A DNA stretch of 40,748 nt from Paracoccaceae bacterium (GTDB lineage: Bacteria > Pseudomonadota > Alphaproteobacteria > Rhodobacterales > Rhodobacteraceae). A program made the position numbers and the translations under genes. The notes below the pieces were generated by a model, which was not told where the DNA came from, made no database searches, and saw only the letters and a program-made list of their open reading frames with translations. Location of the stretch: the NCBI GenBank assembly GCA_021741465.1, contig JAIOXV010000009.1, positions 1-40,748 on the forward strand, read 5' to 3'. This document shows positions 1 through 40,748 of this stretch, piece by piece. Every line of letters starts with the position of its first letter. The stretch's first letter is position 1.

Positions 1-130
1 CGAACCCTTCGGATTTTCGCGCGCGGAATGGCCCGGGATTGATCGTTGGCTAGACAGGATCGCGGCCTTGCCCGGCTGGGCGCATCCTTATGATCTGATG
101 ACCCGTGCGTTGCCCCAAGCCAGCCTGTGA
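1..130 (+). CDS. Glutathione S-transferase family protein, C-terminal end only
   Basis: The window opens inside a reading frame (codons from base 2) that gives 42 residues and stops with TGA at 128-130. The residues include WPGIDRWLDRIAALPGW, which resembles the last helices of the all-alpha C-terminal domain of bacterial glutathione S-transferases. The glutathione-binding thioredoxin-fold domain lies outside the window, so catalytic residues cannot be checked. It points the same way as the beta-oxidation genes that follow about 210 bases later. The GST assignment rests on this short tail alone. Confidence 0.6.
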   Translation, partial: EPFGFSRAEWPGIDRWLDRIAALPGWAHPYDLMTRALPQASL

Positions 131-340
131 GATGACCTGTTCCAGCCAATCCCGCTTAGCGTGACGCAGCGAAATCATTGCGAAGGGAGCGGGCAAGGCG
201 GAACATGGGCCAAAGCGATAAAATGCGCCAGCCCCGCACCAGGGTTCGCGACTTTCCCTCCCGCGGCGGATCTGCCGCAACCCGATATGCCGACTGCACC
301 CTGATTACCGCAGTCTTTGAACCGACCAAGGAGTAGCGCG

Positions 341-1552
341 ATGACCGATGCTTTCATCTATGACACTGTCCGCACCCCGCGCGGCAAGGGCCGCCCGGAC
401 GGGGCATTGCATGAGGTGACTTCGGTTGCCTTGTCGGCTGGCATTCTGAATGCCTTGAAAAACCGCAACGGGCTTTCGGGCCATGCGGTAGAAGATGTGA
501 TCTGGGGCAATGTCACCCAAGTGGGCGAACAGGGGGGCTGCCTTGCCCGCTCTGCCGTGCTGTTGTCCGATCTTGACCAGTCGATCCCCGGCCTGGCGAT
601 CAACCGCTTTTGTGCAAGCGGGATGGAGGCGGTGAACCTTGCCGCCAATCAGGTCAAGGGAGGGGCGGGTCAGGCCTATATCGCGGGCGGGGTCGAGATG
701 ATGGGCCGCGTTGCCATGGGCAGCGATGGCGCGGCGATTGCCGTCGACCCTGCGCTTGCCATGAAAACCTATTTCGTGCCGCAGGGCATCTCGGCCGACA
801 TCATTGCCACCGAATACGGCCTGACGCGCGAGATGGCCGATGCCTTGGCAGTAGAAAGCCAGCGCCGTGCCGCGGCGGCATGGGCCGAGAGCCGGTTTCA
901 CAAATCCATCGTTCCGGTGACTGACCGGAATGGCCTGACCATTCTGGACCGTGACGAATACATGCGCCCGGCAACCGATATGGGCACGCTTGCGGGGTTG
1001 AAACCTGCTTTCAAGGACATGGGGGAAACCATGCCCGGCTTCGACAAGATCGCCAAGATGAAATACCCGCATCTTGAACGGATCGAGCACATCCACCATG
1101 CCGGGAACTCGTCAGGCATCGTCGATGGCGCAGCCGCCGTGCTGATCGGCAATGCCGAATTTGGCCGCGCCCATGGGCTGAAACCCCGGGCACGCATTCG
1201 CGCAACGGCCAAGATTGGCACCGACCCCACCATCATGCTGACCGGCCCGGTTCCGGTAACAGAAAAGATCCTGCGCGACAGCGGCATGTCCATCAAGGAC
1301 ATCGACCTTTTCGAGGTGAACGAAGCTTTCGCCAGCGTTGTTTTACGCTTTCAGCAGGCTTTTGATGTTTCGCCTGATCGGGTGAACGTCAACGGCGGCT
1401 CTATCGCTATGGGCCACCCGCTTGGCGCAACCGGGGCGATCATCATCGGCACGCTCTTGGATGAATTGGAACGCACGGGCAAATCCACCGGTCTTGCGAC
1501 GCTGTGCATTGCAAGCGGGATGGGCGCGGCGACCATCATCGAAAGGGTATGA
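341..1552 (+). CDS. fadA: Acetyl-CoA C-acyltransferase (thiolase) of beta-oxidation
   Basis: Thiolase of 403 aa that cleaves 3-ketoacyl-CoA with CoA, the last step of each beta-oxidation round. The nucleophilic cysteine lies in [10 protein letters not shown] (Cys91). The catalytic histidine is in [15 protein letters not shown] (His359) and the second catalytic cysteine is in [10 protein letters not shown] (Cys389); the last motif replaces the usual CxGGG with CIASG. The track starts at a TTG at 317, but the ATG at 341 is preferred because AAGGAG lies eight bases before it. It is followed after 3 bases by a cupin gene and then by the hydratase/dehydrogenase partner, so the set is an operon. 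It could be named fadA, fadI or acetyl-CoA acetyltransferase; the context favours the fatty-acid role. Confidence 0.93.
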
Positions 1553-1555
1553 GCA

Positions 1556-2038
1556 ATGCCGAAGATTGATCTTCAAAAGGTTCCGGTAAAAACGGGGTCG
1601 ATCTATCCCGCGCCCTATGACGCGCTGGTTGCAGGCCGGTCTTCGTTGCGGCTGGGCGAGGCGGGCGGGTTGACGCAGTTTGGCGCCAACCTTGTCACGC
1701 TGGCTCCGGGGGCGATCTCTTCGATGCGCCACTGGCACCTGTCTGAGGATGAGTTTGTCATGGTCACGACCGGCAGTTGCACCATGGTCACCGATGCGGG
1801 CGAAACCGAGATGCATACAGGCGATTGCGCCGCCTTTCCCCCAAATACGCCGGACGGCCACCATTTCATCAACCGCACAGACACGCCCATGACCTTTCTG
1901 GTGATCGGCACGAAAGCGCCCCGCGAAGTGGCGACCTATTCCGACGTTGACCTGGTGGTCAAGTTGGAAGCGGGCCAAGCAGTATTCACACATAAGGACG
2001 GCCGCCCTTACCAGCAGCCCGAGGGAGACCAGAAATGA
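1556..2038 (+). CDS. Cupin domain protein inside the beta-oxidation operon
   Basis: Small protein of 160 aa with a single conserved beta-barrel (cupin_2 type). Metal-ligand-like residues occur in the first cupin motif region, [14 protein letters not shown] (two His and Glu), and in the second, [13 protein letters not shown] (His pair). No signal peptide or membrane segment is seen, so it is expected in the cytoplasm. It starts 3 bases after the thiolase stop and its own stop overlaps the start of the fadJ-type gene (ATGA at 2035-2038), so translation is probably coupled. The substrate is unknown. Cupins of this form can be isomerases, dioxygenases or sugar/acyl binding proteins, and nothing in the sequence picks one. 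Confidence 0.85.
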
Positions 2039-4218
2039 CCGATTTCACCTATGCCATGGACGCTGATGGCGTCGTGACCCTGACCTGGGACGTTAAGGCC
2101 AAGTCGATGAACGTCATGTCGACCGAGGCCTTCATGGACCTGTCTGCCAAGGTCGATCAGGCGCTGGCCGACCCTGCCGCCAAGGGTATTATCATCACCT
2201 CGGGCAAGAAGGATTTCGCCGGCGGCATGGACCTGAAGGTCATCGCGGCCATGCGGGCGGGCGGCGCACAGGCAATCTTTGATGGCGTGATGGGCATGCA
2301 CAACGTGCTGCGCAAGATCGAACTTGCTGGGATGGATCCAAAGACCAAAAAAGGCGGCAAACCAATTGTCGCCGCGCTGCCCGGCACCGCACTGGGCATT
2401 GGGCTTGAACTGCCTTTGGCCTGTCACCACATCATTGCCGCCGACAATCCGAAGGCAAAGATCGGACTGCCCGAGATTCTGGTTGGCATTTTTCCCGGTG
2501 GCGGCGGCACCACCCGTTTGACCCGCAAACTGGGAGCGATGATGGCCGCACCTTTCCTTCTTGAAGGCAAGCTGTCAGATCCGAAGGCCGCCAAGGCGGG
2601 CGGGCTGATAGATGAGGTTGTTGCCCCCGAAGACCTGCTTGTTCGCGCCAAGGAATGGGTGCTGTCAGCCAAGGATGCAGACCTTGTAAAACCTTGGGAC
2701 GACAAGGGCTATAAGATGCCCGGCGGCGCGCCCTATCACCCAGCGGGCTTCATGACCTTTGTCGGTGCCAATGCCATGGTAGGCGGAAAAACCATGGGCG
2801 TCTATCCGGCTGCGAAAGAGCTTCTGGGTGCGGTCTATGAAGGTGCGCTTGTGCCGTTCGACACTGCCATCCGTATCGAAGCGCGGCACTTTACCTCGTT
2901 GTTGATGAACCCATCGTCCACCGCCATGATCCGGTCCTTGTTCATCAACAAAGAAGCGCTTGAAAAGGGCGCGAACCGGCCCAAAGTGGCCGATCAGACG
3001 GTGAAGAAGGTTGGCATCATCGGTGCGGGGATGATGGGGGCGGGCATTGCCTATGTCTCGGCCAATGCTGGCATTGAAGTGGTGTTGATCGACGCTGCCC
3101 AAGAGGCCGCCGATCGCGGCAAGGCTTATTCGGAAGGGATTCTGGACAAAGGAATGGCGCGCAAGAAAGTAACTGCTGAGAAAAAGGCCGAGGTCTTGGG
3201 CCGCATTCTGGCGACAACTGACTATACCGCCTTGGCCAAATGCGATCTGATCGTAGAGGCCGTTTTCGAAGATCCGAAAGTGAAGGCCGACGTTACCGCC
3301 AAGGTCGAGGCTGTGGTTGGGCCGGATTGCATCTTTGCCACCAACACCTCGACCTTGCCGATTTCGTCGCTGGCCAAGGCCAGCAAGTGCCCTGAACAGT
3401 TCATCGGCATTCACTTCTTCTCTCCGGTGGACAAGATGATGCTGGTCGAGATCATTCGCGGCAAGGCGACGGGCGATACGGCCGTGGCCAAGGCGTTGGA
3501 TTATGTCCGCCAAATTCGCAAAACACCGATTGTGGTGAACGATGCGCGGTTCTTCTACGCCAACCGTTGCATCATTCCTTACATCAATGAAGGCATCCGC
3601 ATGGTGGCCGAAGGGGTGGAACCGGCGCTGGTGGAAAATGCCGCAAAACTCGTGGGCATGCCGCTGGGTCCTTTGCAGCTGGTTGACGAAACCTCAATTG
3701 ATCTTGGTGTGAAAATCGCCAAGGCGACTCGTGCGGCGATGGGCGATGCTTATCCCGATGGCGCAGTGGATGAGGTGCTGTTCTGGATGGCGGATCAGGG
3801 ACGCATCGGCAAGAAGGCCAATGCGGGCTTTTACGCCTATGATGCGGTGGGCAAACGCATAGGACTTTGGGATGGGCTGGAAGGCCGCTATCCTGTGAGC
3901 GCGGCCCAGCCCGAACTTGCCACCGTGCAGCACCGGCTATTGATGGCGCAGGTGCTGGAAGCGGTGCGGGCACTGGAAGAGGGCGTGCTGACCGACATTC
4001 GCGAAGGCGACGTGGGTGCGATCCTTGGCTGGGGTTTTGCGCCTTGGTCGGGTGGGCCGTTTGGATGGCTGGACATAATCGGCGCTGCGAGGGCGGTGGA
4101 AATTTGTGAGGGCCTGACAAACGCCTTCGGTCCCCGGTTCGAAGCCCCGGACTTGCTGCGCAGCATGGCCGAAAAAGGCGCAACATTCTACGGGGCGGCG
4201 GCGACCAAAGCCGCCTGA
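2035..4218 (+). CDS. fadJ: Fatty-acid oxidation complex alpha subunit (enoyl-CoA hydratase / 3-hydroxyacyl-CoA dehydrogenase)
   Basis: Multifunctional protein of 727 aa that hydrates enoyl-CoA and oxidises the 3-hydroxyacyl-CoA to the ketoacyl-CoA used by the thiolase upstream. The N-terminal third is a crotonase domain with acidic residues in GIGLELPLACHH and IGLPEILVGIFPGGGG, matching the two catalytic glutamates of FadB. From about residue 325 comes the NAD-binding Rossmann fold, VGIIGAGMMGAGIAY, followed by TNTSTLPISS and IHFFSPVDKMMLVEII, which carries the catalytic His. Two C-terminal HAD helical domains complete it. The length is close to FadB/FadJ (about 715-730 aa). The start overlaps the cupin stop and GGGAGA lies just upstream. 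The operon partner is fadA; the symbol could equally be fadB. Confidence 0.95.
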   Translation: MTDFTYAMDADGVVTLTWDVKAKSMNVMSTEAFMDLSAKVDQALADPAAKGIIITSGKKDFAGGMDLKVIAAMRAGGAQAIFDGVMGMHNVLRKIELAGMDPKTKKGGKPIVAALPGTALGIGLELPLACHHIIAADNPKAKIGLPEILVGIFPGGGGTTRLTRKLGAMMAAPFLLEGKLSDPKAAKAGGLIDEVVAPEDLLVRAKEWVLSAKDADLVKPWDDKGYKMPGGAPYHPAGFMTFVGANAMVGGKTMGVYPAAKELLGAVYEGALVPFDTAIRIEARHFTSLLMNPSSTAMIRSLFINKEALEKGANRPKVADQTVKKVGIIGAGMMGAGIAYVSANAGIEVVLIDAAQEAADRGKAYSEGILDKGMARKKVTAEKKAEVLGRILATTDYTALAKCDLIVEAVFEDPKVKADVTAKVEAVVGPDCIFATNTSTLPISSLAKASKCPEQFIGIHFFSPVDKMMLVEIIRGKATGDTAVAKALDYVRQIRKTPIVVNDARFFYANRCIIPYINEGIRMVAEGVEPALVENAAKLVGMPLGPLQLVDETSIDLGVKIAKATRAAMGDAYPDGAVDEVLFWMADQGRIGKKANAGFYAYDAVGKRIGLWDGLEGRYPVSAAQPELATVQHRLLMAQVLEAVRALEEGVLTDIREGDVGAILGWGFAPWSGGPFGWLDIIGAARAVEICEGLTNAFGPRFEAPDLLRSMAEKGATFYGAAATKAA

Positions 4219-4228
4219 TCCACGGCAC

Positions 4229-4252
4229 AAGGCGGGCAGGTTTGCCCGCCTT
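4229..4252. terminator. Perfect 10-bp hairpin between convergent fadJ and sulfotransferase genes
   Basis: The sequence AAGGCGGGCA, loop GGTT, TGCCCGCCTT forms a perfect stem directly after the fadJ stop codon. It reaches into the stop codon of the sulfotransferase on the other strand. Neither side has a clear T-run, so it may act as a weak bidirectional terminator or as an mRNA 3'-end stabiliser. Confidence 0.6.
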
Positions 4253-4919
4253 ACCCTATGAAGGGCGCGTCGTTGAAAGCATAGCCAAAGCGGGCAATAT
4301 CCTCAGCGCAGTCCTGCGCCACGATGTCGGCATCGCGGTCGGAATAAAACGCCCGCCAATCGCGCGGGCGTTCGCTTTCATTGGCACGCGCTAGGTGCGT
4401 AAGCCGAAACCCGAGATGGGTTTCAAGCGGGGCAAGATCATCATCAAGATGTTCCAACCTTGCAAAAAGCTGGCAACGCTCCGTCCCGGTCTTGTCGCGC
4501 ATATAGGCGGCAGCGGGCCACAGACGAAAGGCGGTTCTGGTCTGCGGGTGGCCGAGAAAATCGCTGAACCCCATTGCCTTTGCCAGCCCGACAGCCGGAT
4601 GGGCAAAGCTTTGCGCCCGCAACCAATGGTAATAGCTGACCGCACGATCCCAGGGGTTTCGCACAAGGGTAAAGCAAAACATCTGGTCCAGATCTGCAGG
4701 GCCCAGCACGCCGTCAATATCTGCAAGGCTTGAGTGTTTCCACAGCCGTCCCGCCGCGTTTAGCCCCTTTACACGCCCACGACGCGCCCGTGCCTTTGGC
4801 GTGTCACCGATGAGGATATCCTCTTTCATCGCCCGGTTTTCCAGCGCCAGCGTCAAGGCCGTTCCGCCCGTTTTCGGAATATGAACAAAGACATATCTGC
4901 GGCCGGGAGAGATTATCAT
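4251..4919 (-). CDS. Sulfotransferase family protein
   Basis: Protein of 222 aa expected to move sulfate from PAPS to an unknown acceptor, often a glycan in this family. The 5'-phosphosulfate loop is seen at the N-terminus as YVFVHIPKTGGTALTLAL, and the 3'-phosphate binding motif is LVRNPWDRAVSYYHWL near residue 110. Both match the Sulfotransfer_2 type of sulfotransferases. The track extends the frame 33 codons upstream, but those residues (rich in Pro and Arg) look non-coding, and the family normally begins just before the P-loop, so the ATG at 4919 (MIISPGRRY) is chosen. Its ribosome binding site is weak. It stands alone between two operons. The acceptor cannot be inferred. Confidence 0.85.
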   Translation of the reverse strand: MIISPGRRYVFVHIPKTGGTALTLALENRAMKEDILIGDTPKARARRGRVKGLNAAGRLWKHSSLADIDGVLGPADLDQMFCFTLVRNPWDRAVSYYHWLRAQSFAHPAVGLAKAMGFSDFLGHPQTRTAFRLWPAAAYMRDKTGTERCQLFARLEHLDDDLAPLETHLGFRLTHLARANESERPRDWRAFYSDRDADIVAQDCAEDIARFGYAFNDAPFIG

Positions 4920-5061
4920 GAACCTAACCGCAAAGGGGGGCCGCCCTTGGCGGCATCGAGCCCCCGCAGGCGGCGTTGCCACGGTAGGGCGGGACACGGC
5001 GCGCAACGGCCGGGCCATGATGCCGCTTGCGGTGACGTGTTTGGCACAACGCGATCATAGG

Positions 5062-6006
5062 TCACACGGCATTTGGCAGGGGGCGCCGTTCAGAAAAGGC
5101 GATGAGGTTTTCGACAGCCATCAGACCCATCGCGCTGCGAACCTCGAGCGCGGCTGTGCCAAGATGGGGCAGCAGGGTCACATTTTCCAGCGTCAGCAGG
5201 TCTGGGTGAACCTTCGGCTCTTGTTCGTAGACATCCAGCCCCGCCCCAGCGATCCGCCCCGCCTTCAAGGCCGTGGCAAGGGCGGCTTCATCCACCACGT
5301 CGCCACGAGAAATGTTGACGAAAATGGCGTGTTGTTTCATGTGGCCAAGGGTTTCGGCATTGATAAGCTGGCGCGTGGCCGGTCCCCCCGGCACGGCTAC
5401 GACAACCACATCGGCAGACATTACCTCGGCCAAGGACACCGCGCGCGCAGGCAGGCCGGGTTCGGCCGGGCTGCGGTTATGATACAGAATATCCATGCCA
5501 AAACCGTGATGCGCGCGCCGGGCAATCGCTTTGCCAATGCGCCCCATGCCGATAATGCCCAAAGTCTTGCCTGTCAGATGCAGGCCCAGCATTTGCGTTG
5601 GGTGCCAGCCCTGCCAATGGCCTGCCCGCACAAGTCTTTCGCCCTCACCCGCCCGACGGGCAGTCATCAGCATCAGCATCAAGGCGATGTCGGCGGTGGC
5701 GTCGGTGACGGCGCCGGGCGTATTTGTCACCTGAAGCCCCGCGGCACGGGCGGCAACCACGTCGATATGATTGAAACCAACCCCGAAGTTGGCAAGAAGC
5801 TTGGCCCGAGGGGTGGGAACATCGGCAAAGACCTGCGCGCTGTAAAGATCGCCCAACGTGGGCAGAACGGCATCAAAATCGCGCAGGCTGGCGCGCAATT
5901 CATCCGGCGTCAGCGGCAAGGTGCTTGCCCGTGCGGTGACGTCAAAACGGGTATGGACGGCCTGCATGACCACTTCGGGCAAAGGGCGGGTGACAAGGAG
6001 TTTCAT
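5062..6006 (-). CDS. D-isomer-specific 2-hydroxyacid dehydrogenase
   Basis: Protein of 314 aa that should reduce a 2-keto acid such as glyoxylate or hydroxypyruvate with NAD(P)H. The nucleotide-binding fold is seen in TLGIIGMGRIGKAIARR near residue 150. The catalytic Arg, Glu and His of the family appear in NISRGDVVDE, DVYEQEP and LLPHLGTAA. The N-terminal catalytic domain has the typical NFGVGFNHID segment. It is the last gene of a four-gene minus-strand run: its ATG overlaps the stop of the CsaA-like gene by one base (TGATG). The glyoxylate/hydroxypyruvate reductase name is likely, but the substrate is not fixed by the sequence. Confidence 0.92.
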   Translation of the reverse strand: MKLLVTRPLPEVVMQAVHTRFDVTARASTLPLTPDELRASLRDFDAVLPTLGDLYSAQVFADVPTPRAKLLANFGVGFNHIDVVAARAAGLQVTNTPGAVTDATADIALMLMLMTARRAGEGERLVRAGHWQGWHPTQMLGLHLTGKTLGIIGMGRIGKAIARRAHHGFGMDILYHNRSPAEPGLPARAVSLAEVMSADVVVVAVPGGPATRQLINAETLGHMKQHAIFVNISRGDVVDEAALATALKAGRIAGAGLDVYEQEPKVHPDLLTLENVTLLPHLGTAALEVRSAMGLMAVENLIAFSERRPLPNAV

Positions 6007-6341
6007 CAGAACATCTTTCCGCCCAAGGGCACTTCATGGCCAGGTCCGATCAACACCACTTCGCCCTCTGCATCGGGAAGGCCAAGGATCAACACCTCGG
6101 ACATCACCTTGCCAATCTGGCGGGGTGGAAAGTTGACAACGCCCAAGACCTGTCGGCCAACAAGGCCCTCGGGCGTATAGTGTTTGGTGATCTGGGCAGA
6201 CGACCGCTTTTCGCCTATCTCTGGCCCAAAATCGACCCAGAGTTTAATGGCGGGTTTGCGCGCCTCGGGGTAGGGTTCGGCGCGGGTGATGCGGCCGATG
6301 CGGATATCTACCTTGGCAAAATCATCGTAGGTGATCGTCAT
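6006..6341 (-). CDS. csaA: CsaA-like tRNA-binding protein
   Basis: Protein of 111 aa that is a free-standing OB-fold EMAP/Trbp111-type tRNA-binding domain. The family hallmarks are present: DFAKVDIRIGRITRAEPYP at the N-terminus, KLWVDFG, and the C-terminal VVNFPPRQIGKVMSEVLILG. In Bacillus, CsaA was described as a chaperone linked to protein export and as a tRNA binder; its role in alphaproteobacteria is less clear. The start ATG overlaps the proC stop (ATGA at 6338-6341) and the stop overlaps the start of the dehydrogenase gene, so translation along this operon is coupled. Confidence 0.92.
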   Translation of the reverse strand: MTITYDDFAKVDIRIGRITRAEPYPEARKPAIKLWVDFGPEIGEKRSSAQITKHYTPEGLVGRQVLGVVNFPPRQIGKVMSEVLILGLPDAEGEVVLIGPGHEVPLGGKMF

Positions 6342-7150
6342 TTGCCCAGCTCCCGTCCCCGGTCGGCAGCGGCTTTGATGGCACTGGCCAGAACGGGCGG
6401 AAAGCCGGTTTCCGGGTTCATCAGCACCGCAAGTGCCGCAGCCGTGGTCCCGCCGGGCGAGGTAACATTTACCCGCAGCTGTTCGGCCGTTTCGCTGGAT
6501 CGATAGGCCAACTCTCCGGCCCCGCAGACTGTGGCCCGTGCCAGTTTCATGGCAACGTCCGGCGAAAGCCCTTGCGCCACGCCCCCTGCCGCCATCGCTT
6601 CGATCAAATGAAAGACATAGGCCGGGCCAGAGCCGGACACCGCGGTAACAGCGTCAATCTGATGCTCGCCTTCCAGATCCACGACCTCGCCCACGGCGCG
6701 CATCAGGGTGCGGGCAAGGTCAAGGCCTGCCGCCCCGGCATGGGCATTGGCGCAAATGCCGGTAATGCCGCGCCCCACCATCGCAGGGGTGTTGGGCATC
6801 GTGCGGACGATGGGGGTTTGCGCGCCAAACGCCGCTTCGAAAGTTGCAATCGATGTACCTGCGGCAATCGACACCATCAGCGTCGTGCCATTGCCAAGGG
6901 CCTGCAAGGCGGGCAGGGCTTCGCCCATCATCTGCGGCTTGACGGCCAAAAGTGCCACTGCCGGTGCGGGCGGCACGCCTTTGTTCAGATGCACCCCGGT
7001 TGATTTAAGCCAATCTGTCGGGTTTGGTTCCAGCACCCAGATAGCGCTCGGCGGCAGGCCAGCCGCAAGCCATCCGGCAAGCAATGCAGAGCCCATTTTG
7101 CCGCATCCCAGCAGCACCAACCCCTGTGTGGCAACCTGTTCCAAAGCCAT
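6338..7150 (-). CDS. proC: Pyrroline-5-carboxylate reductase
   Basis: Cytoplasmic enzyme of 270 aa that reduces 1-pyrroline-5-carboxylate to proline, the last step of proline synthesis. The N-terminal Rossmann motif is LLGCGKMGSALLAGWL. The family signature around the substrate site is present as AVSGSGPAYVFHLIEAM and the C-terminal VTSPGGTTAAAL. Length is normal for the family. AAGGAGGG lies six bases before the ATG. It follows the YbjN-like gene after 27 bases and overlaps the CsaA-like gene, a pairing I recognise as common in this bacterial group. Confidence 0.96.
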   Translation of the reverse strand: MALEQVATQGLVLLGCGKMGSALLAGWLAAGLPPSAIWVLEPNPTDWLKSTGVHLNKGVPPAPAVALLAVKPQMMGEALPALQALGNGTTLMVSIAAGTSIATFEAAFGAQTPIVRTMPNTPAMVGRGITGICANAHAGAAGLDLARTLMRAVGEVVDLEGEHQIDAVTAVSGSGPAYVFHLIEAMAAGGVAQGLSPDVAMKLARATVCGAGELAYRSSETAEQLRVNVTSPGGTTAAALAVLMNPETGFPPVLASAIKAAADRGRELGK

Positions 7151-7177
7151 TGAGACCCTCCTTGTTCGGAAGGCAGG

Positions 7178-7681
7178 TTAGGCCCGACCATAGGCCTCGG
7201 CAATGGCGACTTTCATGGCATCTGCGGGCGTATGGTCTGCCCATGCCACCAGCTGAAACGCGGGGTAAAACCGCTCTGAGGCGTGAACGGCTGCCGAAAT
7301 CAGCCGGTCGATCTGTTCAGCCCCCACCAGTTGCCCGCCCGCAAGGCACAGCCCATAGCGCCAGACCATCAGCTTTTGCTCGGCCCAATAGGTGAAGGCG
7401 CCGGTCCAGACCATATCATTGCAGCGGTTCAGAATGTCATAAAGAACCGGCAAGCGTGCCTCGGGGGGCTCCATCTCGAAGGTGCAGATCAGCCGCAGGG
7501 TTTCATCCTGTGCCGACCAGGCGAGCGTCAGTGAATAGGTGCGCCACTGGCCTTCGACCGCCATTGCAATCTGATCGTCGGTAACGCGGTCAAATTCCCA
7601 GTCGTGATGCGCGGCCAGATCCTCGACAATGTCGATCGGATGCATGTCATCCAGTGCAAGGAAATCTTCTGAAATTGACAT
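7178..7681 (-). CDS. YbjN domain-containing protein
   Basis: Protein of 167 aa without signal peptide or membrane segment. The sequence DFLALDDMHPIDIVEDLAAHHDWEFDRV followed by LRLICTFEMEPPEARLPVLYDILNRCNDMVWTGAF fits the YbjN/type-III-secretion-chaperone-like fold found upstream of proC in Rhodobacteraceae. YbjN of E. coli affects motility and stress responses when overexpressed, but its biochemical role is unknown. It is the first gene of the proC operon. A possible sigma70-type promoter lies about 95 bases upstream (7777-7806). Confidence 0.85.
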   Translation of the reverse strand: MSISEDFLALDDMHPIDIVEDLAAHHDWEFDRVTDDQIAMAVEGQWRTYSLTLAWSAQDETLRLICTFEMEPPEARLPVLYDILNRCNDMVWTGAFTYWAEQKLMVWRYGLCLAGGQLVGAEQIDRLISAAVHASERFYPAFQLVAWADHTPADAMKVAIAEAYGRA

Positions 7682-7776
7682 GCCAGCCCCACAATAAAGC
7701 CTTTTACGAATGTACTTTCCGCAACAGGCTGTGCGTCCGGCAAGGTTCAGCGATGCCTGACATCCACCTTACTAGA

Positions 7777-7806
7777 TATAGTGTGACCAAGGCGAAAGGC
7801 TGTAAA
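7777..7806 (-). promoter_or_regulatory. Candidate sigma70-type promoter for the YbjN-proC operon
   Basis: On the minus strand TTTACA and ACTATA are separated by 18 bases, about 95 bases before the start codon of the YbjN-like gene. Spacing and position fit a vegetative promoter. This is a pattern match only; no start site is known. Confidence 0.35.
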
Positions 7807-7827
7807 GAGAAATCTAGGCAAATCTTC

Positions 7828-7836
7828 TGTGGATAA
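7828..7836 (+). other. Single perfect DnaA-box match
   Basis: TGTGGATAA is the reverse complement of the consensus DnaA box TTATCCACA. Only one copy is seen here, which argues against an origin. It could be a chance match or a DnaA regulatory site. Confidence 0.35.
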
Positions 7837-8097
7837 GGCGAATCAGGCGAATATTGGGGCGGTCCAAGGCCTGTCGCCGCAATCTGTCTGTTTCGCGCTA
7901 TCGATTGCGCAGCGTCTTTAGCGCGCGGAAGGCTCAATTTGTACTTCAACAGCGATGCGGGCTGTGTAAGGTTAGTTTTTGCCTAATCACTGCGTCGCAA
8001 TCCTGTTCTTTATGTTCACCACGGGTTGCGAAACATCGGGGGTCAAACCCCTTTCTGTGGCGGCTCGGCGCTTTGGGGTGCAAAGAAGGAATGATCC

Positions 8098-9354
8098 ATG
8101 GCGAAAGAATCCATCGATACGCTTGTTGTCGGGGCTGGGCAGGCCGGTGTGGCTGTTAGCGAACATCTGGGCAAGTTGGGCGTGCCGTATCTTGTGCTGG
8201 AACGCGCCCGAATTGCTGAGCGTTGGCGTTCAGAGCGCTGGGATTCCCTGGTTGCCAATGGGCCGGCCTGGCACGACCGTTTTCCGGGGCTGGAGTTTGA
8301 AGGTTTCGGCCCGGACGACTTTGTGCCGAAAGAGAAAGTGGCTGACTATTTCGTGGCCTATGCCAATGAAATCAACGCGCCGATCCGCACCGGGGTTGAG
8401 GTGCGCCGCGTGGAGCGCCGTACGGGAAAGCCGGGGTTCATCGTTGAAACCTCGGACGGCACGATCGAGGCAAATCGCATCGTTTCGGCCACTGGCGCAT
8501 TTCAGCGGCCGGTCATTCCCGGCATCGCGCCAAAGGACGACGGGCTATATCAAATTCACTCGGCGGCTTATCACAACCCCGAACAACTGCCCGAAGGGGC
8601 GGTTCTGGTTGTTGGCGGCGGATCGTCTGGCGTGCAGATTGCCGACGAGTTGAACCGCGCCGGGCGCAAGGTTTATCTTTCGGTTGGCGCCCATGACCGC
8701 CCGCCACGCGCCTATCGCGACCGCGATTTTGTCTGGTGGCTTGGGGTGTTGGGCCTGTGGGATATCGAAGCGATGGCGCCGGGCACCGAACATGTTACAA
8801 TTGCTGTCAGTGGCGCCTATGGTGGCAAGACCATCGATTTTCGCGAATTGGCGCAGCAGGGTATCACGCTTTTGGGCCTGACCGACGCCTTTCAAGACGG
8901 CAAGGCAAGTTTCCGGAGCGATCTGGTCGAGAATATCCGCAAGGGAGATGAAAACTATCTGTCGCTGCTGGATGCGGCTGACGCTTATATCGCCCGCAAT
9001 GGTCTGGACCTGCCCGAAGAACCGCTTGCGCGGCGCACGTTGCCCGATCCGGACTGTATGAAAAACCCGATCAAGGAGCTTGATCTTGCCAAAGCCGGCA
9101 TCACCTCGATCATCTGGGCCACGGGCTATGCCACCGATTTCAGCTGGCTTCCGGCAACCGCGCTGGATGATAAGGGCAAACCCCGCCATCAGCGCGGCGT
9201 TTCTTCTGAACCGGGGGTGTATTTTATCGGCTTGCCCTGGCTTTCCCGCCGGGGGTCGACCTTTATCTGGGGTGTTTGGCATGATGCCAAACATATTGCC
9301 GACCATATCGCGACCCAGCGCAAATACACCGCCTATCACGAAGGAAAGACTTGA
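8098..9354 (+). CDS. Flavin-containing monooxygenase (YUCCA/CzcO-like FAD-dependent oxidoreductase)
   Basis: Protein of 418 aa with two dinucleotide-binding folds: VVGAGQAGVAVSEHLG at residues 10-25 for FAD and VVGGGSSGVQIADEL near residue 172 for NADPH. Between them lies YQIHSAAYHNP, which resembles the His-x-x-x-Tyr motif of YUCCA-type flavin monooxygenases. The C-terminal ATGYATDFSWL fits the second FAD-contact motif of the group. It likely inserts oxygen into an N-, S- or ketone-containing substrate. AAGGA lies seven bases before the ATG. RidA, DUF1028 and LysR genes follow on the same strand, suggesting a catabolic operon. Annotations of this family as potassium transport (CzcO) proteins are probably misleading here. 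The substrate is unknown. Confidence 0.88.
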   Translation: MAKESIDTLVVGAGQAGVAVSEHLGKLGVPYLVLERARIAERWRSERWDSLVANGPAWHDRFPGLEFEGFGPDDFVPKEKVADYFVAYANEINAPIRTGVEVRRVERRTGKPGFIVETSDGTIEANRIVSATGAFQRPVIPGIAPKDDGLYQIHSAAYHNPEQLPEGAVLVVGGGSSGVQIADELNRAGRKVYLSVGAHDRPPRAYRDRDFVWWLGVLGLWDIEAMAPGTEHVTIAVSGAYGGKTIDFRELAQQGITLLGLTDAFQDGKASFRSDLVENIRKGDENYLSLLDAADAYIARNGLDLPEEPLARRTLPDPDCMKNPIKELDLAKAGITSIIWATGYATDFSWLPATALDDKGKPRHQRGVSSEPGVYFIGLPWLSRRGSTFIWGVWHDAKHIADHIATQRKYTAYHEGKT

Positions 9355-9486
9355 TCTGTGACAGCCTGGCCTGCCTGTGTTCAGGATCACACCCAGATCA
9401 GGGCATATTCCAGGTTTGAAACTTACCGCGCCCATACCCGCCGGCCCAAGCCCGGACACGAATGAACCAACTCAAGGATCAGCACC

Positions 9487-9903
9487 ATGGCGCATACGCG
9501 CATTCGCAAGTTCAACACCAAGGAAACCTACCCAGAGCAGAACCTGGACAATGACCTGTGCCAGGCCGTTGTAACCCGCGGGGGGCGCACGATTTATCTG
9601 CGCGGCCAGTGCCCGCAGAACTTGGATGATGCCAAGGATATCGGCAGCCATGATCCGGTGGAACAGACCCACAAGGTCATGCAGAACATCCGCCAATTGA
9701 TCGAGGAGTGTGGCGGCACCATGGAGCATCTGGTCAAGGTAGTGGTCTATATCACTGACGTGCGCCACCGTGAGGCGGTCTACCGAACCATGGGCGAATA
9801 TCTGAAAGGCGTGCATCCAGTCTCGACCGGGCTTGTGGTCAGCGCTTTGGCACGGCCGAATTGGCTGGTGGAAATCGACGGCACCGCTGTAATTCCGGAT
9901 TGA
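9487..9903 (+). CDS. RidA/YjgF/Rid family protein
   Basis: Protein of 138 aa of the trimeric RidA fold, which hydrolyses reactive imines/enamines made by amino-acid and amine oxidising enzymes. A conserved arginine used by active RidA proteins is seen in ALARPNWLVEIDG (about residue 123), so deaminase activity is possible. The family core GGTMEHLVKVVVYITDV is intact. It starts 132 bases after the monooxygenase gene with AAGGA upstream, and ends 3 bases before the DUF1028 gene. Its place beside two flavoenzymes suggests it clears an imine intermediate of the same pathway, which is inference. Confidence 0.92.
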   Translation: MAHTRIRKFNTKETYPEQNLDNDLCQAVVTRGGRTIYLRGQCPQNLDDAKDIGSHDPVEQTHKVMQNIRQLIEECGGTMEHLVKVVVYITDVRHREAVYRTMGEYLKGVHPVSTGLVVSALARPNWLVEIDGTAVIPD

Positions 9904-9906
9904 GCC

Positions 9907-10581
9907 ATGACCTTTTCTCTTGTCGCGCGGTGCGCAGAAACCGGCATGTTCGGTTTGGCCATATCTTCGTCATCCCCGGCCGTTGCGGCGCGTTGTTCCC
10001 ATGCGCGCGCCGGTGTGGGGGCAGTGGCTTCGCAAAACATCACAGACCCATCGCTTGGGCCGCTGATGCTTGATCTCATGCAAGGTGGCATGGCGGCACC
10101 AGACGCCATCGCAGCCCTGCGTGGCCGTGCGCGGTTCCCTGAATATCGCCAAGTTCTGGCGGTAGATGCCGCTGGCCGCACCGCGATCCATTCTGGGCCG
10201 AACGCCCTTGGCATTTGGGCCGAAGCTGTTGGGCCCAATGTGGCTTCGGGGGGCAATCTTCTGGCAAATTCAAACGTGCCTCAGGCGATTGTTGATGGGT
10301 TTGTTGGATCGGTCGGTCATTTGGGCGACAGGTTGATTGCCGCGATGCGGGCGGGGCTTGGCGCCGGGGGCGAGGCGGGGCCGGTACATTCCGCCGGTCT
10401 GCGAATTGTGGACAAGGTTGAATGGCCCATCGTCGATCTGCGCTGCGATTGGACGGAGGACTGCCCGATAGAGGCACTTGCCCAGCTGTGGGATATCTAC
10501 AAGCCGCAAATGGACGCCTATGTTCAGCGCGCCCTCGATCCCCGCGCGGCACCTTCATATGGCGTGCCCGGAGATGAATGA
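9907..10581 (+). CDS. DUF1028 (Ntn-hydrolase-like) protein
   Basis: Protein of 224 aa matching the DUF1028 family: N-terminal MTFSLVARCAETGMFGLAISS, the ARAGVGAVASQNITDPSLGP block and the VASGGNLLANSNVPQAIV segment. The family is regarded as having an N-terminal-nucleophile hydrolase fold, but its reaction is unknown to me. There is no signal peptide, so it is expected in the cytoplasm. It begins 3 bases after RidA, so the two are almost certainly co-transcribed. RidA-DUF1028 neighbours recur in amine/amide catabolic loci, which suggests amide-bond or cyclic-amide hydrolysis as a possible role; this is inference. Confidence 0.88.
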   Translation: MTFSLVARCAETGMFGLAISSSSPAVAARCSHARAGVGAVASQNITDPSLGPLMLDLMQGGMAAPDAIAALRGRARFPEYRQVLAVDAAGRTAIHSGPNALGIWAEAVGPNVASGGNLLANSNVPQAIVDGFVGSVGHLGDRLIAAMRAGLGAGGEAGPVHSAGLRIVDKVEWPIVDLRCDWTEDCPIEALAQLWDIYKPQMDAYVQRALDPRAAPSYGVPGDE

Positions 10582-10645
10582 AACGCCGGCCAAGGGCCGC
10601 GCGGCACAAGATATGCAAAGCACGCCCCGTCAGGCAGGATAAAGC

Positions 10646-11599
10646 ATGGCCCTACGCTTTACCCTTCGGCAGCTTGAATACCTTGTCGCCGTGGGCGACA
10701 ACGGCAGTATCATTTTGGCGGCGGAAAAGCTGCATGTCTCTTCCCCTTCCATTTCTGCGGCCATTGGTCAGTTGGAAGACCAGCTTGGCCTGCAGCTTTT
10801 TGTGCGCCACCACGCCAAGGGGCTTTCTCCAACACAGGCAGGCCGGCAGATTGTGCTGCAGGCGCGCCGGATATTGGCCGAAGGCGAAGCGCTGAACCGC
10901 CTTTCTGGTGAGATTTCCGGCAGCGTGCGGGGCGATCTGGCCTTGGGCTGCCTTTTGACCTTTGCGCAGATCGTTGTCCCGCGGCTACGGCGCGGCTTTG
11001 AAACCCGCCACCCGATGGTGACTGTCAGTCAGGCCGAGTTGAACCAGCAAGAGATTATCGACAGCATCCGCAGTGGCGCCCTTGATGTGGCTCTGACCTA
11101 TGATCTGGAGATTCCCGAAGATCTGGTCTTTGTGCCGCTGGTAAAGCTCCCGCCCTATGTGCTGCTGCCGGAGGATCACCCGCTATCGCGCCTGCAGGCA
11201 ATTTCGGTTGACCAGCTTCAGCAGTATCCGATGATCCTTCTCGATCTTCCGCTGAGCAGTGACTACTTCCTGTCCATCTTTCGCGCCGCGGGGCTGAAGC
11301 CCAATATTGCCGAACGCACCAGCGATCTTGCCGTGGTTCGCAGCCTTGTCGCCAATGGGTATGGCTATGCCATCGCGAATGTGCGGCCTTTGAGTGAACG
11401 CTCTCCTGATGGGCAAAAGCTGTGTTTCGTGCCCTTGGCCGGGGCAGTGCGGCCGATGATCATGGGGCTTGTCATGGCCAAGGGCATAGAAAACCTGCTG
11501 ACCATTCGGGCATTTGTTGGCCATTGTCAGGAAAAGATCACAGCTGAAAACGTGCTGGGCATTGACCCGCACCAAGTAGCGGCAACACCGCAGTTCTGA
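10646..11599 (+). CDS. LysR-family transcriptional regulator
   Basis: Regulator of 317 aa with the LysR winged helix-turn-helix at the N-terminus (LRQLEYLVAVGDNGSIILAAEKLHVSSPSIS, then QLEDQLGLQLFVRH) and a periplasmic-binding-protein-like effector domain from about residue 90. It follows the FMO-RidA-DUF1028 genes by 64 bases and faces the TMADH-like gene, whose 3' end is 29 bases away. It is the obvious candidate controller of this locus. A perfect inverted repeat upstream of the TMADH-like gene (13809-13833) may be its operator. The effector is unknown, probably the amine or an intermediate. Confidence 0.94.
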   Translation: MALRFTLRQLEYLVAVGDNGSIILAAEKLHVSSPSISAAIGQLEDQLGLQLFVRHHAKGLSPTQAGRQIVLQARRILAEGEALNRLSGEISGSVRGDLALGCLLTFAQIVVPRLRRGFETRHPMVTVSQAELNQQEIIDSIRSGALDVALTYDLEIPEDLVFVPLVKLPPYVLLPEDHPLSRLQAISVDQLQQYPMILLDLPLSSDYFLSIFRAAGLKPNIAERTSDLAVVRSLVANGYGYAIANVRPLSERSPDGQKLCFVPLAGAVRPMIMGLVMAKGIENLLTIRAFVGHCQEKITAENVLGIDPHQVAATPQF

Positions 11600-11628
11600 A
11601 CTGGCTTTGCCGCTCATGCCGCGTGGCT

Positions 11629-13710
11629 TCAATCCTCGGCCAATTCGGTTATCTCCCGCCGGAAAGACAGGGTATCACCCCAATCCTCGGCCCAAACGCC
11701 CGTGTCCAACTCGCGGGCATAGCGGTGCCCGGCATAGGTGGCCCAAGCTATCGGCCCCGGTGCTGCAGCATCACCGATCAGTTGAACGGATCGGATGCCA
11801 GCATCTGCCCAATCGGCCGAACGCGCGCGCAAGCCTTGAAAAAGCGCGTCCTCCGATTGGCGCGAAGCCACCATCACCACCGCGTCACAGCCGATCTGAC
11901 CGCGCGCATCGGTATAGCTGCAGCAGGTCTCAACCCCATCGGGCAACAGGCCTGAAACCCCGGTGTTCAGCACGATCTTCACGCCAGCCTGCGCCAACCT
12001 GCGATGGATGGCCCCCTGTTCCAACGTGTTGCGCGTCCAGTCCGACACAAAGGCGGCAGGCGTGACCAGTGTCACCTCTGCCCCGGCCTGCGCGCACAAC
12101 TCGGCCAGAACGCCGCCCATATAATAATGGTCATCATCGAAGACCACGACCTTGCCCTTCGGCACGCGGCCCTGCATCAGGTCATCGGGGGTAAAGATCG
12201 GCAACGCCCCGCGCTGCGGGATGGCCACCACATGCTGGCGCGCCACGCCGTCGGCCCGCCAACTGCTGCCAGTGGCCACGCAGATGTTCTGAAACCCGAA
12301 CGCCAGCACCTCGTCCACCGACAAGGCTGATCCGGGATACATCTCAACATTCGGGCGCTGGCCAATCTGATACAATCGATAGTCCATCACCCGGCCCCAT
12401 GCCGACAAGCCCGGCAACAGCCTTTCGCGCGCCACCCGCCCGCCAAAGCTGTCGCGCGCCTCGGCGACGGCCACATCATAGCCGCGCAAAGACAGCGCGC
12501 GCGCCGCCTCCAGCCCTGCAGGACCAGAGCCGATCACGAGGACCGTGTCGCTTGCGCCCTTGGTGGCAATCTTCTCTGGGTGCCAGCCCTTGCGCCATTC
12601 CTCCATGAAGGTTGGGTTCTGGGTGCAGCGGCTGATCGACATGGTCATGTCGCCAGTGACGCAGATATTGCAGCCGATACATTCGCGAATATCTTCGATC
12701 CGGCCTTCTTCGATCTTTTTTGGCAAGAAAGGATCGGCAATCGATGGGCGCGCACAGCCGATGAAATCAAGCACACCTTGGCGGATCATGCGAGCCATGA
12801 CATCGGGCGAGGTGAAGCGACCGACGCCGACCACGGGCTTTGACGAAAGCTCTCTTATTCCCGAAACCAGCACCTCTTGCGCCGCCTCTTGCTTGAACCG
12901 CGATGGGCCAGAGCATTCATCCCAAGACCCCTGCGCCAGATCCCACAGATCGGGCAGATCGGCATTCATCTCGACAAACTCGCGCACTTCCGCATTGGAA
13001 AAGCCCAGATTGCCGATCTGTTCGTCCAAGGAAACCCGCATGGTCAGCGCCATGCTGTCCCCCACCGCGTCGCGCATATCCGCCACCACCTCGCGGGCAA
13101 AGCGCGACCGGTTTTCCAAGGACCCGCCATATTCGTCGCTGCGTTGATTGGTGGCACGGCTCAGGAAATGCTGGAAGATGCCAAAGCCATGCGCGCCATA
13201 AAGGCAGATCAGGTCGAACTCGGCCGTTTTGCAGCGCCGGGCGGCGTTCACAAACCATCGGCGCAGATTGCGGATGTCGGATTTATCCATCGCGCGGGCC
13301 TGGACCGGATCATTGGTAAAGGTGCGGATGGGCAAAGCGGTTGGTGCAAGTGGCACTTCCTTGGTGTAGAAATTCGGCCCATTGATGCCGGAATAGGCCA
13401 ACTGAATGCCCGCAAGGGCCCCGTGGGTTTTCATCGCCCGCGCCATTTTGCGCAGGCCGGGAATGTCCTTGTCTTCCCACAACCGCAATTCGATGAAGGG
13501 CGTGATTTCCGAGGTCTGGTGCATCTCGGTCTGCTCGGTGAAAATCACACCCCAACCGCCCTCGGCTTTGATCCCGCGCATTGCGGCGGCGGCAGCCGGG
13601 TCACCGTAGCCCCCGCCATTGCAATGCGGCACCTGATAGAACCGGTTCTTGGCGGTCAGCGGGCCAATCGGCATTGGTTCGAAAAGAATGTCATATCGGG
13701 GATCGCGCAA
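11629..13710 (-). CDS. TMADH-like FMN / 4Fe-4S / ADP-binding amine dehydrogenase or demethylase, substrate unknown
   Basis: Protein of 693 aa similar throughout to trimethylamine/dimethylamine dehydrogenase. Domains: FMN TIM barrel (1-340), a cysteine cluster CIGCNIC then C after eleven residues (about 344-362), and two Rossmann-like domains from about 395 (TVLVIGSGPAGLEAARAL). The track start (TTG 13767) is replaced by the TTG at 13710 because AAGGAG lies seven bases before it; this puts the cysteine of YQVPHCNGGG at residue 30, the position that holds covalent FMN in TMADH. Tyr171/His174 of LYGAHG match catalytic residues. Compared with the TMADH sequence as I recall it, positions 60, 74 and 105 are Gln, Glu and Ala instead of Tyr, Ser and Trp, so the trimethylamine bowl is not kept. 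N-methylproline demethylase and histamine dehydrogenase are related alternatives. Confidence 0.88.
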   Translation of the reverse strand: MRDPRYDILFEPMPIGPLTAKNRFYQVPHCNGGGYGDPAAAAAMRGIKAEGGWGVIFTEQTEMHQTSEITPFIELRLWEDKDIPGLRKMARAMKTHGALAGIQLAYSGINGPNFYTKEVPLAPTALPIRTFTNDPVQARAMDKSDIRNLRRWFVNAARRCKTAEFDLICLYGAHGFGIFQHFLSRATNQRSDEYGGSLENRSRFAREVVADMRDAVGDSMALTMRVSLDEQIGNLGFSNAEVREFVEMNADLPDLWDLAQGSWDECSGPSRFKQEAAQEVLVSGIRELSSKPVVGVGRFTSPDVMARMIRQGVLDFIGCARPSIADPFLPKKIEEGRIEDIRECIGCNICVTGDMTMSISRCTQNPTFMEEWRKGWHPEKIATKGASDTVLVIGSGPAGLEAARALSLRGYDVAVAEARDSFGGRVARERLLPGLSAWGRVMDYRLYQIGQRPNVEMYPGSALSVDEVLAFGFQNICVATGSSWRADGVARQHVVAIPQRGALPIFTPDDLMQGRVPKGKVVVFDDDHYYMGGVLAELCAQAGAEVTLVTPAAFVSDWTRNTLEQGAIHRRLAQAGVKIVLNTGVSGLLPDGVETCCSYTDARGQIGCDAVVMVASRQSEDALFQGLRARSADWADAGIRSVQLIGDAAAPGPIAWATYAGHRYARELDTGVWAEDWGDTLSFRREITELAED

Positions 13711-13808
13711 AATCGGGCTCCTTGATCTTGTCTTACCAAAGGCTTTCAGGCGCGCCCGGTCAAGCAAAGCCGAACAGCAAGATCACCGAAACAACTTGAA
13801 TCTGAACT

Positions 13809-13833
13809 GTTGATGAGGTGACGGGTCATCAAC
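13809..13833. promoter_or_regulatory. Perfect 8-bp inverted repeat upstream of the TMADH-like gene; candidate LysR operator
   Basis: GTTGATGA and TCATCAAC are separated by nine bases, about 111 bases (centre) before the TTG start of the TMADH-like gene. Size, symmetry and distance suit a LysR-type recognition site. It also lies 15-40 bases after the stop of the TIGR02186 gene on the same strand, so a weak hairpin role is the alternative, but there is no T-run and the loop is long. Confidence 0.5.
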
Positions 13834-13847
13834 TGGGCCAGTGTCGA

Positions 13848-14615
13848 TCACCGCCGCAGCAGACGGAAACCAGCCGATGCAGCCCAGCCCGCCAAGGCCG
13901 CAAGGGCAAGCGAGATCAGGCCGTAAAGAAAGGGCTGCTCATGGGCCATGACATACAAGGCCCGCTCCAGCCCCGCTTTACGCACGTCAATCAACCGCTC
14001 TTCTTGGTCCAGCACGCGCCCATCGCGGGTGATGAACATCCGCACCTTATAGGCGCCCTCAATCAGATTGGCAGGCAGCGCGATATCGGTGCGAAAAAGC
14101 GTTTCTTGTACCAGTTGCACGCGCCCCTGCATCAGCCTGTAGCTTTGATCGTCACTGCGGATGCGCCGAAGGGCTGCGGTGAATTCCTCGGCCCCTTGCG
14201 CCTCAGATGCGGCACCAATGGCACGAATTGCATGGTCTAGCGTGATCTTGAAGCGCAGATCTTCAGTTCGGGTCAAGATCTTGTCAATCGGGCCACTGGT
14301 CGCAACGGCATAGAACGAAGGGGCTGCGTCCACGGTGATGGCTGATGCATTTACCCAGATCCCGGCCACATATTCTTTGCGGCGGATCACCAGCGGCGTC
14401 GATGGGCCTTCGACTGTGATGATAACCTCAAGCGGTGCGCCTTTTGGGGCAGGGGAATCGCGTTTCACCGCGCCATAGATCAGAATTTCCGAACCATCGA
14501 AATTCGCCGTAATCGCCACGCGGTTTTGCGAAAGCCCTGAAACGATCTCTTCGCCCGCAGCACACGCCGCGCTGGGCAAAAACAGCATCGCAATAAGTGC
14601 GGCGCGCTTCATCAT
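13848..14615 (-). CDS. TIGR02186 family membrane-anchored periplasmic protein
   Basis: Protein of 255 aa with an N-terminal signal peptide (MMKRAALIAMLFLPSAACA), a periplasmic domain that starts EEIVSGLSQNRVAITANFDGSEILIYGAVKRD, and one C-terminal membrane segment (GLISLALAALAGWAASAGF) ending in RLLRR. This arrangement and the N-terminal motif match the alphaproteobacterial TIGR02186 family. It overlaps the TauE/SafE-type exporter gene by four bases (14612-14615); the pairing is a known feature of the family and suggests an accessory subunit. Its function is not known. Confidence 0.88.
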   Translation of the reverse strand: MMKRAALIAMLFLPSAACAAGEEIVSGLSQNRVAITANFDGSEILIYGAVKRDSPAPKGAPLEVIITVEGPSTPLVIRRKEYVAGIWVNASAITVDAAPSFYAVATSGPIDKILTRTEDLRFKITLDHAIRAIGAASEAQGAEEFTAALRRIRSDDQSYRLMQGRVQLVQETLFRTDIALPANLIEGAYKVRMFITRDGRVLDQEERLIDVRKAGLERALYVMAHEQPFLYGLISLALAALAGWAASAGFRLLRR

Positions 14616-15541
14616 GGCAGCGCCATGGGCGTAACCGAGAAAAGCTCGGACGGTTGCAACAACAGGTCGAAGGCGATCTTGATCGCGACGGCCAGCACCA
14701 TCGCCGCCAGAAGGATGCGGAGCTGTTCTGCCTTAAGCCGGGTTCCCGCCATGGTGCCAAGTTGCGCGCCGATCACCCCGCCGATGATAAGCAAAAGCGC
14801 CAGCATCATATCCACCGTATGGCTGTTCACCGCGTGAACGACAGTGGTGAACCCGGTGACAAAAATGATCTGAAAAAGTGAGGTTCCGATCACCACCTTT
14901 GTCGGCATTCCCAAGACATAGATCATCGCAGGAACCAGAATGAACCCGCCACCAACCCCCATGATCCCGGCCAGAAAGCCAACAAGCGCCCCCACGGCAA
15001 GCGGAGGCAGGACCGAAATGTAAAGCCCTGACGCGCGGAACTTCATCTTGAAAGGCAGGCCATGCACCCAAGTGTGGATATGGGCGCGCCGGATTGGGGG
15101 GGCACCGCCATGACGGCGCGACCGCAAGATGGCCCTGGCGCTTTCGAAAAACATCATGCCGCCGATCAGGCCCAGAAACAGCACATAAGAAAGCTGGACG
15201 AACAAATCGACCTGTCCAAGCGCTGTCATCCAGGAAAAAACCCGCACCCCGGCCCAAGACCCGATCAAACCGCCGATCAAAAGCACCAGCCCCATGCGGA
15301 AATCGACCGCCTTGCGCTTCAGCTGCGCCAGAACGCCCGAAATAGACGAGGCCACCACCTGATTTGCCCCGGTGGCAACCGCCACTCCGGGCGGGATGCC
15401 GATAAACAGCAAGAAGGGCGTGATAAGAAAGCCGCCCCCCACCCCGAACATGCCCGATAAAAAGCCCACGATCCCGCCTATTCCCAGAAGCAGGAAGGCG
15501 TTGACCGAGACCTCGGCAATGGGGAGGTACAGCTGGAACAT
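14612..15541 (-). CDS. Sulfite exporter TauE/SafE (TSUP) family permease
   Basis: Integral membrane protein of 309 aa with about eight hydrophobic segments and the internal repeat typical of TSUP proteins: GGIVGFLSGMFGVGGGFLITP near the N-terminus and GALVGFLAGIMGVGGGFILVPAMI in the second half. TSUP proteins move sulfite, sulfoacetate or other small organic sulfur anions across the inner membrane. It is followed, with overlapping ATGA, by the TIGR02186 gene. The substrate is not visible from the sequence; sulfur-oxyanion export is the family default. Confidence 0.93.
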   Translation of the reverse strand: MFQLYLPIAEVSVNAFLLLGIGGIVGFLSGMFGVGGGFLITPFLLFIGIPPGVAVATGANQVVASSISGVLAQLKRKAVDFRMGLVLLIGGLIGSWAGVRVFSWMTALGQVDLFVQLSYVLFLGLIGGMMFFESARAILRSRRHGGAPPIRRAHIHTWVHGLPFKMKFRASGLYISVLPPLAVGALVGFLAGIMGVGGGFILVPAMIYVLGMPTKVVIGTSLFQIIFVTGFTTVVHAVNSHTVDMMLALLLIIGGVIGAQLGTMAGTRLKAEQLRILLAAMVLAVAIKIAFDLLLQPSELFSVTPMALP

Positions 15542-15719
15542 CGGGATATGTCGGAAAGATGCCTGTTCACTAAGACTTGCGCGCCTTTGGCGGGCTTGTC
15601 AAATCCAGATCTTCCCGGCGTTTAGCGCCAGACGGCCGGTGCGGCAGTTCCGCGGCCAAAACCGATTGGCTTGGGCCCTTGTCTGGTGCCCTTCTCGGGG
15701 CCAAAGGCCTGCGTTGGTT

Positions 15720-16523
15720 TCAGGCCGTGACGGCAAGCCCGCGAAGAAAGCGGCGCAGGATCTTTTCCAGCTTGGCCGCGCCCAAGGGGGCCATGGCCTT
15801 GGTATGTTCATGGCTGATGTTTTCGTTCGACATTCCGGCGGCCATATTGGTGATGGTGGAAATCGCGGAAACACGCAGCCCAAGGAAGCGGGCAAGGATA
15901 ACCTCGGGCACCGTCGACATACCGACGGCATCGCCGCCCAAGATCTTGATGGCGCGAATTTCGGCCGGGGTTTCGAACGAAGGGCCGGAATACCACGCAT
16001 AAACACCTTCAGGCAGCGCCACATCCGCCGCCTGCGCCGCCGCCCTTAGCGCCGCCCGAAGATCGGGGTCATGGGCCGTGGTCATCGGCACGAAACGCGC
16101 GTCGGTCTTTTCACCAATCAACGGGTTAAGGCCCGAGAAATTGATATGGTCATTCAACAGCATCAGATCGCCGGGCTTAATGTCGGGGCGCAAGCTGCCC
16201 GCTGCGTTGGTCGCAATCAGCTGATCGGCACCCAGGGCCTTCAGCAGCTCCAATGCCGGGCGCATGGCCGATGGGTTTCCGTTCTCATAGTAATGTTCGC
16301 GGGCACCAAAGACGGCAACGCGGACACCTTCCAGCATGCCGATGTGCAGGTTTGGATTGTGGCCCGAAACGCCGACATGGGGAAAGCCGGGCAGATCGGA
16401 ATAAGGGATCGCCACACCATCAACCGCATGGGCTAGATGCCCAAGGCCAGACCCAAGGATAAGGCCAAGGCGGATAGGGGCTGTTCCGGCGCGCGATTGG
16501 ACGGTTTCAAGAAGGTTTGGCAT
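15720..16523 (-). CDS. punA: Purine nucleoside phosphorylase
   Basis: Cytoplasmic enzyme of 267 aa that splits purine nucleosides with phosphate to base and ribose-1-phosphate. Trimeric-PNP motifs are visible: LILGSGLGHLAHAV, the phosphate-site GAREHYYENG, NAAGSLRPDIKPGDLMLLNDHINFSG, and the base-site region YAWYSGPSFETPAEIRAIKILGGDAVGMSTVPEVI. The track start is a GTG 13 codons upstream; ATG 16523 (MPNLLETV) fits the family N-terminus better, although the ribosome binding site is weak. It is the last gene behind a nucleoside-type ABC importer, so imported nucleosides are presumably its substrate. The symbol could also be deoD/xapA-like; punA is chosen by family. Confidence 0.92.
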   Translation of the reverse strand: MPNLLETVQSRAGTAPIRLGLILGSGLGHLAHAVDGVAIPYSDLPGFPHVGVSGHNPNLHIGMLEGVRVAVFGAREHYYENGNPSAMRPALELLKALGADQLIATNAAGSLRPDIKPGDLMLLNDHINFSGLNPLIGEKTDARFVPMTTAHDPDLRAALRAAAQAADVALPEGVYAWYSGPSFETPAEIRAIKILGGDAVGMSTVPEVILARFLGLRVSAISTITNMAAGMSNENISHEHTKAMAPLGAAKLEKILRRFLRGLAVTA

Positions 16524-16551
16524 GGTTCGGTCCGGCTTTGGGGGCATGGCC

Positions 16552-16568
16552 GGGGGCGACACGCCCCC
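16552..16568 (-). other. Intercistronic 7-bp GC hairpin before the PNP gene
   Basis: GGGGGCG, loop ACA, CGCCCCC lies between the second permease stop and the PNP start. No T-run follows, so it is more likely an mRNA stability or processing element than a terminator. Confidence 0.45.
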
Positions 16569-16604
16569 AAGGCCCGGTGGATTTGTGCGGTCAAAAGGGG
16601 CGGC

Positions 16605-17576
16605 TTATCGTTCTTTCACGTAAGGGTCGCCGCCGGCACGCGGGGGAATGGCTTTGCCGACAAAGCCTGCCAGCACCAAAACGGTCAGAACATAGGGCAG
16701 CGCATCCAGCATCGAGACCGGAACCTTCCTGCCGACCACAGCTTCAACCACGTCAGGGCGCAGCGCCAGCGCTTGAAAAAAGCCAAAAAGCATCGTCGCG
16801 CCAAGCGCCTGCCACGGCCGCCACTTGGCAAAGATCAGCGCGGCCAGCGCGATATAGCCACGCCCGGCTGTCATCTCGCGGCCAAAACCCGCTTGCAAAG
16901 CGGTCGCCATATAGGCCCCCGCCACGCCACAAAGAACGCCCGTTATCATCACGGCAGCAAAGCGCAGACCCTTTACCGAGACCCCCGCCGTATCGACCGA
17001 GGCCGGATTTTCGCCCACAGCGCGCAGGCGCAGGCCAAAGCGGGTGCGATACAGCAGCCACCACGTCATGGGAACGAAGGCAAGCGCGGCATAGACCAAG
17101 ATCGAATGGCCCGAGATTACCTCGAAATAAAGCGGGCCAAGCACGGGCACATCTTTGAGCGCTTCGGCGAAAGGCAGGACAATGGGGTTGAAGCGCCCAT
17201 CGCCTGTAAGGGGCGGGGTGCGGCCCCCCTGCCCGAACAGCGCCTGTGCGATCAGCACCGTGATGCCAGAGGCCAGAAAGTTAAGTGCAACGCCCGAAAT
17301 CAGTTGGTTGCCGCGAAAGGTGATCGACGCAACACCGTGTAGTATCGCGAAAATCATCGATCCGGCTATCGCGGCCAGAAGCCCCAGCCAGACCGAACCG
17401 GTCATGGCGGCGACGGCCCCCGCGCTCATCGCGGCCATCAGCATCTTGCCTTCAAGGCCAATGTCGAAAATGCCAGCGCGCTCAGAATAAAGCCCGGCAA
17501 GACAGGCCAGCAAAAGTGGCGTTCCAAGGCGCAGCGTGCTGTCCAACAGTTGCAGAAGCGTTGCGTAATCCATCAC
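16605..17576 (-). CDS. Nucleoside ABC transporter permease (BMP-type importer), second subunit
   Basis: Inner-membrane permease of 323 aa with about eight to ten hydrophobic segments. It resembles the YufQ/NupQ branch of BPD_transp_2 permeases: LLLACLAGLYSERAGIFDIGLEGKMLMAA at the N-terminus, GNQLISGVALNFLASGITVLI, and the coupling loop GLRLRAVGENPASVDTAGVSVKGLR. It overlaps the upstream permease by four bases (17573-17576). Together with that permease, the double ATPase and the BMP protein it forms a complete importer, expected to carry purine/deoxynucleosides given the adjacent phosphorylase. Confidence 0.93.
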   Translation of the reverse strand: MMDYATLLQLLDSTLRLGTPLLLACLAGLYSERAGIFDIGLEGKMLMAAMSAGAVAAMTGSVWLGLLAAIAGSMIFAILHGVASITFRGNQLISGVALNFLASGITVLIAQALFGQGGRTPPLTGDGRFNPIVLPFAEALKDVPVLGPLYFEVISGHSILVYAALAFVPMTWWLLYRTRFGLRLRAVGENPASVDTAGVSVKGLRFAAVMITGVLCGVAGAYMATALQAGFGREMTAGRGYIALAALIFAKWRPWQALGATMLFGFFQALALRPDVVEAVVGRKVPVSMLDALPYVLTVLVLAGFVGKAIPPRAGGDPYVKER

Positions 17577-18679
17577 GCGGCTCCTTTCGCTTCGGCAGGT
17601 GCCCTGAACAAAGCGAAGACCCGCGCAAGCATCATCCGCACCATGTAATCCAACGCTCCGGTGAACAGGATCACCAGACCCTGTACCACCGTTCTAAGTT
17701 CGATCGGGATCTTGGTCCAAAGCCCAAGCTCTGCCCCACCCTGAAACAGAAACCCGAAAAGCACGGCCGCCAGCACTACGCCAACCGGATGGTTGCGGCC
17801 CATCAGGGCAACGGCGATGCCGATGAACCCCGCCCCTGACGCCGAGTTTTGCAACAAGCGCTCTGCTTCACCCATCACGTTGTTGATCGCCATCATTCCG
17901 GCAAGCCCGCCTGACAACAACATTGCAATCATGGTGATGCGAAAGCCGTTGATGCCCGCATAATGCGCCGCCGCGCCGGGTTTGCCAAAGGCGCGGATCT
18001 GATAGCCAAGCCTTGTGCGCCACAAGATCGCCCATACCACCCAAGCCGCGGCCAGCGCGATAAGGAAGGTGACATTGGCAGGCACATCCTTGGTGAAAAT
18101 CAGGTTAAAGCCGGGGATCTGGTTCAGGGTCGGCAGATGGGTAGCTTCGGGGAAATTGGCAGTGGCCGGGTCCATCTGACCTTCGGGGCGAAGGACATCG
18201 ACCAGCATGAACACCATCAAGGATGCGGCAATATAGTTGAACATGATGGTCGTGATAACGATGTGGCTGCCGCGCTTGGCCTGCAGATAGGCCGGAATGG
18301 CTGCCCATGCCGCGCCGAAAACCGCAGCCGCCACCGAAGCGCCGATCAGGGCAAGGCTCCAATGGGGCCAAGGCAGGAAAAGGCAGGCCAAAGCCACTCC
18401 CAGACCGCCCAGTTGCGCCTGACCTTCACCGCCGATGTTGAAAAGCCCGGCGTGGAAGGCGATGGTCACCGCCAATCCGGTGAAGATGAAACTGGTGGTG
18501 TAGTAAAGCGTATAGCCCCAGCCATAGGCCGACCCCACAGCCCCCGTCACCATGACGTTCAGGGCCTCCATCGGGTCTTGGCCAATTGCGAGGATGACAA
18601 GCGCCGAAATCAGCGCCGCAAGGCCAAGGCTGACCAAGGGCACCAGCGCCAGATCTGCCCATCTTGGAATTCGGTCCAT
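17573..18679 (-). CDS. Nucleoside ABC transporter permease (BMP-type importer), first subunit
   Basis: Inner-membrane permease of 368 aa, longer than its partner, with many hydrophobic segments and the family blocks FHAGLFNIGGEGQAQLGGLG, GSHIVITTIMFNYIAASLMVFML and the coupling loop YQIRAFGKPGAAAHYAGINGFR. It resembles YufP/NupP. Its ATG lies one base after the ATPase gene and its stop overlaps the next permease gene, so all are coupled. The two permeases form the heterodimeric membrane channel. Confidence 0.93.
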   Translation of the reverse strand: MDRIPRWADLALVPLVSLGLAALISALVILAIGQDPMEALNVMVTGAVGSAYGWGYTLYYTTSFIFTGLAVTIAFHAGLFNIGGEGQAQLGGLGVALACLFLPWPHWSLALIGASVAAAVFGAAWAAIPAYLQAKRGSHIVITTIMFNYIAASLMVFMLVDVLRPEGQMDPATANFPEATHLPTLNQIPGFNLIFTKDVPANVTFLIALAAAWVVWAILWRTRLGYQIRAFGKPGAAAHYAGINGFRITMIAMLLSGGLAGMMAINNVMGEAERLLQNSASGAGFIGIAVALMGRNHPVGVVLAAVLFGFLFQGGAELGLWTKIPIELRTVVQGLVILFTGALDYMVRMMLARVFALFRAPAEAKGAA

Positions 18680-18680
18680 C

Positions 18681-20219
18681 TCAGGCGGCCTCCCCGTTCA
18701 TGCCGGCCATCAGAAGGCCAAGTTCGCGCTCGTTGGTTGTGGCCGGATCGCGCAGACCCATGATCTGGCCATCGAACATCACCGCGATGCGGTCAGACAG
18801 GGACATGATTTCATCAAGCTCGACAGATACCAGCAGAACCGCGGTGCCCGCATCGCGCAGCGCGACGATCTGTTTGTGAATGAACTCAATCGCGCCGATG
18901 TCTACCCCGCGCGTCGGTTGGCCGATCAGCAGAAGGGTGGGGTTACGCTCCATCTCGCGGGCAACAACGATCTTTTGCTGGTTTCCACCCGAAAAGGATT
19001 TGGCCGGCAACGACGCGATCGGCGGGCGCACGTCGAACCTTGCCATCTTCTTCTCGGTGTCCGCGATCAGCGCGTCATTGTCCATGAACAGCGCATTCTT
19101 CTGATAGGCCGGGTCATTGTGATACCCCAAGGCCACGTTTTCCCAAGCCGAGAAGTCAAGGATCAGCCCGTGATGGTGGCGGTCTTCGGGCACATGGGCA
19201 ATGCCCGCCGCACGCCGTGACTGGCCATCGGCCCCTTTGCCTGACAGTGGCAGATCGACACCTTGCATGGTGATCTTGCCGCTGGCTTTCATCATGCCAC
19301 CCAAAGCCGCCAAGAGCTCTGACTGGCCATTGCCCGCCACCCCTGCAATGCCCAGAATTTCGCCGGCACGAATGTCAAATGACACGCCCTTCAGCCGTTC
19401 AACGCCGTGGTCGTCCTTTATCCGCAGGTCTTTCACCGAAAGCACCACCGCGCCGGGGTTTGCGGGTTCTTTGGCAACTTCCAGCAGCACCTTGCGGCCA
19501 ACCATCAGTTCGGCAAGCGATTCTGGGCTGCTGTCAGCGGTCTTGACCGTGGCCACCATGGTGCCGCGCCGCATGACGGAAACGTTGTCGGTCGCCTCCA
19601 TGATCTCGCGCAGTTTGTGGGTGATAAGGATGACGGTCTTGCCCTGGTCTTTCAGACCTTTGAGAATGCGGAACAGGTGATCTGCCTCATCGGGGGTCAG
19701 AACACCGGTGGGCTCATCAAGAATGAGGATATCGGCCTGCCGATAGAGCGCCTTGAGAATCTCTACCCGCTGTTGATGGCCCACGGACAGGTCTTCAATC
19801 AAAGCGTCGGGGTCGACGTCCAATTCATATTCGCGGGCCAGATCGGCCAGCGCCTTGCGCGCGCGCGTCAAGGATGTGCTCAACATCGGGCCATCTTCGG
19901 CCCCAAGGATCACATTTTCCAGAACGGTAAAGTTCTGAACCAGTTTGAAATGCTGAAATACCATCCCGATGCCCGCACGAATGGCGCTTTGGCTGTCGGG
20001 AATAGGGGTAAGCTTGCCATCGACAAATATCTGGCCCGCATCGGCTTTGTAAAACCCGTAAAGGATCGACATCAAGGTCGACTTGCCGGCGCCGTTTTCC
20101 CCGATGATGCCGTGGATAGTGCCCTTTGGCACGGCAATATTGATGTCTCTGTTGGCCTGAACCGGGCCGAAAGCCTTGGAAATGCCTTTCAGCTCAATGG
20201 CATATTGGGCGTCGCCCAT
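18681..20219 (-). CDS. Nucleoside ABC transporter ATP-binding protein (two ABC domains)
   Basis: Protein of 512 aa with two ABC cassettes in tandem, as in RbsA/YufO. The first has Walker A GENGAGKSTLMSILYG, the signature LSVGHQQRVEILKAL and Walker B ILILDEPTGVLTP. The second has a degenerate Walker A (GVAGNGQSELLAALGG) but a full SGGNQQKIVVARE signature, the usual pattern in this family where the second site may hydrolyse poorly. The ATG at 20219 (MGDAQYAIEL) is chosen because GGGGAG sits eight bases before it; ATG 20225 is also possible. The segment between this gene and the binding-protein gene holds a strong hairpin. Confidence 0.95.
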   Translation of the reverse strand: MGDAQYAIELKGISKAFGPVQANRDINIAVPKGTIHGIIGENGAGKSTLMSILYGFYKADAGQIFVDGKLTPIPDSQSAIRAGIGMVFQHFKLVQNFTVLENVILGAEDGPMLSTSLTRARKALADLAREYELDVDPDALIEDLSVGHQQRVEILKALYRQADILILDEPTGVLTPDEADHLFRILKGLKDQGKTVILITHKLREIMEATDNVSVMRRGTMVATVKTADSSPESLAELMVGRKVLLEVAKEPANPGAVVLSVKDLRIKDDHGVERLKGVSFDIRAGEILGIAGVAGNGQSELLAALGGMMKASGKITMQGVDLPLSGKGADGQSRRAAGIAHVPEDRHHHGLILDFSAWENVALGYHNDPAYQKNALFMDNDALIADTEKKMARFDVRPPIASLPAKSFSGGNQQKIVVAREMERNPTLLLIGQPTRGVDIGAIEFIHKQIVALRDAGTAVLLVSVELDEIMSLSDRIAVMFDGQIMGLRDPATTNERELGLLMAGMNGEAA

Positions 20220-20294
20220 ACGCATTTCTCCCCCATTTGGAAACACCGGGCCTGTCCGCTTTTTGCGGCTTCATTCCATGACCCTTTGGAAAAT

Positions 20295-20323
20295 GTGCCG
20301 CGCCTGTGTTTCAGGCGCGGCAC
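20295..20323 (-). terminator. Intercistronic 12-bp stem-loop after the binding-protein gene
   Basis: GTGCCGCGCCTG, five-base loop, CAGGCGCGGCAC forms a perfect stem 20 bases after the BMP stop codon, followed on the minus strand by ATTTTCC. In ABC operons such stems after the binding-protein gene allow partial termination or protect the upstream mRNA, giving more binding protein than transporter. That role is inferred. Confidence 0.7.
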
Positions 20324-20342
20324 GCATCAGACCAAACCGGTC

Positions 20343-21341
20343 TTAGAACGTTGCAGCAGGGCAGGTGTTGTCCGTGGTGTAGTTGTGAACAACGATTTCG
20401 CCCGACATGATCTTTTCGGCCGCTGCATCGACGGCGGCTTTCATTTCAGCGCTGACCAAAGCGGCGTTGTTCTCGTCCATGGCATAGCCCACGCCGCCAG
20501 CCTTCAGGTCCATGACCGTGACACCGGGTGTCAGATCTGCGCCGGCTTTGAACGCGTCATAGACCGCGTTGTCGACCCGCTTGAGCATCGAGGTCAGAAC
20601 CGAACCGGGGTGCAGATAGTTCTGGTTGCTGTCCACACCGATCGACAGGATGCCTTCGTCGGCAGCGGCTTGCAGCACACCCACGCCAGTGCCGCCAGCG
20701 GCAGCATAGATCACGTCAGCGCCCTGTGCCTTTTGGCCTTTTGCCAGTTCCGAACCCTTGACCGGGTCGTTCCACGCGGAAGGCGTGGTGCCGGTCATGT
20801 TCAGCACGATATTCGCATCCGGGTTCGCCGCCTTCACGCCTTGGGCATAGCCACAGCCAAAACGACGGATCAAGGGAATGTCCATACCACCGATGAAGCC
20901 AACAGTGCCGGTCTTCGACGCCAGTGCCGCCATCATACCAACCAGATAGCTTCCCTCATGCTCGGTAAAAGCAACCTGGGTGACGTTGGGCATGTCCAGC
21001 CAATCCACGTCGATGATCGCGAATTTGGTGTCGGGGAAATCGGGGGCCACTTTGGACAGAACGTCACCAAAGGCAAAGCCAGTCATGACGACCGGGTTCG
21101 AACCCGCTTCGGCCAGGCGGCGCAGAGCCTGCTCGCGCTGGGCTTCGTCCTGCATTTCCAGTTCTTTGTAGGTGCCGCCAGTTTCGGCTTTCCAGCGCTC
21201 GGCCCCGTTGAAGGCGGCTTCGTTGAAGGATTTGTCGAATTTGCCGCCAAGGTCGAAAATGATCGCGGGGTCCGCCAAAGCGGCCCCAGCGGTCAGCGCC
21301 AAGGTCGCGGCAGCGCCTGCAAGATGTTTCATCAGGGTCAT
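20343..21341 (-). CDS. BMP-family nucleoside-binding periplasmic protein
   Basis: Protein of 332 aa with a signal peptide (MTLMKHLAGAAATLALTAGAALA, cleavage before DPAIIFD). There is no lipobox cysteine, so a soluble periplasmic protein is expected, unlike lipoprotein BMPs of Gram-positive bacteria. Family blocks: FDLGGKFDKSFNEAAFNGAERW, GFAFGDVLSKVAPDFPDTKFAIIDVDW, GFIGGMDIPLIRRFGCGYAQG, VIYAAAGGTGVGVLQAA. GGGAG lies seven bases before the ATG. It is the first gene of the importer operon and should capture the nucleoside. The ligand is inferred from the purine nucleoside phosphorylase at the operon end. Confidence 0.94.
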   Translation of the reverse strand: MTLMKHLAGAAATLALTAGAALADPAIIFDLGGKFDKSFNEAAFNGAERWKAETGGTYKELEMQDEAQREQALRRLAEAGSNPVVMTGFAFGDVLSKVAPDFPDTKFAIIDVDWLDMPNVTQVAFTEHEGSYLVGMMAALASKTGTVGFIGGMDIPLIRRFGCGYAQGVKAANPDANIVLNMTGTTPSAWNDPVKGSELAKGQKAQGADVIYAAAGGTGVGVLQAAADEGILSIGVDSNQNYLHPGSVLTSMLKRVDNAVYDAFKAGADLTPGVTVMDLKAGGVGYAMDENNAALVSAEMKAAVDAAAEKIMSGEIVVHNYTTDNTCPAATF

Positions 21342-21426
21342 GGATGTTCTCCCGGTTATGACTCTTGTCGTCCCCCGTCTTTATCGCAGCTTGGCCGCAG
21401 CGGCCGGGCGTGGAGGGATCGCAGAC

Positions 21427-21457
21427 AGTTTAGGTCGCAAGGCGCGCATAGGGTCAA
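21427..21457 (-). promoter_or_regulatory. Candidate sigma70-type promoter for the nucleoside-uptake operon
   Basis: On the minus strand TTGACC and TAAACT are separated by 19 bases, about 90 bases before the BMP start codon. The -35 is close to consensus; the spacer is slightly long. No other good candidate is obvious in this 196-base gap. Confidence 0.4.
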
Positions 21458-21537
21458 CAGGAATCTGTAAAGTGCCGGGGTGGCTTTTACTTTCGCCTGT
21501 TTGCTGACCACCCAGGCGGAAATTGGTATTTACTTGG

Positions 21538-21951
21538 TTATGCCGTGGATGTGACCAAGATCAGGGCATCATCCTCGCCGCCATCGAGGTGGTGGTAATA
21601 TCCCTTGCGGCGACCCGCGGCCCTGAACCCGCACGCGGCATAGAGCGCGCGCGCCGCAAGGTTGCTTTCTGCCACTTCCAAAAAGGCCGAATCGGCACCG
21701 CGACGTCCGGCCTCGGTCAGGAAGGCCATCACAAGGGCCTGGCCAATGCCACGCCCCCTTTGATCTGGCGCAACGGCAATGGTCAAAAGCTCTGCCTCAC
21801 CGGCAACAACCCTGCCCAAAAGAAGGGCTCCCGGTTGTGTTTGGGCAAAGACAAGAGGGCTGGCCAGCAGCCCGGCAATTTCGCTTTCCGACCAGGGACG
21901 CGGCATGGTGAAACTTGCCGCGTGCAAATCCGCCATCTCTGCCGGGGTCAT
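21538..21951 (-). CDS. rimI: Ribosomal-protein-alanine N-acetyltransferase-like GNAT protein
   Basis: GNAT acetyltransferase of 137 aa. The acetyl-CoA binding motif is seen as LLTIAVAPDQRGRGIGQALV and the family ending NLAARALYAACGFRAAGRRKGYYHHLDGGEDDALIL matches RimI. The track extends 62 codons into the tsaB gene; the ATG at 21951 (MTPAEMADLH) overlaps the tsaB stop as ATGA and gives the normal length. RimI acetylates the N-terminus of ribosomal protein S18 in E. coli. Linkage to tsaB is common in bacteria and supports the name. Confidence 0.9.
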   Translation of the reverse strand: MTPAEMADLHAASFTMPRPWSESEIAGLLASPLVFAQTQPGALLLGRVVAGEAELLTIAVAPDQRGRGIGQALVMAFLTEAGRRGADSAFLEVAESNLAARALYAACGFRAAGRRKGYYHHLDGGEDDALILVTSTA

Positions 21952-22565
21952 GGCAAAATCACCGGCGGCGGATCTGTAGGTGGGGCGGCATCGGCGCCGC
22001 GAAGGTAAAAGGGCGCGGGCCTGGGCTGCGGCAGGGTGCGGGTGGTGGCAATCTCGGCCATTGCGCGGGTCAGTGCCATGGAAGCAGGCAGAGCTGCCGG
22101 GCCGGCGGCCGAACCCGTGCAGGAGGTCTGCTTGCAAACTTCGTCGATCCCTACCAAGATCGCGGGTCCTGCCCCATCTTTGGCAAAGCTTTGCACATAA
22201 GCCTCGTTGCGCCGGGCATCTTCAACAACCGTGATCGGGCGTGGCAAACCATGGGCCAGCGCTTCCAGCCGGGTTACCCCAAGTGCGGGCACGCCTGAGG
22301 CCAAAGCCAGCCCCCGCGCGGTTGCAACCGCAATGCGCACACCTGTGAAATTGCCCGGCCCAGTGCCAACGGCGATGCAGCCCAGATCAGCCCAGACCAA
22401 CCCGGCCTCGGCCATCATGTCGCTCAACAGCGGCAGCAGGCGTTCAGCCTGCCCCTTGTCCATGGCTTCGTGCCGAAAGATTACTTCGCCGTCTGCCAAC
22501 CACAGGCAGGCCTCGATCCATGGGCCCGCGCTGTCAAAGGCCAGAACCGCTTTGTCAGGCGGCAA
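21948..22565 (-). CDS. tsaB: tRNA threonylcarbamoyladenosine biosynthesis protein TsaB
   Basis: Protein of 205 aa in the ASKHA fold that partners TsaD in adding threonylcarbamoyl to A37 of tRNAs decoding ANN codons. N-terminal AFDSAGPWIEACLWL and the hallmark CIAVGTGPGNFTGVRIAVATARGLAL are clear. It overlaps the upstream nfuA-like gene by 11 bases and the downstream rimI by four, so the three are one transcript. TsaB has no catalytic site of its own. Confidence 0.94.
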   Translation of the reverse strand: MPPDKAVLAFDSAGPWIEACLWLADGEVIFRHEAMDKGQAERLLPLLSDMMAEAGLVWADLGCIAVGTGPGNFTGVRIAVATARGLALASGVPALGVTRLEALAHGLPRPITVVEDARRNEAYVQSFAKDGAGPAILVGIDEVCKQTSCTGSAAGPAALPASMALTRAMAEIATTRTLPQPRPAPFYLRGADAAPPTDPPPVILP

Positions 22566-23112
22566 CCGGACGAACCTCGGTCACTTCGGGGATATAGTGG
22601 CGCAGAAGATTTTCGATGCCCATTTTTAGCGTGAGCGTCGATGATGGGCACCCGGCGCAGGCCCCCTTCATATGCAGATAGACCACGCCACGGTCAAAGC
22701 CGTGAAAGGTGATGTCGCCGCCATCCTGCGCCACGGCGGGCCGTACGCGGGTATCCAGAAGCTCTTTGATCTGTCTGACGATATCACCGTCAGGCCCGTC
22801 ATGCGCCTCATGCGCAGCGGCCTGTTCGCCGATGATAACCGGCTGACCCGACTGGTAGTGCTCCATGATCGCGCCAAGGATCGCTGGCTTGATATGGCCC
22901 CACTCCACTGCGTCGGCTTTTGTCACCGTCACGAAATCCGTGCCGAAGAACACACCTGTCACACCCGATACCGCGAAAATCCGCATAGCAAGCGGCGATT
23001 TTTCAGCCACATCGGCGCTGGGAAAATCTGCCGTGCCCATATCAAGAACGGACTGGCCGGGCATGAATTTAAGCGTGGCAGGGTTGGGCGTGGATTCGGT
23101 CTGGATGAACAT
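22555..23112 (-). CDS. NfuA-like Fe-S cluster carrier (Nfu_N plus NifU C-terminal domain)
   Basis: Protein of 185 aa. Residues 1-87 form the Nfu_N scaffold domain (MFIQTESTPNPATLKFMPGQ, GVFFGTDFVTVTKAD). After a linker, residues from about 105 form the NifU-type thioredoxin-like domain with the cluster-binding CxxC in KGACAGCPSSTLTLKMGIE. It carries 4Fe-4S clusters to target enzymes. GGAG lies a few bases before the ATG and forms part of the 3' arm of an inverted repeat (23122-23140). The Nfu_N fusion is typical of alphaproteobacteria and mitochondria (NFU1). Confidence 0.95.
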   Translation of the reverse strand: MFIQTESTPNPATLKFMPGQSVLDMGTADFPSADVAEKSPLAMRIFAVSGVTGVFFGTDFVTVTKADAVEWGHIKPAILGAIMEHYQSGQPVIIGEQAAAHEAHDGPDGDIVRQIKELLDTRVRPAVAQDGGDITFHGFDRGVVYLHMKGACAGCPSSTLTLKMGIENLLRHYIPEVTEVRPVAA

Positions 23113-23121
23113 CTGCTTATC

Positions 23122-23140
23122 TCCGACTATTCATGTCGGA
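23122..23140. promoter_or_regulatory. Inverted repeat covering the nfuA ribosome binding site
   Basis: TCCGAC and GTCGGA are separated by seven bases, ending ten bases before the nfuA-like start codon. The GAC-N7-GTC core has the spacing of Rrf2/IscR-type sites, and the same symmetry would fold the mRNA so that the GGAG of the ribosome binding site is paired. Both readings are pattern-based. Confidence 0.4.
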
Positions 23141-23212
23141 TATGCGCCTGCGCCCCGGCGCTGTCAAGGATGTGGAAAGATTTGACCAACTCGGCAGGGC
23201 ACAAGGCCTGCC

Positions 23213-23392
23213 TTAGTCTTGGCCAGTGTAATAGCCATACATCGCCGCCAACGCCTCTTGCCCGGCTGAAAGCTTTGGCAAGGAACCGTGCTGAGGTACA
23301 GCGCAGTTGGGGCTGGCATTGTAATAGGTAAGGCCGGGAACTTCAGCCAAGATCTTGCAAGGCTTGGCGGAGAACTGGGTAAGACTGGTCAT
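23213..23392 (-). CDS. Small 59-aa protein, not in the ORF track
   Basis: The frame from ATG 23392 to TAA 23213 encodes 59 aa beginning MTSLTQFSAKPCKILAEVPG and ending YGYYTGQD. AAGGA lies seven bases before the ATG, ideal spacing. Codon use is GC-rich at third positions like its neighbours. There is no signal peptide or membrane segment; two cysteines lie at residues 12 and 30. The frame sits alone between the GLFG/His-rich gene and nfuA on the same strand, with 100 bases to nfuA. I do not recognise a family; its good ribosome binding site and uninterrupted, protein-like composition support it as a real gene. Confidence 0.7.
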   Translation of the reverse strand: MTSLTQFSAKPCKILAEVPGLTYYNASPNCAVPQHGSLPKLSAGQEALAAMYGYYTGQD

Positions 23393-23441
23393 GGCGTATT
23401 CCTTCGATGCGCCTCCCTCATCCTTACGCTAGCCGATATTC

Positions 23442-23472
23442 GCAACTGCAGCATTGCGTATTTCGCAGTTGC
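23442..23472. promoter_or_regulatory. 8-bp inverted repeat upstream of the 59-aa gene
   Basis: GCAACTGC and GCAGTTGC are separated by 15 bases, 50-80 bases before the 59-aa gene start. The block also holds the near-direct repeats CTGCAGCATTGCG and TTGCAGCATGTTCGC. It is a plausible operator; the regulator is unknown. Confidence 0.4.
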
Positions 23473-23510
23473 AGCATGTTCGCCTTGCATGGCCAACCGG
23501 CAAAAGAGCA

Positions 23511-23543
23511 AAAGGCCGGGCAGCCATTACTTGCCCGGCCTTT
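23511..23543 (-). terminator. Strong rho-independent-like terminator after the GLFG/His-rich gene
   Basis: AAAGGCCGGGCA and TGCCCGGCCTTT form a perfect 12-bp stem with a nine-base loop, starting 18 bases after the stop codon. On the minus strand it is followed by TGCTCTTTTG. It insulates the GLFG/His-rich gene from the 59-aa gene. Confidence 0.8.
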
Positions 23544-23561
23544 GCCTTGTATTTCGTAAGA

Positions 23562-24446
23562 TCAGCAGAAATCAAAGTCGTGATGACCGTGGTGGTCGTC
23601 TTCTTCGTGGTCATCCCAGCGGTCATCATCATGACCGTGGTCAAACGACAGAAAACCACCCATCAGCGATTTGAAGAAGTCTGCGGCATGATCCCCGCAG
23701 GCATGACCATGATCGCCAGAGTCATCATGGCTGGCGTGGTCATCATCATTGGAATGATGATCGCCGCCATTGCTGCTGCAATTGTTGGCACTGTCGTCAT
23801 CTGCATCGCCGTCATTTTCCTCGTCCGGACCATCCGTCGGGCCATCTTCTTCCATGCCGGTGAAATTGTAGTAGGTTTCACTGCCCGAAGCCGTCGTGAT
23901 CGTCGCCTTGACGATCACATCCTTGGGATCGACATCGGGATTGTCGGTTGCCACCTGATCCCGCGCCTTGGCGAGGTAATCTTCGAACGTGTTCGTATCG
24001 CTGTCGCGTCCGACCGGAATGTAATTGTCCATCGCCCCGTCAGCGTCATAGTCAACGTGAAAGGTGATGCCTGCAGTGTCTGACGGAATGTCGGGCCAGC
24101 CGGTGCCCTGAACCGCCCCACCGGAACCGCCGCCAGAACCCGAACCTGCGCCGCCGTCAGAGCCATGGCCATGACCCGCGTCGTGATCGTCATCGGTGTC
24201 GCAATCCTTGCCACCGCCGATGTTGCCGAAGAGGCCGCCGCCCGCATGGCCACCAAACAGCACGCCGCCAGAGTGCCCGCCAAACAGCCCACCGCCAGTA
24301 TGCCCACCAAACAGCCCGCCCCCAGTCTGGCCACCAAACAGCCCACCGGATGTGTGGCTGTCATGCCCACCGCCGAGAAGTCCGCCGTTTCCAAACAGGT
24401 TCGGCAGTTTTCCAAAACTGCCGAAAGATTTCAGTCCAAATGTCAT
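23562..24446 (-). CDS. GLFG-repeat, His/Asp-rich protein of unknown function
   Basis: Protein of 294 aa from ATG 24446 (AGGG seven bases upstream; the track uses a GTG two codons earlier). Residues 16-80 are a nine-residue repeat around GGLFGGH, giving several GLFG motifs. Residues 81-112 are Asp/His then Gly/Ser rich. Residues 117-200 look like a small folded domain with a calcium-loop-like motif, DYDADGAMD (132-140), and FEDYLAKARDQV. Residues 200-294 are very acidic and His rich (DHGHDDDRWDDHEEDDHHGHHDF) with a hydrophobic patch ADFFKSLMGGFLSF and a final Cys. No signal peptide is visible. The composition suggests divalent-metal binding and low-complexity self-association; type I export is possible but not shown. 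I do not recognise a family. Confidence 0.75.
   Translation of the reverse strand: MTFGLKSFGSFGKLPNLFGNGGLLGGGHDSHTSGGLFGGQTGGGLFGGHTGGGLFGGHSGGVLFGGHAGGGLFGNIGGGKDCDTDDDHDAGHGHGSDGGAGSGSGGGSGGAVQGTGWPDIPSDTAGITFHVDYDADGAMDNYIPVGRDSDTNTFEDYLAKARDQVATDNPDVDPKDVIVKATITTASGSETYYNFTGMEEDGPTDGPDEENDGDADDDSANNCSSNGGDHHSNDDDHASHDDSGDHGHACGDHAADFFKSLMGGFLSFDHGHDDDRWDDHEEDDHHGHHDFDFC
24223..24357 (-). repeat. Five-copy 27-bp in-frame tandem repeat
   Basis: Four clear 27-base units (24250-24357, core CCACCAAACAGCCC on the plus strand) and one degenerate unit (24223-24249) encode the nine-residue GLFGGH repeats of the gene above. Unit length is a multiple of three, so copy-number change would keep the frame. 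Confidence 0.85.
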
Positions 24447-24553
24447 TTTCACACCCTATAGATGAAGTGCCCCCGCTTCACCCTTGGGGTGGCTGCCCGA
24501 AAATTGCCACAAAATAGACCTAAACAAACTGTTACCAAGCTGGAACCAATTGC

Positions 24554-24575
24554 CAAATACGGAGCCATGTATTTG
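24554..24575. promoter_or_regulatory. 7-bp inverted repeat in an AT-rich intergenic block
   Basis: CAAATAC and GTATTTG are separated by eight bases. The surrounding 24500-24600 stretch is clearly AT-richer than the rest of the window and lies upstream of the GLFG/His-rich gene and just after the universal stress protein gene. A possible -35/-10 pair on the minus strand (TTGGCA, 16 bases, TAACAG) overlaps its left arm. It is a candidate operator/promoter region for the GLFG gene. Confidence 0.4.
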
Positions 24576-24607
24576 TAATTAATATAATTTCCATCATGGC
24601 ATGACTG

Positions 24608-25063
24608 TCAGCTTATGCTTTCAAGCCGTTCCTTGCTCATCTCTCCGGGCACAATTGTGATCGGGATCGGCAGGTTTCCCGAATTGCGTGACATCTGCGT
24701 GACCAAGGGCCCGGGGCCTGATTTGTCGGTTCCAGCGCCCAGAACCAACACGCCGATTTCCGGGTCTTCCCGGACTTGAGCCAGAATCTCGGTTGCCGGA
24801 TCGCCTTCGCGTATAACCAATTCCGGGTTAACGCCCTTCTTGTCGCGCATCCATTTGGCAAAGACCTGAAAATGCGCCTCGATCCGTTCGCGGGCCTCGG
24901 CACGCATCAGATCGGCCACTCCGATCCAGTGCTGAAACTCCTCGGGACGGATGATCGAGAGGATCTGCACCCCGCCCCCGGTATGCGCGGCGCGCAGGGC
25001 GGCAAAGCGCATCGCATTCAGGCATTCGCGGCTGTCATCGAGAACCACAAGGAACTTGCGCAT
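24608..25063 (-). CDS. Universal stress protein (UspA family)
   Basis: Single-domain Usp of 151 aa. N-terminal KFLVVLDDSRECLNAMRFAALRAA has the nucleotide-binding Asp, and the C-terminal VLVLGAGTDKSGPGPLVTQMS matches the G-x2-G-x9-G(S/T) type ATP loop in a modified form, so ATP binding is possible but not certain. GGGAG lies five bases before the ATG. It stands between the aminotransferase gene and the GLFG gene, same strand. The role is a general stress response by family. Confidence 0.9.
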   Translation of the reverse strand: MRKFLVVLDDSRECLNAMRFAALRAAHTGGGVQILSIIRPEEFQHWIGVADLMRAEARERIEAHFQVFAKWMRDKKGVNPELVIREGDPATEILAQVREDPEIGVLVLGAGTDKSGPGPLVTQMSRNSGNLPIPITIVPGEMSKERLESIS

Positions 25064-25135
25064 AATCTCTCCCTTTCCGGTCGAGTATTGCCGGAAGGCG
25101 CGCGCGGCGCAAGCCTTGGCAGCGGCGCGGCCCGC

Positions 25136-25999
25136 CTATTGGTTTGATGCCGCCCAGTCCCAATACAGCGCCCGCGCCCGGCTTGCCATGGCATGGGTCT
25201 TGTAATGCTTACCCTCAAACTGGGTCACCCGTGTGACCTTGTTGAAGTTGCCGGTCAGGAAGACTTCGTCTGCGGCATGTACCTCGTCAAAGGTGATGAT
25301 CTTTTCGACCACCTCAACCCCATCGGCGCGCAAATTTGCGATGTGGCGCGACCGGGTGATGCCTGCCAGGAACGTGCCGTTGGCAATTGGGGTAAAGGCT
25401 ACACCATCGCGCACGATGAACACGTTGGCTGTGGCGCTTTCGGCCACATTGCCAAGGGCATCGGCCACCAAGGCATTGGTGAACCCTTTTCGGCGGGCCT
25501 CTGCGATCATGCGATAGTTGTTGGGGTAAAGGCAGCCCGCCTTGGCATTGCACACGTTGTCGGCAAGAACAGGGCGGCGAAAGCTGGTGGTGGTCAGGGT
25601 CACCGAATTGTCGGGCGCTGACATCGGAATTTCCTCAAGGCAGACGGCAAAGCCGGTATGTTCTTTGTGCGGGCCAAGGCCATAGCCATCATCCTCCAGC
25701 CCCCAATACATCGGGCGGATATAAAGCGCCTGATCGGGGCGATAGGCCTTCAGACCATCCCGCACGATGCCTTCAATTTCCTGCGACCCATGTGTCGGCG
25801 TCAGCAGCATTGCCTCGGCTGACCGGTTGATCCGCGCGCAATGATTGGCCAGATCAGGCGCCATGCCATCGAAATAGCGTGCCCCATCGAAAACCGTCGA
25901 ACCCAGCCAAGACCCGTGATCGGCTGCGCGCATGACGGGGATATTGCCCTCATGCCATTTGCCTTCGAAATAGGTGCGGATATTGGTGCCCGATGCCAT
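25136..25999 (-). CDS. ilvE: Branched-chain amino acid aminotransferase
   Basis: Fold-type IV PLP aminotransferase of 287 aa that interconverts Leu/Ile/Val and their keto acids with glutamate. The PLP lysine is in CNAKAGCLYPNNYRM, the family loop NVAESATANVFIV is present, and the phosphate-binding GTFLAGITRSRH is conserved. The track adds 69 non-conserved codons; ATG 25999 (MASGTNIRTYFEGKW) is preceded by GGAGG at five bases. D-amino acid aminotransferase is a related family, but the overall pattern is IlvE-like. Confidence 0.92.
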   Translation of the reverse strand: MASGTNIRTYFEGKWHEGNIPVMRAADHGSWLGSTVFDGARYFDGMAPDLANHCARINRSAEAMLLTPTHGSQEIEGIVRDGLKAYRPDQALYIRPMYWGLEDDGYGLGPHKEHTGFAVCLEEIPMSAPDNSVTLTTTSFRRPVLADNVCNAKAGCLYPNNYRMIAEARRKGFTNALVADALGNVAESATANVFIVRDGVAFTPIANGTFLAGITRSRHIANLRADGVEVVEKIITFDEVHAADEVFLTGNFNKVTRVTQFEGKHYKTHAMASRARALYWDWAASNQ

Positions 26000-26100
26000 G
26001 ACGTCCTCCAGAAACTTGCCACACCTTAGTAAGGTCGCACGCCAAGGGAAAGGGGGCGGCACCATGCGGCTGGGCAGACGGCCAAACAGGCGGCCTGCCG

Positions 26101-26131
26101 AAAAAAGAACGCCCCCGGTAAAACGGGGGCG
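26101..26131 (-). terminator. Rho-independent terminator downstream of trpS
   Basis: CGCCCCCG and CGGGGGCG form an 8-bp stem with a six-base loop. On the minus strand it is followed directly by TTCTTTTTT, a classical terminator. It lies about 97 bases after the trpS stop and separates trpS from the aminotransferase gene. Confidence 0.9.
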
Positions 26132-26227
26132 CCAGATGGGACAGTGAGAGCCGGGGAAGGCCCGTCCCGCATCATGCCGCGCCAGTGAATCGATTCCGTG
26201 ACACAAGGGCGCAGCAAAGCGGGGGCT

Positions 26228-27274
26228 TTACCTGCCGCGCGACCGGATCATGCCGACGATGTCGTAAACCTTGTCCACAATCGGCCGGGCAATCGCCTCG
26301 GCGCGGTCGGCCCCTTGGCCCAAGATACGGTCGATCTCGGCCGGGTCTTGCATCAGCCGGTTCATCTCGGTCGTGATGGGCGACAATTTGGCCACTGCAA
26401 GTTCGGCCAGTTTCGGCTTGAAACTGCCAAACTGTGCCCCGGCATATTCGGCCACCACCTGATCCACGCTTTGGCCCGAAAGTGCCGCATAGATGTTCAC
26501 AAGATTTTTTGCCTCGGGCCTATCTTTCAGGCCATCGACCGTTTCCGGCAAAGGCTCGGGGTCGGTCTTGGCCTTGCGAATCTTCGCGGCGATCATGTCG
26601 CTATCATCGGTCAGGTTGATGCGGCTTTGGTCCGACGGGTCCGATTTCGACATCTTCTTCGTGCCGTCGCGCAAGGACATGACCCGTGTCGCCGCCCCTT
26701 CGATAATGGGATCAACCACCGGGAAGAAATCCACCTTGAAGTCATTGTTGAACTTGATCGCAATGTCGCGGGTCAGTTCCAGATGCTGCTTTTGGTCTTC
26801 ACCCACCGGCACCATCGTGGCTTGATAGGCCAGAATGTCTGCGGCCATCAGCGACGGATAGGCGAAAAGCCCAAGGCTGGCGGCTTCTGCGTTTTTACCC
26901 GCCTTGTCTTTCCACTGGGTCATGCGGCCCATCCAGCCCATGCGCGCCACGCAGTTGAATATCCATCCCAGTTCGGCATGGGCAGACACCTGCGACTGGT
27001 TGAACAAGATCGACCGCGCCGGATCGATACCGGCAGCAATAAAGGCCGCAGCCCCTTCGCGGGTTTGCTGGCGCAGCTTTTCGGGGTCTTGCCAAACAGT
27101 GATCGCATGCAGATCGACCATGCAATAAATGGTCTCGATACCCTCATCCTGCTTTTCAACAAAGCGCTTCAACGCGCCAAGGTAATTGCCAAGGGTAAGC
27201 CCGCCCGAAGGCTGGATGCCGGAAAAGATGCGCGGGGTGAATTTGGTCTGAGGCGTTTGGACCGGCTCGGACAT
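26228..27274 (-). CDS. trpS: Tryptophanyl-tRNA synthetase
   Basis: Class I aminoacyl-tRNA synthetase of 348 aa that charges tRNA-Trp. The HIGH-like motif is [14 protein letters not shown] and the KMSKS motif is [15 protein letters not shown] 27274 ([10 protein letters not shown]) has GGAG six bases upstream and is preferred to the track start four codons earlier, which has no ribosome binding site. A strong terminator follows. It is divergent from the rhomboid-fold gene 83 bases away. Confidence 0.97.
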
Positions 27275-27357
27275 CAGGAACTCCATCTGGAAAGTTGTGC
27301 CTCTTCGGCTTATCGCTGTGGGGCAAGGGCGTCAATCAACCCCCTTTGGAGAGACGA

Positions 27358-28035
27358 ATGCAAGACCACAATGCCCCACCGCTGAATCCGTTGCCTCCCG
27401 TTGTCTGGGCGCTGGCCCTGCCGATGATCGCGCTTGAGATCGTGTTGCAGGCCGGGGCTGCAGGCCTTGCCGGCGGGCCGGATGCCGTGGGGTGGCGGAT
27501 AGATGCCATCACCAAGGCTGCCTTTGTGCCCGATCTTTGGCGCGAGATGCTGTCGCTTGGGCAATACCCGCCCGAGCATATGGCGCGGTTCATCGCCTAT
27601 CCCTTTGTACACGGCAATCTGACCCATACTGCATTTGCCGTGGTGATCCTGCTGGCGCTGGGAAAGTTCACGGCTGAGGTGCTGCGGTTCTGGGCGGTGC
27701 TGGTGGTGTTTTTTGGTGCGGCCATTGCAGGGGCGCTGGCCTATGGGTTGCTGACAACCCCGGTTCCGCTTTTTGGGGCCTATCCCGGCGACTACGGGCT
27801 TGTCGGAGCTTTCACCTATCTGATGTGGCTGCGCCTTGCCGGATCAGGGCGCGAATACCGTGCCTTTTCTATGATTGGGCTTCTTTTGGCGGCGCAGCTT
27901 GTCTTTGGTGTGTTTTTGGGCGGCGGGTTGGATTGGGTGGCTGATCTTGCGGGCTTTGCCGCAGGCTTCGCCATCACGATTTTGGTGGCCCCGGGCGGCA
28001 TCGCGCGCTTGGCACAACGCCTGCGTCAGCGCTGA
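27358..28035 (+). CDS. Rhomboid-fold membrane protein lacking the catalytic dyad
   Basis: Polytopic membrane protein of 225 aa with about six hydrophobic helices. The rhomboid topology signal FIAYPFVHGNLTHTAFAVVILLALG and the last-helix segment WVADLAGFAAGFAI are present. The catalytic GxSG serine is not: the region reads GAYPGDYGLVGAFTYLMW. The usual active His of the last helix is replaced by Asp (VADLAGF). So it is most likely a pseudoprotease in the iRhom/derlin sense. The track start is 21 codons upstream; ATG 27358 has GGAGAG just before it. Its 3' end overlaps the convergent murJ gene by ten bases. Confidence 0.85.
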   Translation: MQDHNAPPLNPLPPVVWALALPMIALEIVLQAGAAGLAGGPDAVGWRIDAITKAAFVPDLWREMLSLGQYPPEHMARFIAYPFVHGNLTHTAFAVVILLALGKFTAEVLRFWAVLVVFFGAAIAGALAYGLLTTPVPLFGAYPGDYGLVGAFTYLMWLRLAGSGREYRAFSMIGLLLAAQLVFGVFLGGGLDWVADLAGFAAGFAITILVAPGGIARLAQRLRQR

Positions 28036-29570
28036 CGACGCAGGCTTTTCAAATCTTCCAGCTTGAAAGCCCGGAAGGCAAAGCCGCTGGCGAAATAGGT
28101 GAAAATCCCAAATCCGACCAAAGCGGCCAGCGCAATATAGCGCCAGCCCGGCGATTGCAGCCAAGGTTGCAAAAGCATTGCACCCGCCCAGATCACCAGC
28201 ACCATCGCCCCGCAGGCCAAAAGCACACGCGGCAGGTGGGAAAGAAGCCGGTCGTCAAACCGCGCCTCTGGCCCCATTGCGCGTGCACCCCACCAAAGTT
28301 GTCCGACCATGATCCATGCCGAAAGAGAGGTCGCAATCGCCGCGGCGGCAAAGCCCACGATCGGCATCAGCCCGACGGCAATCACCACATTCGTTACCAT
28401 CGACCAGACCGCATAGCGAAACGGGCTTTTGGTGTCTTCACGGGCAAAGAACAAAGGTTGAAGTACCTTTTGCAGCACAAAGGCTGGCAGGCCCACCGCG
28501 TAGATTGCCAGCGCCAGGGCAGTGTTGGCCGTGGCATGCGCGTCAAAGGCGCCGCGTTCATAGATGACCTGAATGATCGGATACGACAGCACCATCAACC
28601 CCATGGCCGAAGGCAGCGTCAGTGCCAGAGCAAACTCGGTGCCGCGGTTGAAGGCATCTTGCCCCCCCTGCGCATCGCCTGCCGAAAGGCGGCGCGAAAG
28701 CTCGGGCAAAAGCACCGTGCCGACGGCAATCGCCACCACGCCCAAGGGCAATTGGTACAGATGGTCCGCATAAACCAGCCATGAAATCGCGCCTTCGGTG
28801 CCCGAGGCAACCTGGCGCGATACCAGAAGGTTGATCTGAACCACACCGCCCGCCAACATCGCCGGTCCGGCCGTAATCATCAGCCGCTTCAGATCGGGTG
28901 TCATGTGCGGCATGCGCAGCCGTGGCACAAACCCGACCCGCGCCGCGGCGCGCCAGGTGAAGGCAAGCTGGGCAATACCGGTCAAGGGCACCGTCCAAAC
29001 CAGCGTTGTGCCCATGTCCCAGCCCATCACCACCGCGGCCCACATGGCCGCTATGAACACAAGGTTCATCAGCACAGGCACAAAACCCGCTTCGGCAAAC
29101 CGGCCGTGGGCGTTCAAAACCCCTGCCAGCATGGCAAAGAGCGAGATGAAGAAGATATAACAAAAGGTGATGCGGCCAAAGCTGACGGCCAGATCAAACC
29201 TTTGATCCCCGGCAAACCCCGAAGCCATGGCCCAGACCAGCGCAGGCATCGCCAACGTGCCGATCAAGACAAGCGCCAAAAGCACCGCAGACAGGCCCGC
29301 AAAAGCATCTTGGGCAAAGGTTTCGGCATCATCGCCGGTTTGCAGCTTTTTGGCATATATGGGCACGAAAGCCTGATTGAACGCGCCCTCGGCAAAAAAC
29401 CGGCGGAACATGTTGGGCAGGCTGAAGGCCACGTTGAAAGCGTCTGCCACCGCGCCCGCGCCAAGGTAATTTGCCATCATCAGATCGCGCGCAAGCCCAG
29501 CCCCGCGTGACACCAGCGTCCACAAGCCCAAGGTCATGATATTGCGGATCATTTTTCCTGGCCCGCTCAT
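28026..29570 (-). CDS. murJ: Lipid II flippase MurJ
   Basis: Inner-membrane protein of 514 aa with about 14 hydrophobic helices (MOP/MVF family) that flips lipid II to the periplasm for peptidoglycan synthesis. The N-terminal LVSRGAGLARDLMMANYLGAGAVADAFNVAFSLPNMFRRFFAEGAFNQAFVPIY is diagnostic, with the conserved Arg residues. Its start overlaps the glnD stop (ATGA at 29567-29570). glnD-murJ linkage is usual in alphaproteobacteria. Confidence 0.96.
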   Translation of the reverse strand: MSGPGKMIRNIMTLGLWTLVSRGAGLARDLMMANYLGAGAVADAFNVAFSLPNMFRRFFAEGAFNQAFVPIYAKKLQTGDDAETFAQDAFAGLSAVLLALVLIGTLAMPALVWAMASGFAGDQRFDLAVSFGRITFCYIFFISLFAMLAGVLNAHGRFAEAGFVPVLMNLVFIAAMWAAVVMGWDMGTTLVWTVPLTGIAQLAFTWRAAARVGFVPRLRMPHMTPDLKRLMITAGPAMLAGGVVQINLLVSRQVASGTEGAISWLVYADHLYQLPLGVVAIAVGTVLLPELSRRLSAGDAQGGQDAFNRGTEFALALTLPSAMGLMVLSYPIIQVIYERGAFDAHATANTALALAIYAVGLPAFVLQKVLQPLFFAREDTKSPFRYAVWSMVTNVVIAVGLMPIVGFAAAAIATSLSAWIMVGQLWWGARAMGPEARFDDRLLSHLPRVLLACGAMVLVIWAGAMLLQPWLQSPGWRYIALAALVGFGIFTYFASGFAFRAFKLEDLKSLRRQR

Positions 29571-32341
29571 GCGCTGGCCCTCTCCGCGCCTTCGGTGATG
29601 GCTTGGCGCAGCTTCTTTTCCAGCGCCTCTTGGCGCGGCTTGGCGTGAAGCTTCAATCCGAACATGTCCTTGACATAGAAGGTATCCACCACCTGCGCGC
29701 CATAGGTGGCAATCACAGCGGACGAAATTTGCATATTGTTCACCGCCAGTGTGCGCGTCAGATCATACAAGAGGCCCGGTCGGTCCCGGGTGTCCACCTC
29801 GATGATGGTATAGATTTCCGACCCTTCATTATCGAAGGTGATATGGGTTGGAAAGCGGAACTCGCGCTCGCGCTTTTTCACCTTGTCGCGGCCTGCCAAA
29901 GCTTCGCGCGCCACCACTTCGCCCTTCAAGGTCTTGTCGATCATCTGGGTCAGGCGGGGCAGGCGCTCGACGTCATAAGGTTTGCCGTCGCCGTCCTGAA
30001 TCCAGAACACCGGGGTCGCATAGCCATCTTTTGACGTATAGGTCTTGGCATCGACCACATTGGCACCGACCAAGGCCAAAGCCCCGGCCAGACGCGAAAA
30101 AATCCCTGGATGGTCGGCCAAGGCAAAGGCGGCGCGGGTGGCGTCGCGCGCGGGTTCGGGATGCAGGTCGATGCGGATCTCACTGTCATCAAGGCCGCGC
30201 AACAGCCGGGCAAACACCTCTTGGGTGTCGGTGGTCAGGCCCTGCCAATAGGGGGCATAATGCCGCCCGCATTCGCGGTTGATCGCCTCTTCGTCCCAGT
30301 CTGCCAAGCGCGTGCGCAGGGCCAGCTTCGCCTCATCTTCGCGCGCCTCGCGGTTGATATGCTCCAGCCCGCCCTCCAGGGCATCGGCGGTCAGCCCGTA
30401 AAGCTGGCGCAGAAGCATGGCCTTCCAGTTGTTCCAAGTGTTTGGGCCCACGCCGCGAATGTCGCAGACCGTCAGCACTGTCAGCAAATCCAGTCGCTTG
30501 CGCGTCTTCACCGCCTTGGCAAAATCGCGCACCGTGCGCGGGTCGCCGATATCGCGCTTTTGCGCCATGTCGGACATCAGCAGATGATAGCGCACCAGCC
30601 ATTCGACGGTTTCGCTTTCCTCATCGTCCAGGCCCAGCCGCGGCGCAATCCGACGCGCCAACTGCGCGCCGATGATCGAATGATCCTCGGGGCGGCCTTT
30701 GCCAATGTCGTGCAGAAGCAGTGCCACATACAGCACCCGCCGGTTCACACCCGCATTCAGGATCGAAGAAGACAGCGGCAGGTCTTCCACCAGCTCACCC
30801 CGCTCGATCTGCGCGAGGGTCGAGATGGTCTGGATGATGTGCTCGTCCACGGTATAGTGGTGATAGACGTTGAACTGCATCATCGCCACGATGTTTTCGA
30901 ACTCGGGGATAAAGGCTGACAGAACCCCCAACTCGTTCATGCGCCGCAATGCCCGTTCCGGGTTGCCGTGTTTCAACATCAGATCAAGGAAAATACGCTG
31001 CGCTTCGGGATCTTCACGCATGTCATCGTCAACAAGGCCAAGGTTGGCCGCGATAAGCCGCATGACATTGGGATGCAGCAAATAGCCTGACCGAAGCGCT
31101 TCTTCAAAGGCCCGCAGCAGATTCAACTTGCTGGCTAGAAATTTCGCAGGGTCCGCCAGATCAAGCCGCCCTTGAACCAGCTTGAAGCCCTTTGATACCT
31201 TTTTGCGGCTGAAGAACCCCATGAGCCGTGCTTCAGGCTTGGCATGCCTGGCTTCAAGCTCGGTCAAGAAAACCCGGGTCAATTCGCCAACCCGCGTTGC
31301 ATGCCGGAAATAGTCTTGCATGAAATGCTCAACCGCGCGGCGGCCCTGCCCATCGCGGAAGCCCATGCGCGCGGCCACCTCGACCTGCATGTCGAAAGTC
31401 AGCTGATCGACCGGGCGGCCCGCGATGTAATGCAGATGACAGCGTGCCGCCCAAAGAAAATTCTCGGCCCGCTCGAACTGCGCATATTCCTCGGCCGTCA
31501 AAAGCCCGGCAGCCACCAGACCCGCCGAAGAAGACACCCGGTGCAGATATTTGCCAATCCAGTAAAGCGTTTGCAAATCGCGCAAACCGCCCTTGGCCTC
31601 TTTTACGTTCGGCTCCAGCACATAGCGCTGTCCGCCCTGTCTTTTGTGCCGCTCTGCCCGTTCGGCAAGCTTGGCCTCAATGAACTCGCGCCCCGTGGTT
31701 TTGAAAAGATCCGACCACAGCTTGTTGTCCAGCTCTGTGGCAAGGGGCGCGTGCCCGCAGATGAAGCGATGCTCCAAAAGGGCGGTGCGGATGGTGATGT
31801 CTTCGCGCCCCAGCCGCAAACAATCGGCCACCGTGCGGGTGGAATGGCCGACCTTCAGCTTAAGGTCCCACAGGATGTAAAGCATCGTTTCGATCAACGC
31901 TTCGGCCCATGGCGTGATTTTCCATGGGCTGAGAAACAGCAGATCAACGTCGGAATGGGGCGCCATCTCCGCCCGACCATAGCCACCAACCGCCAGCACG
32001 GCAATGCGTTCGGCTTCGGTCGGGGTGGCCAAAGGGTGCAGATGCCGCGCAACGGCAAAGGCGCATTCGACCAGCCCATCGGTCAGCCGCGCCTGTGCCT
32101 CGACCAATTCGCGGGCCTGCAAGGGCTTGGCCGCAAAAGCTGCCGCCAAGGCCGCGTTTGCCTGCGCCTTCGCAGCCGTCATGTGGCGAACGGCAATCGT
32201 CCGAACTGCCCGCGCCTCTTGGTCTGCAACGGTGGCCAATTCGGCGGTGATTGCGCCAACCAGCCCTGCGGCATCAATTGTAACTTCGCTCATTTGCGTG
32301 GTGGGCACCACTTCAGGGATAGGGGTGACCATTGCGCTCAT
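29567..32341 (-). CDS. glnD: [Protein-PII] uridylyltransferase/uridylyl-removing enzyme
   Basis: Nitrogen sensor of 924 aa that uridylylates or de-uridylylates PII proteins in response to glutamine. The nucleotidyltransferase motif GGYGRAEMAPHSDVDLLFL lies at residues 119-137, the HD domain is seen in LLLHDIGKGRPEDHSIIGA near 545, and two ACT domains close the protein (ALADHPGIFSRLAGAL and EVDTRDRPGLLYDLTRTL). The start is uncertain: ATG 32341 has no strong ribosome binding site, and ATG 32332 or 32293 are alternatives that leave the domains intact. It follows the LpoA-like gene by 42 bases and overlaps murJ. Confidence 0.96.
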   Translation of the reverse strand: MSAMVTPIPEVVPTTQMSEVTIDAAGLVGAITAELATVADQEARAVRTIAVRHMTAAKAQANAALAAAFAAKPLQARELVEAQARLTDGLVECAFAVARHLHPLATPTEAERIAVLAVGGYGRAEMAPHSDVDLLFLSPWKITPWAEALIETMLYILWDLKLKVGHSTRTVADCLRLGREDITIRTALLEHRFICGHAPLATELDNKLWSDLFKTTGREFIEAKLAERAERHKRQGGQRYVLEPNVKEAKGGLRDLQTLYWIGKYLHRVSSSAGLVAAGLLTAEEYAQFERAENFLWAARCHLHYIAGRPVDQLTFDMQVEVAARMGFRDGQGRRAVEHFMQDYFRHATRVGELTRVFLTELEARHAKPEARLMGFFSRKKVSKGFKLVQGRLDLADPAKFLASKLNLLRAFEEALRSGYLLHPNVMRLIAANLGLVDDDMREDPEAQRIFLDLMLKHGNPERALRRMNELGVLSAFIPEFENIVAMMQFNVYHHYTVDEHIIQTISTLAQIERGELVEDLPLSSSILNAGVNRRVLYVALLLHDIGKGRPEDHSIIGAQLARRIAPRLGLDDEESETVEWLVRYHLLMSDMAQKRDIGDPRTVRDFAKAVKTRKRLDLLTVLTVCDIRGVGPNTWNNWKAMLLRQLYGLTADALEGGLEHINREAREDEAKLALRTRLADWDEEAINRECGRHYAPYWQGLTTDTQEVFARLLRGLDDSEIRIDLHPEPARDATRAAFALADHPGIFSRLAGALALVGANVVDAKTYTSKDGYATPVFWIQDGDGKPYDVERLPRLTQMIDKTLKGEVVAREALAGRDKVKKREREFRFPTHITFDNEGSEIYTIIEVDTRDRPGLLYDLTRTLAVNNMQISSAVIATYGAQVVDTFYVKDMFGLKLHAKPRQEALEKKLRQAITEGAERASA

Positions 32342-32383
32342 GCCATGAAGCTGTTGGGGCCGCGAAGCTGTTGGACGGTTGGA

Positions 32384-33556
32384 TCAAAAACCGGGTCCTG
32401 AAAAGCTGCGCGGTGCGGAATCGATGATGGTGGCCTGCCCGCCCTTGATCTGGGCCACGGCCAAACCACGTTCGTTCTGGCCATCTTCGCGCAGACGGAA
32501 GATGCCGTTAACGCCGACAAAACCTGCGCCTTGTGTCAGATCAGTCTTGGCCAGAGGTCCTTTCAGGCTGGAACGGCTGAGCGCACCGATTGCAGCGATG
32601 CCGTCATAGGCCAGACTGGCAATCGGGTGCGGGGCCTCGCCATAGGCAGCGCTGTAGCGGTTTTGAAACTGCGCATAAAGCGCGGGGTCAGGCATGGCGA
32701 ACCAGCCGCCCTGCACGCCGGGAAGGCCCAATGTCGCAGAGGGAATATCCCACCGCGTCAAACCGATGAACTGCGCGGTTTGTGCATTCAGCCCGTTATC
32801 GGCCAAAAGCTGGCTGACCAGCGGCAAGGCGCCAGAACTGTCGGCGGTCAGAAAGATCGACTGTGCGCCGGTTTCCCGTGCCATTTTGACGATGGTGGGC
32901 GCGGCCGAAACAACGCCGTTTTGCGAAAACTCATAGCTGCCCACGCCAACGACAGACCCGCCCGCTGCGCGCACGCCACGGTCGATGGCGCCGCGGCCAA
33001 GCTCTCCGGCGGTGTTGCGATCATGCACGATCATGATCTTGCCCTTGCCCTGCCTTACAGCAAAAGCCGCCAGCCGCTTGGCGGTGTTGTCGAAGGTCGG
33101 GCCAAGCACAAAGACGTTGTTGCCCGCGATATCGGGGTTGTTCGAAAATGACAGCACATTGACCCCGGTCGGGGCAACGGCAACGCCGGCTGCATTTGCC
33201 TCTTGCGCGAAGACCGGGCCGAGAATGACTTGCGCCCCATCTGCCACCGCCTGTTTCGCCTGCGCGGCGGCTTGGGCGGGCGATCCGGCGGTGTTGTAAA
33301 CCCTGAGGTCAACCTGCACATTCTGCAAATCGCTCATTGCCAGCCGGGCCGCGTTTTCCAGGCTTTTTGCCAGCACAGCATCGCTGGCTTGCCCTGAATC
33401 GGCCGGCACCAGCAAGGCCACCTGAACCCGGCCGCTGCCATTGCCACCAGCGGGGGACAAGCCCGCGCCCGGTACGCAAGCTGAAAGGGCAAAAGCTGCT
33501 GCAGCAACAGCAATATGGCCCAGCGACTTGCGGGCCCGGTGCAAAACGGACAACAT
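32384..33556 (-). CDS. LpoA-like penicillin-binding protein activator lipoprotein
   Basis: Protein of 390 aa with a lipoprotein signal (MLSVLHRARKSLGHIAVAAAAFALSAC, lipobox LSAC). The mature part is a type I periplasmic-binding-protein fold: VQVALLVPADSG, AVADGAQVILGPVFAQEANAAGVAV, GKIMIVHDRN, and ALYAQFQNRYSAAYGEAPHPIASLAYDGIAAIGAL. This matches the alphaproteobacterial penicillin-binding protein activator family related to the C-terminal domain of LpoA. Outer- or inner-membrane anchoring is not clear because the residues after Cys are VPG. The track start is 54 codons upstream; ATG 33556 has GGGGAA seven bases before it. It is divergent from rsmI, the same arrangement as lpoA-yraN near rsmI in E. 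coli. Confidence 0.9.
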   Translation of the reverse strand: MLSVLHRARKSLGHIAVAAAAFALSACVPGAGLSPAGGNGSGRVQVALLVPADSGQASDAVLAKSLENAARLAMSDLQNVQVDLRVYNTAGSPAQAAAQAKQAVADGAQVILGPVFAQEANAAGVAVAPTGVNVLSFSNNPDIAGNNVFVLGPTFDNTAKRLAAFAVRQGKGKIMIVHDRNTAGELGRGAIDRGVRAAGGSVVGVGSYEFSQNGVVSAAPTIVKMARETGAQSIFLTADSSGALPLVSQLLADNGLNAQTAQFIGLTRWDIPSATLGLPGVQGGWFAMPDPALYAQFQNRYSAAYGEAPHPIASLAYDGIAAIGALSRSSLKGPLAKTDLTQGAGFVGVNGIFRLREDGQNERGLAVAQIKGGQATIIDSAPRSFSGPGF

Positions 33557-33648
33557 CAGCGAATTCCCCACCAGATAAGAATGGTTTACCGCTAAGGAAC
33601 CTAAGGCCTTCGCGCCGGGAAGTAAACGCAAAGAGGGAGACAGGAACC

Positions 33649-34521
33649 ATGGCAAGCGGCAAAACGGTGCACGAGGTAAATCCGTTGACGCCCGGGCTTT
33701 ATCTGGTGGCCACGCCAATTGGTTCAGCCCGCGACATTACCCTGCGCGCCCTTGATATTCTGGCCTCAGCTGATGTGCTGGCCGCCGAAGACACCCGCAC
33801 TTTGCGCCACCTTATGGAAATTCATGGCATCGCACTGGGCGACCGGCCGCTTGTGCCGTGCCATGACCACAACGAGGCGCAAGCCAGCCCGCGCCTGTTG
33901 CAGGCAATCGCTGCCGGAAAATCGGTGGCTTACGCGTCTGAAGCCGGAACGCCGATGATCTCTGACCCGGGGTTTCCCTTGGCCCGCGCGGCGATTGCCG
34001 AGGGCCTGCAGGTAACCGCAGCCCCCGGACCCTCTGCCGCGATTTGCGCCTTGACGGTCGCAGGCCTGCCCACGGACCGCTTCCTGTTTGCCGGATTTGC
34101 CCCCAGCACGAAATCTGCCCGTCGCAGCTTTTTGCAAGAACTGGCCCACCAACCTGCAACCTTGGTGCTTTATGAAAGCCCAAAGCGCATTAACCAAATA
34201 TTGGATGATCTGTGCGAGATTTTTGGGGAATCGCGCAAGATGGCGCTGTGCCGGGAACTGACAAAGCGATTCGAAGAAGTGATCCGCGGTTCTGTCGGGC
34301 AGGTGCGCGAAGCCTGCCACGACCGCGTGTTGAAGGGTGAAATCGTGCTGGTTCTGGGGCGCGGCGAAAAGGTTGCATCAGATGCAGCCACGGTGGAGGC
34401 AGCCTTGGACAGGGCTTTGGAACAGATGACGGTGAAAGACGCCGCCACCGCCGTGGCCGAAGCCTTCGGCCTTACACGCCGCGACGTTTATCAACTGGCT
34501 TTGTCGCGGGGGCGCAAATGA
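33649..34521 (+). CDS. rsmI: 16S rRNA (cytidine(1402)-2'-O)-methyltransferase RsmI
   Basis: SAM-dependent methyltransferase of 290 aa that modifies C1402 of 16S rRNA. Typical blocks: LYLVATPIGSARDITLRALDIL, AEDTRTLRHLMEIHGI, SEAGTPMISDPGFPLARAAI and PSAAICALTVAGLPTDRFLFAGF. The track extends upstream through the divergent promoter; ATG 33649 with GGGAGACAGGA upstream gives the right N-terminus. It overlaps yraN by four bases (ATGA). Confidence 0.95.
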   Translation: MASGKTVHEVNPLTPGLYLVATPIGSARDITLRALDILASADVLAAEDTRTLRHLMEIHGIALGDRPLVPCHDHNEAQASPRLLQAIAAGKSVAYASEAGTPMISDPGFPLARAAIAEGLQVTAAPGPSAAICALTVAGLPTDRFLFAGFAPSTKSARRSFLQELAHQPATLVLYESPKRINQILDDLCEIFGESRKMALCRELTKRFEEVIRGSVGQVREACHDRVLKGEIVLVLGRGEKVASDAATVEAALDRALEQMTVKDAATAVAEAFGLTRRDVYQLALSRGRK

Positions 34522-34871
34522 GCGGGTCAAGATCGTATCACGCAGGATTGGTCGCAGAAGCTTTGGTTGAACGGCTTTATGAACGCTCGGGCCGCCAGAT
34601 TTGTGCGCGGCGCTGGCGGGGCAGCTGTGGCGAGATTGATCTGATCGCCCGCGATGGGGCGGAAGTGATCTTCATAGAAGTCAAACAAAGCTCGTCCCAT
34701 GCGCAGGCGGCGCAACATTTGACACCGCGCCAAATGGCCCGAATTTACGGCGCAGCAGGCGAATTCATCGGGGGTGAGCCTGCGGGGGAATTGACGCCGG
34801 TTCGATTCGATGTTGCCTTGGTCGACGGGCGTGGCCAGATCGAGATTGTCGAAAACGCATTCGCGGCCTGA
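34518..34871 (+). CDS. yraN: YraN family (UPF0102) protein
   Basis: Protein of 117 aa with the restriction-endonuclease-like fold of UPF0102: AGLVAEALVERLYERSGRQICARRWRGSCGEIDLIARDGAEVIFIEVKQSSSH, which includes the Asp and Glu-x-Lys residues of the nuclease core. Function is not established. The rsmI-yraN pair is widely conserved. Confidence 0.93.
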   Translation: MSGSRSYHAGLVAEALVERLYERSGRQICARRWRGSCGEIDLIARDGAEVIFIEVKQSSSHAQAAQHLTPRQMARIYGAAGEFIGGEPAGELTPVRFDVALVDGRGQIEIVENAFAA

Positions 34872-34931
34872 GGCATTTGCAACTCGGCCAGTGATCGGCC
34901 ACAAAGGGCAGGTTCAGCGAAGGAGCGCGCC

Positions 34932-35876
34932 ATGGCCCTGAAAGTTGCCTTGCAGATGGATCCGATTGGATCGGTCAATATCAATGGGGATTCGACCTTT
35001 CGGATCGGGCTTGAGGCACAGGCCCGGGGTCATTCGTTGTTTTTCTACACGCCAGACAAGCTCTCCTTTGTCGAAGGCCGGGTGATGGCACGGGGTTTTC
35101 CGATTGAACTGCGACGCGAGCAGGGCAACCATGTCAGCTATGGCCCTGAAACCGAGGTTGATCTTGGCGAATTCGATGTGGTCTGGCTGCGGCAAGACCC
35201 GCCGTTTGACATGGGCTATATCACCACAACGCATCTTTTGGAGATGATACACCCCAAGACGCTGGTGGTGAATGATCCGTTCTGGGTGCGCAACAGTCCT
35301 GAAAAGCTTTTGGTGCTGCGCTTTCCGGATCTTACCCCCCCAACCGCAATTGCCCGTGATCTGACCACCATTCGCGCCTTCAAGGCGCGCCATGGCGACA
35401 TCATCCTAAAGCCGCTCTATGGCAATGGTGGCGCCGGGGTCTTTCGGTTGGATCCGAACGATCGCAACCTTGCCTCATTACACGAGCTTTTCACCGGAAT
35501 GAGCCGCGAGCCTTTGATTGTGCAGAAGTTTCTTCCCGATGTCTCAAAGGGCGACAAACGCGTGATCCTTGTGGATGGAGAGCCCGTCGGTGCGATCAAT
35601 CGTGTGCCGCAGGCAGGTGAGACGCGGTCGAACATGCATGCTGGCGGTCGCCCCGAGAAGGTTGGCCTTACGGCGCGCGATCTTGAAATCTGCGCCCGCA
35701 TCGGCCCGGTCTTGAAAGAAAAAGGCCAGGTTTTTGTCGGGATCGACGTCATTGGCGATTGGCTGACCGAGATCAACGTCACCTCGCCCACCGGCATTCA
35801 AGAGTTGGAGCGTTTTGACGGCACCAATACCGCCGAGCGTATCTGGCAAGTGATCGAGGCAAAGCGCGGGCTGTAA
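34932..35876 (+). CDS. gshB: Glutathione synthetase
   Basis: ATP-grasp enzyme of 314 aa that joins gamma-glutamylcysteine and glycine. Family blocks: [68 protein letters not shown] and [24 protein letters not shown] lies six bases before the ATG. It follows yraN by 60 bases and converges with yifB 14 bases away. Confidence 0.97.
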
Positions 35877-35890
35877 CGCCACCCTTCGGG

Positions 35891-37405
35891 CTAACTCTTT
35901 GCCCCAATGGTCAGCCGGAAGCTGACCGCCTCGGCGATATGGGTAAAGCGGACCTCTTCGCTGGCCTCCAGATCTGCGATGGTGCGGGCGACCCGCAAAA
36001 CGCGGTGATAGCCACGCGCCGACAGGCCGAAGCGTTCCGCCACCCGTGCCAAAAGTGCGCGGCCTTCGGCATCGGGGGCTGCGGTTTCTTCCAGCAGGCC
36101 GCCTTCAAGATCGGCATTCACCCGCGCCGTTGCATGGCCCTGAAACCGTAGTGTCTGGCGCATTCGTGCCGCCGCCACTCGTTCTGCGACAGCGGCCGAA
36201 GTGTCACCCGACGGCGGCAAGTCCAGATCGGTATAGCCCACAGGTGGCACGTCGACGCGCAGATCAAAGCGGTCCATCAGCGGCCCCGAGATGCGCCCAA
36301 GATAATCATCACCACAGACTGGAACCCGGGCGCAAGCGCGTGCGGGGTCGGTCATATAGCCACATTTGCAAGGGTTCGCTGCCGCGACCAAAAGAAACCG
36401 CGCTGGATAGCGGATATGCGCATTGGCCCGCGCCACAACCACATCGCCGGTTTCAATCGGCTGGCGCAGCGTTTCCAGAACGGCGCGGGGGAATTCGGGA
36501 AATTCGTCCATGAACAAGACGCCGTTGTGGGCCAGCGAAATCTCTCCTGGCTTTGCCCCCTTGCCACCCCCCACAATCGCCGCCATCGACGCGGTGTGAT
36601 GGGGTTCGCGAAACGGTCTTTCGCGTGAAATCCCGCCGTCAGGCAAAAGCCCTGCCAGGGAATGGATCATTGAGGTTTCAAGCGCCTCTTGCGCCGAAAG
36701 TGGTGGCAAGATCGTCGGCAGACGCGCGGCCAGCATGGACTTTCCCGACCCCGGCGTGCCGACCATCAGCATGTGGTGACGCCCCGCAGCGGCAATTTCC
36801 AACGCGCGCTTTGCGCGCTCTTGCCCTTTGACATCGCGCAGATCACGGGACTGCGGGGCCCTTGCAACCTCACCCGCCTCGGCGGCAACAAGGGCTGTCT
36901 GGCCGGTAAAGTGTTTGACAACCTCATGCAGCGAAGCCGCACCCAAAACCTCGGTTGCGCCAACCCAAGCCGCCTCGGCCCCGCAGGCGCGCGGGCACAA
37001 AAGCGTTTTGTCTTCTTGCGCCGCGCACATCGCCGCGGGCAGCGCCCCGATCACCGGAATGAGCCGGCCATCCAGCGACAGTTCGCCAAGGGCGACGGTG
37101 CCTTCAACATCCTCTTTGGGAAGGATGTCCAATGCCGCCAGAAGTGCGAGCGCAATCGGAAGGTCGAAATGGCTACCCTCTTTCGGCAGATCTGCGGGCG
37201 ACAGGTTTACGGTGATGCGCTTGGACGGCAAGGCGATGGACAGGGCGTTCATAGCCGCGCGCACGCGTTCCTTGGCTTCGGTCACGGCTTTGTCGGGTAG
37301 GCCAACCAGATTGAATGCTGGCATGCCGGGGGAAACGGCGCATTGCACCTCTACCAGCCGCGCCTCGACCCCTTCGAATGCCACTGTGAAGGCGCGCGCG
37401 ACCAT
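35891..37405 (-). CDS. comM: YifB/ComM-family Mg-chelatase-like AAA ATPase
   Basis: Protein of 504 aa with an N-terminal Lon-like domain (VEVQCAVSPGMPAFNLVGLPDKAVTEAKERVRAA), a central AAA+ domain with Walker A GTPGSGKSMLAARL and Walker B VLFMDEFPEF, a cysteine motif NPCKCGYMTDPARACARV, and a C-terminal Mg-chelatase domain (RGYHRVLRVARTIADLE). In Haemophilus and Vibrio, ComM is a branch-migration helicase for natural transformation. GGAGG lies five bases before the ATG. Its presence beyond naturally competent bacteria suggests a wider recombination role. Confidence 0.95.
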   Translation of the reverse strand: MVARAFTVAFEGVEARLVEVQCAVSPGMPAFNLVGLPDKAVTEAKERVRAAMNALSIALPSKRITVNLSPADLPKEGSHFDLPIALALLAALDILPKEDVEGTVALGELSLDGRLIPVIGALPAAMCAAQEDKTLLCPRACGAEAAWVGATEVLGAASLHEVVKHFTGQTALVAAEAGEVARAPQSRDLRDVKGQERAKRALEIAAAGRHHMLMVGTPGSGKSMLAARLPTILPPLSAQEALETSMIHSLAGLLPDGGISRERPFREPHHTASMAAIVGGGKGAKPGEISLAHNGVLFMDEFPEFPRAVLETLRQPIETGDVVVARANAHIRYPARFLLVAAANPCKCGYMTDPARACARVPVCGDDYLGRISGPLMDRFDLRVDVPPVGYTDLDLPPSGDTSAAVAERVAAARMRQTLRFQGHATARVNADLEGGLLEETAAPDAEGRALLARVAERFGLSARGYHRVLRVARTIADLEASEEVRFTHIAEAVSFRLTIGAKS

Positions 37406-37502
37406 GATCCCTCCGAATTAATTGGTTAACGGATAGGTGCGAATGGTTTAGGAAAAGTAAATTCCCGTCATGATTGTGTAAGGTTCGTGAAGGTCGCGCC
37501 AA

Positions 37503-38657
37503 ATGCCAAAGAACATTGTCATTCTTTTCGACGGCACGTCGAACGAGATTTCTTCAAACAGAACCAATATTTTGCGCATGTTCGGCTGCTTGGAAAAATC
37601 TGCGCAGCAGGTGGTCTATTACAGCCCCGGCGTTGGCACCTTTGGTGCAGATAATGCGTTGTCCTACCATTGGCGCAAAATGGTGGAACTGGTTGGAATG
37701 GCCACGGGATGGGGCATCGATCAGACCGTGAAGGACGCCTATCGTTTTTTGGTCAGCCATTATGACAAGGGCAAAGGCGGCACAGATCGGGACCGGATCT
37801 ACATCTTTGGTTATTCGCGTGGGGCCTATACGGCGCGGGTCTTAGCAGGGTTCATCAATTGCCTTGGGCTGATGCACAAGGACCACCTCAATCTGCTGAA
37901 CCCGGCCTTTCGCGCCTACAAGGCGGTGAATGAAATGGGCGATGAGGTAACCGATTGGAGCGAGCTGAACCTTTATGATCGCATGCTTCAACCCGATCAT
38001 CCACCGATCCGCTGTCTGGGCCTGTTTGACACGGTCGCCTCGGTTATCGAACTGGGCCGATACGGGCCGCGCTTCCGCCTGAACGCGGCGACAAGCGTCA
38101 ACCAATCGGTGGAAGCGGTACGTCACGCGGTGGCACTGGATGAACGCCGGACGCTGTATCAGCCGGTGCTGTGGCCGCAGAACCAGGAATATTATGGCCA
38201 CCGCTTCAAACGCACCAAACCCCGCCCGCAAGACGCCAAGGAACGCTGGTTTTCGGGGTTTCACGCCGATGTCGGTGGCGGGCGCGCCGAAAAGGACAGC
38301 GCTTTGGCCAAGGTGCCCTTGGTCTGGATGTTGAATGAAACAGCGCCTTTGGGGCTGGAATTGCGCGAAACGACGCTGGCCGAGATTGTCATGGCCAGCA
38401 ATCCAAAAAAGGCCTACGTCGCGCCCGATCCTAATGCCGCGGCGATCAGTTCAATGACCGTTGGCTGGGCAATCTTGGAGCTTTTGCCTCGCCGCGTGCC
38501 CCGGCAGGAACGCGGTTGGCGGCGCGATCTTTTTGGCTGGTACATTCCGCTTTTCGGGCGCCGTCGCGTTCCACAGGGTGCCGCGTTGCACCCTTCGGTG
38601 GCCGAACGCGGGCCATTGCCGCCCAATGTGCCCGCCGATCATCGTCTTGAGATTTAG
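37503..38657 (+). CDS. DUF2235 alpha/beta-hydrolase (Tle1-like phospholipase fold)
   Basis: Protein of 384 aa of the DUF2235 family. Start region KNIVILFDGTSNEISSNRTNI and the nucleophile motif FGYSRGAYTARVLAGFI (GxSxG) are clear. A likely catalytic Asp is in CLGLFDTVASVIELG and the His in GFHADVGGGRAEKDS, giving a complete Ser-Asp-His set. Some relatives are type VI secretion phospholipase effectors (Tle1), but there is no VgrG, PAAR or immunity gene beside it, so a house-keeping or solitary lipase role is as likely. There is no signal peptide. It converges with the GST gene (one base between the stops). The ribosome binding site (GAAGG) is moderate. Confidence 0.85.
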   Translation: MPKNIVILFDGTSNEISSNRTNILRMFGCLEKSAQQVVYYSPGVGTFGADNALSYHWRKMVELVGMATGWGIDQTVKDAYRFLVSHYDKGKGGTDRDRIYIFGYSRGAYTARVLAGFINCLGLMHKDHLNLLNPAFRAYKAVNEMGDEVTDWSELNLYDRMLQPDHPPIRCLGLFDTVASVIELGRYGPRFRLNAATSVNQSVEAVRHAVALDERRTLYQPVLWPQNQEYYGHRFKRTKPRPQDAKERWFSGFHADVGGGRAEKDSALAKVPLVWMLNETAPLGLELRETTLAEIVMASNPKKAYVAPDPNAAAISSMTVGWAILELLPRRVPRQERGWRRDLFGWYIPLFGRRRVPQGAALHPSVAERGPLPPNVPADHRLEI

Positions 38658-38658
38658 C

Positions 38659-39522
38659 TTAAAGCAGGGCCATGAACTTGGGCCAAGCCTCGGGGTCTGC
38701 CACGGTTTTGTCGCGGCAAAAAGCGTTGCAAAAGCCAAAGCGCCGGCCCTGCATTTCCAGAACATGGGTGACCGGGTTGCCAGAATAGGGGCAGGCGCTG
38801 TTTTCGGCTGCGGTTCCCTCCACAGGCCGCGCGGTCAATGGCGCCGGGCCGGGCCATGGCCGCTGCGGATAGGGGCGGCGGTAGAACTCTTGGTCTGCCC
38901 CATCGACCATGCCCATGGCCCGCCAGCGCCGGAATGAAGGATGCGCCAGATGGGCCTGCACATAGTCCATGGCGCGGGCCGAAACGGGCAGGTTATAGCT
39001 GGCAATCCGGGCCGCGACTGGGGCAAAAAAGGCATCCGCTGCCGAATAGTCACCCGCAAGCCAAACCTTCGCACCCGTCGTCTCACGCGCCCAATCCCAG
39101 ATCACCTCAAGCCGCTTGAGGTCGGCCAGAACCTCGTCGGGTGGCGCGCAATCGGTATAGCTGACGCGCAGGTTCATCGGGCAATGGCTGCGCAAGGCGA
39201 CAAATCCTGCGTGCATCTCGGCGGCCAGAACCCGCGCGATTGCACGGGCTTTCGGCGCTTCGGGCCAGATACCAGCGCTGGGGTGGCGGCTTGCCAGTTC
39301 TTCAGCAATCGCAATGGTTTCGGGCACCACAACCCCGTCGGGCGTGCGCATGGTGGGCGCTGTTTTCGCCGGGTGGAACGCCTTAAGTAGAGTGGGCAGT
39401 TCATCGGTATAAAGCCTGGCTCTGTGCAGCTTTACAGGAATGCCGAAAGCATCGAACAACAGCCAGCCGCGCAAGGACCACGACGAATAGGCGCGGTCTC
39501 CGATCACAAGATCATAGGTCAT
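38659..39522 (-). CDS. Glutathione S-transferase with Cys-rich C-terminal extension
   Basis: Protein of 287 aa. The N-terminal 1-80 is a thioredoxin-fold GST domain (YDLVIGDRAYSSWSLRGWLLFDAFGIPV, with Ser residues at the usual active-site position and VVPETIAIAEELA for glutathione binding). The helical domain runs to about residue 215. The last 45 residues are unusual: ACPYSGNPVTHVLEMQGRRFGFCNAFCRDKTVADPEAWPKFM, with a C...C-x3-C pattern that resembles a YHS/TRASH-type metal-binding knuckle. ATG 39522 has AAGGAG seven bases upstream, so the track's ten extra residues are dropped. The substrate is unknown. Confidence 0.9.
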   Translation of the reverse strand: MTYDLVIGDRAYSSWSLRGWLLFDAFGIPVKLHRARLYTDELPTLLKAFHPAKTAPTMRTPDGVVVPETIAIAEELASRHPSAGIWPEAPKARAIARVLAAEMHAGFVALRSHCPMNLRVSYTDCAPPDEVLADLKRLEVIWDWARETTGAKVWLAGDYSAADAFFAPVAARIASYNLPVSARAMDYVQAHLAHPSFRRWRAMGMVDGADQEFYRRPYPQRPWPGPAPLTARPVEGTAAENSACPYSGNPVTHVLEMQGRRFGFCNAFCRDKTVADPEAWPKFMALL

Positions 39523-39594
39523 GTCGTGTCTCCTTTGGGCACAAAGAAACATGGCCCGCGCATCAAGAAAAGTTCCGTTTTGTGCGCGGGTCCA

Positions 39595-40155
39595 TCACGC
39601 GATGTGATTGACGGAATGCACGCGGGAATTCAGCCCGAAATCAAGACAGGTGACCGAAAGGTTGTCGATCCGGTGGACGAAGGCCTCGGTCGGGGTCAGG
39701 CGTTCGGCAAGCTGGATCGCCGCGACGATAGGCCCGAAATGGGCGACGACGATCACCTCGGGCAAATGCGACAGGCGCGTCAACGCCGTCTGGACCCGCG
39801 CGGTCAGGGCGTGCCAGCTTTCGCCGCCTGGTGGGGTGACGTCGCCGGGGGTTTCCCAAAAGGCGCGGATGTGATCGGGCGCCTCTGCTTCGATCTCGGC
39901 AAAGCTGCGCATTTCCCAAGCCCCGAAATGCAGTTCCCGCAAATCCGGGTCATGGGCCAGCCTTGGACGGGCGATAAGAGTGTCGGCAGTGGCTTTGGCG
40001 CGGCTGAGGTCGGACGAAATCACCGGAACGCCGGGCAGATGCGCGTTAAGTCTGGCCAACGCAGCGGTATCCGACAGATCAGCGGGAAGGTCGGTCCAGC
40101 CCACCATGCCTTTGGCGTGGGTTGGACCATGGCGCACCATCCAGATGCGGCTCAT
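39595..40155 (-). CDS. Histidine phosphatase family protein, possibly alpha-ribazole phosphatase (CobC-like)
   Basis: Protein of 186 aa of the phosphoglycerate-mutase-like superfamily. The phospho-histidine motif RHG is at the N-terminus (IWMVRHGPTHAKG), the second arginine is in SSDLSRAKATADTL, the acidic residue is in LHFGAWEMRSFAEIE, and the second His is in VIVVAHFGPIVAA. It overlaps cobU by four bases, which supports a cobalamin nucleotide-loop role such as alpha-ribazole-phosphate dephosphorylation, but general phosphatases of this family look the same. Confidence 0.88.
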   Translation of the reverse strand: MSRIWMVRHGPTHAKGMVGWTDLPADLSDTAALARLNAHLPGVPVISSDLSRAKATADTLIARPRLAHDPDLRELHFGAWEMRSFAEIEAEAPDHIRAFWETPGDVTPPGGESWHALTARVQTALTRLSHLPEVIVVAHFGPIVAAIQLAERLTPTEAFVHRIDNLSVTCLDFGLNSRVHSVNHIA

Positions 40156-40718
40156 GCCAGCACCGGCATTTGGCCCTTCAAGACCAATGGCAGCCCTGCC
40201 ATGACCCCCGCCACCAGATCGGCCGCCTCGGCCATTCTTTGGTTCAACCGCCCCTGTTCATCGCGGAAATCGCGCGCCAACGCGTTGTCGGGCACAATGC
40301 CCCAGCCCACTTCGTTCGACACCATGATAACCGGTCCCGGGTGGACCACGATTGCTGTCGAAAGCGCCGTTGTTTCGGCCTGAATATCCCCGCCGCCCAA
40401 CATCACATTCGTCAGCCACAGCGTCGCACAATCGATCAACACGACACCCTTGGCGCGGGCCAAGGCGCCAACCACGTCACGCGGGGCCTCGTGCGTTACC
40501 CAACCCTGCCCGCGGTCTGTGATATGCCGGTCAATCCGCGCCCGCATTTCTTCATCCAAGACCTCGGCCGTCGCGATGTAATGCCGGGGCAGCCCCGAGG
40601 CGATGGCCAGCCGTTCGGCCAGCCGGGATTTTCCCGACCGCGCGCCGCCGACGATCAGTGAAAATTTTGGGAAAGGCACAGGTGATCCGGTCAAGCTGTT
40701 GGTCCGTACAAAGTTCAA
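40152..40718 (-). CDS. cobU: Bifunctional adenosylcobinamide kinase / adenosylcobinamide-phosphate guanylyltransferase
   Basis: Protein of up to 188 aa in cobalamin synthesis (CobU/CobP). The P-loop is SLIVGGARSGKSRLAERLA, and the family motifs VLIDCATLWLTNVML and VSNEVGWGIVPDNALARDFRDEQGRLNQ are present. The start is uncertain: the frame begins at TTG 40718 without a strong ribosome binding site, and a start 13 codons later (a GTG) would give the usual length of about 175 aa. It is the last gene in the window and is coupled to the phosphatase gene. Confidence 0.94.
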   Translation of the reverse strand: MNFVRTNSLTGSPVPFPKFSLIVGGARSGKSRLAERLAIASGLPRHYIATAEVLDEEMRARIDRHITDRGQGWVTHEAPRDVVGALARAKGVVLIDCATLWLTNVMLGGGDIQAETTALSTAIVVHPGPVIMVSNEVGWGIVPDNALARDFRDEQGRLNQRMAEAADLVAGVMAGLPLVLKGQMPVLA

Positions 40719-40748
40719 AGCATTTCCGCGCCCCTGAAAGGAAACGCC

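Follow-up and report, generated by a model that had tools for sequence, protein, structure and literature searches.

The window analysed here, a 40,748-nt stretch of contig JAIOXV010000009.1 (assembly GCA_021741465.1, Paracoccaceae bacterium), carries a five-gene locus that, judged from its sequence, very likely constitutes a Rhodobacteraceae-type hin cluster through which histamine would serve as a carbon and nitrogen source and be broken down to aspartate. The first-pass annotation of this DNA described an uncharacterised amine or amide oxidation locus; its core corresponds to the published hinFLH genes of Pseudomonas histamine catabolism, and we consider that the locus very probably encodes this known pathway in a version that differs in its first step. 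For genes entered in databases as "NAD(P)/FAD-dependent oxidoreductase, RidA, DUF1028, ArgE", this would supply a concrete substrate and pathway. The features of the locus are as follows.

8098-9354, plus strand: hinF-type FAD monooxygenase (flavin monooxygenase), proposed imidazoleacetate 4-monooxygenase, EC 1.14.13.5
9487-9903, plus strand: hinL-type RidA-family protein (PF01042; 57% identical to HinL of P. aeruginosa PA7), proposed C=N hydrolase acting on N-formimino-aspartate or a ring intermediate
9907-10581, plus strand: hinH-type DUF1028 protein (PF06267), proposed Ntn-type amidohydrolase whose nucleophile would be Thr2
10646-11599, plus strand: hinK-type LysR regulator, best PDB matches 6M5F and 3FZV
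11629-13710, minus strand: histamine-dehydrogenase-type FMN/4Fe-4S/ADP enzyme, 693 aa from the TTG at 13710
11629-13767, minus strand: longest open reading frame of the same gene, from the TTG at 13767

All five genes were found where they had been annotated previously, with the 29-base gap (11600-11628) between the convergent 3′ ends of the LysR and dehydrogenase genes. The annotated interval nevertheless ran to position 13833, to which the dehydrogenase reading frame cannot extend, as its longest version starts at the TTG at 13767. The most likely start is the TTG at 13710, which is preceded by AAGGAG and yields a protein of the same length as the Rhizobium enzyme.

In Pseudomonas aeruginosa PA7 (L162), the monooxygenase, RidA and DUF1028 genes have close homologues that form a row, in the same order as in the window and followed by an M20 deacylase gene. 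Identity to the window proteins was 76% over 411 aa for HinF and 56% for HinH. In translation, the open reading frames flanking the PA7 genes resembled cardiolipin synthase on one side and formed a CdhR-, CaiX- and carnitine-gene-like series on the other; we take this stretch to match the PAO1 layout from PA5394 (cls) to PA5389 (cdhR), the four genes presumably being PA5393-PA5390. These four are given as hinF, hinL, hinH and hinG in a review, which also states that histamine raises the expression of histamine-metabolism genes 240- to 2200-fold (PMC8231116). We drew the roles of the hin genes from this review and from a table that lists HinF as EC 1.14.13.5, HinG as EC 3.5.1.8, HinH as an amidase, HinL as an enamine deaminase and HinI as an aspartate ammonia-lyase (PMC6467879).

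In the window's genome, HinF of PA7 had a single strong match, the monooxygenase at 8098-9354, whose domain is Pyr_redox_3. The nearest NCBIfam model was TIGR04046 (MSMEG_0569 flavoprotein), and membership in that family was ruled out because the score of 362 bits falls under the curated cut-off of 498. The monooxygenase had been suggested earlier to form an N-oxide or imine; HinF, to which it is 76% identical, has been assigned the function of imidazoleacetate 4-monooxygenase, a ring oxygenation (PMC6467879).

In the window's RidA-family protein, the catalytic arginine of Rid proteins (Arg105/107) is replaced by Ser113, and the 43 aligned sequences have Ser (35/43) or Cys (8/43) at this position. 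According to a published criterion, Rid proteins that lack this arginine are not RidA-type imine hydrolases (PMC4433059), and HinL should therefore not be described as clearing the imine of the dehydrogenase. Imine clearance after the dehydrogenase or the flavin monooxygenase, as put forward in the first-pass annotation, thus runs against the residues found in 43 of 43 sequences. The suggestion that DUF1028 cuts an amide or ring fared better, as it agrees with the listing of HinH as an amidase. The DUF1028 protein scored 211 bits against PF06267, and its Thr2 was invariant in 59 of 59 sequences and likewise in alignment A1. Its structure model, of moderate quality (pLDDT 68), matched best the DUF1028 structure 2IMH and then, among the best matches, which alone were used, HslV and the asparaginase EcAIII, these matches to Ntn hydrolases beyond 2IMH being weak (E ≥ 0.04). 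The conserved threonine and the weak Ntn resemblance of the model suit an amidohydrolase, and we propose that HinH may be a Thr-nucleophile enzyme of the Ntn type. A literature search on DUF1028 retrieved nothing. The biochemistry of HinL and HinH is, in our opinion, the most interesting part of the locus, as the function of DUF1028 and of the arginine-less RidA becomes testable as the opening of an imidazolone ring, in marine and soil settings as well as on plasmids.

The regulator points to the same pathway. The sequence of 6M5F, one of the two best PDB matches of the window's LysR protein, shares 99.7% identity with a PA7 LysR protein whose gene has neighbours for an aldehyde dehydrogenase, a class III aminotransferase and an amino-acid permease, an arrangement known as hinK-hinDAC (PMC8231116); 6M5F was tied to hinK by this combination of sequence and synteny. 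HinK of PA7 was in turn the best match of the window's LysR protein in that genome (181 bits, against 91 for the next protein), and in Pseudomonas HinK is documented to sense imidazole-4-acetate. With 34.6% identity, the LysR protein would be a HinK-like regulator rather than a proven functional equivalent.

Whereas the first-pass annotation called the minus-strand enzyme TMADH-like, this label proved too loose. The best solved relative is the Rhizobium histamine dehydrogenase (PDB 6DE6; 78% identity, 1251 bits), followed at a distance by the Nocardioides enzyme (805 bits) and by trimethylamine dehydrogenase (1DJN), which shares the family and cofactor plan but scored far lower, at 510 bits. 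The Rhizobium enzyme has been characterised and is histamine selective (PMC10180351). Using the pocket and tunnel residues listed for it and its numbering (PMC10180351), we found 15 of 17 positions identical in the window enzyme, the exceptions being T262S and D265E. The kept residues of the substrate pocket are Gln60, Ile69, Phe72, Glu74, Asn110, Tyr171, Phe176, Trp263 and Asp354. From the published catalytic triad of Tyr171, His174 and Asp265 (PMC10180351), Tyr171 and His174 are retained and Asp265 is replaced by Glu. Of 29 family homologues, 25 carry Asp at position 265, three carry Glu and one carries Asn; the other residues checked were nearly invariant. The cysteine for covalent FMN attachment is present as Cys49 (Cys30 of the Rhizobium enzyme), as are the Fe-S cysteines in the motif CIGCN. 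We propose that the protein is an enzyme of the histamine dehydrogenase type, which would convert histamine to imidazole acetaldehyde. Histamine dehydrogenase has a use in food tests. The locus would provide the enzyme with a genomic home, as we found no account of its physiological or gene context in the accessible literature; likewise, the titles and abstract openings of the open literature on the enzyme yielded no link to the hin genes at the locus level.

Next to the gene identities, most active-site residues and synteny observed in this genome, we analysed conservation in 58 loci sampled from the family, each with DUF1028 as the anchor and at most 20 kb long. RidA was near DUF1028 in 57 of these loci, HinF and LysR in 46 each and an M20 gene in 34; the dehydrogenase accompanied it in 28 loci, the ATPase of a polyamine-type ABC transporter in 26 and an aldehyde dehydrogenase of the HinD type in 11. 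In 56/58 loci, RidA and DUF1028 shared a strand, with RidA immediately 5′. The dehydrogenase was encoded on the strand of hinH in 27 of 28 loci, usually after LysR, so that its opposite orientation in the window is unusual; being convergent, the window gene is not on the hinFLH transcript, which we counted against the histamine reading. A dehydrogenase with at least 65% identity was present in 44 of 249 family genomes (one counted on a strong fragment), all of which carried hinH, and the two genes were at most 10 kb apart in 36 of the 44. At an identity of at least 73%, 33 of 36 such genomes had a copy within 10 kb of DUF1028. Across the 249 genomes, 44 carried both genes, 0 the dehydrogenase only, 41 hinH only and 164 neither (Fisher p about 2 × 10−25), a p-value that is inflated by the relatedness of the species, the genomes not being independent, while the positional result is untouched by it. 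Collectively, the association of the five genes is far beyond chance. The conservation search suggested along with the earlier annotation thus revealed that the genes are neighbours across the family, rather than rarely so; its idea of one regulated amine pathway stood as far as a conserved amine-oxidation neighbourhood with its own regulator is concerned, but several of its enzyme roles and its novelty did not.

Individual relatives illustrate both the completeness and the variation of the cluster. Leisingera methylohalidivorans (L145) has the order ALDH-HinF-RidA-DUF1028-ALDH-LysR-dehydrogenase-dodecin-argE-ABC transporter, in which the gene for the flavin-binding dodecin (14350-14556) lies between the histamine dehydrogenase gene and argE. 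Haematobacter massiliensis (L143) has HinF-RidA-DUF1028-ALDH-FAD oxidoreductase, and an aldehyde dehydrogenase from the clusters of relatives is 67% identical to HinD. A genome of the same genus as the window's (G179) kept HinF-L-H-LysR, and its best dehydrogenase, on another contig, is 65% identical to that of the window, which was also counted against the histamine reading. A TGA was counted within this match (C2:295340-297424), and this nearest dehydrogenase may be a different or damaged copy. Genes for Rieske oxygenases were located nearby in about 10 of the 58 family loci; in some (e.g. L041, L052, L060, L070) such genes, sometimes two, lie between HinF and RidA.

Several steps of the pathway are not encoded in the window, which belongs to a genome that is 82% complete and in 189 contigs. 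The HinG (M20) homologue, absent from the window, is on contig C184 and is 49% identical to HinG of PA7 and 68% to the gene in the cluster of a relative. A clear HinD homologue was found neither in the window nor elsewhere in the incomplete genome (best full-length identity, 46%), which contains many aldehyde dehydrogenases. An aminotransferase of the HinC type was absent from the window, where histamine dehydrogenase is present instead, and from the 58 family loci, and neither a HinA-type permease nor a pathway ABC transporter was seen within the window. The distant HinG, the lack of a clear HinD and the lack of a transporter in the window likewise weigh against the histamine reading. A Rieske gene with an aldehyde dehydrogenase on contig C76 was dropped as a pathway part, as its surroundings look like a different locus, and an aspartate ammonia-lyase-like gene on contig C35 (40%) was not counted, as it may encode a fumarase.

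In the pathway that we propose, histamine dehydrogenase would convert histamine to imidazole acetaldehyde and ammonia, pass the electrons to an electron carrier and so replace the transaminase HinC, which in Pseudomonas is a histamine:pyruvate aminotransferase. An aldehyde dehydrogenase encoded outside the window would yield imidazole-4-acetate, the ring of which HinF would oxygenate to give imidazolone acetate. Ring opening and loss of the imino nitrogen would then fall to HinH and HinL, leading by way of N-formimino-aspartate to N-formyl-aspartate, from which HinG, the M20 deacylase on another contig, would release aspartate and formate, while the HinK-like regulator would sense imidazole-4-acetate and turn the genes on. 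By analogy, the dehydrogenase, aldehyde dehydrogenase and HinF steps would follow from characterised relatives. The roles of HinF, HinG, HinH, HinL and HinK come from the Pseudomonas literature, and we infer both their transfer to this genome and the order and sharing of the HinH and HinL steps.

Like the hin system of Pseudomonas putida U and P. aeruginosa (hinDAC, hinFLHG, hinK, hinI), the window has HinF, HinL and HinH homologues in order and a HinK-like regulator, and the loci of its relatives add the M20 (HinG) and aldehyde dehydrogenase (HinD) genes. It differs in its first enzyme, in the regulator lying inside the cluster and in the absence of HinG and HinD from the window; moreover, an ABC transporter is found in its relatives where Pseudomonas has the permease HinA. 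A putative histamine pathway of Brevibacterium similarly combines HinADFGHIL homologues with a first enzyme other than HinC; there, in contrast to the window, a copper amine oxidase (histamine oxidase) was proposed (PMC6467879).

It is unlikely, in our estimate, that the cluster instead degrades imidazole-4-acetate, or an imidazole giving rise to it, while the dehydrogenase acts on another amine, agmatine or 1,3-diaminopropane for example. Such an account would accommodate D265E, the finding of HinF-L-H-G behind other front ends and the 41 of 85 hinH-carrying family genomes with no close histamine dehydrogenase; moreover, these two amines are oxidised by the Rhizobium enzyme at 10-13% of the rate measured with histamine (PMC10180351). 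Nevertheless, all nine substrate-pocket residues from Gln60 to Asp354 are kept, and a dehydrogenase of at least 65% identity never occurs without hinH, which it mostly adjoins.

We give still less credence to the version of the first-pass annotation, a new amine or amide pathway with RidA clearing an imine from the dehydrogenase or monooxygenase. RidA was indeed the most conserved neighbour, and clustering of Rid genes with those for amine oxidases is on record (PMC4433059); however, the catalytic arginine is missing, RidA accompanies HinF-DUF1028-M20 even in genomes without such a dehydrogenase nearby, and the gene set agrees with the published pathway. Finally, the convergent orientation within the window and the separate contig of the nearest homologue in G179 might suggest that the dehydrogenase is a mere neighbour with an independent function. 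We regard this as barely credible in view of the 27 of 28 family loci with the gene on the hinH strand, usually after LysR, and of the 36 of 44 copies within 10 kb of hinH.

Outside the family, the HinF-RidA-DUF1028-M20 core was found in Pseudomonas, Burkholderia, Enterobacteriaceae and on a Pseudonocardia plasmid, with varying first enzymes, either an aminotransferase or a GMC oxidoreductase with an aldehyde dehydrogenase and a cytosine permease. On the Pseudonocardia plasmid, the gene after HinF-L-H-G is annotated as aspartate ammonia-lyase, as would suit a pathway ending in aspartate. The full HinF-HinL-HinH-HinG set with the GMC oxidoreductase, aldehyde dehydrogenase and cytosine permease occurs on Klebsiella variicola plasmid pJNQH579-1 (L141, 1146-9822), where an imidazole alcohol perhaps feeds imidazole acetate. 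In the DUF1028 tree (FastTree), the dehydrogenase-linked loci fell within one clade of 57 (support 0.96), and loci with an HpaB-like monooxygenase in the place of HinF were scattered, which suggests repeated replacement of HinF. The loci with this HpaB-like flavin monooxygenase close to RidA-DUF1028 are L084, L086, L088, L089, L134, L139 and L140.

A more specific proposal assigns formimino deiminase activity to the RidA protein without the imine arginine and takes DUF1028 to be a new imidazolone hydrolase with a Thr nucleophile, both within a widespread alphaproteobacterial histamine pathway started by the dehydrogenase. We advance it tentatively and lean somewhat against it; if true, RidA, DUF1028 and M20 would together form a portable module for ring opening, used with varied oxygenases (HinF, HpaB-like or none nearby). 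RidA-DUF1028-argE triads with no HinF nearby were seen on K. pneumoniae plasmid pK66-45-2 (L255, 8562-10848) and E. coli plasmid pRHB31-C22_2 (L256, 7562-9848), beside genes for an ABC transporter, a quinone oxidoreductase, a GST and a 3-dehydroquinate dehydratase. The occurrence of triads without HinF on Klebsiella plasmids implies that the triad alone is not histamine specific. In the plasmid set, DUF1028 in any version was matched in 105 Klebsiella records. In three plasmid matches (H48, H56, H79), the DUF1028 genes were annotated as fimbrial, pilus or pilin proteins, apparently a misannotation.

Follow-up and report, generated by a model that had tools for sequence, protein, structure and literature searches.

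The BapA protein of Paracoccus denitrificans is an extremely Asp-rich, predicted substrate of a type I secretion system (T1SS) that is needed for biofilm formation, and the biofilm of this species is stimulated by added Ca2+ (PMC5588039). Low-complexity regions rich in His and Asp have been linked to Ni/Co-binding proteins in prokaryotes (PMC6821194). The FG domains of Nup98 span 500-700 residues, contain about one FG motif per 12 residues, and are under selection against His and negative charge (PMC9918544). An engineered repeat from Tetrahymena MacNup98, GGLFGGNTQPAT, phase-separates at 52 repeats to give an FG phase (PMC8245513). The gene described here comes from the metagenome-assembled genome of a Paracoccaceae bacterium and lies in a 40,748-nucleotide stretch of contig JAIOXV010000009.1 (assembly GCA_021741465.1), hereafter called the window. 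The main general result of its analysis is a small module reused in RTX/Hint, pilus-associated TadG-like and small acidic proteins of a single family, the Rhodobacteraceae, which connects two surface systems of that family.

The coding frame occupies 23562..24452 on the reverse strand, as do all of the protein features below, and encodes 296 amino acids from a GTG at 24452 or 294 from an ATG at 24446, with the stop at 23562. The parts that a sequence-only reading had listed (nine-residue GLFG repeats, a Gly/Ser linker, a compact domain with a DxDxDG motif and a His-rich acidic tail) are all present in the translation. An N-terminal FG-rich segment (residues 1-34; 24351..24452) that lacks any hydrophobic, signal peptide-like stretch is followed by five tandem nonapeptides of the form GGLFGGxxG (residues 35-79; 24216..24350), identified by repeat detection and translation. 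The translation continues with an Asp/His patch and then the Gly/Ser linker (residues 82-116; 24105..24209). Next is the conserved central module (residues ~117-204; 23841..24104), recognized from profile comparisons and a predicted beta-beta-alpha-beta-beta model, within which the module alignment places a DxDxDGxxD loop, a candidate Ca2+ site, at residues 134-142 (24027..24053). The acidic, His-rich tail (residues 205-296; 23565..23840) is defined by composition and homologue alignment; its 92 residues include 26 Asp, 4 Glu and 14 His with only 2 Lys or Arg, as well as an ADFFxSLxGGxxSFD patch common to a homologue from the same genus. Across the whole protein, acidic residues exceed basic residues by 46.

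The signals flanking the gene agree with those proposed earlier. The strong terminator is an intrinsic-terminator-like hairpin directly past the stop codon (23511..23543), found by hairpin search and folding (13-bp stem, z = -3.0), and the separate AT-rich upstream region is an intergenic stretch (24500..24599) with a GC content of 34%, versus 49-70% for most of the surroundings. The promoter search upstream returned a single promoter-like site (24611-24584, reverse strand) that is no better than chance, and an Rfam search around the gene locus gave no match.

The gene had been called an orphan, a description that must be dropped because homologues occupy the syntenic position in two other genomes and many further proteins carry the module. 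The full-length homologue in a genome of the same genus (G003) is 54% identical; that of G179, from another genus, is more distant, with 43% identity in the domain. Over the 88 central-domain codons, comparison with the G003 homologue yields dN 0.195 and dS 1.69, and the resulting dN/dS of ~0.12 shows, on codon comparison, that the frame is coding, which bears on whether it is translated. By the same measure purifying selection acts on the central domain and the flanks change fast, with dN of 0.57 and 0.55 for the N- and C-terminal parts. Such rapid change in low-complexity flanks, together with two congeners that have no copy of the gene, would fit a non-functional or non-coding frame produced by low-complexity DNA. 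However, the constraint on the central domain, the frames open in three species and the well-formed terminator all oppose this reading, which is already disfavoured and which we regard as extremely improbable. The gene is real, bacterial and lineage-restricted, with an unusual composition; tblastn against plasmids gave no match, and no relative was present in the viral contigs searched.

The order of genes in the window, G003 and G179 is branched-chain aminotransferase, usp, the gene and nfuA, all on one strand. In two other congeners (99-100% complete) the gene is absent and the usp-nfuA interval is just 413-439 bp, while elsewhere the interval contains a lipoprotein-like frame (G004) or an MFS-like frame (G043), as named from their translations. 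These two frames, which show that the cargo of the interval differs between genera, are located at L054 690-1745 and L056 3324-4634. Judged from these gene orders, the space between usp and nfuA is a variable slot, empty or otherwise filled in other Rhodobacteraceae, and consequently the neighbours of the gene tell little of its function. A 59-aa small frame is also present directly upstream of nfuA in the window (23213-23392, reverse strand; MTSLTQFSAKPCKILAEVPGLTYY...YGYYTGQD); similar frames occur in G001 (38%) and G003 (45%), and a Pfam search with it gave nothing above cut-off.

This genomic setting bears on the possibility that the protein is a cytoplasmic metal buffer or chaperone. Here the His/Asp tail would store Ni, Zn or Co, the module would serve as a scaffold, and the gene would lie beside, or work with, those for NfuA (an Fe-S carrier) and Usp. 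The usp-gene-nfuA order kept by both syntenic homologues is consistent with such a role, as are the lack of a signal peptide-like stretch and the enrichment of His/Asp-rich low-complexity regions in Ni/Co-binding proteins (PMC6821194). However, the interval is without the gene in the two nearly complete congeners and holds lipoprotein-like or MFS-like cargo elsewhere, so the neighbours are independent of the gene. Furthermore, the His content of the three homologues (7.8, 3.7 and 5.6%) is not conserved, and the remaining contexts of the module appear extracytoplasmic. A cytoplasmic buffer is consequently considered unlikely, although it deserves to be kept in mind.

Searches of the protein against Pfam, NCBIfam and PHROGs gave nothing credible, and Pfam searches with pieces of the protein gave no match at E values up to 10. 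A single-sequence search of 397 Rhodobacteraceae genomes gave a match in G043 at 8.7e-6, at a different locus, and a four-sequence profile found the module in 34 of the 397 genomes. Among 385 genomes sampled across the class, one genome matched besides that of the window. A weak match outside the family (L091; G493:C27:232000-248000; 21.8 bits) lies in a 4,272-codon RTX-rich frame. To guard against drift in the profile searches, the link between the small proteins and the larger hosts was tested without circularity, using an HMM constructed from RTX/Tad copies only, without the three low-complexity proteins and G043. With this HMM, all three low-complexity proteins score 18.9-19.6 bits, versus a best score of 8.2 in 2000 shuffles. 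An hhalign comparison of the 3-member clade with 26 RTX/Tad copies gave 96.8% probability (E 2.5e-10, 84 columns). The module alignment (A2) has 30 members, with a full-length profile match of ~88-93 positions, and the window protein matches over this full length by both the non-circular HMM and hhalign. These profile comparisons show homology between the central ~88 residues and the module of RTX/Hint and Tad/VWA proteins.

The Pfam contexts of the module are RTX (PF00353), Hint_2, Tad (PF13400) and VWA. RTX host proteins, several with Hint, are found at L011-L014, L020 and L021, and hosts with Tad and/or VWA that resemble TadG are found at 19 loci among L015-L036, five of which were assigned by Pfam and the remainder by a MIDAS-like DISGSM motif. 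One module copy (residues 11992-12080) is hosted by a 12,332-codon frame (L016, L088-L090; G068:C5:268000-326000) that contains RTX repeats and a matrixin-like C-terminal part, the latter match falling just under cut-off. In two further frames (L005, 742-1914; L037, 298-1293) the module follows another N-terminal domain of ~140 residues. This ~140-residue domain carries the motifs VEWDGA.KL....LG..GADK and LGVRATSTSTP.GSIK, and has no Pfam match. The positions of the module relative to the VWA domain suggest more than one insertion into TadG-like proteins, because it follows the MTDG motif of that domain in L032 and precedes the motif in most others. Module frames of TadG-like length are paired ~2 kb apart in G335:C1, G005:C11, G388:C73, G325:C25 and G266:C102. 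The module is absent from the libraries searched (Pfam, NCBIfam, PHROGs and PDB), and a literature search found no paper on a module of this kind in the TadG/VWA proteins of Rhodobacter.

Of the 30 module copies, 29 carry a DxDxDGxxD-like signature, among them that of the window, where the loop reads D134-Y-D136-A-D138-G-A-M-D142. The earlier suggestion of a metal-responsive protein is plausible on the strength of this signature and of the association between His/Asp-rich regions and Ni/Co-binding proteins (PMC6821194). At alignment positions 40, 42 and 67, Asp, Asp and Gly are the usual, though not invariant, residues of the module (27-28 of 30 copies). Because T40, E42 and K67 take their place in the window copy, this copy is, by alignment, a divergent branch of the module family. 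AlphaFold2 predicts a beta-beta-alpha-beta-beta arrangement from 3 sequences (pLDDT 77), and a weaker model of the G043 copy (pLDDT 62) has the same order of elements. Foldseek comparison of the first model with the PDB gave a best E of 0.17, none of the hits being significant. Sequence searches of the PDB with the single sequence and with the 30-member profile returned EF-hand loops, an S-layer protein and others, only at E >= 0.03, with the EF-hand matches confined to the loop. The best Pfam EF-hand match (EF-hand_5, E 0.057) is below cut-off and occurs in 3 of the 30 members.

The repeats upstream of the module are well defined. The 27-bp array that Tandem Repeats Finder places at 24235-24348 has 4.2 copies and a score of 144, and the translation contains five tandem 9-residue units resembling GGLFGGHTG, four with an exact GLFG (residues 37, 46, 55 and 73), while the fourth unit reads VLFG. 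Since the nine-residue period is identical to that of RTX repeats, and the module itself is present inside RTX proteins, the array might be a degenerate RTX array, its GGLFGGxxG units having arisen by decay of GGxGxDxLF calcium repeats. A survey of triple (L/F)FGG runs in 298 genomes of the family is in keeping with this idea, as the 15 genomes with matches comprise 8 with RTX-type arrays, 6 with other, mostly short frames, and the window gene. However, the window units lack Gly4 and Asp6. On an RTX matrix their consensus reaches -11 bits, versus 17.9 +/- 3.2 for true units, and 84% of its own permutations do equally well. PF00353 is unmatched even at E 10, and no units of the GGxGxDxUx type, and hence no RTX repeats, are present in the window protein. 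RTX decay is already disfavoured and appears very improbable.

The same survey carries a caution for the comparison with nucleoporins. Because most such (L/F)FGG runs in other genomes of Rhodobacteraceae are RTX repeats, a GLFG motif match alone is no sign of nucleoporin-like behaviour. The protein could nonetheless be an FG-type condensate former, with GLFG nonapeptides cohesive as in Nup98 and an acidic His tail that tunes the condensate with metal or pH. In its favour, the likeness to the engineered Tetrahymena repeat is striking, GGLFGGHT agreeing with that repeat at 7 of the first 8 residues, and all nine Phe in residues 1-80 precede Gly (9 FG versus 3.7 expected from shuffles, p = 1e-4). 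The enrichment extends to residues 1-27, outside the tandem array (p = 0.0016 by shuffling). Residues 1-81 are nearly uncharged (1 Asp and 3 Lys), and cohesion is known to rise with shorter spacers (PMC9918544). Although nine FG in ~81 residues equal the density of Nup98 domains, they fall well short of them in length, and Csat drops exponentially with repeat number (PMC9918544). Phase separation is lost when each repeat gains one Asp (PMC9918544), whereas the window protein has a large acidic excess, and the selection against charge and His seen in Nup98 is not reflected in a segment with 5 His joined to a strongly acidic remainder. The homologues weaken the case further, as the N-terminus of G003 is FG-rich yet charged (weak FG enrichment, p = 0.03) and that of G179 is not FG-rich, with enrichment absent. 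Neither the GLFG array nor the His-rich tail is, as such, conserved outside the window species, and on these comparisons the array is a species-specific, local decoration. Self-association via nucleoporin-like GLFG repeats, as first proposed, is therefore weakly supported, a condensate former of this kind is improbable, and the nucleoporin analogy is a motif-level likeness with a low probability of functional equivalence. The more elaborate proposal that an independently evolved GLFG cohesive segment, near-identical to Nup98 units, combines with a Ca2+-binding domain and a His/Asp tail into a metal-gated condensate or extracellular gel is remote.

The explanation we favour, tentatively, is that the protein is small, binds calcium or other metals and belongs to the cell surface or matrix, which it would probably reach by export without a signal peptide. 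This accessory protein would consist of a single surface-protein module copy between fast-evolving low-complexity segments. The DxDxDGxxD loop would bind Ca2+, and the Asp/His tail could add low-affinity binding of divalent metals (Ca, or Ni/Zn/Co via His), while the Gly/Phe segment might provide weak self-association. Export would proceed as for type I secretion substrates, and the protein may work as a metal-bridged part of the cell surface or biofilm matrix, as might be compared with the Asp-rich BapA. We infer export because of the module contexts, the lack of a signal peptide-like stretch, and the T1SS adaptors in the genome. The highest 17-residue hydropathy anywhere in the protein is 0.81, no strongly hydrophobic stretch occurs in any of the four short proteins examined, and the genome encodes HlyD-type T1SS adaptors above the TIGR01843 cut-off. 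An absent N-terminal signal peptide and a T1SS in the genome, both of which apply here, are necessary for a T1SS substrate and not specific to one, and none of the neighbouring genes examined was recognised as belonging to a T1SS. In TadG-like proteins a periplasmic location of the module is conceivable, and therefore shared contexts are no proof of export of the window protein. The cytoplasmic proteins encoded by usp and nfuA also count against a surface location. Further points against the favoured explanation are the missing RTX repeats, a loop that is not called as an EF-hand and the lack of a significant PDB fold match. The earlier proposal of a surface protein thus gains support from the recurrence of the module in RTX/Hint and Tad/VWA (TadG-like) proteins, with export as its conjectural part.

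Among described systems, the CdzC/D proteins of Caulobacter, T1SS-exported glycine-zipper proteins (PMC5380434), were dropped from the comparison, as they are hydrophobic, rich in Gly/Ala/Val/Ile and encoded beside their own exporter, whereas the window protein is acidic. The resemblance to Nup98 GLFG domains consists of the unit GGLFGG(H/N)T, the FG density and a charge-poor N-terminal segment (PMC8245513, PMC9918544), but the window protein has five units in place of tens, contains His and has strongly acidic partner segments, and its repeats are unconserved among homologues and without a Pfam match. BapA, compared here by description, shares with the window protein an origin in the Rhodobacteraceae, extreme Asp-rich low complexity and, if the favoured explanation holds, a predicted T1SS route with a calcium-related biofilm role. 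In contrast to the window protein, it has 2,211 residues with 891 Asp-Ala repeats and adjoins its T1SS genes (PMC5588039). The TadG-like Tad (PF13400) and VWA proteins (L015, L017, L024 and L032) are membrane-anchored and ~600-700 aa long, whereas the window protein has neither a Tad segment nor a VWA domain; the likeness is the module, which in these proteins lies inside or beside the VWA domain. Finally, the RTX/Hint_2 secreted proteins (PF00353 and PF13403; e.g., L011-L013) differ from the window protein in their many RTX repeats and Hint domain, and have in common with it a ~90-residue module with a DxDxDG loop.
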